From: Deltaproteobacteria bacterium
Lineage (GTDB): Bacteria; Desulfobacterota; Syntrophia; Syntrophales; UBA2210
Length of the DNA: 46,629 nt
Assembly: GCA_016933215.1 (NCBI GenBank)
Contig: JAFGBH010000021.1
Span: 1-46,629 of the forward strand
Direction of reading: 5' to 3'
Below the pieces are notes generated by a model. The model made no database searches. It was not told the origin of the DNA and saw only the letters and a program-made list of their open reading frames with translations. Positions 1 through 46,629 of this stretch are shown here, one piece after another. A program made the position numbers and the translations under genes. Numbering within the stretch: the stretch's first letter is position 1; every line of letters begins with the position of its first letter.

Positions 1-60
1 CAGGAAGTACTTGGTGGCTAAGAAAATCCCCTTTTCTCCTATCGTTCAGCGAATTTTTAA

Positions 61-585
61 TCACAGTTTATTTTTCTCGAACAAGTAAAAAAGCCCGATA
101 TAGATCACCGTCAAGATGGCAATCATAACCCAGTGATTCAATCCGAGGATATCGGCAAGTGTTATCTTGCCGTAGCTGCCCCAGACAAGGATCGTCGATT
201 TCATTGCCGGATATACCTCTGCGTAGATGGCGGCGCCGATCAGCATGCCGATTATACCGATTAATGCATCCCATCTTCCCTCTCCCAGGGCACCGGCAGC
301 CGTGCCCGGACAATATCCCAGAAGTGCCCATCCGATTCCAAATATGAGGCCACCGATGATATTTGCTCCGAGGGATGTCGCTTTGACACTCAAGGTGATG
401 ATGCCGAAATCTTTCAAGAGATATATGCCTATCATTCCCACGATAATCGCGGAAAGCATGAATTTGAAGATTGTCATATCCAGCAGACGCATTGCTCCGA
501 CCTGCTTGTCATAGCGGATGACATGCGCCCTCTGCATGAGGAATCCAAAGAGAATTCCCGTAACGAGTCCGTAGATAAGCTCCAT
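61..585 (-). CDS. YeeE/YedE family membrane protein, Cys-containing half
   Basis: This 174-residue, strongly hydrophobic protein matches the C-terminal-type half of the YeeE/YedE family, channel-like membrane proteins for thiosulfate or related sulfur compounds, with selenium also proposed. An N-terminal stretch with GFLMQRAHVIRYD (about 14-26) and the conserved GYCPGT motif (Cys92) are visible, with roughly four membrane segments. It starts 4 nt after the stop of the Sec-containing half-protein upstream, and its AAGGAG ribosome site lies in the last codons of that gene, so the two are probably translationally coupled and assemble together. Its own stop codon is TGA, which shows that TGA also terminates here. 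The substrate is inferred only from the family. Confidence 0.88.
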   Translation of the reverse strand: MELIYGLVTGILFGFLMQRAHVIRYDKQVGAMRLLDMTIFKFMLSAIIVGMIGIYLLKDFGIITLSVKATSLGANIIGGLIFGIGWALLGYCPGTAAGALGEGRWDALIGIIGMLIGAAIYAEVYPAMKSTILVWGSYGKITLADILGLNHWVMIAILTVIYIGLFYLFEKNKL

Positions 586-589
586 GTCG

Positions 590-1108
590 CTACTCCTTTC
601 CGTAAAGGATGCGTGCCATTATCACACCGGCACCGAAAAAGCACAGCAATGAGACAAAACCACTTACCGACATCTGAGCCAGACCGCTCAGTCCGTGCCC
701 GCTCGGTCACCCTCCGGCCATTCGGGCTCCGAAGAGGGCTATAATCCCGCCGAGAAAGGCGATGACAAACCGCTTTGTTCTGGCGGGGCCAAACCTTTCT
801 TTCCACATTGGTGGTACAGCGGTTACGGAAAAATCACGAGACATCCGGGCGGCACCAAAGGAACCCAGGATAATGCCAACCACGAACAGCATCTGCCAGT
901 CAACTTTGACCTTTGTTTTTGAGAAATAGGGCGAATTTGTCACATGGTCCGATACAATCGATTTTTCGAGAAAACCGGCGGAGCGAACAAATGTGGTTGA
1001 TGCTCCGAAATACTGTCCCGCCACGAGGACGGAAAGACACAGGACAACACCCGCAAGGGCACCCGCAACATAGGGCGACCACGGCTTCTGATGCAGTAAC
1101 TCGCTCAT
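590..1108 (-). CDS. YeeE/YedE family selenoprotein (in-frame TGA = Sec134)
   Basis: Conventional reading stops at TGA 707-709 after 133 residues, in the middle of the family signature. Read as selenocysteine, the frame gives 172 residues with GARMAGG-U-PSGHGLSG at 127-142, where related proteins have Cys at U134. The extra 38 residues supply the rest of the motif and a last membrane segment (about 146-165). The product is then about as long as its 174-residue neighbour, and the TAG at 590-592 lies 4 nt before that gene. A hairpin fitting a bacterial SECIS follows the TGA. The ATG at 1106-1108 has AAAGGAGG 11 nt upstream, a slightly long gap. Predicted role: one half of a two-protein sulfur- or selenium-compound channel. 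A recent nonsense mutation is the alternative, but the perfect hairpin and conserved downstream coding argue against it. Confidence 0.85.
593..598 (-). promoter_or_regulatory. Ribosome binding site inside the end of the selenoprotein gene
   Basis: AAGGAG encodes the final Lys-Glu of the read-through product and sits 7 nt before the ATG at 585. The upstream frame therefore ends exactly over the initiation site of the next gene. This is typical of coupled genes and indicates that the frame past the TGA is genuinely translated. Confidence 0.75.
674..709 (-). promoter_or_regulatory. Candidate bacterial SECIS element with Sec TGA codon
   Basis: Reading the minus strand, TGA (709-707) is followed by C, a context that favours recoding. 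After 15 nt comes a perfect hairpin, CTGAGC-GGTCTG-GCTCAG, at 691-674. The loop contains GGTCT, the same apical sequence that SelB recognises in the E. coli fdhF element, placed about one codon further from the TGA than in fdhF. The hairpin lies inside codons for the conserved GLSGLAQ segment, so coding and structure coexist. No selA, selB, selC or selD is present in the window to confirm the machinery. Confidence 0.8.
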
Positions 1109-1190
1109 TTTTTATGATTCCTCCTTTCCTTGTTTTGTTGATTCACCTTTACTCTAAAATAAAAAGGGTACCTGTCTGCTGAGGCCGGTT

Positions 1191-1523
1191 TTAAAAGCCA
1201 ATTTTTTCAGGCGGTCGCCGTTCGGGAACGTAGTTGTGGGGGATTTTTTCTTCGTTCCATTCCTTAGAGACATAGAGGTTGCAGTAGCAGCTTCCGTAGG
1301 CTTCAACATCGGGCGCCCTGTATGCACAGGGACAGACAATATCACTGTCCTTTTCCCGGTCTCCCGCCGCAAGCCTGCATGGACAGCTCATATATCCGTA
1401 CCTTTTTTTGTTGATGATCAGGGCCTCGAGGAGCTCGAGCACCCGTTCTTTGTCGCTGTTAAAATAGTAACCCTTTGGCTCCTGGACCTTTTTCAGCATC
1501 TCATAGAGTTGTTCTCTCTCCAT
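1191..1523 (-). CDS. Ferredoxin-thioredoxin reductase catalytic-type protein
   Basis: The 110-residue product has the three paired-cysteine motifs of the FTR catalytic subunit: CPC (47-49), CPC (64-66) and CYC (79-81, CHC in plant enzymes). These normally hold a [4Fe-4S] cluster next to a redox disulfide that passes electrons from ferredoxin to a thioredoxin-like partner. No variable FTR subunit is nearby, as is usual for stand-alone FTR-like proteins of anaerobes. Its ATG overlaps the stop of the glutaredoxin-like gene by one base (TAATG), so that protein is the likely disulfide partner. The CYC form is a modest deviation from the plant motif. Confidence 0.9.
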   Translation of the reverse strand: MEREQLYEMLKKVQEPKGYYFNSDKERVLELLEALIINKKRYGYMSCPCRLAAGDREKDSDIVCPCAYRAPDVEAYGSCYCNLYVSKEWNEEKIPHNYVPERRPPEKIGF

Positions 1524-1777
1524 TATAATCCCAAGGCCTCCCTTATCTCGTTTTCCTTAAACCCAACGATGACCCTTTCGCCGATGATAATGGTGGGGAA
1601 GGAGCAACGCGGGTTGAATTTTTTCAAATCTTCGATGATCGCCTGCCTCTCTTCACCTTCAAGGAGATCGACATCAACAAAGTCGTACTTCACTTCGCAG
1701 TCACTCAGGAATTTCTTGGTGGCCTTGCAGTGGCTGCAGGTGCTGAGCGTGTACATTCTGACCTCTTTTTCTGACAT
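1523..1777 (-). CDS. Glutaredoxin/thioredoxin-fold protein with CSHC active site
   Basis: The 84-residue protein has a CSHC redox motif (Cys14-Cys17) after the first strand and a cis-Pro segment FPT (Pro61), the two hallmarks of the glutaredoxin fold. The start at ATG 1777 is chosen because AAAGGAGG lies 5 nt upstream; an ATG eight codons earlier has no such site. It is the first gene of the operon and overlaps the FTR-type gene by one base. Likely role: small dithiol carrier reduced by the FTR-like protein and possibly serving the YeeE/YedE pair. Cys27 and Cys58 are additional thiols of unknown use. Confidence 0.88.
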   Translation of the reverse strand: MSEKEVRMYTLSTCSHCKATKKFLSDCEVKYDFVDVDLLEGEERQAIIEDLKKFNPRCSFPTIIIGERVIVGFKENEIREALGL

Positions 1778-2165
1778 TATGGCCTCCTTTCGATACTGCA
1801 AAAAGACGTTTCAGACTGCTGTCAAAATCTAAGTTCTGCAGTTTTACGGATGACGGTTCAAAAAGGAATTATCATGTGTATAGTCATTGAAATTGCAGTG
1901 ATCGGTACTTCCGGAACGAATTCGTATATGGATGTAAGAGGTGCCCTCTCAGGTTACGATACCCCCGTACGTCATCGGTTTGCCTATATTATACACCACA
2001 ATACCGATTTTTCCAGGGATTTGAGGAGAATATGCCGTCAAAAACTGAAGCTGGATCAGTGCACCAAAACAAAACTTGGCGTGGTTAATGATTTATGGCA
2101 CTATAGAGAAGACGCTGTTAGAATAAAGAAACACTGATCAATATAATATGAACAGGGGGTGTATC
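1778..2165. other. Divergent intergenic region without a supported gene
   Basis: This is the only long gene-free stretch of the window. It separates the minus-strand redox/YeeE operon from the plus-strand bacterioferritin gene and must hold both promoters. I see AT-rich -10-like stretches near 1985-1994 and 2142-2147 but no convincing -35 partner at proper spacing. A 95-codon frame (1850-2137) has no ribosome site and no recognisable features. No Fur-box-like palindrome stood out by eye. Confidence 0.5.
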
Positions 2166-2705
2166 ATGGTTCAGGATTCTTTGAAAAAAAAGAGGGAAAA
2201 GGTCATCGACGTCCTGAATAAGGCACGGTCGATGGAGCTGCAGGCGATCCATCAGTACATGAATCAGCACTACAATCTCGACGATATGGATTACGGAGAT
2301 CTGGCGGCGAAGGTAAAGCTCATTGCCATCGACGAGATGCGCCATGCAGAGATGTTCGCCGAGCGGATCAAGGAGTTGGGGGGCGAGCCGACCACGGAAT
2401 CCGCGGGAAAGGTGAAAAAGGGGCAGAAGGTGGAAGGGATGTTTCCTTTTGACTCGAAGCTCGAGGACGATACGATCAGCATTTACAATGACTTCCTCCT
2501 GATCTGCCGCGAAAACGGCGACAGCACGAGCATGAAGCTTTTCGAAGCAATCATCGATGAGGAACAGATACACTTCAACTACTTTGACAATGTGAGCGAT
2601 CACATCGCGAAACTCGGCTCCGCCTATCTTGCCCAGAAAGCAGGTACACCGTCGGCAACGGGTCTGCAGACCCAGGGGTTTGTCGCCCGTGAAGGCGGGG
2701 AATAG
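2166..2705 (+). CDS. bfr: Bacterioferritin-like iron storage protein
   Basis: The 179-residue four-helix protein shows ferritin di-iron ligands: Glu24 in the first helix, Glu57-x-x-His60 (IDEMRHAE) and Glu133-x-x-His136 (DEEQIHF). Met58 sits where bacterioferritin has its axial haem ligand, which favours bacterioferritin over Dps or non-haem ferritin. The start at 2166 is chosen because AGGGGG lies 6 nt upstream; the ATG at 2148 has no site. The C-terminal tail of about 20 residues (Ser/Thr/Gly/Gln-rich) exceeds E. coli Bfr. It oxidises and stores iron in the cytoplasm, consistent with oxidative-stress protection beside the thiol-redox operon. Confidence 0.88.
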   Translation: MVQDSLKKKREKVIDVLNKARSMELQAIHQYMNQHYNLDDMDYGDLAAKVKLIAIDEMRHAEMFAERIKELGGEPTTESAGKVKKGQKVEGMFPFDSKLEDDTISIYNDFLLICRENGDSTSMKLFEAIIDEEQIHFNYFDNVSDHIAKLGSAYLAQKAGTPSATGLQTQGFVAREGGE

Positions 2706-2825
2706 AACGGCGGGGATTTCGACATGATTCCAGATCAGCCGAAAGGCGAAGGTTGCGTCGTGTCGGGAGGTCTGGCCTGCTCTTTGGTCAGCCGAATAAT
2801 TTCACAATAAATCAGGGGAGGAAAA

Positions 2826-4166
2826 ATGGGTATTCCTGAGTCGTCGCCGGATTTTGCGAACATATACCGCCATCCGGCAGAGTTGCTGCAGAATCTCATT
2901 CGTTTTGATACGACCAATCCGCCGGGCAATGAGGCGGCCTGTGTCGGATACATCGATAAACTCCTGACCGGTGCCGGGTTTGAAACGGTACTCCTTGCCA
3001 AAGACGAAAATCGCCCGAATCTGATAACCCGGCTTAAGGGAAAGGGAAACGCCCCGCCTCTTCTTATGTACGGACATGTGGATGTAGTTACCACGGCAAA
3101 TCAGGTGTGGAAATATCCCCCTTTCGAGGGGAAAGAAGCGGAGGGATTCATATGGGGCCGCGGTGCCCTTGATATGAAAAACGGCGTTGCCATGATGATC
3201 GCGGCACTTCTCCGTGCAAAGGATGAGGGCTTGACGCCCGAGGGCGATGTGATCCTCGCCGTTCTCTCAGATGAGGAGGCGGCGGGCGATTTCGGGGCCC
3301 GTTTCCTCGTTGAAAATCATCCGGAGCATTTCGAAGGGGTGCGCTACGCCATCGGCGAGTTCGGGGGACATTCCACCACGATCGGAAATAAAAGGTTTTA
3401 TTCAATTCAGACTACAGAAAAGCAGATGTGCTGGCTGAGGGCGACTGTCCGAGGCCCCGGCGGGCACGGTGCCCGGCCCATGCGGGGGGGCGCAATGAAA
3501 AAGCTTTCCTCTTTCCTCGAAACACTGGACAAAACCCGTCTCCCCGTCCACATTACGCCCGTCGCCCGCCAGATGATCGAGGAAACGGCCTTGATTCTCC
3601 CCTTTCCTAAGAGATTTATCTTTCGCCAGATACTTAAGCCCTATCTGACAGATTTTATCCTGAAATTCCTCGGCGAGATGGGACGAAATCTGGGAGCGCT
3701 CCTGCATAATACGGTGAATGCGACCATTGTCAGGGGCGGTGAGAAAATCAACGTGATCCCGAGTGAGATTACCGTTGATATGGATGGCCGCATCCTTCCA
3801 GGGTACGATGCGGATGATATGATAAGAGAAATCAGAGCAATTGCCGGTGACGATGTGGAGATCGAGGTACTTCGCCATGAAGTTTATCCATCGAAGGTGA
3901 ATATGGGGCTCTTCGGCCTTCTGGCCGATATCATGTCCGACGCAGATCCGGGGAGTAATTCGGTGCCCTTTCTCCTTCCGGCCATCACCGACGGGCGGAT
4001 CTTTGCCCGACTCGGCATACAGACCTATGGATTTATCCCGATGAAGCTCCCCGCCGATTTCAACTTCTTCGAAACCATCCACGCCGCCGATGAACGCATC
4101 CCGATAGAGGCGGTCACATTCGGGACCGATATTCTGTACACGTTGTTACAGCGTTACGGGAGGTAA
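2826..4166 (+). CDS. M20 family metallopeptidase / deacylase
   Basis: The 446-residue protein has the M20 (ArgE/DapE/ACY1/CPG2) layout. GHVD at 83-86 supplies a metal His84 with Asp86, LDMK gives bridging Asp116, SDEE (149-151) the catalytic Glu pair, Glu178 (GEFGG) another ligand, and IHAADE near the end the last His (about 419). A dimerisation insert lies between about 200 and 320. GGGGAGG precedes the ATG at 2826. The family removes an acyl group or N-terminal residue from small peptides or acyl-amino acids; the exact substrate is not readable. It stands alone, followed by a bidirectional terminator, so neighbours do not suggest a pathway. Confidence 0.9.
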   Translation: MGIPESSPDFANIYRHPAELLQNLIRFDTTNPPGNEAACVGYIDKLLTGAGFETVLLAKDENRPNLITRLKGKGNAPPLLMYGHVDVVTTANQVWKYPPFEGKEAEGFIWGRGALDMKNGVAMMIAALLRAKDEGLTPEGDVILAVLSDEEAAGDFGARFLVENHPEHFEGVRYAIGEFGGHSTTIGNKRFYSIQTTEKQMCWLRATVRGPGGHGARPMRGGAMKKLSSFLETLDKTRLPVHITPVARQMIEETALILPFPKRFIFRQILKPYLTDFILKFLGEMGRNLGALLHNTVNATIVRGGEKINVIPSEITVDMDGRILPGYDADDMIREIRAIAGDDVEIEVLRHEVYPSKVNMGLFGLLADIMSDADPGSNSVPFLLPAITDGRIFARLGIQTYGFIPMKLPADFNFFETIHAADERIPIEAVTFGTDILYTLLQRYGR

Positions 4167-4187
4167 CGCTCTTTTTCGGGGCCATAT

Positions 4188-4225
4188 AAAAAGAGGAACC
4201 GCAGGTAAGTGCGATTCCTCTTTTT
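4188..4225. terminator. Bidirectional intrinsic terminator
   Basis: AAAAAGAGGAA (4188-4198) pairs with TTCCTCTTTTT (4215-4225), and an inner CGCA/TGCG pair closes a short loop. The A-run on one side and T-run on the other let it work for the M20 gene on the plus strand and for the gap-tpiA-secG-tRNA-Leu unit on the minus strand. Confidence 0.9.
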
Positions 4226-4244
4226 ATAATAGGTATAATAAAGA

Positions 4245-4331
4245 TGGTGCCGAAGCCGGGACTTGAACCCGGACGGGCGTAACCCACTACCCCCTCAAGA
4301 TAGCGTGTCTACCATATTCCACCACTTCGGC
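4245..4331 (-). tRNA. tRNA-Leu (anticodon GAG)
   Basis: An 87-nt class II tRNA including encoded CCA. The acceptor stem GCCGAAG/CTTCGGC pairs fully, the anticodon loop TTGAGGG gives GAG, a long variable arm follows, and the T-arm loop reads TTCAAGT. It lies directly downstream of secG, the same secG-tRNA-Leu(GAG) linkage as E. coli secG-leuU, and is probably processed from the secG transcript. Confidence 0.97.
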
Positions 4332-4403
4332 TTTCTGAAAAAACGTAGTTTCTTTGTGCGACATTGTCAATATAAAATAGGTTCACTTTCGTCAACCCTT
4401 TTT

Positions 4404-4754
4404 TTACTGTTCCTGCGTTTCTCCTGCGGCAGGTACCTCGACGGGGATATCTGCCTTCTGCGTGTCGTCCGCCGGTATCGTCCGCTCCGCCGCCGGTATC
4501 GCCGGACCTTCTATGATTGATACGGTCTTATGGGCGGCGAAATAGGCAAGCCATAGCGAGGTCAACATGAAAACGACGGCGATAACGGTAGTCATTTTTC
4601 CAAGAAACGTTCCGGCACCGCTGCTTCCAAAAACTGTCTGACTCGACCCCCCGAAGGCAGCACCCATATCTGCCCCCTTTCCCGTCTGTAAGAGCACGAC
4701 CAGGATCAGGGCGACGCACATAAGGACATGAACGCTCGTTATGATAATGTGCAC
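4404..4754 (-). CDS. secG: Preprotein translocase subunit SecG
   Basis: The 116-residue protein has the SecG layout. There is a first membrane helix (about 4-22), the conserved cytoplasmic loop with LLQTGKGADMGAAFGG and the Ser/Gly-rich segment FGSSGAGTFLGK, and a second helix (about 54-73). The acidic, Pro/Ala-rich C-terminal tail (about 80-116) is a common lineage-specific extension. It assists SecYE in protein export; secY and secE are also in this window at 34062 and 9086. It follows tpiA by 27 nt and is followed by tRNA-Leu(GAG). Confidence 0.95.
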   Translation of the reverse strand: MHIIITSVHVLMCVALILVVLLQTGKGADMGAAFGGSSQTVFGSSGAGTFLGKMTTVIAVVFMLTSLWLAYFAAHKTVSIIEGPAIPAAERTIPADDTQKADIPVEVPAAGETQEQ

Positions 4755-4781
4755 TGTTTTGTTCTCCTTCTTTTCGATATA

Positions 4782-5531
4782 TTAATATCTTATTATCCCT
4801 GTAAAGGATGTAACGTCAAGACTCGCACCGCCCACCAGGGCACCATTGATATTGGGCTTATCCATAAGTTCCCCTATGTTTTGAGGGGTAACGCTCCCGC
4901 CATACATAATGGCGGTTCCGATGCCCGCATCCTCACCGAATTCGGAGGATAGTATTTCCCGTATGAACCGGTGGACCTCTTCTGCCAGCTCCGGCGTCGC
5001 AGTCTTTCCAGTGCCTATTGCCCAAACGGGCTCGTAGGCGATTGAAACGCACTCTATATCACCAGTGGATATATTATTCAATCCCTCTTTTACCTGTTTT
5101 TTTATAATATCGAAGGTCGCTTCCGATTCACGCTGCTCGAGGGTTTCCCCAACGCAGACAATTGGTTTGATCCCGAATTTCAGCGCTGCCTGTAACTTTT
5201 TGTTGACCGTCTCATTCGTCTCTCCGAAGAGGGTACGCCGCTCCGAATGGCCGATGAGAATGTATTGGCAGCCCATATCGGCGAGCATGGGGGCGGAGAT
5301 CTCTCCCGTAAAGGCACCCTTTTCCTCCCAGTGCATATTCTGCGCCGAGAGCTGAACCGTTGAGCCTTTGAGTACCTGGGAGACGGCATAGAGCGCCGTC
5401 GCGGGCGGGGCGATGATAACCTCCCGCTCTTCGAGACCTTCGCATTCCTTCGCCAGTCTCTGGGAAAAATCGACCGACTCGGCGACGGTCTTGTGCATCT
5501 TCCAGTTTGCCGCGATGATCGGTTTTATCAT
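4782..5531 (-). CDS. tpiA: Triosephosphate isomerase
   Basis: The 249-residue TIM-barrel enzyme interconverts dihydroxyacetone phosphate and glyceraldehyde 3-phosphate. Active-site residues are present: NWKMH (Asn9, Lys11), His95 in GHSERR, Glu167 in YEPVWAIGTG, and a C-terminal phosphate-binding YGGSV segment. Length is normal. It lies 4 nt behind gap, so the two are co-transcribed, and is followed by secG. The usual pgk gene between gap and tpiA is absent. Confidence 0.98.
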   Translation of the reverse strand: MIKPIIAANWKMHKTVAESVDFSQRLAKECEGLEEREVIIAPPATALYAVSQVLKGSTVQLSAQNMHWEEKGAFTGEISAPMLADMGCQYILIGHSERRTLFGETNETVNKKLQAALKFGIKPIVCVGETLEQRESEATFDIIKKQVKEGLNNISTGDIECVSIAYEPVWAIGTGKTATPELAEEVHRFIREILSSEFGEDAGIGTAIMYGGSVTPQNIGELMDKPNINGALVGGASLDVTSFTGIIRY

Positions 5532-5535
5532 TGGA

Positions 5536-6549
5536 TCATTTCTCCATTAATGTGCCGATGTAAATGGCAAGGTCCCTCATCCTGCATGCGTAACCGCTTT
5601 CGTTATCATACCAGGAAAAGACCTTCACAAAGTTTCCGTCGATGACCTTTGTCAGAGGACCGTCGACAATAGATGAGTGGGGATCACTGGTGAAATCAAC
5701 GGAGACGAGTTCTTCTTCGCAGAAGGACATAATTCCCTTCATGGTTCCTTCCGCCGCCTTTTTCAGTGCGCTGTTCACATCGTTCACGGTGACAGCGCTT
5801 TTTACCTCGACGGCCAGATCGACGAGAGACACGTTGGGTGTGGGAACCCGAAGGGCTATGCCGTCGAGTTTGCCCTTCATCTCGGGGATCACTTCTCCCA
5901 CGGCGGAAGCGGCTCCCGTCGAGGTGGGAATAATTGAAAGCGCGGCAGCCCTTGCCCTCCGCAGGTCTTTGTGAGAACCGTCGAGTATTCTCTGATCCAT
6001 CGTATAGGAATGGACCGTCGTCATGAGGCCTTTTGTGATAGAGAAGTTGTCGTTGATGACCTTGACCACCGGTGCAATACAGTTGGTCGTGCATGAGGCG
6101 TTGGAGATGATGTGGTGTTTTCCCGGGTCATAGGAATCTTCGTTGACTCCCATGACAAAGGTGCCGTCGATGCCCTTTCCGGGGGCCGCAATAATGACCT
6201 TCTTCGCGCCCGCATCGAGATGCCCTTGACACTCCTCCCGCTTCCTGAATTTGCCTGTCGACTCCATCACCACGTCGATACCGAGCTCATTCCAGGGGAG
6301 GCTTGAAAGTTCGTCAGTCACATTCGTGACCCTGATTTTCCTGTCACCCACGATGAGGAAATCGCCATCGGCGGAAACCTCAGCCCCTATTTTTCCGTGG
6401 ACCGAATCGTATTTCAAAAGATGTACGAGTGTTTCAGCCTTCGCACGTGTGTTGACGGCAACGATTTCTATGTCATTTCTGTCCAGACAGCCGCGGATAA
6501 TAAATCGTCCGACCCTGCCGAATCCGTTTATTGCAACTCTCACACCCAT
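5536..6549 (-). CDS. gap: Glyceraldehyde-3-phosphate dehydrogenase, NADP-type signature
   Basis: The 337-residue enzyme has the N-terminal Rossmann motif INGFGRVGR (8-16), catalytic Cys153 (SNASCTTNC) and His180 (VHSYT). Two cofactor-specificity positions are unusual. The Asp usually at about residue 34 is replaced (VNTRAKAE), and the Leu-Pro before HKDLRR is Gly191-Ser192. Loss of this Asp together with small residue plus Ser is the pattern of NADP-using GapA/GapB forms, so a gluconeogenic, NADPH-linked role is inferred. AGGAGG lies 6 nt before the ATG. It heads the gap-tpiA-secG-tRNA-Leu unit; a second, NAD-type gap may exist elsewhere. Confidence 0.96.
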   Translation of the reverse strand: MGVRVAINGFGRVGRFIIRGCLDRNDIEIVAVNTRAKAETLVHLLKYDSVHGKIGAEVSADGDFLIVGDRKIRVTNVTDELSSLPWNELGIDVVMESTGKFRKREECQGHLDAGAKKVIIAAPGKGIDGTFVMGVNEDSYDPGKHHIISNASCTTNCIAPVVKVINDNFSITKGLMTTVHSYTMDQRILDGSHKDLRRARAAALSIIPTSTGAASAVGEVIPEMKGKLDGIALRVPTPNVSLVDLAVEVKSAVTVNDVNSALKKAAEGTMKGIMSFCEEELVSVDFTSDPHSSIVDGPLTKVIDGNFVKVFSWYDNESGYACRMRDLAIYIGTLMEK

Positions 6550-6609
6550 AAGGGACCTCCTGGAAAATTATTGTAACAGCATCGGTTCCCTTTTACAATC
6601 AGGCACGTG

Positions 6610-6636
6610 ATAGTATATAGATCGATTATTAGTCAA
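6610..6636 (-). promoter_or_regulatory. Possible promoter of gap-tpiA-secG
   Basis: On the minus strand TTGACT (6636-6631) and TACTAT (6615-6610) are separated by 15 nt, about 60 nt before the gap start codon. The -35 is good, but spacing and -10 are suboptimal, so this is tentative. Confidence 0.35.
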
Positions 6637-6687
6637 TATTTTTTTGGCATAATTTAGGCAGGGGTGGCAAAATCAGGCAATCCATTC

Positions 6688-6716
6688 TTGACAGGAAGGA
6701 TATTCCTTTATAAAGT
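6688..6716 (+). promoter_or_regulatory. Sigma-70-type promoter for the AmmeMemoRadiSam gene
   Basis: A perfect TTGACA (6688-6693) and TAAAGT (6711-6716) are separated by exactly 17 nt, and the predicted start lies some 20 nt before the coding region. Confidence 0.7.
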
Positions 6717-6745
6717 TCCCAAATCTAAAGAAAGTTTCCAGGAAT

Positions 6746-8248
6746 ATGGCAGTGAAACAGATCGGTACAATCTTACTTTCTATTGCCGTTATTTTTTCCC
6801 TCATTATAGCAGTCCCCGCGGGGGGGGAGGCATTTGAAATGACTGATACGATAAGAAAATCGGTTATTGCGGGAAGCTGGTATCCCGGAAAACCGCAAGT
6901 ATTACGGTCAGATATCGAAGGTTATCTGAGAAACGTCCAGATAGACGATTTCAAGGGGAAGATCGTCGGCCTGGTTTCGCCCCATGCAGGGTATGTCTAT
7001 TCAGGTCAGGTTGCGGCCTTTTCCTATAAGCTTATACAGGGCAAAAAATTCGACGGCGTTATCGTTATCGGGCCGAGCCACCGGCATTATTTCAAAGGGG
7101 CTTCAATTTATGGGGGCGCGGGCTATGAGACACCGCTGGGTGTGGTCCCCGTTGATGCGAACCTGGCAGAGGAGATCCTGTCAAATGCGGGCGGTAAAAT
7201 CTCCTTTATTTCTGCGGCCCATTCCCAGGAACATTCCGTCGAAATCCAGCTTCCCTTTCTCCAGGTTGTCCTGGGCGAGTTCGGCTTTGTGCCGATTGTG
7301 ATGGGCATCCAGGACAGAGGAACCTGCGAAGACGTGGCGGAAGCAATCTACAAAAGCATCAAGGACAAAAATGTCCTCGTCGTGGGGAGTTCGGACCTTT
7401 CCCATTTTCATGGCTACGATGAGGCCGTGAGCATGGACTCGATCGTTATCGACCATATGGATACGATGGACGCAGAGGGACTGTTAAAGAGCCTCGAAAA
7501 AGGAACCTGCGAGGCCTGCGGCGGCGGTCCCATCGCTGTTACCATGATGGTGGCCGAAAAGCTTGGGGCAAAAGGATCGAAGGTCCTGAAGTATGCGAAC
7601 TCCGGCGATGTGACCGGTGACAGGCGGGGAGTCGTTGGATATGCGGCGGCGGTCTTTTTCAAGAGCGATGATGCCGAAAAAAAAGATGTCGGAACAGACG
7701 TGGGATTGAGTGACGATGACAAGGCCCTCCTCATCGATATTGCAAAGAAAAGTGTGGAGGCAAAACTCTTAGGGACGGACGCCCCCGATTTTGAAATCAC
7801 CTCGGACATTCTTAAAACAAAAATGGGGGCCTTCGTAACACTCAAAAAAAACGGTCGGTTGAGGGGATGTATCGGGCATATCGAGGCGATAAAACCACTC
7901 AGTATAGCCGTAAAAGAAATGGCGCAGGCCGCGGCCTTCCGCGACCCCCGTTTTCCCTCCGTCACAAAGGAGGAGATGAAGGACCTTTCTTTTGAAATAT
8001 CTGCCCTTACGCCGCTCGTTAGGATCAGTGACATGAATGAAATTGAGGTGGGAAAGCATGGGATCTATATGGTTAACGGTCTCCGGTCGGGCCTTCTCCT
8101 CCCCCAGGTTGCTACAGAATATAACTGGGACAGGTTGACATTTCTTAAACAGACATGTTATAAGGCCGGCCTTGCTTCCGACGCATGGAAGGACAAGGAA
8201 ACAAAGATATATATTTTTTCCGCTGAAGTTTTCGGTGAAAGTGAATAA
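6746..8248 (+). CDS. Exported AmmeMemoRadiSam system protein B-A fusion (Memo + AMMECR1)
   Basis: The 500-residue protein begins with a probable Sec signal peptide (hydrophobic 7-24, likely cleavage after GGEA at 29). A Memo-like domain (about 35-305) follows, with SPHAGYVYSG (His80), GPSHRH (His112), HSQEHSVE, SSDLSH (His220) and Cys258, the positions that bind metal in Memo. An AMMECR1 domain (about 322-498) follows with the signature LRGCIG (372-377). AmmeMemoRadiSam genes usually encode A, B and a radical SAM protein separately; here B and A are fused and exported, and no radical SAM gene adjoins. Biochemical function is unknown. The ATG at 6746 has AGGA only 3 nt upstream; GTG at 6752 (8 nt spacing) is an equally good start. 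Confidence 0.9.
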   Translation: MAVKQIGTILLSIAVIFSLIIAVPAGGEAFEMTDTIRKSVIAGSWYPGKPQVLRSDIEGYLRNVQIDDFKGKIVGLVSPHAGYVYSGQVAAFSYKLIQGKKFDGVIVIGPSHRHYFKGASIYGGAGYETPLGVVPVDANLAEEILSNAGGKISFISAAHSQEHSVEIQLPFLQVVLGEFGFVPIVMGIQDRGTCEDVAEAIYKSIKDKNVLVVGSSDLSHFHGYDEAVSMDSIVIDHMDTMDAEGLLKSLEKGTCEACGGGPIAVTMMVAEKLGAKGSKVLKYANSGDVTGDRRGVVGYAAAVFFKSDDAEKKDVGTDVGLSDDDKALLIDIAKKSVEAKLLGTDAPDFEITSDILKTKMGAFVTLKKNGRLRGCIGHIEAIKPLSIAVKEMAQAAAFRDPRFPSVTKEEMKDLSFEISALTPLVRISDMNEIEVGKHGIYMVNGLRSGLLLPQVATEYNWDRLTFLKQTCYKAGLASDAWKDKETKIYIFSAEVFGESE

Positions 8249-8276
8249 TTTATAGTAAAATTGCATAAAAAACTTC

Positions 8277-8305
8277 TTGACAAATCCCTGTGTAAAAACT
8301 ATATC
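8277..8305 (+). promoter_or_regulatory. Strong promoter for the tRNA-rpmG-secE-nusG operon
   Basis: TTGACA (8277-8282), a 17-nt spacer and TATATC (8300-8305) lie about 75 nt before the first tRNA. The 11-nt sequence TTGACAAATCC recurs at the rplM promoter (43779). Confidence 0.85.
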
Positions 8306-8378
8306 TGCATATTTGCATACCGGGGGAGCTTTGCGCTTTTTAGGTTAGTTAAGTAATTTATACGGAGAGGTTAAGATT

Positions 8379-8454
8379 GCTGGCGTAGCTCAATCGGTAG
8401 AGCAGCTGATTTGTAATCAGCAGGTTGCGGGTTCGAGTCCCATCGCCAGCTCCA
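8379..8454 (+). tRNA. tRNA-Thr (anticodon TGT)
   Basis: A 76-nt tRNA with encoded CCA. The acceptor GCTGGCG pairs with CGCCAGC, the anticodon stem GCTGA/TCAGC encloses TTTGTAA (TGT), and the T-loop is TTCGAGT. It is the first gene of a Thr-Tyr-Gly-Thr cluster identical in order to E. coli thrU-tyrU-glyT-thrT. Confidence 0.98.
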
Positions 8455-8471
8455 TGTAATGATAGAAGTGT

Positions 8472-8556
8472 GGAGGGGTTCCCGAGTGGTCAAAGGGAGC
8501 AGACTGTAAATCTGCCGGCTAAGCCTTCGGAGGTTCAAATCCTCCCCCCTCCACCA
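8472..8556 (+). tRNA. tRNA-Tyr (anticodon GTA)
   Basis: An 85-nt class II tRNA with encoded CCA. The acceptor GGAGGGG/CCCCTCC is fully paired, the anticodon loop CTGTAAA gives GTA, and a long variable arm is present. It lies 17 nt after tRNA-Thr. Confidence 0.98.
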
Positions 8557-8586
8557 TGCTTTATTGTATATAGAAGATTTTAGGAG

Positions 8587-8662
8587 GCGGGAGTAGCTCA
8601 GTGGCTAGAGCGTCAGCCTTCCAAGCTGAGGGTCGCGGGTTCGAATCCCGTTTCCCGCTCCA
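8587..8662 (+). tRNA. tRNA-Gly (anticodon TCC)
   Basis: A 76-nt tRNA with encoded CCA. Acceptor GCGGGAG pairs with TTCCCGC (one G-T wobble), and the anticodon stem CAGC/GCTG encloses CTTCCAA (TCC). It is the third tRNA of the cluster. Confidence 0.98.
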
Positions 8663-8716
8663 TTTCTTAATTGTTAAGGCAGGATTTGGCGGGGTATTTT
8701 TGCAGTCGGATTATTG

Positions 8717-8792
8717 GCCCACGTAGCTCAGTCGGTAGAGCACATCCTTGGTAAGGATGAGGTCACCAGTTCAATCCTGGTCGTGGGCTCCA
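8717..8792 (+). tRNA. tRNA-Thr (anticodon GGT)
   Basis: A 76-nt tRNA with encoded CCA. Acceptor GCCCACG/CGTGGGC is paired, and the anticodon stem CATCC/GGATG encloses TTGGTAA (GGT). In E. coli and many relatives a tuf gene follows this tRNA; here rpmG begins only 23 nt downstream. Confidence 0.98.
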
Positions 8793-8815
8793 TCACAGTG
8801 AAGGCGGTTTTTGAA

Positions 8816-8965
8816 ATGGCAGATATTGTGACACTTGCCTGTAGCGAGGGCAAGAGAAGAAATTACACAACGACGAAGAATAAAAAGACGATAAAGAATC
8901 GTCTTGAGATGAAGAAATATTGCAGGTTTTGTCGTATCCATACGATTCATAAGGAAACGAAATAA
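8816..8965 (+). CDS. rpmG: 50S ribosomal protein L33
   Basis: The 49-residue product matches L33 over its length ([23 protein letters not shown]). The start at ATG 8816 fits the family; an earlier in-frame start would overlap tRNA-Thr. The second Cys of the first zinc pair is Gly12 (CSEG rather than CxxC), leaving Cys9, Cys36 and Cys39, so the zinc knuckle is incomplete. It sits between two tRNA genes in the operon leading to secE-nusG, its usual place. The ribosome site is weak (AAGGCGG, about 9 nt). Confidence 0.95.
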
Positions 8966-8985
8966 CTTTATGCGTTTGCTTACAC

Positions 8986-9062
8986 AGGCCAGTAGCTCTA
9001 ATGGCTAGAGCACCGGACTCCAAATCCGGGTGTTGGGGGTTCGAGTCCCTCCTGGCCTGCCA
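8986..9062 (+). tRNA. tRNA-Trp (anticodon CCA)
   Basis: A 77-nt tRNA with encoded CCA end. The acceptor AGGCCAG/CTGGCCT is paired, the anticodon stem CCGGA/TCCGG encloses CTCCAAA (CCA), and the T-loop is TTCGAGT. It sits between rpmG and secE, a common arrangement. Confidence 0.98.
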
Positions 9063-9085
9063 TTTCATTTTACCGGGTCGCGTGC

Positions 9086-9289
9086 ATGAATAAAATTAAG
9101 GTAATCATTGATAGGATCAGGCAGGTTTTACGTGAATCGAAGGTCGAACTTAAAAAAGTTACATGGCCAACGCCGAAAGAGGCACTTGCCTCGACTTCTG
9201 TCGTGCTTGCGGTGGTCATTATTGTTTCCATATTTCTCGGTATGGTTGATTTCGGCCTCACAAAGATAATCAGGGTGTTCTTAGGGTAA
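9086..9289 (+). CDS. secE: Preprotein translocase subunit SecE
   Basis: A 67-residue single-span SecE of the short bacterial type. It has an amphipathic region with the conserved ELKKVTWPT (21-29), then one transmembrane helix (about 38-60). It clamps the two halves of SecY in the plasma membrane. It follows tRNA-Trp by 23 nt and precedes nusG by 2 nt, the standard secE-nusG pair. Confidence 0.97.
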   Translation: MNKIKVIIDRIRQVLRESKVELKKVTWPTPKEALASTSVVLAVVIIVSIFLGMVDFGLTKIIRVFLG

Positions 9290-9291
9290 TT

Positions 9292-9822
9292 ATGGCGTTT
9301 CACTGGTATGTCGTTCATACATATTCAAGTTTCGAGAACAGGGTCAAGCTATCCCTCGAGGAGAGGATTTCGACCGCTGGCATGGAGGAGTATTTCGAGG
9401 ACATCCTTATCCCGGAAGAGGATGTGGTGGAGCTGAAAAAGGGTGAAAAAAAGACCACCAAACGAAAGTTCTTTCCCGGATATATTCTTGTAAAAATGGA
9501 ACTGAACGACGACACCTGGCATCTGGTAAAGAATACGCCCAAAGTTACCGGTTTTATCGGTGCCAATGAAAGGCCCACACCCATACCCGATGCTGATGTC
9601 GAGGTGCTCAAGACCCGAATAGATGAAGGAACGTTAAAACCGAAACCCAAATTCCAGTTTGAAGTGGGGGATCACATAAGGGTCATCGACGGCCCCTTTA
9701 CGAATTTTGACGGGGTGGTCGATGAGGTAAAACCCGAGAAGGGTAAATTAAGGGTTATTGTGAGCATCTTCGGCAGATCGACACCGGTGGAACTGGATTT
9801 TATTCAGGTCGTTCAGAATTAG
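9292..9822 (+). CDS. nusG: Transcription termination/antitermination factor NusG
   Basis: The 176-residue protein has the N-terminal NGN domain ([13 protein letters not shown] at the start, [10 protein letters not shown] near 62-71) and a C-terminal KOW domain ([17 protein letters not shown]). NusG binds the RNA polymerase clamp and links transcription to Rho or to the ribosome via S10, whose gene is also in this window. It starts 2 nt after secE and leads into the L11-L1 operon 47 nt downstream. Confidence 0.98.
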
Positions 9823-9869
9823 GAATTGAAGCCCGCAGTGGATAGCAAATAGGAAGTAAGGGGATCAAA

Positions 9870-10292
9870 ATGGCTAAAAAGATAATAGCAGGCATAAAAC
9901 TTCAGATACCGGCAGGAAAGGCAACGCCGTCACCCCCGATAGGACCGGCACTGGGACAGCACGGTGTGAATATAATGGAATTTTGTAAGGCCTATAATGC
10001 GCTGACCCAGAAGCAGGAAGGTACCATCATACCGGTGGTGATTACTGTTTACGCCGATAAGTCATTCACCTTTATTACCAAGACACCGCCCACCGCCGTG
10101 CTCTTGAAACAGGCGGCAAAGATTGCAAAGGGTTCGGGTGATCCCAAGAGAGAAAAGGTGGGTACGGTAACGGCGAAACAGATGAAGGAGATTGCCGAGT
10201 TGAAATACAAGGATCTGAACGCCGTTGACTTGGAAGGTGCGCTTAAGATTGTAGAAGGAACCGCCCGTTCCATGGGCATTGATATTGTTTAA
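9870..10292 (+). CDS. rplK: 50S ribosomal protein L11
   Basis: The 140-residue protein matches L11 throughout: [35 protein letters not shown] at the N-terminal domain and the C-terminal rRNA-binding domain ending [10 protein letters not shown]. It forms the GTPase-associated centre with L10 and L7/L12. AAGGGG precedes the ATG by 7 nt. It is followed by rplA after 26 nt, the classic L11 operon order. Confidence 0.98.
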
Positions 10293-10318
10293 TAAATTTA
10301 TGTCGGAGTTATGTGAAG

Positions 10319-11029
10319 ATGGCCAACAGGGGTAAGGGATATTTAGAAAAGAAAAAGGATATAGAGGCAGGGAATCGGTATTCGCTGCGTGAAGCGGTGG
10401 AGCTTACCGTATCCTCTGCGAGGACAAAGTTTGATGAGACCGTTGATGCCGCAATCAGACTGGGTGTCAATCCCAAGCATGCAGACCAGATGGTGCGGGG
10501 GAGCGTGGTACTTCCCCATGGAATCGGAAAAAAGGTAAAGATACTGGTCTTTGCGAAGGGCGATAAAGAGAAAGAGGCCCAGGAGGCAGGAGCGGATTTC
10601 GTAGGCTCCGAAGATCTCATTGAAAAGATAAAAGGTGGATGGCTTGAGTTCGACAGGGTCGTTGCCACCCCCGATATGATGGGCAATGTTGGAAAACTGG
10701 GAAAAATCCTGGGTCCGAGAGGCCTGATGCCCAATCCCAAGGTCGGTACCGTAACATTCGATGTAAAGAATGCGATTGAAGAGCTCAAAGCCGGTAAGGT
10801 TGAATTCAGGGTTGAAAAGGCGGGAATCGTTCACAGTCCTGTGGGAAAAGTCTCTTTTGGGGCGGATAAGTTAATTGAAAACATCATGTCGTTGGTTGAA
10901 ACAATTGTCAAGCTGAAGCCGGCGTCGAGTAAAGGAACATATCTAAAAACCATTTCTCTTTCAACGACTATGGGTCCGGGAGTGAAGGTGGACCCTGTTG
11001 ATGTCAGGAATGTTTTAAGGACTAGTTAG
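10319..11029 (+). CDS. rplA: 50S ribosomal protein L1
   Basis: The 236-residue protein has the L1 signature region GKxKxxxVxA-like ([14 protein letters not shown]) and [17 protein letters not shown] in the second domain. It binds the L1 stalk of 23S rRNA and in many bacteria represses its own operon. The ATG at 10319 is preferred over GTG 10313 because family members begin MAxRGK and GGAG lies 10 nt upstream. It ends before an L10-type leader. Confidence 0.97.
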
Positions 11030-11044
11030 AAAATAATATAGAAA

Positions 11045-11160
11045 AAAGTCAGAGACAGCAGGTACAGGATGTTTAAACGAACGCTGTTACGGCCTGCCGA
11101 GACGATGTTGGTGTTTAATGTTTCTTCCTGTAGTGCGGTCTGGCTTTCTGAAAAACTTTG
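11045..11160 (+). promoter_or_regulatory. Ribosomal protein L10 leader (autoregulatory mRNA element)
   Basis: The 185-nt gap between rplA and rplJ carries features of the L10 leader. A GCAGG (11058-11062) pairs with CCTGC (11093-11097), followed by CGAGACGATG, within a structured untranslated region. In other bacteria the L10-(L7/L12)4 complex binds such a leader and represses rplJL translation. Boundaries are approximate and by eye. Confidence 0.6.
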
Positions 11161-11200
11161 TTAGTCGTAAATGCAGGGTTTTTTGAAAATTTAAAGTTGA

Positions 11201-11207
11201 AAGGAGG
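11201..11207 (+). promoter_or_regulatory. Ribosome binding site that fixes a TTG start for rplJ
   Basis: AAGGAGG lies 7 nt before TTG 11215. A nearer ATG at 11210 is out of frame, only 2 nt from this site, and opens an 11-codon dead end ([11 protein letters not shown]), so it is not the rplJ start. Confidence 0.8.
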
Positions 11208-11214
11208 CCATGGC

Positions 11215-11739
11215 TTGGACCGAAGTACGAAAAAACAAGTTGTAAAAGAGCTTCACGAAAAGCTGAAAAGCGTAAAATTGGCTGTTCTTGCTGATTACAG
11301 CAGCATGGACGTTGCGCAGATGACTGAATTGAGAAATAGGCTGCGCAATTTCAATAGCGAGATGAGGGTGGTCAAAAACAATCTCCTGAAGATCGCTTTG
11401 AAGGATACCGACTTTGAGCTGCTTGACGATCATATCAAAGATCCTCGAGCGCTTATCATGCATTTCGGTGATGTGGTTGAGCCGACAAAGGCACTGGTTG
11501 AATTTGCAAAGAAAAATGAGAAACTCGAAATTATAACGGGTGCGCTGGATCAGAAGATTCTGTCCAGAGAAGACCTCAAGGTTTTGGCTGAACTTCCGAG
11601 CAGGGACGTTCTCCTGGCCAAACTTCTCTCCGTCATGGTCGGTGCGCAGACTCAGTTTGTAACCGTTCTAAGTGGAGTGCAGAGAAGCTTTGTGCAGGTG
11701 CTTGAGGCGTATCGGGTGCAGAAAGAAAAAGAAAATTAA
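11215..11739 (+). CDS. rplJ: 50S ribosomal protein L10
   Basis: The 174-residue protein matches L10: N-terminal rRNA-binding part ([45 protein letters not shown]) and a C-terminal helix that carries L7/L12 dimers. No in-frame ATG exists at the beginning. The TTG at 11215 is chosen from the ideal AAGGAGG and fit to family length; upstream codons in the same frame overlap the leader. It is followed by rplL after 25 nt. Confidence 0.96.
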
Positions 11740-11764
11740 AAGCATACAGGAAGGAATAAAGGAA

Positions 11765-12154
11765 ATGGCAACAGCAAAAAAGATTACAAAGGAAGATGTC
11801 GTAGCATTTATCGAAGGGATGACCGTTCTTGAACTGTCAGAACTGGTGAAGGAACTTGAAGAAAAGTTTGGTGTTTCGGCGGCGGCACCGGTAGCGGTAG
11901 CTGCAGCGGCAGGACCGGCCCAGGCGGCCCCGGAAGAGGAAAAAACGGAGTTTGATGTTGTTCTGACGGGATACGGCGAGCAGAAGATTCAGGTAATCAA
12001 GGTAGCCAGGGCGATTACGGGCCTGGGACTGAAAGAGGCCAAGGAACTCGTCGAAGGTATTCCAAAGGCAGTGAAAGAGGGGATTCCGAAGGCAGAGGCC
12101 GAAGAGATAAAGGCAAAATTAGAAGAGGTTGGGGGTACTGTAGAGATCAAGTAA
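11765..12154 (+). CDS. rplL: 50S ribosomal protein L7/L12
   Basis: The 129-residue protein has the N-terminal dimerisation helices ([23 protein letters not shown]), an Ala/Pro-rich hinge (about 38-58) and the conserved factor-binding C-terminal domain ([25 protein letters not shown]). It forms the mobile stalk that recruits EF-Tu, EF-G and other GTPases. The ATG at 11765 starts the family sequence MATAKKI; an upstream in-frame extension overlaps rplJ and is rejected. Confidence 0.98.
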
Positions 12155-12205
12155 GCTCTGCTTTTTAGGTACCATTTATATACATATACTTTCAGGATTG
12201 ATATG

Positions 12206-12249
12206 GGATTGTGTATTCATGAGTGTAAAAACTCTTCGATGCGCAATCC
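12206..12249 (+). other. Long hairpin in the rplL-rpoB spacer
   Basis: GGATTGTG (12206-12213) pairs with CGCAATCC (12242-12249) with one G-T wobble. Inside it CAT pairs with ATG, and GAGT with ACTC around a GTAAAA loop. No T-run follows, so it is not an intrinsic terminator. In E. coli the same spacer holds an attenuator and an RNase III cleavage site that tune rpoBC relative to ribosomal genes; a similar role is inferred. Confidence 0.5.
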
Positions 12250-12391
12250 CCGCGACTTTTCAATGGTAGAAGTGTTTCTTTCGTTTCGGTGATGACATTC
12301 TGTCTTCCTGGAGTTTCTGATGGATATAAATCAGGCAAAAAAATTACTCGCAATGACTCATTGTGAGGAATGATTAATTACAGGGATCGTT

Positions 12392-15300
12392 ATGTATAGA
12401 AAAAACTTTGGACGTATAAAAAAGATAGTAGAAATACCGAATCTCATCGAGATTCAAAAAAGATCCTATGAAAAATTCCTTCAGGACGATACGGAACCTG
12501 ATAAAAGGGGTAACTCTGGTCTTCAGGGGGCCTTCAAAAGCGTCTTTCCCATCGTTGATTTTGGGGGAAAGTGCTCCCTCGAGTTTGTCAGTTATAAGAT
12601 CGGGAAGTCACGATACGATGTATACGAGTGCACGCAGAAAGGGATGACCTTTAACGCGCCCCTGAAGATAGTAGTCAGGCTGGTTGTCTTCGATACGACT
12701 CGCGGGACCGAACAGAAGACCATCAGGGATATCAAGGAGCAGGAGATCTATTTCGGCGAGATTCCCCTGATGACCGATAAGGGTACCTTCAATATTAACG
12801 GAACCGAACGGGTTATTGTCAGTCAGCTTCACCGGTCGCCCGGTATCTTTTTTGACCATGATAAGGGAAAGACCCACGCCAGCGGAAAGCTCATATATTC
12901 GGCGAGAGTGATACCGATACGGGGCTCCTGGCTGGACCTCGAATTTGATCCAAAGGATGTGCTCTATGCACGGATCGACAGAAGAAGAAAAATGCCCCTG
13001 ACGATACTTCTCAAGGCCATGGGTTACAGCGACGAGGATCTGATTCAATTCTTCTACAACAGGGAAAAGGTCCTCATAAAAAAAGACAAGCTTTCTCTCG
13101 TGGTCGATGAGACCCTCGTGGGAGACAGGGCTCCGGAAGATATCAGTGATAATAAGACAGATGAAATATTGGTGAAGAAGGGAAGAAAGGTAACCAAGAC
13201 CGCCCTCAAGAAGATGATGGATGCGGGGATCACCGTTATATCGGTCAACAATGAATATGTCATTGGCAAGGCCCTTGCGTCGAGCATACCAGATCCGGAA
13301 AGCGGTGAGATACTGTTCAGGTGCAATGATGAGATAACCGAAGAGGGGATTCAGTTACTCCGGGATAAGGGTATCAAGGAAATTGAGCTTATTCAGATCG
13401 AAGAGGACGGGTCGAATGCCTATATACGAAACACGCTTCTCATCGATAAGGTGGAATCTCAGGAAGATGCGATCATCGATATCTACCGGAGACTGCGACC
13501 GAGTAATCCGCCGACGCTTGAGACGGCGCAGAGATTTTTCAACAGCCTCTTCTTTTCCAATGACAGTTACGATCTCTCCGATGTGGGGAGAGTCAAGATA
13601 AATTACAAGCTCCGCCTGGACGTGCCCACGGATCTGACGGTTTTGCGCAAGGAAGATGTGCTCGAGGCGGTCAGGTACCTCATTCACCTGAAAAATGGTG
13701 TGGCCGATTATAATGTTGATGATATCGATCATCTCGGTAACAGAAGGATACGGGCCGTTGGGGAGCTGATTGAGAATCAGTATCGAATAGGTCTGGTACG
13801 GATGGAGCGGGCCATAAAGGAGAAGATGAGCCTCCTTGACGTGGAAACTATGATGCCTCACGACCTCGTTAATGCCAAACCGGTAACGGCAGTGGTGAAC
13901 GAATTCTTCGGGAGCAGCCAGCTGTCACAGTTTATGGATCAGACGAACCCGCTCTCTGAGATTACCCATAAGAGACGCCTCTCGGCACTCGGACCCGGCG
14001 GGCTCACCCGTGAGAGAGCGGGGTTTGAGGTACGAGATGTTCACAACACCCACTACGGCAGGGTATGTCCCGTGGAAACGCCGGAGGGACCCAACATCGG
14101 GCTGATTGTCTCGTTGAGTTCCTACGCCAGGGTCAACGATTTCGGTTTTATAGAAACGCCCTACAGGGTAGTGAAAAATGGCAAGGTGCTCGATGAAATC
14201 AAGCATCTTACCGCCACCGAGGAAGAGGATTATATTATTGTCCAGGCAAATACGCCGATCGATGCGAAGGGTAAATTTGAGGAGCAGCTTGTCACCGCGA
14301 GAAAAGGCGGCAATTATGTGATCGTCGATCAGACCGATGTCAATTTTATGGACGTTTCCCCCGATCAACTCGTGAGTGTCGCCGCAGGGCTCATTCCCTT
14401 CCTGGAACATGATGATGCGAACCGCGCCCTGATGGGCTCCAATATGCAGCGGCAGTCGGTTCCCCTTCTAAACCCTGTGGCTCCCCTGGTGGGTACGGGG
14501 ATGGAGAGGGTTGTTGCGAGGGATTCCGGTGCAGTCATCGTGGCAAAGCGATCGGGTATCGTTGAGGATGTGGATGCCTCCAGGATAGTGATAAAGTGTG
14601 ATGCCGAGGATCAGGATGAGTTCGGAATCGGGGTGGATATCTATAACCTGATAAAATATCAGCGTTCAAATCAGAACACCTGTTTTAATCACAAACCTAT
14701 CGTCATCAAGGGAGAGAGGGTAAAGAGAGGGGATATCATCGCCGATGGTCCCTCCACCGAAAATGGAGAACTTGCCCTGGGAAGAAATGTCCTTGTCGCC
14801 TTCATGTCATGGGGAGGGTACAACTACGAGGATTCCATCCTGGTGAGCGAGAGGATCGTCAAGGATGACATCTATACCTCTGTTCATATCGAAGAGTTTG
14901 AGACAGTAGCGAGAGATACGAAACTTGGCAGGGAAGAGATTACGAGAGACATTCCCAATGTGGGGGAAGAGGCGCTCAGAAATCTCGACGAAAGCGGTAT
15001 TATCAGGATGGGTGTCTCCGTGAAAGCGGGAGACGTTCTCGTGGGTAAGGTGACGCCGAAGGGTGAAACCCAGCTCTCACCCGAAGAAAAACTCCTTCGG
15101 GCGATATTTGGAGAGAAGGCGGGTGACGTGAGGGATACGTCCCTTCGTGTCCCCCCGGGAATCGAGGGCACCGTTATCGATGCCAAGATATTCAGCCGCA
15201 AGGGTACGGAGAAGGATGTCAGATCCCAGAAAATGGAAGAGGAGGAGATCGAATCGCTCCTCAAGGACAGGGACGATGAAATCAGGATCATTTCCGACAG

Positions 15301-16474
15301 CGTACGGAAGAAGCTTTCTGATTTACTCATAGGAAAAAATATTGCCGCACGGCTGGTTGATCCCCAGAAGAATAAGGTCCTCGTGAAAAAGGGAGAAACG
15401 ATTACCGCGGATATCCTTGAGAGTATACCCAGCAGCCTCTGGAAGGATATAGCCCTCGAAGAATATGAGGTTGAGGAAAAGGTAAGGGCGATACAATCGT
15501 CGCTTTCGAACAAGACAGAGATTGTAGAGGCCTTTTTTGCCGACAAGATCGATAAGGTGAAAACGGGTGATGAGCTTCCTCCCGGCGTGATCAAACTGGT
15601 CAAGGTCTATATCGCCATCAAGAGAAAGCTCTCGGTGGGTGACAAGATGGCCGGAAGGCACGGAAACAAGGGCGTCCTATCACGGATACTTCCCGAGGAG
15701 GACATGCCCTTCTTCGAAGACGGGACCCCCGTGGATATTGTCTTGAATCCCCTCGGAGTTCCTTCCCGTATGAATGTGGGGCAGATCCTTGAGACCCACC
15801 TCGGCTGGGCGGCAAAGGTGTTGGGTGAAAAGATTCAGGCAATTATCGATGAAAAATTCAACATCGATGATCTGAAAGGCGAATTGAAAAAGATCTACGC
15901 TACCCCGGAATTTGAAAAGTTTGTCGACGGGGCGGGTAAAAATGAAATTCTAAAACTTGTTGGTCACCTGAAGAAAGGCGTTCCGATGGCTTCACCCGTT
16001 TTCGACGGTGCCGAAGAACAGGAAATAAAAAATATGCTCAAAATGGCTGGATTGCCGGAAAGCGGTCAGACCGTATTGTATGACGGCAGAACGGGCGAAG
16101 CCTTCGACCAGAATATTACCGTGGGGATGATTTACATGCTGAAACTTCATCATCTTGTGGATGATAAGATTCATGCCAGGTCGATCGGTCCCTATTCCCT
16201 CGTGACCCAGCAGCCCCTAGGAGGGAAGGCGCAATTCGGCGGTCAGAGGCTCGGTGAGATGGAAGTATGGGCCATTGAGGCATACGGAGCTGCCTATTCA
16301 TTACAGGAATTTCTTACGGTTAAATCTGATGATGTGGTCGGTCGAACGAGGATATACGAAACAATCGTGAAGGGGGAACATACCCTGGAACCGGGTCTGC
16401 CGGAATCCTTCAATGTTCTTATGAAGGAGTTGCAGGGCCTGTGTATCGATGTCGAGTTGCTTGAGAATGCATAG
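12392..16474 (+). CDS. rpoB: DNA-directed RNA polymerase subunit beta
   Basis: The 1360-residue beta subunit is complete. The rifampicin pocket (from about residue 506, [11 protein letters not shown], then [13 protein letters not shown]) has wild-type residues at the positions that usually mutate to resistance. Further motifs include [17 protein letters not shown], the [10 protein letters not shown] loop and the C-terminal [20 protein letters not shown]-like clamp segment. It lies in the rplJL-rpoBC unit, 237 nt after rplL and 57 nt before rpoC. Confidence 0.99.
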
Positions 16475-16531
16475 GTTTTTATAAGGCATTCATGGATTGA
16501 AAAAGTAAGAAATTAAGAGGAGTAATATCCA

Positions 16532-19500
16532 GTGGAAGATATTTATGGTTTTTTCGAGAAGCCAAAGGATCCAATAAAATTTAATGCCGTTCGGTTATCA
16601 ATGGCCTCGCCGGAGAGGGTGCTTGCCTGGTCTCAGGGAGAGGTAAAGAAACCGGAGACGATAAATTACAGGACCTTCAAACCGGAAAGGGACGGGCTCT
16701 TTTGCGCAAAGATATTTGGTCCCGTCAAGGATTATGAGTGTCTTTGCGGCAGATACAAGAGGATGAAGCACCGCGGCATGGTCTGTGAGAAGTGCGGTGT
16801 TGAGGTTATTCAGTCAAAGGTTAGAAGGGAAAGAATGGGGCATATCGTGCTGGCGGCACCGGTGGCCCATATATGGTTCTTGAAGAGTCTTCCAAGCAGG
16901 ATAGGCAACATTCTGGACCTCACACTGAAGCAGCTTGAACGGGTATTGTATTTTGAGTCCTGGATAGTCTTGGATCCGAAAAAGACACCGTTGAAAAAGA
17001 AGGATCTCATTTCCGAAGAGGATTATCTGCAACTGAGGGAAGAGTATGATCCAGATGATTTCGAGATCGGTATCGGTGCCGAGGCCATACGGAAACTTCT
17101 TGAGGAGGTCGACCTGGATGAACTGGACACGGAACTCAGGACCGAGCTGAAAGATGCCACATCGGAGACGAAGAGGAAGAAGCTCGTGAAGAGACTGAAG
17201 GTCGTCGAGACGCTTCAGAAATCGGGCAATAAGGCCGAATGGATGGTCCTCACCGTTCTGCCGGTGATACCGCCCGATCTGAGACCTCTGGTTCCGCTTG
17301 ATGGGGGGCGTTTTGCCACATCCGATCTTAACGATCTCTACCGAAGGGTCATTAACAGGAATAATCGCCTGAAACGACTTCTGGAGTTGAACGCACCGGA
17401 GATCATCATACGAAACGAAAAGCGAATGCTTCAGGAAGCAGTTGACGTCCTCTTCGATAACGGCAGGCGCGGTCGTGCCGTAACGGGTTCGAATAAGAGA
17501 CCCTTGCGCTCCCTTTCAGACATGCTCAAGGGGAAGCAGGGAAGGTTCAGGCAGAATCTTCTCGGCAAGCGGGTCGATTATTCCGGGCGATCGGTTATTA
17601 CGGTGGGCCCCGATCTGAGATTGCATCAGTGCGGCCTTCCCAAAAAGATGGCCCTCGAGCTCTTTAAGCCCTTTATCTACAACAGGCTTGAGGCGAAGGG
17701 CTATGTCACGACGGTAAAGAGTGCCAAGAAAATGGTAGAAAGAGAGGCCCCGGAAGTATGGGATGCCCTCGATGAGGTTGTCCGTGAGTATCCCATTCTG
17801 CTGAACAGGGCGCCGACGCTCCACAGACTTGGTATTCAGTCGTTTGAACCGGTCCTCATTGAAGGCAAGGCAATTCAGCTTCATCCCCTTGTCTGTGCGG
17901 CCTTTAACGCGGATTTTGACGGCGATCAGATGGCGGTCCATGTGCCGCTCTCCATCGAGGCTCAGGTCGAGGCGCGGTGTCTTATCATGTCGACGAATAA
18001 CATACTGTCGCCGGCAAATGGAAAACCGATCATTATTCCGAGTCAGGATATTGTGCTCGGGATATATTATATGACCCGGTCGAAGGAGTATGCCCCAGGC
18101 GAAGGAATGGTCTTTTCGGGTCCCGATGAAGTGCGATATGCCTTCGATGCGGGTGTCGCCGGTCTGCATGCCAAGATAAAAGTCAGAATTAATGATGAAC
18201 TGGTCGATACCACCGTGGGCAGAATATTACTCTATGAGATTATTCCCACGGAGATCCCCTTTGATTTTTTAAACAAGGTCATGAATAAGAAGGAACTTGC
18301 CAATCTGGTAGACTATAGCTACCGGACCCTGGGAGCCAAGGCGACGGTTATATTGGCGGATCGCCTCAAGGACCTCGGGTTCAAACACGCCACAAACTCG
18401 GGCATGTCGATTTGCGTTGACGATATGAAGATTCCCGCTGGCAAGGATATGATTGTCGATAGAGCCCAGAACGATGTGATGGAAATTCAGAAACAGTATA
18501 TGGAAGGGCTTATCACCGACGGGGAGCGTTACAATAAGGTTATTGACATCTGGGCCCATGCGACCGAGAAGGTTGCCGACGAGATGCTGAGAGATATCGG
18601 AACGGAAGAAACAGAGAGAGAAGACGGCACCAAGGAAATGGTGGAGAGCTTCAATTCGATTTATATGATGGCAGATTCAGGTGCTCGCGGAAGTGCGGCC
18701 CAGACAAGGCAGCTTGCGGGAATGAGGGGTCTCATGGCCAAGCCCTCGGGTGAGATTATTGAAACACCGATTACGGCCAATTTCAGGGAAGGACTTACGG
18801 TGCTTCAGTATTTTATTTCCACACATGGTGCCAGGAAGGGACTTGCCGATACGGCCCTTAAAACGGCAAACTCCGGTTATCTGACTCGAAGGCTTGTCGA
18901 TGTGTCCCAGGATTGTATTATCACGGAAGAGGATTGCGGCACGATTGATGGAATTCACGTTTCCGCCCTTGTTGAAGGTGGTGAAATAATAGAACCGGCG
19001 GGTGAGCGTGTTCTCGGAAGAGTTGCCCTTGAGGATATTACAGACCCCTTTACGGGCGAGGTTTTGGTACCGGCGAATCAGGAAATAGATGAGGCGCTGG
19101 CGGAAAAGATCGACAAGGCAGGCCTGGAAAGGGTGCTGATTCGATCTGGTCTTACCTGTAAATCAAAACATGGCGTCTGTGCAAAGTGTTATGGAAGGGA
19201 CCTGGCGCATGGCCATCTTGTAAACATTGGGGAAGCTGTGGGTATTATCGCCGCCCAGTCCATCGGTGAACCGGGTACTCAGCTGACGATGAGGACTTTC
19301 CATATCGGCGGTACGGCAAAGTTTGAAGAACACTCCACGCTCGACTCACGTCACGACGGGACGATCAGGTTTGTAAACCTCCATGTCGAAAAGGACAGTA
19401 TCGGAAACGATGTGGTCATGACCAGGAATGGAGAGATCCACGTCTTGGACGAAGAGGGAAGGAACCGTGGTAAATATCCGCTTCCCTATGGTGCCCATTT

Positions 19501-20680
19501 AAAGATGGCCGATAAAGAGGAAGTAAAAAAAGGCGACCTCATTGCCGAATGGGATCCCTACTCCATTCCCATACTTTGCGAGATTGACGGCACGCTTAAG
19601 TTCGGTGACGTTGTTGAGGGAAAGACCATGCAGGAGCAGGTGGATGAGGTGACCGGTCTTTCCAGAAAAGTGATCGTCGAATACAGGACCCTGGATTTAC
19701 GTCCACGAGTTTCAATAAAAGACAAGGATGGTAAGACGGCGAAGGTTCCCGGTTCAAGTACCATCGCACGGCATCTCTTGCCTGTGGGGGCAAATATCGT
19801 CGTTTCCGAGGGCGATTTCATCAAGGCGGGAGATATTATCGCAAAGATTCCGCGAGAGACGACAAAGACGAAGGATATTACCGGTGGTCTTCCCCGGGTG
19901 GCGGAACTCTTTGAGGCACGAAAACCGAAGGAATACGCCGTCATATCAGAGATAGACGGTTCGGTGGAATACGGAGACGATGTCAAAGGAAAGAGACGGC
20001 TGGTTATTACTCCCGAAGTCGGTGACCCCAAGGAGTATCTCATACCGAAGGGAAAACACATCAGCGTTCAGGAAGGCGACAGGGTCACAGCCGGTCAGTC
20101 GCTTATGGATGGGGCAAGTAACCCCCACGATATCCTGAGCATTAAGGGAGAAAAAGAGCTGGCCCGATATCTTGTTGATGAAGTACAGGAAGTATACCGG
20201 CTTCAGGGAGTCAAGATTAACGACAAGCATATAGAGATAATCGTCCGTCAGATGTTACGGAAGGTAAAGGTGACGGATCCCGGTGATACAACCTTTCTCA
20301 CGGAAGAGTCGGTTGATAAGATTGTCTTTCAGGAGCAAAATGAGGCGGCCATAGAACGGGGAGACAAACCGGCAACGGGTATTCCCATGCTTTTGGGAAT
20401 TACCAAGGCATCGCTGAGCACGGAAAGTTTCATCTCTGCTGCGTCCTTCCAGGAAACAACCCGTGTCCTGACGGAGGCCGCGATGGCTGGAAGGGTTGAT
20501 TATTTAAGGGGGTTGAAGGAAAATGTAATCATGGGGAGGCTCATTCCGGCAGGTACGGGACTTTCCATGTATAAGAAGCTCGGAATATCTGTTGAGGATG
20601 ATGGTGAGCCGATACCTAAAGGCAAGCAAATAAGTGAACAAAATGATGAGAAAAGCCTTGACAGAGAAGCCGCGAATTGA
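16532..20680 (+). CDS. rpoC: DNA-directed RNA polymerase subunit beta'
   Basis: The 1382-residue subunit carries the catalytic NADFDGDQM motif (459-467; Asp461, 463 and 465 bind Mg). An N-terminal zinc site ([20 protein letters not shown]) and a second zinc site ([13 protein letters not shown]) are present, together with the trigger-loop region [16 protein letters not shown]. The start is GTG 16532, 9 nt after AAGAGGAG. It lacks the large insertions of E. coli beta'. A possible str-operon promoter overlaps its 3' end (TTGACA at 20658-20663), but its -10 is weak. Confidence 0.99.
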
Positions 20681-20744
20681 TAGACATTCCAATTTCTGCG
20701 CCATAATTTATTGAAGAGAGCGGAACCGGAATTTTGGAGGAATA

Positions 20745-21116
20745 ATGCCGACGATAAATCAGTTGATCCGAAAAGGCAGGACTAAGATAAAGAAAAAGAC
20801 AGCAGCACCGGCTCTTGCCAGTTGTCCGCAGAGAAGAGGGGTCTGTGTCAGGGTATATACGACCACACCAAAGAAGCCGAATTCGGCCTTGAGAAAGGTG
20901 GCGAGGGTCCGTCTTACCAGTGGTTACGAGGTTACCTCGTACATCCCTGGGATAGGACACAACCTTCAGGAGCATTCCGTTGTTCTCGTGAGGGGGGGCA
21001 GGGTAAAGGATCTCCCCGGAGTGAGGTATCACATTGTGAGGGGTACGCTCGATGCCATCGGCGTGCAGGACAGGAAAAAGAGCAGATCGAAATACGGAGC
21101 AAAGAGACCTAAGTAA
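20745..21116 (+). CDS. rpsL: 30S ribosomal protein S12
   Basis: The 123-residue decoding-centre protein has [17 protein letters not shown] and KDLPGVRYH with Lys at the streptomycin-sensitive positions. GGAGG lies 5 nt before the ATG. It heads the str group rpsL-rpsG-fusA-tuf-rpsJ, 64 nt after rpoC, and is followed by rpsG after 14 nt. Confidence 0.99.
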
Positions 21117-21130
21117 GCAAGGATAGCTAT

Positions 21131-21601
21131 ATGCCAAGAAGAAGAGAGGTAGCAAAAAGAAAAGTAGTGCCGGACCCCAAGTACAACAGCGCCTTGGTGG
21201 CAAGATTTATCAATAACCTAATGAAAAAAGGGAAGAAAAGCACTGCCGAATCTATACTCTACGGCTCCTTTGATATCATAGAAGAGAAGATGAAGGAATC
21301 ACCCCTCGATGTCTTTGAGAAGGCTATGAATAATGTAAAGCCTGTCCTTGAGGTCAAATCAAGGCGCGTAGGTGGTGCTACATATCAGGTTCCGACAGAG
21401 GTTTTGCCAAATCGACGTATAGCCTTAGCAATAAGATGGTTAATAAGCTACGCAGGGGCACGTGCCGGGAAGAGCATGAAAGAGAAACTGGCGGCTGAAT
21501 TTATGGATGCAGCAGGAAGCAGAGGTGCCTCCATAAAGAAGAAAGAAGATACGCACAAGATGGCGGAGGCAAATAAGGCCTTTGCCCATTACAGATTTTA
21601 G
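21131..21601 (+). CDS. rpsG: 30S ribosomal protein S7
   Basis: The 156-residue protein begins [20 protein letters not shown] and contains the S7 core ([37 protein letters not shown]). It initiates folding of the 16S 3' major domain and forms part of the E-site. Normal family length; str-operon position between rpsL and fusA. Confidence 0.99.
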
Positions 21602-21650
21602 CGGTCTTCAATTCTGTCCGCCGGACCCGAATGGCTTAAGGTGAAGTGAC

Positions 21651-23753
<2,103 letters not shown>

Positions 23754-23798
23754 TAATAAAACCGATTATCCATTTTTTGACCAAAGGAGGTAATGGTT

Positions 23799-24992
23799 AT
23801 GGCAAAGAAGAAATTTGAGAGGACAAAGCCGCATCTTAACGTTGGAACAATTGGTCACGTTGACCACGGCAAAACGACGCTCACATCGGCGATCACGAAA
23901 CATCTCGCCATGAAGGGATTAGCCGAATTTATGGCTTTTGACCAGATCGATAACGCTCCCGAAGAGAAGGAACGGGGTGTTACCATAAATATAGCGCATG
24001 TGGAATATCAGACAGAGAAGAGGCACTATGCCCATGTGGATTGCCCGGGCCATGCTGACTATATCAAGAATATGATATCGGGCGCGGCCCATATGGATGG
24101 CACCATTCTTGTTGTTGCCGCATCGGACGGTCCCATGCCGCAGACACGAGAGCACATCCTCCTGGCACGACAGGTTCAGGTACCCTCGGTCGTCGTCTAT
24201 CTGAACAAGGTTGATCTGGTTGATGATCCGGAACTTCTCGACCTTGTCGAGCTCGAGCTCAGGGAACTCCTCACAGAGTATAAATTCCCCGGTGACGATA
24301 TCCCCATAATCAGAGGCTCTGCCTTGAAGGCGCTGGAGAGCGATGATTCCAACTCCGAAGACGTCAAGAGCATCTGGGAACTGATGGAAGCGGTTGATTC
24401 ATATATCCCGGAGCCGGCACGCGATCTTGACAAGCCGTTTTTGATGCCCGTTGGTGATGTCTTCTCCATATCCGGACGCGGTACCGTCGTGACCGGCAGG
24501 ATTGACCGCGGTATCGTTAAGACTGCTGATGAAGTCGAGATAGTCGGAATCAGACCGACATTCAAGACCGTCTGTACGGGTGTTGAAATGTTTCGAAAGA
24601 CCCTTGACGAAGGACGAGCCGGTGATGATGTCGGATTACTTCTCAGGGGTGTGAAGCGCGAGGATGTTGAAAGAGGGCAGGTTGTGGCGAAACCGGGTTC
24701 CATTACGCCCCATACGAAATTTAAGGCCCAGGTATACGTCCTGACGAAAGAAGAGGGCGGGAGACATACCCCCTTCTTTAACGGATATCGTCCCCAGTTC
24801 TATTTCAGAACAACTGACGTGACGGGTATCTGTACGCTTCCTGAAGGAATAGAGATGGTAATGCCCGGCGACAACGTGGAGATGGAAGGGGAGCTTATAA
24901 CCCCTATAGCAATGGAAGACCAGCTCAGATTCGCTATCCGTGAGGGTGGCAGAACGGTCGGAGCCGGTGTCATAAGCCAGATTATAGAGTAG
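23799..24992 (+). CDS. tuf: Translation elongation factor Tu
   Basis: The 397-residue protein begins [28 protein letters not shown]. It has P-loop GHVDHGKT, switch [14 protein letters not shown] and the SAL base-recognition motif (GSALKAL), then domains II and III. ATG 23799 has AAAGGAGG 8 nt upstream; ATG 23793 is only 2 nt from it and is rejected. It is the only tuf in the window: the second locus next to tRNA-Thr is empty. Confidence 0.98.
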
Positions 24993-24996
24993 AAAA

Positions 24997-25305
24997 ATGG
25001 AAAATCAGAAAATAAGAATTCGCCTCAAGGCGTATGATTACAAACTGCTCGATCGATCCGCTCAGGATATTGTGGAAACGGCGAAGAGAACCGGGGCACG
25101 TGTTGCCGGTCCTATCCCCCTTCCGACGGTGATAAACAAATACTGTGTCAACAGGTCGCCGCATGTTGACAAGAAGTCAAGGGAACAGTTTGAAATCAGA
25201 ACCCATAAGAGGCTGATAGACATAATCGAGCCGACACAGGCAACCGTAGACACGCTCATGAAGCTGGACCTGTCGGCCGGCGTCGATGTCGAGATAAAAC
25301 TATAG
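24997..25305 (+). CDS. rpsJ: 30S ribosomal protein S10 / NusE
   Basis: The 102-residue protein matches S10 ([40 protein letters not shown]). Besides its 30S role it binds NusB and the NusG KOW domain. It starts 4 nt after tuf with no clear ribosome site of its own, so coupled translation is likely. A strong terminator-like hairpin follows immediately, separating it from rplC. Confidence 0.98.
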
Positions 25306-25318
25306 GTAGGCGGAAAGT

Positions 25319-25358
25319 GAGGAGAAGGTTTCTCAAATAAACTTTCTCCTCCTTTTTT
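25319..25358 (+). terminator. Strong terminator or attenuator between rpsJ and rplC
   Basis: A 13-bp stem pairs GAGGAGAAGGTTT (25319-25331) with AAACTTTCTCCTC (25339-25351; one G-T pair) around a 7-nt loop. A C and six T follow (25353-25358). By appearance it is the best intrinsic terminator of the ribosomal block. Because ten S10-operon genes follow with no obvious new promoter, it may act as a regulated attenuator. Confidence 0.85.
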
Positions 25359-25386
25359 GTCGGGAAAGTACTGGATAGAAGTTGTC

Positions 25387-26016
25387 ATGGAAAGAGGACT
25401 GATAGGTAGAAAATTAGGTATGACCCAGATATTCTGGGAAGACGGTTCCGTGATTCCCGTTACCGTTATCGAAGCCGGACCATGCGTGGTTATACAGAAG
25501 AAGACGGTCGAAACGGATGGATATAATGCGGTGCAGCTGGGTTTCGAAAGGGCAAAAGAAAAAAAGGTAACCAAGCCTCTTAAAGGACACTTCAACAGGG
25601 CCGATAAGGGGTTCTTCCGGATACTCAGGGAATTCAGGGTAGGGTCGCCCGAAAGTTACGAAGTAGGTCAGGAAATGAAGGCCGATCTCTATAATGTGGG
25701 TGACTATGTCGATGTAATAGGCACGACCAGAGGACGGGGTTTCGCGGGGGTTGTAAAGCGCTACGGCTTTAAGGGCGGTAGGGCAACTCATGGTTCTATG
25801 TTCCATCGGGCGCCCGGTTCTGTAGGCTCGAGTGCGTATCCGTCGCACGTGTTCAAAGGCAAAAGGCTTCCGGGCCACATGGGATCTGAGAGACAGACAG
25901 TACAGAATCTCCTGGTGCTCGGTGTGAGGGCGGAAAGCAATCAGATCCTTGTAAAGGGATCCATTCCGGGAAGTAAGAACAGCATCGTCCTTATAAAGGA
26001 CGCTATAAAAATGTAA
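25387..26016 (+). CDS. rplC: 50S ribosomal protein L3
   Basis: The 209-residue protein has L3 features: GLIGRKLGMTQIFWEDGSVIPVTVIEAGPC at the start and the extended loop GGRATHGSMFHRAPGSVGSSAYPSHVFKGKRLPGHMG reaching the peptidyl-transferase centre. ATG 25387 is chosen from family alignment; an in-frame TTG at 25357 lies in the terminator T-run. The ribosome site is weak. First gene after the rpsJ hairpin. Confidence 0.97.
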   Translation: MERGLIGRKLGMTQIFWEDGSVIPVTVIEAGPCVVIQKKTVETDGYNAVQLGFERAKEKKVTKPLKGHFNRADKGFFRILREFRVGSPESYEVGQEMKADLYNVGDYVDVIGTTRGRGFAGVVKRYGFKGGRATHGSMFHRAPGSVGSSAYPSHVFKGKRLPGHMGSERQTVQNLLVLGVRAESNQILVKGSIPGSKNSIVLIKDAIKM

Positions 26017-26035
26017 GGGTATTAAGTGGTCAAAA

Positions 26036-26659
26036 ATGTCGGTTCTGAATGTATACGATATAGAAAAAAATAAAGTTGCTGAGCTGGAAGTGAATGATCT
26101 TGTTTTTGGTGCGCCCATTAATGAAAACGTTCTCTATGAAGTCGTCAAGATGCAGATGGCGGCGAGGAGAAGCGGAACAGCATCGACAAAAGGTCGGAGC
26201 GAAGTAAGGGGCGGCGGCAGAAAGCCTTGGCGTCAAAAGGGAACGGGGAGAGCGAGAGCCGGTACGATACGATCCCCTCTCTGGAGAGGCGGCGGCATCG
26301 TCTTTGGGCCGAAGCCGAGGAGCTATTCCTTCAAGCCCCCGAAGAAGGTGAGAAAAGCGGCACTGATATCTGCGCTCAGCCTCAAGGTCAAGGAAGACAA
26401 GATACTGATCCTGAAGGATTTTCCCATGGAGGAGATAAAGACAAAGAAATTCAAAGAGGTTCTCGACAGGTTTGAAATGAAAAGGGCCCTCTTTGTAACA
26501 GATGGGGAGAATCCTGTTCTTGAGAAATCGTCAAGAAACATCAAGGATGTGAAAATGATGCGATCAGAGGGCATCAATGTATATGACCTTTTAAAGTACG
26601 ATTACCTGGTCCTTTTGGAACAGTCCGTAAAAAAGATAGAAGGGGCATTACTGTCATAA
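26036..26659 (+). CDS. rplD: 50S ribosomal protein L4
   Basis: The 207-residue protein has the L4 tunnel loop with [36 protein letters not shown] (about 54-85) and a globular C-terminal domain. In gamma-proteobacteria L4 also autoregulates the S10 operon; whether it does so here is unknown, but the rpsJ-rplC hairpin is a candidate target. Its TAA shares one base with the rplW ATG. Confidence 0.97.
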
Positions 26660-26946
26660 TGGATATATATTCAGTCATAAAGAAACCGCTTGTTACGGAG
26701 AAGACCACTATTGCCAGGGATGAGGGCAATAAATACATCTTTGAGGTCGATCGAAGGGCAACGAAAATAGAGATTCGGAATGCCGTGGAGAAGATCTTCA
26801 AGGTAAAAGTCATGACGGTACGTACGATGAACTTTATCGGCAAGAAGAAGAGAATAGGCAGGACCATCGGTAGTAGAAGTGATTGGAAGAAGGCTGTAGT
26901 AACGCTCGCTCCCGGAAGCTCCATAGAAGTATTTGAAGGCGTATAG
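26659..26946 (+). CDS. rplW: 50S ribosomal protein L23
   Basis: The 95-residue protein begins [17 protein letters not shown], the typical L23 opening, and contains [22 protein letters not shown] and the basic loop [11 protein letters not shown]23 sits at the exit of the nascent-peptide tunnel and docks SRP and trigger factor. It overlaps rplD by one base. Confidence 0.97.
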
Positions 26947-26964
26947 TAGATAAAGGATTAGACG

Positions 26965-27786
26965 ATGGCGACACGATCATACAAACCAACATCACCGGGC
27001 AGAAGATTTCAGACCTGTTCCACCTTTGAGGAAATTACGAAGAGCGAGCCTGAAAAGAGCCTTCTTAGGCCCCTGAAGAAGTCGGGAGGGCGAAACAATC
27101 TTGGCCGAATGACGAGCAGGCATATCGGGGGTGGACATAAGAGAAAATACAGGATCATAGATTTCAGGCGCGACAAAATGGATATACCTGCAAAGGTTGC
27201 CTCTATCGAATATGATCCCAATCGGTCTTCCCGGATAGCGCTTCTCCATTACGTTGATGGAGAAAAGCGGTATATTCTTGCTCCCATCGGGCTCAACGTG
27301 GGTGACACCGTAATAAGCGCCGAGAAGCCGGATATTAAACCGGGCAATGCGATTCCCCTGAAAAACATACCCCTCGGTTCCCATATTCATAATCTCGAAT
27401 TGAAGATCGGCAGGGGTGGCCAGATGATCAGAAGTGCCGGTTCCTATGGCCAGCTCATGGCAAAGGAAGGGACCTATGCGCAGATACGACTCCCCTCCGG
27501 AGAGGTCAGAAAAGTGCTCGTGGAGTGTAAGGCTACGATCGGGCAGCTCGGGAACACCGATCATGAGAATATCAGCATTGGAAAAGCCGGAAGAACAAGG
27601 TGGCTGGGCAGAAGGCCAAAGGTGCGCGGTGTCGTGATGAATCCCGTAGACCATCCAATGGGAGGAGGAGAAGGCAAATCCTCCGGAGGAAGGCATCCCT
27701 GCACGCCCTGGGGTGTTCCCACCAAGGGATACAAGACGAGAAAAAATAAGAATTCCGATAAATATATTGTGAAGAAGAGAGGTTAG
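26965..27786 (+). CDS. rplB: 50S ribosomal protein L2
   Basis: The 273-residue protein matches L2 end to end. It has [26 protein letters not shown] near the start and the conserved C-terminal [29 protein letters not shown] that contacts the peptidyl-transferase region, including its histidine. It begins 18 nt after rplW and ends 2 nt before rpsS. Confidence 0.99.
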
Positions 27787-27788
27787 GT

Positions 27789-28073
27789 GTGGCTCGTTCA
27801 ATAAAAAAAGGACCCTATATCGAAGATACCCTTCTCAAGAAGGTGAGGAAAGCGGAAGAGACAGGGAACAGGGCTGTTATTAAGACATGGTCTCGCCGTT
27901 CTACCATAATTCCTGAGTTGGTGGGATTAACCTTTGCCGTGCATAACGGTAAAAAATTCATCCCCGTTTACGTGACAGAGGATATGGTTGGGCATAAGCT
28001 CGGTGAGTTCGCCCCGACGAGAACCTTTTACAGCCACGCCGGAGACAGAAAAACAAGACTGAAGAAGAGATAG
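27789..28073 (+). CDS. rpsS: 30S ribosomal protein S19
   Basis: The 94-residue protein matches S19 ([56 protein letters not shown]). It starts with GTG 2 nt after rplB. S19 lies in the 30S head beside S13, whose gene is also in this window. Confidence 0.98.
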
Positions 28074-28084
28074 GCGTAAGACTA

Positions 28085-28417
28085 ATGGAAGCAAAAGCCG
28101 TTCTGAAATATGTTCGTATATCGCCGCAGAAGGCACGATTGGTGGTCGATCTGGTGAGGGGAAAGAAGGTGGGAGATGCGTCGACCATACTCGACTTTAC
28201 CCCGAAGAAGGCTGCCCGTATCGTCAAGAAAGTTTTGAGTTCTGCCGCTGCAAATGCCGCACAGAACCCTAACATTGATGAAAATATCCTCTATGTCAAA
28301 GAGATATTTGTCGGTCAGGGTCCGTCTTTGAAGAGGTGGCGGGCGCGTGCACAGGGAAGGGCAGCAGCCATAAAAAAGAGAACAAGTCATATAACCGTGA
28401 TACTGGATGAACGTTAA
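28085..28417 (+). CDS. rplV: 50S ribosomal protein L22
   Basis: The 110-residue protein has the L22 core ([30 protein letters not shown]) and the beta-hairpin tip that lines the exit tunnel ([25 protein letters not shown]), without macrolide-resistance-like changes obvious by eye. It follows rpsS by 11 nt. Confidence 0.98.
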
Positions 28418-28437
28418 GATAACGAGGAGGTGAAGAT

Positions 28438-29085
28438 TTGGGCCAGAAAGTAAATCCCATTGGTTTCAGGTTAGGTGTCAACAAGACCTGGGATTCACAG
28501 TGGTTTGCGGAGAGAAATTACAGCAAATTGCTTCATGAGGATATCAAGGCACGAGAATACATTAAGAAGAAATTCTATCATGCAGGGATATCGAAGATAG
28601 AGATAGAACGAGCCGCAGACAAGTCCAAAGTCAATATTTATACCGCCCGCCCGGGGATTATTATAGGGAGGAAGGGATCGGAAATTGAGAAAATCAAGAA
28701 CGATCTCGAAAAAATTATGACGGGCGAGGCTATTATCAATATAATCGAAGTACGGAAACCGGAAATAGATTCCCAACTCGTTGCCGAGAACATCGCACTT
28801 CAGCTTGAAAGAAGGGTGAGTTTCAGACGGGCTATGAAACGAGGAGTAACGTCAGCACTGAAATTTGGTGCCCAGGGTATCAGGGTTTCATGTGCGGGAA
28901 GACTGGGCGGAGCTGAGATGGCGAGAAGGGAGTGGTACCGAGAGGGAAGAGTTCCTCTTCACACCCTGAGGGCTGACATAGACTACGGTTTTGCCGAGGC
29001 CCATACGACCTATGGTGTTATCGGGGTTAAGGTCATCGTATTCCATGGGGAGGTTTTGCCCGACCGGAAGAGCGAAAGTCTGTAA
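28438..29085 (+). CDS. rpsC: 30S ribosomal protein S3
   Basis: The 215-residue protein begins [13 protein letters not shown] from a TTG codon, 7 nt after GAGGTGA. It has the KH-domain segment [14 protein letters not shown] (about 77-90) and the C-terminal [22 protein letters not shown] motif. S3 forms part of the mRNA entry channel. A 70-nt gap, longer than most here, separates it from rplP. Confidence 0.98.
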
Positions 29086-29155
29086 CGATAGGTATGGCAA
29101 TTTCCGATTCAACGATCGTCGATTGCATGAGGGATTAAAGATAGGATTGTAGATT

Positions 29156-29578
29156 ATGTTATCTCCAAAAAGATTCAAATACAGGAAGTTGCAAAAAGGC
29201 CGAATCGGCGGAACGGCCCAGAAGGGCAATAAGATCGACTTCGGTGAATGTGGACTTCAGGCAATGGAGCCGGGTCGCATAACTGCACGGCAGATTGAAT
29301 CAGCCCGTATCGCGATTACCCGTCATGTGAAACGAGGCGGCAAGATATGGATACGAATATTTCCCCACAAGTCAGTGACGAAGAAACCGGCGGAAACCAG
29401 GATGGGAAAAGGAAAAGGGTCTCCTGAAGAATGGGTTGCGGTAGTCAGAAAGGGCACCATTCTCTATGAAATAGAAGGGGTCTCAAGGGATGTTGCACGC
29501 GAGGCCATGAGATTGGCGTCTCAAAAGTTACCAATAGCGACAAAATTCCTTACGAGGGAGATATTTGATGAAAATTAG
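29156..29578 (+). CDS. rplP: 50S ribosomal protein L16
   Basis: The 140-residue protein matches L16 ([54 protein letters not shown]), which helps position A-site tRNA. The motif region where some bacteria hydroxylate Arg is conserved. Its end overlaps the start of rpmC by 11 nt. Confidence 0.98.
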
Positions 29579-29756
29579 TGAAATCAAAGATCTCAGCACG
29601 GATGAGCTGAAACAGAAAGAGAAGAGTCTTGCTGAAGAGCTTTTTAATCTTCGGTTCAGGTTTGCGACGGGGCAGTTGGATTCCTCTGCTGCCATGAAAA
29701 ATGTAAAAAAAGACATTGCCCGGATAAAGACCGTTCTCAGGGAAAAGGGGGTTTAA
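29568..29756 (+). CDS. rpmC: 50S ribosomal protein L29
   Basis: The 62-residue helical protein has the L29 features [26 protein letters not shown] and a C-terminal [17 protein letters not shown] 29568 is used (GAGGGAG 7 nt upstream); a TTG one codon earlier is possible. It overlaps rplP by 11 nt, indicating coupling. Confidence 0.97.
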
Positions 29757-29765
29757 TAATCTTCC

Positions 29766-30023
29766 ATGGATAGTAGGGGTAAGAAAAGAACCATGCAGGG
29801 AGTAGTATTGAGCAACAAGATGGATAAAACGGTGGTTATCTTGACGGAACGGCTTGTCAAGCACCCTCGATTCCATAAGTATATGAAAAGACATGTAAAA
29901 TATAAGGCTCATGACGAGAATAATATGTGTAATATTGGAGATACGGTTTTGATCGCTGAGTCACGTCCACTGAGCAAAGATAAGCGGTGGAGAGTGCGTG
30001 AAATAATAGAGAGGGCTAAGTAA
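29766..30023 (+). CDS. rpsQ: 30S ribosomal protein S17
   Basis: The 85-residue OB-fold protein matches S17 ([55 protein letters not shown]). It begins 9 nt after rpmC and belongs to the rplP-rpmC-rpsQ trio conserved in this operon. Confidence 0.98.
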
Positions 30024-30050
30024 GAGGATTACTGTAGCGGGGTTTTAGTT

Positions 30051-30419
30051 ATGATACAGATGCAAACCTTTTTGAATGTGGCGGACAACTCTGGAGCTAA
30101 AAAGGTCTGTTGTGTAAAGGTTCTTGGTGGGTCCAAGAAGAGATATGCACGTGTCGGAGACGTGATTGTGGTTTCCGTTAAAGAGGCTGTCCCCAACTCA
30201 AAGGTGAAAAAGGGGGATGTTCTGAAGGCCGTGGTGGTGAGAACCAAGAAGGAAATTGGCAGAACCGACGGCACATATCTTAGATTTGACGATAATTCTG
30301 CCGTGTTGATAAACGATACGCTTGAACCTCTCGGAACAAGAATATTCGGCCCGGTGGCGCGTGAGTTGAGGGCAAAGCAGTTTATGAAGATAGTCTCTCT
30401 TGCCCCCGAGGTTTTATAA
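30051..30419 (+). CDS. rplN: 50S ribosomal protein L14
   Basis: The 122-residue protein is a canonical L14 ([56 protein letters not shown]). It lies at the subunit interface and binds RsfS in other bacteria. Start ATG 30051 follows GGGG by 9 nt; the gene begins the spc-type portion of the cluster. Confidence 0.99.
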
Positions 30420-30420
30420 G

Positions 30421-30762
30421 ATGAGTAAGTTAGGTGTTGAGATGCAGGGAACGCATATAAAAAAAGGTGATACGGTCAAGGTGATCGCCGGCCGGGAAAA
30501 AGACAAGACCGGCAAGGTGCTCAAGGTTATCAAGGATAAAAACCGTGTGATTATTGAAAAGCTGAATCTTCGGAAGAAGCACCAGAGACCCGACGCAAAG
30601 GGTAAAGGTGGAATCGTTGAAAAGGAAGGATCAATACAGGTGTCCAACGTAATGCTTGTGTGCAACAAATGTAACACCGGCGTTAGGGTGGGATACAAGA
30701 TCCTGGAAGACGGCAAGAAGGTACGGATCTGCAGGAAATGCCAGGAGCTTCTGGATGAATAA
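30421..30762 (+). CDS. rplX: 50S ribosomal protein L24
   Basis: The 113-residue protein has the KOW motif (HIKKGDTVKVIAGREKDKTGKVLKV) and a C-terminal segment with two CxxC pairs (Cys81/84 and Cys104/107) that can bind zinc. The chosen ATG lies one base after the rplN stop; an in-frame extension into rplN is rejected. L24 is an early assembly protein of the 50S subunit. Confidence 0.96.
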   Translation: MSKLGVEMQGTHIKKGDTVKVIAGREKDKTGKVLKVIKDKNRVIIEKLNLRKKHQRPDAKGKGGIVEKEGSIQVSNVMLVCNKCNTGVRVGYKILEDGKKVRICRKCQELLDE

Positions 30763-30777
30763 ATTGGGGATAGATTG

Positions 30778-31317
30778 ATGGCACGATTGAAAGAGCTTTA
30801 CACGAAAGAAGTGGCTCCCGCACTTTTTAAGGAGCTTAAATACAAGAACAAGATGGAAGTTCCGAAGATTGAGAAGATTGTTGTGAATATGGGTCTGGGA
30901 GAGGCCATTCAGAACATCAAGATTCTTGACAGTGCGGTTGAAGAGCTTGCAATGATTGTTGGTCAGAAGCCTGTTGTGACGAAGGCGCGAAAATCTATCG
31001 CTACGTTTAAACTCCGAAAGGGTATGTCCATTGGCTGTATGGCGACCCTGAGGAGTGAAAAAATGTATGAATTTCTCGACAGGCTCGTGAGTGTTGCGAT
31101 TCCGAGAATCCGGGACTTCAGAGGTATTTCGCCGAAGTCTTTCGATGGAAGGGGAAATTTTTCCATGGGTGTTAATGAGCACTATATTTTCCCTGAGATC
31201 GATTATGATAAAATTGACAAGGTCAAGGGCATGAATGTCACGATCGTGACAACGGCAAAGACAGATGATGAGGCGAGAAAGCTTCTATTATTGATGGGAG
31301 TCCCATTTCGAACCTAG
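30778..31317 (+). CDS. rplE: 50S ribosomal protein L5
   Basis: The 179-residue protein matches L5 ([67 protein letters not shown]). It binds 5S rRNA with L18. ATG 30778 starts the family sequence; the TTG immediately before it is an alternative. It ends 11 nt before rpsN. Confidence 0.98.
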
Positions 31318-31328
31318 GGAGGGTTACA

Positions 31329-31514
31329 GTGGCGAAGAAATCGTTGATTGCAAAAGCCAAACGAAGCAGTAAATTTCCTGTGAGAGCGTATAACCGGTGC
31401 CCGCTTTGCGGCAGGCCCCGTGCCTATTATAGAAAATTTGACATGTGTAGAATATGCTTGAGAAAGCGTGCCCTTCATGGCGAAATTCCGGGCGTTATAA
31501 AATCGAGTTGGTAA
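31329..31514 (+). CDS. rpsN: 30S ribosomal protein S14, zinc-binding type
   Basis: The 61-residue short form carries Cys24, Cys27, Cys40 and Cys43 (CPLC and CRIC), the zinc ribbon of type Z S14, unlike the longer zinc-free form of E. coli. It starts with GTG, with GAGGG 6 nt upstream. It is in its usual place between rplE and rpsH. Confidence 0.98.
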
Positions 31515-31526
31515 AGGAGAAGCACA

Positions 31527-31934
31527 ATGGGGATGACTGATCCTGTTGCTGATATGTTGACAAGAATAAGAAATGCAAACCGAATGAAGTTCAAGAGCGT
31601 GGACGTACTCTTGTCAAGGATCAATTTGAGCATTGCAAAGGCGTTAAAGCAGGCGGGTTATATAGGCGGATTTGAGGTCAAAAAAGGTGACAAGAAGCCG
31701 CACCATGATGTGTTGCGAGTCCATCTCAGGTATACGGATTCAAAGGAACGGATTATACAAAACATACAGAGGGTGAGCAAGCCCGGCAGAAGAGTCTATA
31801 CCAAAGGGCGCAAAATACCGAAGGTCTTGAACGGTTACGGTGTGGCAATTCTTTCAACATCCAAGGGTGTTGTCACAGACAGGGAAGCACGGGATCTGAA
31901 TGTCGGTGGTGAGATTCTCTGTAGCGTGTGGTAA
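31527..31934 (+). CDS. rpsH: 30S ribosomal protein S8
   Basis: The 135-residue protein matches S8 (MTDPVADMLTRIRNANRMKF at the start, SKPGRRVYTKGRKIPKVLNGYGVAILSTSKGVVTDREAR). AAGGAG lies 7 nt before ATG 31527. S8 binds the central domain of 16S rRNA and represses the spc operon in E. coli; no matching mRNA structure was identified here by eye. Confidence 0.98.
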   Translation: MGMTDPVADMLTRIRNANRMKFKSVDVLLSRINLSIAKALKQAGYIGGFEVKKGDKKPHHDVLRVHLRYTDSKERIIQNIQRVSKPGRRVYTKGRKIPKVLNGYGVAILSTSKGVVTDREARDLNVGGEILCSVW

Positions 31935-31967
31935 GAAATTGATAAGGCAAATCGGGAGATATTTTTC

Positions 31968-32507
31968 ATGTCGAGAATTGGTAGAAAACCGATAGAAATT
32001 CCTGATGGTGTAACAATTACCCAGGTTGATTCTAAAATAACCGTCGAGGGGCCGAAGGGGACTCTCTCGAGAGACATTCCGAAGGAAGTGGAAGTTTCCG
32101 TCGATAAGGGCACCATCGTGGTGAACAGACTGTCGGAGGATAAAAAGGGACGATCTCTGCACGGTCTTGTAAGGACATTAGTCTCGAATATGGTGGCCGG
32201 TGTCAGCAAGGGATTTGAAAAATCTCTTGAAATTGTTGGTGTCGGGTATCGTGGAGAGCTGGATGGTGCCGTTCTAAGGTTACTCGTTGGGTATTCACAG
32301 CCTGCGGAATATAAAATTCCGGAAGGTATTTCGATCAAGGTTGACAGGCAGGTTAATCTGACCGTTGCCGGTATCGATAAAGAGTTGGTCGGAAAGGTTG
32401 CGGCAGAGATACGAAATGTAAAAAGACCTGAGCCTTACAAGGGTAAGGGGATCAGGTATGCCGGCGAGAAGGTGCGGAGAAAAGTCGGGAAATCTGCGGG
32501 AGCATAG
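31968..32507 (+). CDS. rplF: 50S ribosomal protein L6
   Basis: The 179-residue protein has two tandem L6 folds and the conserved C-terminal KRPEPYKGKGIRYAGEKVRRKVGKSAG. It begins MSRIGRKPIEIPDGV. L6 lies near the factor-binding site. Normal length and position between rpsH and rplR. Confidence 0.98.
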   Translation: MSRIGRKPIEIPDGVTITQVDSKITVEGPKGTLSRDIPKEVEVSVDKGTIVVNRLSEDKKGRSLHGLVRTLVSNMVAGVSKGFEKSLEIVGVGYRGELDGAVLRLLVGYSQPAEYKIPEGISIKVDRQVNLTVAGIDKELVGKVAAEIRNVKRPEPYKGKGIRYAGEKVRRKVGKSAGA

Positions 32508-32528
32508 CAGTAGTAAGGGTGGTTTATT

Positions 32529-32897
32529 GTGACATCAACAAAGCGAATGAAAAAAGTAAGGGCGAGGCGTGCACGAAAGGTGAGGAGCAAGATCTTTGGT
32601 ACCGGGGAACGTCCACGCCTTTCGGTTTTTAGAAGCATACGGTTTATATATGTTCAGGCGATTGATGATGCCTCGGGAACGACCATCGCAGAAGCGTCAT
32701 CGATAAGCAAAGACCTGAAGGGGACCCTTGAGGGGCTGAAAAAGGCTGATGCGGCGAAGGAAGTCGGAAAATTACTGGCAAAAAGGCTCGCTGAGAAGAA
32801 GATCAGCGAGGCCGTTTTTGATAGGGGTAGATTTCTCTATCACGGGAGAGTGAAATCTCTTGCAGAGGCCGTAAGAGAATCGGGAATAAAATTATAA
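32529..32897 (+). CDS. rplR: 50S ribosomal protein L18
   Basis: The 122-residue protein matches L18 (RARRARKVRSKIFGTGERPRLSVFRSIRFIYVQAIDD, FDRGRFLYHGRVKSLAEAVRESGIKL), which binds 5S rRNA. It starts with GTG 32529 about 6 nt after a weak AAGGGTGG site. It is followed by rpsE after 24 nt. Confidence 0.98.
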   Translation: MTSTKRMKKVRARRARKVRSKIFGTGERPRLSVFRSIRFIYVQAIDDASGTTIAEASSISKDLKGTLEGLKKADAAKEVGKLLAKRLAEKKISEAVFDRGRFLYHGRVKSLAEAVRESGIKL

Positions 32898-32921
32898 TTT
32901 TTGAAACTGGACAAGGGAGAC

Positions 32922-33401
32922 ATGGAAGAAAACGAACTTCTTGATAAGGTAATAAAGATTAAGAGGACAGCCAAGGTTGTAAAGGGTGGCAGAAGATTCA
33001 GATTCAGCGCTGTCGTTGCTGTGGGTGACGGAAACGGATCGGTCGGCATCGGACTTGGTAAGGCCCATGAGGTTCCTGAAGCGATCAGGAAGGGTACCGA
33101 AATGGCAAAGAAAAACATGGTCAAGGTCTCCATAACCGGGGGTACAATTCCGCATGAGGTCGTCGGCCATTACGGCGCAGGCAGAGTTCTTCTGAAACCT
33201 GCTTCCGTCGGTACGGGTCTCATAGCGGGCGGTGCTGTCAGGGCTATTCTCGAGGTGGCCGGCGTCCAGAACATCTTGACCAAATGCCTCGGTTCTCACA
33301 ATCCGCACAATCTCGTGAAGGCGACGATGGACGGCCTCATTAATTTGAGAAACCCTGTCGAGATTGCGACCCTGAGAAATAAAGATATTTCCGAGATTTA
33401 A
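32922..33401 (+). CDS. rpsE: 30S ribosomal protein S5
   Basis: The 159-residue protein matches S5 ([41 protein letters not shown] and [23 protein letters not shown]). ATG 32922 is preferred, though AAGGGAG is only 2 nt away. An in-frame TTG at 32901 would add seven residues but has no ribosome site. S5 helps control decoding accuracy and mRNA entry. Confidence 0.96.
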
Positions 33402-33425
33402 TGATTTCATACTGAGGTGCAGGTT

Positions 33426-33623
33426 GTGGAAAAACAACTGAAGATAACATTGATAAGGAGTTTCATAGGAAGGCCTGAAAAGCAGAGGGCGGTGCTTCGC
33501 GGAATGGGGCTTACAAAGCTTAACAAAACCGTTTATTTGAAGGATACCGTTGAGATTCGCGGTATGGCGAGAAAGGTATCCCACCTGGTCTCCGTCGAAG
33601 AATGTGAGGTAGCAAAGGCATGA
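33426..33623 (+). CDS. rpmD: 50S ribosomal protein L30
   Basis: The 65-residue protein matches L30 ([37 protein letters not shown]). GTG 33426, 6-7 nt after GAGGTG, is preferred over GTG 33417 three codons earlier. Its TGA overlaps the rplO ATG (ATGA), and this ordinary TGA stop is further evidence that TGA is not generally reassigned. Confidence 0.95.
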
Positions 33624-34060
33624 ATTTAAGTGAATTGAGGCCTCCGAAGGGCGCGGTGAAAAAGAGGAAAAGAGTGGGCCGAGGTGTCGGTTCCGGCCAC
33701 GGAGGTACGTCCTGCAGGGGTAATAAGGGGCAGAATGCCCGTTCCGGCGGGGGCGTGAAGCCGGGCTTTGAAGGCGGTCAGATGCCCCTCACGAGGAGAT
33801 TGCCTAAGAGAGGTTTTTACAATAGGTTTCAAAAGGATATAATAATTGTTAACCTGGAACAGCTCAATAAGTTCCCCCAGGGTTCGGTCGTTGATGCCGA
33901 AGCCCTTCTAAAGAACGGCATTATCACGAGGAAAGGCGATGGCGTTAAGATATTGGGTAATGGAGTAATCGATTATCCTCTGTCATTAAGGGTACACGGG
34001 GTTAGTCGTAGTGCACGAGAAAAAATCGAAGCTTCAGGCGGAACAATAGAGGTCATTTAA
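33620..34060 (+). CDS. rplO: 50S ribosomal protein L15
   Basis: The 146-residue protein has the glycine-rich L15 start ([40 protein letters not shown]) and the [15 protein letters not shown] segment. It overlaps rpmD by four bases and leaves one base before secY, so all three are probably coupled. Confidence 0.98.
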
Positions 34061-34061
34061 T

Positions 34062-35369
34062 TTGCTGAGCGGTTTTAAAAACATAGCGAAGATACCTGAA
34101 CTCCAGAAGAGGATACTCTTTACCTTTTTTCTTCTGGCCGTGTACAGGATAGGGGCGCATGTTCCCACACCGGGAATCGATACGCAGGCCCTGGCAGCCT
34201 TTTTTGAACAGGCGAAGGGTTCTCTCTTAGGGCTCTTTGACATGTTTGCCGGAGGGGCTTTGAGCCAGCTCGCGGTTTTTGCACTGGGAATCATGCCCTA
34301 CATCAGTGCATCGATTATCCTGCAGCTTCTGACCGTGGCCGTTCCCTACCTCGAAAAACTGTCAAAAGAGGGGGCAGCGGGACGAAGGAAGATTACCCAG
34401 TATACACGCTATGGAACGGTTCTTTTAAGTATAATACAGGGATTCGGCATTGCAGTGGGACTGGAAAATATGGCGGGACCGTCCGGGTTATCGGTTGTTA
34501 TTACCCCTGGATGGAGCTTCCGTATCATGACGGTTATTACGCTCACGGCCGGGACGGCATTTATCATGTGGCTCGGTGAGCAGATAACGGAACGGGGGAT
34601 CGGAAACGGGATATCGCTGATAATTTTCGCAGGTATCGTCTGCAGAGGACCCGCTGCGGTGGTAAACACCTTCAGATTGCTTTCCACGGGTGAGATGGGG
34701 ATATTTTTTGTTGTACTGCTTTTCGTTATGATGGTCGTCGTCGTCGCTGTCATTGTGTTCGTAGAGAGCGGACAGAGAAGGATACCGGTGCAGTACGCAA
34801 AGCGAGTTGTCGGGAGAAAGATGTACGGAGGACAGACCACGCACCTTCCCCTGAAGGTCAACACCGCCGGTGTTATTCCCCCCATCTTTGCGTCATCCAT
34901 TATAATGTTTCCGGCAACGATAGCCAATTTCGTTCCCCACCCCTGGATGCAGGCGGTTTCGGGTTTCCTGATGCCGGGACGATTAGTATATGAAATGCTC
35001 TATGTCGCATTTATAATATTTTTCTGTTATTTCTATACGGCCGTCACCTTCAACCCGGTGGATGTTGCCGATAATATGAAGAAATATGGAGGCTATGTGC
35101 CGGGGATACGGCCAGGCAAGAAAACGGCTGAATATATTGACAGGATCCTGACGAGGCTCACCTTTTGCGGTGCGCTTTATGTGTCTGCCGTGTGTGTGCT
35201 TCCCAGTGTTCTCATTAGCAAGTTTGATGTTCCTTTTTATTTTGGTGGTACCGCTCTCCTTATTGTGGTTGGTGTCGCACTTGATACGGCAGGTCAGATC
35301 GAGACCCATTTGCTCACCAGGCAATATGACGGATTTATGAAGAAGGGGCGTATCGGCAGGAGACGCTGA
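34062..35369 (+). CDS. secY: Preprotein translocase channel subunit SecY
   Basis: The 435-residue protein has ten predicted membrane helices and the SecY signatures [27 protein letters not shown] and [26 protein letters not shown]-type cytosolic loop. The start is TTG 34062, 9 nt after GAGGT. SecY forms the export pore with SecE and SecG. It ends in TGA. The adenylate kinase gene that often separates secY and map is absent. Confidence 0.98.
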
Positions 35370-35399
35370 CAGGTGCGTTCCCCTCAAAGGGGAAAATAG

Positions 35400-36158
35400 A
35401 TGGTAATCCTTAAATCTCCCGGAGAGATCAAGAAGATGAGGGAGAGCAATGCAATGGTAGCCGATGTATTGGAAGGATTACGGGAGCTGGTAAAGCCGGG
35501 TATAACGACTCTTGAGCTGGATGAATATGCCGAATCCTATGCACGAAAGAGAGGGGCGAGACCGGCCTTCAAAGGGTATAGCGGTTATCCCTTTGCGCTC
35601 TGTGCATCGGTGAATTCCGAGGTGGTTCACGGATTTCCTTCAGAGAGAGTTTTGAAGGATGGTGACATCGTTAGCCTCGACTACGGCGTGTTTTTCGGTG
35701 GTTACTACGGAGATTCTGCCATAACGTTACCCGTCGGCGAGGTTTCCGACACGGCAAAGCGTTTGATGAAGGTGACCAGAGAAGCTCTTTACAAAGGTAT
35801 AGCGGAGGCAAAAGCGGGAAACAGGCTGGGCGATGTTTCTTTTGCGGTTCAGGATCATGTGGAAAGCGAGGGATTCTCGATTGTAAGGGATTATGTCGGT
35901 CACGGAATAGGAAAAAACCTTCATGAGGACCCGCCGGTACCCAATTACGGAATTCGGGGACGGGGCATCGAGTTGAAACCCGGTATCGTTTTGGCTATAG
36001 AACCGATGGTAAATGAGGGAACCTACAAGGTCAAGGTAAAATCCGACGGCTGGACGGTGGTGACGACAGACGGAAAACTATCGGCCCACTTTGAGCATAC
36101 GGTGGCAATTACGGAAAACGGGCCCGAAATACTGAGTAAGACAATGTCGGCACAGTAA
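35400..36158 (+). CDS. map: Methionine aminopeptidase, type I
   Basis: The 252-residue enzyme removes N-terminal Met from new proteins. The metal ligands are Asp94 (SLDYG), Asp105 (GDSA), His168 ([10 protein letters not shown]), Glu201 (IEPMVNEG) and Glu232 (FEHT). Substrate His77 lies in VVHGFP. No N-terminal zinc extension is present. It follows secY by 30 nt and precedes infA. Confidence 0.98.
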
Positions 36159-36184
36159 ATTATTATTTTATAGGTATCGATAAT

Positions 36185-36403
36185 ATGGCGAAAGAAGAAT
36201 CGATAGTAGTTGAAGGTACCGTGATCGAACCATTGCCGAATGCAATGTTCCGGGTCGAGCTTGAGAACGGGCATCGTGTGCTTGCCCATATATCGGGTAA
36301 GATGAGGATGCATTTTATAAAGATATTACCGGGAGACAAGGTAACCGTTGAATTGTCGCCCTATGATTTAACAAGAGGTCGAATTACCTACAGATCAAAA
36401 TAA
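36185..36403 (+). CDS. infA: Translation initiation factor IF-1
   Basis: The 72-residue OB-fold protein is a canonical IF-1 ([55 protein letters not shown]). It blocks the A-site during initiation. It lies 26 nt after map and just before rpmJ. Confidence 0.98.
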
Positions 36404-36430
36404 CATGAAGTCATACATGGAGTGAGTACA

Positions 36431-36544
36431 GTGAAGGTACGGGCATCAGTCAAAAAAATATGCGATAAATGCAAGATTATCAGAAGGCGAGGCGTTCTGA
36501 GAGTATTGTGCGAGAATCCCAAGCATAAACAGAGACAAGGATAG
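36431..36544 (+). CDS. rpmJ: 50S ribosomal protein L36
   Basis: A 37-residue zinc-type L36 ([19 protein letters not shown]) with Cys11, Cys14, Cys27 and His32 as ligands. It starts with GTG, with GGAG 8 nt upstream, and lies between infA and rpsM as in most bacteria. Confidence 0.96.
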
Positions 36545-36562
36545 CAAAGGGGAGGTTTCAAG

Positions 36563-36937
36563 GTGGCAAGAATAGCAGGTGTTGATTTACCGAAAAACAA
36601 GAGAATGGAAATCGCGCTCACGTATATTTACGGGATCGGACGCACCAGGTCGAGAAAGATACTGGAAGAGGCCGGTATTGATTTTGATACGAAGACAGAT
36701 AATCTCGCCGATGAACAGATAACGGCGATACGAAATATAATAGACGGTGAATATAAAGTTGAAGGTGATCTCAAAAGAGAAATCACCATGTCGATCAAGC
36801 GTCTTATGGACATAGGTGCATACAGGGGCTTGAGACACAGAAGAGGTCTTCCCGTGAGGGGCCAGCGAACGTGTACCAATGCAAGAACACGAAAAGGTCC
36901 CAGACGGGCTATCGGCGGCGGTAAGAGAAAGAAATAA
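36563..36937 (+). CDS. rpsM: 30S ribosomal protein S13
   Basis: The 124-residue protein matches S13 ([60 protein letters not shown]). The start is GTG 36563, 8 nt after GGGGAGG. It bridges the 30S head to the 50S subunit and heads the alpha-operon group rpsM-rpsK-rpsD-rpoA-rplQ. Confidence 0.98.
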
Positions 36938-36955
36938 CATAGATTCGGAGGGGAA

Positions 36956-37351
36956 ATGGCTCAACCTAAGAGGAAAAGAAGTACAAAGAAAAAAGAAAAA
37001 AAGAATATATCTGACGGTATTGCCCATATTCAATCGACCTTTAATAATACGATCGTCACTATTACAGATCTGAGCGGCAATGTTATCGCCTGGTCTTCCG
37101 GCGGTGGTCAGGGATTCAAGGGTTCAAGGAAAAGCACTCCCTTTGCAGCGCAGTTAACGGCGACGGAAGCGGTCAAGAAAGCAAGGATACATGGACTGAG
37201 AAATGTGCAGGTTTATGTAAAGGGGCCGGGTGCGGGACGCGAGTCTGCACTGAGGGCTATACAGTCAGCGGGGCTCAATATCAGCCTTATCAAGGATGTT
37301 ACACCGATTCCCCATAATGGCTGTAGACCGCCGAAGAGAAGAAGAGTTTAA
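36956..37351 (+). CDS. rpsK: 30S ribosomal protein S11
   Basis: The 131-residue protein matches S11 ([58 protein letters not shown]). It has an unusually Lys-rich start ([12 protein letters not shown]). It lines the platform near the E-site. GGAGGGG precedes the ATG. Confidence 0.98.
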
Positions 37352-37390
37352 TCGGATTACAAAGATATAGACATATAATGGAGGAATATT

Positions 37391-38017
37391 TTGGCAAGGT
37401 ATAGGGGATCATCATGTAGGTTATGCCGAAGCGAGGGCATAAAGCTGTTTCTTAAAGGTGACAGATGCTATAGCGACAAATGTGCCTTTGAGCGTCGGGG
37501 GTATGCTCCGGGTGAGCATGGCCAGATGAGAAGAAAAAAATCCGACTATGGGATTCAGCTCCGTGAGAAGCAGAAACTTAAAAGGATGTTCGGTCTTCTG
37601 GAGAAGCAGTTTCAGGGCTATTTTGAAAAGGGTGACCGTCAGAAGGGCGTATCGGGTACAAATCTCCTTCTCCTTTTGGAGAAGAGGTTGGATAATATGA
37701 TATACAGGATTGGTTTTGCGAATTCGAGGAATGAGGCGCGGCAGCTGGTACGGCACAGTCATTTTCTTGTAAACGGCAGCAAGGTAAATATTCCCTCATA
37801 TCAGGTAAAGGTAGGAGATGAAATACAGGTGAGGGAAAAAAGCAGGAAGATAGGCTCTATTCTTGAAGCGATGGACACGGTGGCGAGGCGCGGTATTCCT
37901 CAGTGGATCGAATTTGACAAGAATGGCTTTAAGGGGACATTGAAGGCACTGCCGTCAAGGGAAGAGCTGGCGATGCCCGTTCAGGAACAGTTGGTAGTTG
38001 AGTTTTATTCTAAATAA
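37391..38017 (+). CDS. rpsD: 30S ribosomal protein S4, zinc-type
   Basis: The 208-residue protein has Cys9, Cys12, Cys26 and Cys31, the zinc-binding N-terminus of C-plus S4 proteins, and the S4 RNA-binding domain ([31 protein letters not shown]). The start is TTG 37391, 8 nt after GGAGG. S4 nucleates 30S assembly and is a repressor of the alpha operon in E. coli. Confidence 0.98.
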
Positions 38018-38052
38018 TAGATAAAACAACGTAATAATAGGGAACGAAAGAT

Positions 38053-39051
38053 ATGCAAAGAAATTGGCGCAGTCTTATAAAACCGAAGAAAATAGAGGTT
38101 GACGAAAAGAGCCGTACTTCTTTTTATGGCGAGTTTGACTGCCAGCCTTTGGAAAAAGGTTTCGGTATTACATTGGGGAATGCCCTCAGGAGAGTACTCC
38201 TGTCATCTATTTATGGTGCGGCGATCGTATCCGTAAGATTTGACGGAGTCCTTCATGAGTTTTCGACAATTCCCGGTGTTAAAGAAGATGTCACAATTAT
38301 TATACTGAATTTAAAGGGCGTTCGTCTCAAGCTTCATGGGGAAGGACCGAAGACTATCACCATCGATGCATCGAAGAAGGGCGTGGTGACGGCGGGAGAT
38401 ATTATCACCGATGGAACGGTCGAGATATTGAATCCGAAACACCCCATTGCAACCCTCTCCGATAAGGCGACATTAAAGGCGGAAATGGTGGTGGATACTG
38501 GGAAAGGGTATGTCCCGGCCGCGAGAGAAACTGAGATCGAGCAACCCGAAACGACGATCAATATCGATGCGGTCTTTTCGCCCATTAAAAAGGTGACCTA
38601 TACGGTAACCAACGCCAGGGTCGGTCAGATTACCGATTATGACAGGCTTGTACTCGAGGTGTGGACGGACGGAAGTATTATGCCCGAAGATGCCATTGCC
38701 TATGCCGCGAGGATATTAAAGGAGCAGCTGGAGGCCTTCATCAATTTTGACGAGGTAGAGGAAGAAGAAGCGCCGAAAAAGATTGAGGCGAAAGAAAGAG
38801 TGAATGAAAATCTTTTCAAGGGCGTTGAAGAACTGGAACTCTCGGTCAGATCGGCCAACTGCTTGAAAAATGCGGGTATTCGGTTCATCGGTGAGCTTGT
38901 CCAGAAGACTGAGGCGGAGATGCTGAAGACAAAGAATTTCGGTAGAAAGTCACTTAATGAGATAAAAGAGATACTTTCCGAGATGGGTTTGGGCCTTGGC
39001 ATGAAACTCGATTTCCCCGCACCTGAAAAGAGCGAGGATACGGAAGAGTAA
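38053..39051 (+). CDS. rpoA: DNA-directed RNA polymerase subunit alpha
   Basis: The 332-residue subunit has the assembly domain ([28 protein letters not shown]) and the C-terminal DNA-binding domain ([49 protein letters not shown]). The linker (about 235-250) is acidic. It sits between rpsD and rplQ as usual. With rpoB and rpoC, all three large core subunits lie in this window. Confidence 0.99.
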
Positions 39052-39078
39052 AATTTATTTTGAAAGGAATGATCTGTA

Positions 39079-39483
39079 ATGCGCCACAGAAAGGCCGGAA
39101 GGAAGCTGGGAAGGACATCGAGCCATAGAAAAGCGATGCTGAGGAATCTGGTAACATCCCTTCTAAGGCATGAGAAAATAATAACGACCGATGCTAAGGC
39201 AAAGGAATTACGAAGCGTTGCCGAAAAGATGATTACGCTGGGCAAGAGGGGAAGTCTCCATGCCCGGAGACAGGCCCTCTCCTATATAATGGATCGGAAT
39301 GTTACGGAAAAGGTCTTTGTGGAATTGTCGCCCCGTTACAGCGAAAGAGAGGGCGGCTACACGAGAATTATAAAAACCGGCAATCGGGTCGGAGATAACG
39401 CCCCCCTCTCAATCATCGAAATGATCCCGGAGATCAAGAAAGAGTCGAAGAAGCCGAAGAAAAAGGCGGCAAAGAAAAAGTAG
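39079..39483 (+). CDS. rplQ: 50S ribosomal protein L17
   Basis: The 134-residue protein matches L17 ([45 protein letters not shown]). It has a Lys-rich tail ending [11 protein letters not shown]. It is the last gene of the contiguous ribosomal block and is followed by a terminator 28 nt downstream. AAAGGAA precedes the ATG. Confidence 0.98.
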
Positions 39484-39511
39484 CAGCCAAAAAAAATATA
39501 TGAGAAGAGAT

Positions 39512-39537
39512 GCAAGGTTATCTACCTTGCCTTTTTT
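39512..39537 (+). terminator. Terminator of the ribosomal protein block
   Basis: GCAAGGT (39512-39518) pairs with ACCTTGC (39524-39530) around a 5-nt loop, followed by C and six T. It closes the run that extends from rplC, or from further upstream, to rplQ. Confidence 0.85.
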
Positions 39538-39541
39538 ATTC

Positions 39542-39569
39542 TTGATTTTTTTTTCAGTAAGGCTATAAT
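39542..39569 (+). promoter_or_regulatory. Promoter of the small EF-Tu-domain-like gene
   Basis: TTGATT (39542-39547) and a perfect TATAAT (39564-39569) are 16 nt apart, starting just after the rplQ terminator and about 90 nt before the next start codon. Confidence 0.7.
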
Positions 39570-39661
39570 CCACCAATTGTCGGACATCTAAAATTTTCTT
39601 ATCTATACTATCATTTTAGGATTGTTTTTTGTTCTGCATGAATAGCAAGGAGGACGACATT

Positions 39662-39922
39662 ATGGGTGAAGAGAAAGTAGGAGAGGTGGTAAAGTTTTTC
39701 GCGAAACCGAGTGTTGCGGCAATTAAAATAACCTCTGGAGAGCTTGATGTAGGAGATACGATCAAATTCACCGGTCATACGACAGATTTTGAAAATACGA
39801 TCGACTCTATGGAGATCAACAACGAGAAGATCGAAAAGGCCAAGGTAGGAGACTACATCGGCATGAAAGTCTCCGACAGGGTTCGCCCCGGTGATGAGGT
39901 ATTTAAAGTTACTCCTGAGTAA
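39662..39922 (+). CDS. Stand-alone EF-Tu domain-2-like beta-barrel protein
   Basis: The 86-residue protein (VGEVVKFFAKPSVAAIKI ... GDTIKFTGHTTDFENTIDSM ... AKVGDYIGMKVSDRVRPGDEVFKV) resembles the second beta-barrel domain of translational GTPases and the C-terminal domain of U32 peptidases. It has no GTPase or catalytic domain. ATG 39662 is set by AAGGAGG 8 nt upstream. It has its own promoter and terminator directly behind rplQ. Such small proteins are usually annotated as elongation-factor-like; their role is unknown. RNA or tRNA binding is a guess from the fold. Confidence 0.8.
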   Translation: MGEEKVGEVVKFFAKPSVAAIKITSGELDVGDTIKFTGHTTDFENTIDSMEINNEKIEKAKVGDYIGMKVSDRVRPGDEVFKVTPE

Positions 39923-39954
39923 CGGACAGGTCTGAAAACAATAGTTTCGTAGCG

Positions 39955-39992
39955 AAGCCATGGGTGCGATGGTGTGTTTCCCATGGCTTTTT
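39955..39992 (+). terminator. Terminator after the EF-Tu-domain-like gene
   Basis: AAGCCATGGG (39955-39964) pairs with CCCATGGCTT (39980-39989) around a 15-nt loop; the T-rich tail is TTTTTGTTT. Confidence 0.8.
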
Positions 39993-40070
39993 GTTTATTG
40001 TATAGTATTTCAGCATACCGCGGTGCCTTTTCTTCGGGAGCAGCGAAAAGGCTCAATCGGGTAAAGATAT

Positions 40071-41327
40071 ATGGCCGGTCAGGAAGCGCTTCACTATCTT
40101 TCGAGTTTGAAGAAGAGGGGTATCCGCCTCGGCCTCGGTCCTCTTACGGAACTCCTCGAGCATTCCGATAATCCCCAGAGAACATACAAATCAATCCTCA
40201 TCGCAGGAACGAACGGAAAGGGATCCGTTGCGGCAATCCTTTCGTCAATCCTTCAGAAGGAGGGCCTGAAGGTCGGCCTTTTTACCTCCCCCCACCTCGT
40301 GGATTTTGAAGAGCGCATACGGGTACAGGGCGTCGTGATTTCCAGGGAGGACCTCTGCCATCTTATCGATGAACTCCGAAGTGGGGGGGATCGGGATGTC
40401 ACCTATTTTGAGTTTGCCACCGCCCTTGCATTTCACTATTTTGCACGCTGCTCAGTCGACATCGCCGTTTTGGAAGTCGGTATGGGGGGGAGACTCGACG
40501 CCACAAATCTCGTCACTCCTGAGGTTTCAATAATCACCAATATCTCCATGGAACACAGCCAGTACCTCGGAAGGGATCTTCGGTCCATTGCGGGGGAAAA
40601 GGGGGGAATCATTAAGGAAAAGGGAACCTGTGTCACCGGGGTAAGGAAGGGACCTGCCCTGGAGGCCATCGAAGCGATAAGCAAAGAGAAGGGAGCAACT
40701 CTCTACAGGATCGGGAGGGATTTCAGGGTCAGGCGGAGCGGACCGGGCAGATTTTCCTACTATGGAATTACAACCATCTGCCGGAACGTGTCTCTTTCCC
40801 TCATCGGCAGGCATCAGCTGGAAAATACCGCTCTTTCCCTGGCAGCGGCGGAGCTTCTCGCCTCCAGAGGTTTGAAGATACAAAATAAATCCCTTATCGA
40901 CGGTGTGCGAGATGCAACGTGGGAGGGGAGGTTGGAAATTGTCAATAGATCGCCGCAGGTGATCCTTGACGGGGCCCATAACCCGGCCGGCATTGCCGCC
41001 CTTGCCAAGGTGCTCTCCCATGAACTTTCCTTCAAGAAGCTTACCGTTGTTTTCGGTGCCCTGAATGATAAAGATTACAGGGCCATGTTGCGACGGCTCG
41101 CTCCCCTTGCCGATCGGGTCATTCTCACGGGGATTCGGGAGGAACGGGCCCTGAAACCGGAGAATATGGAGGGTGTTGCCCGGCTCTATAACAATGATGT
41201 TGAAGTGGCCCGCGATTCCCGGGAGGCGGTTTCAAGGGCCCTCGACAGTTCGGCAAAGGATGATCTCATCTGTATTACCGGTTCGCTCTATCTCATAGGT
41301 GAAATTAAGGAGCAGGCTCTCTTTTAG
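40071..41327 (+). CDS. folC: Folylpolyglutamate synthase / dihydrofolate synthase
   Basis: The 418-residue Mur-ligase-family enzyme adds glutamate to (dihydro)folate or joins dihydropteroate with glutamate. The ATP loop GTNGKGS lies at 46-52, then the TSPHLVDFEERI and EVGMGGRLDATN motifs, and the C-terminal ligase domain contains ILDGAHNPAG. The start at 40071 has only a weak GGGTAAAG site. No folate genes adjoin it; accD, often a neighbour of folC, is absent. It is followed by a small A/T-rich hairpin and then repeats. Confidence 0.96.
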   Translation: MAGQEALHYLSSLKKRGIRLGLGPLTELLEHSDNPQRTYKSILIAGTNGKGSVAAILSSILQKEGLKVGLFTSPHLVDFEERIRVQGVVISREDLCHLIDELRSGGDRDVTYFEFATALAFHYFARCSVDIAVLEVGMGGRLDATNLVTPEVSIITNISMEHSQYLGRDLRSIAGEKGGIIKEKGTCVTGVRKGPALEAIEAISKEKGATLYRIGRDFRVRRSGPGRFSYYGITTICRNVSLSLIGRHQLENTALSLAAAELLASRGLKIQNKSLIDGVRDATWEGRLEIVNRSPQVILDGAHNPAGIAALAKVLSHELSFKKLTVVFGALNDKDYRAMLRRLAPLADRVILTGIREERALKPENMEGVARLYNNDVEVARDSREAVSRALDSSAKDDLICITGSLYLIGEIKEQALF

Positions 41328-41384
41328 ATTTTTTAAAAAGGCTTTTTGTGCTAATGAATACGGGATATTGAATTGAACAGCGAG

Positions 41385-41416
41385 CGATAACCCTGCTACT
41401 TGTGGCGGGGTTATCG
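41385..41416. repeat. Palindromic repeat unit 1 (folC-lptD spacer)
   Basis: CGATAACCCTGC (41385-41396) pairs with GCGGGGTTATCG (41405-41416; one wobble) around an 8-nt loop. No T-run follows, so it is not a typical terminator. It is flanked by the direct repeat CGAGCG. It resembles REP-type or small non-autonomous mobile repeats. Confidence 0.6.
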
Positions 41417-41443
41417 AGCGAATACAAAATAATTTATTCCTTA

Positions 41444-41460
41444 ATCCCGACAATCGGGAT
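41444..41460. repeat. Palindromic repeat unit 2
   Basis: ATCCCGA (41444-41450) and TCGGGAT (41454-41460) form a perfect 7-bp hairpin with a CAA loop, 27 nt after the first unit. Confidence 0.5.
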
Positions 41461-41533
41461 AAGTGAGTTAACGAATTTATTTTCTGCCAGAAAACACAGA
41501 AAACAAATTCTAACGTACTAAACAATCGGAGAT

Positions 41534-41555
41534 TCCCCGCAACGTGTTGCGGGGA
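41534..41555. repeat. Palindromic repeat unit 3 adjoining lptD
   Basis: A perfect inverted repeat with 10-bp arms: TCCCCGCAAC (41534-41543) and GTTGCGGGGA (41546-41555), 2 nt apart. It ends 9 nt before the likely lptD start, and its GGGGAG could serve as the ribosome site. From memory this GC-rich palindrome followed by GCTTCA resembles a repeat scattered in Desulfobacterota genomes; a genome search would settle that. Confidence 0.6.
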
Positions 41556-41564
41556 GCTTCAAGA

Positions 41565-43757
41565 ATGAAGGGAGTATTTGTGGAAAGAAGAGTGCTGCTT
41601 TCCCTTATCGTATCGATTTTTATCATCTTTTCTTTCGTCATGGTTGACACCCTCATCGCGTCGGAAATTGATGTTGCGAGAGGTCCAATAAATATCGAGG
41701 CGGACAGCCTCTCCTATGACAGCAGCAGCGAGACATACCGTGCAGAGGGAAACGTTATCATAATCTTTGCGGGCGGCACCCTGAAAGCGGACAGGGTAAG
41801 CCTCAATAAGGCAACGAGCCGTGTTGTGGCCGAAGGCGGTGTGGTTGTAAAAAGCGGGAAGGATGTTCTTCAGGGAGAGCGTGTCAGTTTTGATATTGCC
41901 ACAAAACGGGGTGTTATAAATGGGGGAACCCTTTTCCTTCAGGAGAACAATCTTTATCTCTCGGGATCCGAAATAGAAAAGACGGGAGATGCCTCCTATT
42001 CTCTTGTCGATGCGCGGGTGACGACCTGTGAAGGAGAGGTCCCCGACTGGAGGTTTGCAGGCAAAAAGGTAGAGGTAACGATCGATGGATACGGGAGTGT
42101 AAAGGATGGGACATTTCAGGTAAGAAATGTCCCGTTGCTCTATTTTCCCTATCTGAGATTTCCCGCCAAGACGACGAGGCAGTCGGGATTTCTCTTCCCC
42201 TATATCGCGCACTCAAGCGACAAACTCGGCTGGGATATGGAACTTCCCTTCTTCTGGGCCATATCGGAGCGTGTCGATGCGACCTTGTATCAGCGTTACA
42301 TGGACAAGCGAGGGTTTCAGGAGGGGGCGGAATTCAGATATTGTATCGGTGATCACTCCTTCGGCAGCCTCTACGGTTCCTATCTCAACGATACCAAGAG
42401 GATATCTGAGGAAAATTCCGGCTATCCGAACAGGGACTGGCAAGATGGACAGGAACGGTGGTCCTATTACCTGAATCACGAAACAGAATTTACCCCCGGT
42501 TTTTATCTGAGAGCCGATATCAGCAAGGTTTCTGATAGCTGGTTTTTCAGGGATTTTGACTCCTATAACTACTATCTGGTCCATTATGGGCCAGATGGGG
42601 ACCGGTTTAAAAGGGTTTCCTTCCTGGGTGACAAATCTCTTACATCGCTCGATTCGAAGGCACGCCTCGTCAAGGAGTGGGATCTTGTCAACCTGACAGC
42701 CCTGGTCAGATACACCGACGATTTCCTGAGCTATTCCAATGATGAGACGGTGCAGAAGTATCCAGAGATTACCCTTGCGGGGATAAAACAGCCCCTTTTC
42801 GAAACGCCTTTCTATGTGAATCTGGAATCCGTTTATGACTATTACTACCGGGAAAAAGGGGAGCGGGGGCACCTGCTCGATCTTTATCCCGTGATTTCCC
42901 TTCCCCTTTATCTTGGGGAGTATCTCACCTTTGAACCGGAGGTGGGCTTCCGGGAGACGATATGGGACGCGGATAACAATGATTCCGGCGAGGGGAGCCA
43001 GAGCAGCAGGGCCCTCGTAAGCGCGGGAGCGGTGATTTCAACCGAGGTGTCAAGAATCTTTTCCACGCGGCTGGGAACCATCGAGAAGGTTCGTCATGGC
43101 GTGAAACCCGAGCTTGCCTATACCTATATCCCCTCTATCGATCAGGAGGACATTCCCGATTTTGCCGATGAGATACCGGAGGCGAATCTTGTCAACTTCT
43201 CCGTGACAAATACGCTGACTGCACGACTGAAAGATGCCGAGGGAAAGGTCAGTTACCGCGAGCTTTTCCGTCTGAAGCTGGGGCAGGATTTCAATATCAG
43301 TGAAGCGAGGAGAGACATTGAAAAACCCGGTGACAGGAGGAGGCCCTTTGGCGATATCACGATAGAGATGGATCTCAATCCCTTCCGCTTTCTTGCCCTC
43401 GATTCCGATGCCGTTATTGACGTCAATGCGGGGGAATGGAAAGAATTAAACGGTCGCCTCGATATCAGCGACGAACGAGGCGATTCACTGACCTCCGAAT
43501 ATCGGTATACAAAAGATGACGTCGAGGAGTTGAATCTTTCCGCCAGGGCGAAAGTTGCAGAGACGCTCGATCTTCTTTATGGCCTGCGAAGAAACGAGCT
43601 TTATGAGAAAGATCTCGAGACGAAGTTCGGTATTGATTATCACCGACAGTGCTGGGGTATAGAACTGAGCTACAGGGATTCCGACGATGATAGGAGTGTT
43701 ATGGCTATCTTTTCACTCTACGGTCTCGGAAGAGCGGGAAGCTCTCAAAATTGGTAA
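41565..43757 (+). CDS. lptD: LPS-assembly outer-membrane protein LptD
   Basis: The 730-residue protein begins with a signal segment (hydrophobic about 11-30, cleavage near IAS-EI). A LptA-like domain follows (PINIEADSLSYDSSSETYRAEGNV ... GERVSFD), then the conserved TTCEGEVPDW and the YFPYLRFP motif, and a long beta-barrel region. It inserts lipopolysaccharide into the outer leaflet of the outer membrane. Only three Cys are present, so the two long-range disulfides of E. coli LptD cannot form as such. The ATG at 41565 uses GGGGAG of a palindrome; GTG 41580, with AGGGAG, is an alternative. No lptE or surA adjoins. Confidence 0.93.
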   Translation: MKGVFVERRVLLSLIVSIFIIFSFVMVDTLIASEIDVARGPINIEADSLSYDSSSETYRAEGNVIIIFAGGTLKADRVSLNKATSRVVAEGGVVVKSGKDVLQGERVSFDIATKRGVINGGTLFLQENNLYLSGSEIEKTGDASYSLVDARVTTCEGEVPDWRFAGKKVEVTIDGYGSVKDGTFQVRNVPLLYFPYLRFPAKTTRQSGFLFPYIAHSSDKLGWDMELPFFWAISERVDATLYQRYMDKRGFQEGAEFRYCIGDHSFGSLYGSYLNDTKRISEENSGYPNRDWQDGQERWSYYLNHETEFTPGFYLRADISKVSDSWFFRDFDSYNYYLVHYGPDGDRFKRVSFLGDKSLTSLDSKARLVKEWDLVNLTALVRYTDDFLSYSNDETVQKYPEITLAGIKQPLFETPFYVNLESVYDYYYREKGERGHLLDLYPVISLPLYLGEYLTFEPEVGFRETIWDADNNDSGEGSQSSRALVSAGAVISTEVSRIFSTRLGTIEKVRHGVKPELAYTYIPSIDQEDIPDFADEIPEANLVNFSVTNTLTARLKDAEGKVSYRELFRLKLGQDFNISEARRDIEKPGDRRRPFGDITIEMDLNPFRFLALDSDAVIDVNAGEWKELNGRLDISDERGDSLTSEYRYTKDDVEELNLSARAKVAETLDLLYGLRRNELYEKDLETKFGIDYHRQCWGIELSYRDSDDDRSVMAIFSLYGLGRAGSSQNW

Positions 43758-43778
43758 GCCTATTTATATAGTTTTTCC

Positions 43779-43807
43779 TTGACAAATCCATTTTAATTTC
43801 ATAGTTT
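43779..43807 (+). promoter_or_regulatory. Promoter of rplM-rpsI
   Basis: A perfect TTGACA (43779-43784), then TAGTTT at 17 nt (43802-43807) or ATAGTT at 16 nt. The first 11 bases, TTGACAAATCC, equal those of the tRNA-rpmG promoter at 8277. Confidence 0.65.
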
Positions 43808-43840
43808 ACCCCTTCAGTTCTTACGAGTAAACGGTGATTT

Positions 43841-44269
43841 ATGAAGACTTATAGTGCGAAAAAAGAAGAAGTATCAAGGGACTGGTATGTTATCGATGCC
43901 AGCGATAAGGTGTTGGGAAGACTGGCAGCGGAGATAGCAGTTCGCCTGAGGGGCAAACATAAGCCGATTTATACACCTCATGTCGATACCGGCGATTTTG
44001 TCGTTGTGGTAAATGCCGAGAAGATTACCCTTACGGGTAATAAACTCAAACAGAAGATGTATTATCGACACAGCGGTTACCCGGGAGGATTAAAGAGTGC
44101 TTCGGCTGAGAAGATGCGTGAAAAGAAACCGGAAAATCTTCTTCGTATCGCGGTCAAAGGTATGCTCCCGAAGAACAGACTGGGCAGGAAGATGTTGACG
44201 AAACTGAAAATATACTGTGGTGATGAGCACCCCCATAATGCTCAGAAGACACAGGTACTGGAAATGTAA
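43841..44269 (+). CDS. rplM: 50S ribosomal protein L13
   Basis: The 142-residue protein matches L13 ([69 protein letters not shown]). It is an early 50S assembly protein, paired with rpsI 22 nt downstream as in nearly all bacteria. Its ribosome site is weak. Confidence 0.98.
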
Positions 44270-44291
44270 TTAGGGTAGGAGATCAGGTACT

Positions 44292-44684
44292 ATGGCCGAT
44301 AAGAGATTCTATGCCACGGGCAAGAGAAAAAACGCAGTGGCACGGGTATGGATGAAAGAAGGAAGCGGTAATTTCGTAATAAACAAGAGAGCTTTTGACG
44401 AGTATTTCCCGCGGGATATTCTAAAAAGACTGGTCTGGCGGCCCCTTGATATTACCGAGAAAAGAGATAAGTACGATTTCTATGTCAACGTGGCAGGCGG
44501 CGGTATTTCCGCGCAGGCCGACGCGATTAAACACGGCATATCGAAGGCGCTTGTGGAGTATGATGCCGACCTGAAAGCCGCTCTCAGAAAAGCAGGGTTT
44601 CTTACCAGGGATGCAAGGGTAAAGGAGCGGAAGAAATACGGACAGCCCGGAGCGAGAAAAAGGTTCCAGTATTCGAAGAGATAA
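44292..44684 (+). CDS. rpsI: 30S ribosomal protein S9
   Basis: The 130-residue protein matches S9 (FYATGKRKNAVARVWMKEGSGNFVINKR, GGGISAQADAIKHGISKAL, RKKYGQPGARKRFQYSKR). Its C-terminal Lys-Arg tail reaches P-site tRNA. It forms the rplM-rpsI unit and ends just before a strong terminator. Confidence 0.98.
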   Translation: MADKRFYATGKRKNAVARVWMKEGSGNFVINKRAFDEYFPRDILKRLVWRPLDITEKRDKYDFYVNVAGGGISAQADAIKHGISKALVEYDADLKAALRKAGFLTRDARVKERKKYGQPGARKRFQYSKR

Positions 44685-44699
44685 TAGCATTAAACCTAT

Positions 44700-44725
44700 G
44701 GGGGCCTTGGCCCCCTTTTTTTTTT
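44700..44725 (+). terminator. Intrinsic terminator of rplM-rpsI
   Basis: GGGGGCC (44700-44706) pairs perfectly with GGCCCCC (44709-44715), followed by a run of ten T. Confidence 0.93.
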
Positions 44726-44737
44726 CGGAGGGAACAG

Positions 44738-45775
44738 ATGATACAAGCAGGGATATATGGTGCAAGCGGTTATACGGGTCAGGAGCTTTTGAGGCTTCTC
44801 ATCTTTCACCCGGAGGTGGAGGTAGCGGCCCTGACGTCGAGAAAGTACAAGGGAACCCCTGTGTCCGACGTATACCCCATATTCAGGGGTTTGACCGATC
44901 TCGAATATATCGATGCATCTCCCGAGACGGTTGCCGGGCTCTGTGACGTTGTTTTCCTTGCACTTCCCCATGGTGAGGCAATGGCGGTGGTCCCCGCTTT
45001 TCTGGAAGCGGGGAAAAAGGTTGTGGATCTCAGTGCCGATTTTCGGCTGCGTGATCGGGCAACCTACGAAAAATGGTATATACAACACAGCGCTCCTCAG
45101 CTTCTTGAAAGGGCTGTCTACGGACTACCCGAGCTTTACAGAGACGATATCAGGAAGGCCGATCTCGTCGCTAATCCCGGTTGCTATCCCACGGGTGTCA
45201 TCCTGGGCCTTGCACCGCTTCTGAAAGGCGACTATATTAACATCTCGTCGATCATCGTCGATTCCAAGTCGGGAACAAGCGGTGCGGGGAGAGAGCTGCA
45301 GATGGGATCGCTCTTCTGTGAAGTCAATGAGGGATTTAAGGCCTATAAGGTAGGCGGGCATCGTCATGCCCCCGAGATGGACCAGGAACTCTCCGTGCTT
45401 TCGAACGAAGAGGTGAAGGTTCTCTTTACCCCCCATCTTCTGCCTGTGACGAGAGGGATATTGAGTACCATCTACGCGGATATGAAGGGAACCTATGATG
45501 CTGCACAAATATCCGGTATCTATGAAGATTTTTACGATGACGAGAAATTTGTGAGAGTTTACACGGTGGGGAGCCTCCCGAATATCTCATCGGTCAGAGG
45601 GTCCAACTACTGTGATATAGGAATCACCGTTGATAAGAGAACGGGAAGAATTGTGATAGTCTCCGCCATCGATAATCTGATGAAGGGAGCCGCCGGTCAG
45701 GCCGTGCAGAATATGAACCTCATGTATGGATTCCCGGAGGATGCCGGTCTCAATCTGGTATCGCTATATCCATAA
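44738..45775 (+). CDS. argC: N-acetyl-gamma-glutamyl-phosphate reductase
   Basis: The 345-residue enzyme makes N-acetylglutamate semialdehyde in arginine biosynthesis. The NADP-binding GASGYTGQELLRLL (8-21) and catalytic Cys149 in NPGCYPTG are visible, as is the HRHAPEMDQEL segment. GGAGGG lies 5 nt before the ATG and begins 3 nt after the T-run of the rpsI terminator, so argC either depends on read-through or has a promoter inside rpsI. No other arg gene adjoins; cysS follows after 70 nt. Confidence 0.97.
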   Translation: MIQAGIYGASGYTGQELLRLLIFHPEVEVAALTSRKYKGTPVSDVYPIFRGLTDLEYIDASPETVAGLCDVVFLALPHGEAMAVVPAFLEAGKKVVDLSADFRLRDRATYEKWYIQHSAPQLLERAVYGLPELYRDDIRKADLVANPGCYPTGVILGLAPLLKGDYINISSIIVDSKSGTSGAGRELQMGSLFCEVNEGFKAYKVGGHRHAPEMDQELSVLSNEEVKVLFTPHLLPVTRGILSTIYADMKGTYDAAQISGIYEDFYDDEKFVRVYTVGSLPNISSVRGSNYCDIGITVDKRTGRIVIVSAIDNLMKGAAGQAVQNMNLMYGFPEDAGLNLVSLYP

Positions 45776-45845
45776 GAATATCATTGTCTTAGAGGTTTCG
45801 GCATGGCTTTATGCCCGATGAAATGAGGCGTTTTGAGAGGAAACA

Positions 45846-46629
45846 ATGAGTCTGCACTTTTACAACACCCTGACGAGGAAAAAAGAAGAATTTGTCCCGA
45901 ATGAAGAAGGAAAGATTGGGATCTATGTATGCGGAATTACTGCCTACGACGAGTGTCATATCGGTCATGCCCGTTCGGCCGTGGTTTTTGACGTTATTTA
46001 TAAGTACCTCAAGTACAAAGGGTATCAGGTCAACTACGTTAAGAATTTTACCGATGTGGATGACAAGATTATCGCGAAGGCCAATGCCGAAAATACCGAT
46101 ATAGCGGAGATATCGGAACGGTTTATGAAGGAGCATAATGAGGATATGGACAACCTCGGTGTGGCACGGCCTGCCATAGCCCCCAGGGCGACGGAAAATA
46201 TCCAGGGAATGATACGGCTCATCTCGACCCTTCTCGAAAAGGAACTTGCCTACGTCGTTGAAGGAGATGTCTTTTACGCCATTGACAGGTTCGAAGGGTA
46301 CGGCAAGCTTTCGGGGAGAAACCTGGATGACATGATGGCGGGAGCACGGATCGACGTGGATGAACGGAAGAAAAATCCCTTCGATTTTGTCCTCTGGAAA
46401 TCCAGCAAAGAGGGGGAGCCCTGGTGGGACAGCCCCTGGGGACGGGGAAGACCCGGATGGCATATAGAATGTTCCGCCATGAGCCAGCGATATCTGGGGG
46501 AGAACTTTGATATCCATGGCGGCGGGGAGGACCTGATTTTCCCCCATCATGAGAATGAGATTGCCCAGTCGGAAGGCGCGTCGGGCAAAACCTTTGCAAA
46601 CTACTGGATTCATAACGGATTCATCAAGA
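45846..46629 (+). CDS. cysS: Cysteinyl-tRNA synthetase (3' end outside window)
   Basis: The first 261 residues are present and the gene runs off the right edge; E. coli CysRS has about 460. It shows zinc ligand Cys29 ([15 protein letters not shown]), the HIGH motif (38-41), [10 protein letters not shown], and the WHIECSAMS plus [15 protein letters not shown] segment with the remaining zinc ligands. The KMSKS loop lies beyond the window. The motif reads CGITAYDE where CGPTVYDY is most common, a mild variation. The ribosome site is AGAGG, 5 nt upstream. Confidence 0.97.

Follow-up and report, generated by a model that had tools for sequence, protein, structure and literature searches.

Probable selenocysteine at a conserved channel cysteine of a split YeeE-like half-transporter in a member of the Syntrophales

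We report a gene for a half-size membrane protein of the YeeE/YedE family in which an in-frame UGA codon, standing where homologues have a conserved cysteine, very probably encodes selenocysteine (Sec). The gene lies in a 46,629-nucleotide stretch of DNA from a member of the Syntrophales; this whole stretch was analyzed and is called the window below. The Sec reading had been proposed in a first-pass annotation and is strongly supported by exchange between TGA and Cys codons among homologues, by a hairpin specific to the TGA copies, by the presence of SelA, SelB and SelD, and by an intact frame downstream of the TGA. We hold this reading and the family assignment, both of which come from sequence comparison, with high confidence. 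That Sec is in fact inserted, that the halves pair, and what they carry in which direction is inferred, and we lean with more reserve toward the functional part of the proposal.

The same annotation knew of no described Sec form, and here it has to be corrected. A Sec-containing YeeE/YedE family (PF04143) was tabulated in 2022 (PMC9312934), and a 2026 review (PMC13188914) lists a YeeE/YedE thiosulfate transporter selenoprotein with the motif GUxSG; WP_012471001.1 is the listed example. Our gene belongs to this listed family: it shares the Pfam family and the Sec at the conserved Cys, and its G-U-P-S-G fits the published motif. Two primary papers on which the review draws (PMC2398784, PMC5029168) make no mention of the Sec YeeE/YedE family in the main-text passages searched, and in the main texts we found no account of its division into halves, its RNA element, its partner or how it is distributed.

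An in-frame TGA in a conserved column

The minus-strand frame from 1108 to 593, with the TAG at 592-590, encodes 172 residues and contains a single internal TGA, at codon 134 (Table 1). The read-through length of 172 residues and the position of the TGA at the conserved Cys agree with the first-pass annotation, as does the placement of the TAG 4 nt ahead of the partner gene, whose ATG is at 585; the number of sense codons between the TGA (709-707) and the TAG is 38, not the 39 given there. As it also predicted, standard callers shorten the gene, since translation with table 11 ends at 133 aa. The Pfam model PF04143 (Sulf_transp) covers residues 4-162 at 90.3 bits and so spans the TGA, around which the local motif is GGUPSGHG.

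Table 1. Locations of the half-transporter genes, the predicted Sec codon and hairpin, and the related full-length genes
Feature	Location	Strand	Basis or details
PmpA-type YeeE/YedE half-transporter gene, 172 aa with predicted U134	590..1108	-	ATG at 1108, TAG at 590-592; PF04143; 56 TGA and 99 Cys homologues
UGA codon predicted to be read as selenocysteine (U134), aligned to Cys293 of S. thermophila YeeE/TsuA (6LEO)	707..709	-	Homologue alignment
Predicted bacterial SECIS hairpin	674..691	-	Stem CUGAGC/GCUCAG, loop GGUCUG
Partner half-transporter, PmpB type, 174 aa, Cys92 = Cys91 of 6LEO	61..585	-	Ordinary terminal TGA
Full-length TsuA-like gene with TGA at the Cys91 site	L198:1360-2343 (G253:C31:13359-14342)	-	6LEO alignment
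Full-length TsuA-like gene with TGA at the Cys91 site	L201 (G456:C216:897-1811)		74% identical to the G253 copy, TGA at the same codon

We gathered 155 distinct homologues by similarity to the query with Cys at codon 134, drawing on 60 relatives, 395 genomes of the phylum and a species collection. In the codon-134 column, 56 of them have TGA, 68 have TGC and 31 have TGT, and no other codon occurs, so the TGA/TGC(T) switch that the annotation had suggested looking for is present (56 against 99). The column is invariant in a 36-sequence alignment when TGA is read as C. The TGA form was found in about 41 of the 97 genomes with a match in the phylum scan. The TGA and Cys states are intermixed on a quick tree of 110 sequences, which requires nine Sec/Cys changes, at least three of them forced by well-supported branches.

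A few matches had to be set aside. Three homologue matches in the phylum scan carried TAA; one of these, in L179, has Cys in the column followed by 35 codons before the TAA, so the alignment overruns the gene's own end. An internal TGA in G115 lies upstream of the conserved start and outside the codon-134 column. A search of plasmids returned distant YeeE proteins only.

Two further observations concern the distribution of the TGA form. One TGA copy (L037, G033:C26:122926-123423) has only 44-45% identity and the motif GUPLGHG; it has a different but stable hairpin after its TGA and branches on the quick tree as a Sec lineage of its own. Two genomes (G006, on contig C51, and G054) have a TGA copy and also a more distant Cys copy of the half-transporter, and these may form a selenium-dependent pair.

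The region after the TGA shows a purifying pattern. Differences there fall at third, first and second codon positions in the ratio 29387 : 15335 : 7235, and pairwise counts of codons with a single change give 18128 synonymous to 4226. It is therefore very improbable that the TGA is a true stop in a gene decayed to a 133-residue remnant, or a sequencing error. Standard gene callers do stop at this codon, and an intact tRNA-Sec is absent from the assembly, as a remnant or an error would allow; against this, the same TGA stands in 56 distinct homologues whose tails run for 36-47 codons (35-51 in the Cys copies) and end at the normal place, the third-position bias holds downstream of the TGA, and the PmpB partner gene follows every TGA copy. 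Decay after the TGA, which the first-pass annotation had named as evidence against Sec, was seen in none of the 56 copies.

The downstream hairpin and the selenium machinery

Numbered from the T of the TGA, the predicted SECIS stem pairs positions 19-24 with 31-36, beginning 15 nt after the UGA, and its loop begins 21 nt after the UGA. The first base of the loop is G, the usual arrangement in bacterial SECIS elements. The annotation had pointed to 674-709 for an RNA element, and the conserved hairpin indeed lies there, ending at 674. Of the 56 TGA copies, 55 retain the hairpin or a form offset by one base (18-24/30-37), but the hairpin was defined on these copies, and the fair test is the contrast with the Cys copies rather than the raw count: it occurs in 7 of 34 near Cys copies and 8 of 65 far ones.

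Base pairing between positions 19 and 36 provides a second contrast. The exchange of C-G for U-A at this pair affects the first position of a Leu codon and the third position of a Gln codon and is hence silent; the two bases covary among the TGA copies (Fisher p 4e-9) but do not among the Cys copies (p 0.27), with no correction for relatedness in either value. Mean folding z-scores were -0.96 for TGA copies, +0.31 for near Cys copies and +0.04 for far Cys copies. The loop codons are Leu-Ala or Ser-Leu in nearly all TGA copies and usually X-Met in near Cys copies, which suggests that the protein sequence is under constraint from the RNA element. The folding check that had been proposed gave a divided answer: in the window sequence alone the hairpin does not exceed shuffled sequences in stability (z -1.0 to -1.6), but the TGA and Cys groups differ. 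A search of positions 500-1200 with Rfam found no SECIS, but neither did it match the SelD locus of the same genome, where a TGA also lies in frame, so Rfam is no test of SECIS elements here.

The genome from which the window comes is a draft of 2.69 Mb in 102 contigs (97.8% complete). It encodes SelB (348 bits), SelA (595 bits) and SelD (375 bits), all above curated cut-offs. In the selD gene (L018, G000:C61:84488-85417), a TGA lies in frame at the catalytic position (SGAG-U-ACK) and a hairpin comes after it; the gene product is probably a second selenoprotein of this genome. The sel genes that the annotation expected are thus present except for selC: we found no intact tRNA-Sec in the draft assembly with a covariance model, with ARAGORN around selA, selB and selD, or with a relative's gene as query. 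The relative's selC matched only over 27 nt of its 3' end, in a piece located between open frames at G000:C102:6467-6493 (L176:1501-1527). Elements that integrate at selC can leave such 3' fragments, and the piece is possibly an integration-site remnant. All ten relatives tested have a tRNA-Sec, each above 73 bits. In the window's assembly, 4 of 10 tRNA-like matches are no more than 10 nt from the end of a contig, which makes loss of selC in assembly credible, and we consider such loss the likely explanation for its absence.

An in-frame TGA by itself cannot separate Sec from other read-through, and UGA might instead be generally reassigned, or suppressed as Trp or another amino acid. We regard this as even less probable than a remnant or an error. 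UGA is the ordinary terminal stop of the partner gene, as the first-pass annotation had stated, and of 46 of the 56 TGA homologues themselves; having two meanings within one gene favors a local signal over an altered code, and the earlier statement that the code is not reassigned therefore holds. Wherever the column does not hold TGA it holds Cys, the downstream hairpin is specific to the TGA copies, and SelA, SelB and SelD are present. Under the Sec reading, SelB with Sec-tRNA would decode UGA 707-709 as selenocysteine, guided by the hairpin directly downstream within the coding sequence.

Family, partner and probable substrate

Alignment to S. thermophila YeeE/TsuA (6LEO) places U134 at Cys293 and Cys92 of the partner at Cys91, identifying the two predicted proteins as the C-terminal (PmpA type) and N-terminal (PmpB type) halves of a split YeeE, a point that the first-pass annotation had not noted. 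The partner is a constant feature: each of the 56 TGA copies has a PmpB gene just downstream, and in none of these PmpB genes is the Cys codon replaced by TGA. In an earlier description (PMC11582611), PmpA and PmpB are short proteins that correspond to the C- and N-terminal halves of YeeE and have cysteines 293 and 91; the full-length protein cannot do without either cysteine. The pair in the window likewise consists of two half-size membrane proteins with these positions, but the PmpA cysteine is encoded here by UGA, and the halves have 172 and 174 aa rather than about 130. In S. thermophila TsuA/YeeE (6LEO, 8J4C), for which a cysteine relay model has been proposed (PMC11073785), both halves have homologous regions and two of the three relay cysteines have counterparts. 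The differences are that there are two genes here, with Sec replacing the first cysteine, that Cys22 has no aligned counterpart (no third relay cysteine was visible when the partner was aligned to 6LEO), and that within the window's first 2.7 kb no YeeD/TusA gene adjoins the pair.

Neither of two more specific family names could be applied. The TsuA equivalog models score the half protein below their cut-offs (NF052577, 52.8 against 400 bits; NF041049, 48.9 against 645 bits), as expected for a half protein, and we did not file it as a TsuA equivalog. Filing as a YedE selenium transporter was likewise rejected: TIGR04112 has no match to the 172-aa protein and gives the partner 35.9 bits against a cut-off of 200, and NF033796 gives the 172-aa protein 33.7 against 350. 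By model scores both halves are nearer to TsuA than to the selenium YedE. An AlphaFold model was set aside (pTM 0.40, poor around residue 134, no PDB match).

The genes around the TGA copies vary and include rhodanese, TauE-like exporter, cysteine-desulfurase-like and ferritin-like genes. In the window, a ferredoxin-thioredoxin reductase beta chain and a glutaredoxin-like protein adjoin the pair at 1191-1801 on the minus strand. The NCBIfam model closest to this beta chain is that of the double-Sec FtrB (NF041072), far below cut-off, and the chain has Cys throughout. We dropped these genes as functional partners; they are near only one of the 56 TGA copies, that of the window itself, many of the loci having about 1.5 kb of flank.

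If the halves act together, the PmpA-type protein would pair with the PmpB-type protein from the next gene to form one YeeE-like channel in the inner membrane. Sec would replace the first channel cysteine (Cys293 in TsuA) as the residue that an entering sulfur anion meets, and the substrate would then be passed on to Cys92 of the partner. What the pair carries across the inner membrane is most likely thiosulfate or another reactive sulfur species. Compared with a thiol, a selenolate is more nucleophilic, and it is ionized at neutral pH, so Sec could accept sulfane sulfur in a covalent bond or hold a reactive sulfur species more firmly than a thiol does. The substrate, the direction of transport and the covalent chemistry of the Sec half-transporter are what we infer from these comparisons.

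We also considered that the pair might handle a selenium compound (selenide, selenite or selenosulfate) instead of sulfur, a proposal that differs in substrate only and that we think unlikely. The first-pass annotation had noted a link between YedE and selenium; a distant YedE subfamily is indeed linked to selenium metabolism by comparative genomics (PMC5322559), but it is a different subfamily from ours. It shares the superfamily and the invariant Cys; its connection to selenium genes is one of context and does not come from Sec in the protein. In one relative (L126), a cysteine-desulfurase-like gene with a weak Se/S-carrier tail lies upstream, which would also suit a selenium substrate. The model scores given above, with TIGR04112 far below its cut-off, and neighborhoods that hold rhodanese and a TauE-type exporter and no fixed selenium set argue for sulfur.

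The UGA might in addition act as a selenium switch, with synthesis stopping at codon 134 and the transporter off when selenium is low, and the protein completed when selenium is available. This is compatible with the Sec reading, and we give it a similarly small chance. The truncated half would be without the last helix, dual products and selenium dependence are generally known for UGA decoding, and the separate Cys paralogue in some relatives (G006, G054) could take over; most TGA genomes, however, show no Cys paralogue among the 60 relatives and in the phylum scan.

Selenocysteine at the other channel cysteine, and implications

A scan with PF04143 also found a full-length relative in G253 with a TGA at codon 94, which aligns to Cys91 of 6LEO; the counterpart of Cys293 remains Cys. 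With the second copy, in G456, this TGA is conserved in two genera, and Cys paralogues occur elsewhere. Both copies have a strong hairpin after the TGA. A tRNA-Sec was found in G456 (78.8 bits) and not in G253, and no further TGA at the Cys91 site turned up in 148 genomes of the class of G253. We found no description of Sec at this site, and the published listing names only the GUxSG site. We think it probable that Sec arose at either essential channel cysteine depending on lineage, at Cys293 in the split PmpA and at Cys91 in full-length TsuA-like proteins (G253, G456).

The family is already on published selenoprotein lists, and the gain here is in mechanism, partner, RNA element and distribution, not in discovery. 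The gene is also a warning that standard annotation cuts such genes short. What the channel cysteines do in YeeE-type sulfur uptake has been modeled from structures and mutants, and widespread natural exchange of Sec and Cys at the first-contact residue, in several lineages, is material for testing the relay chemistry: Sec/Cys variants could address whether this residue reacts with the substrate or only hydrogen-bonds to it. If Sec indeed arose at both cysteines, the sulfur relay would be a repeated target of selenium chemistry, and both sites would offer natural Sec/Cys variants with which to test the relay model.
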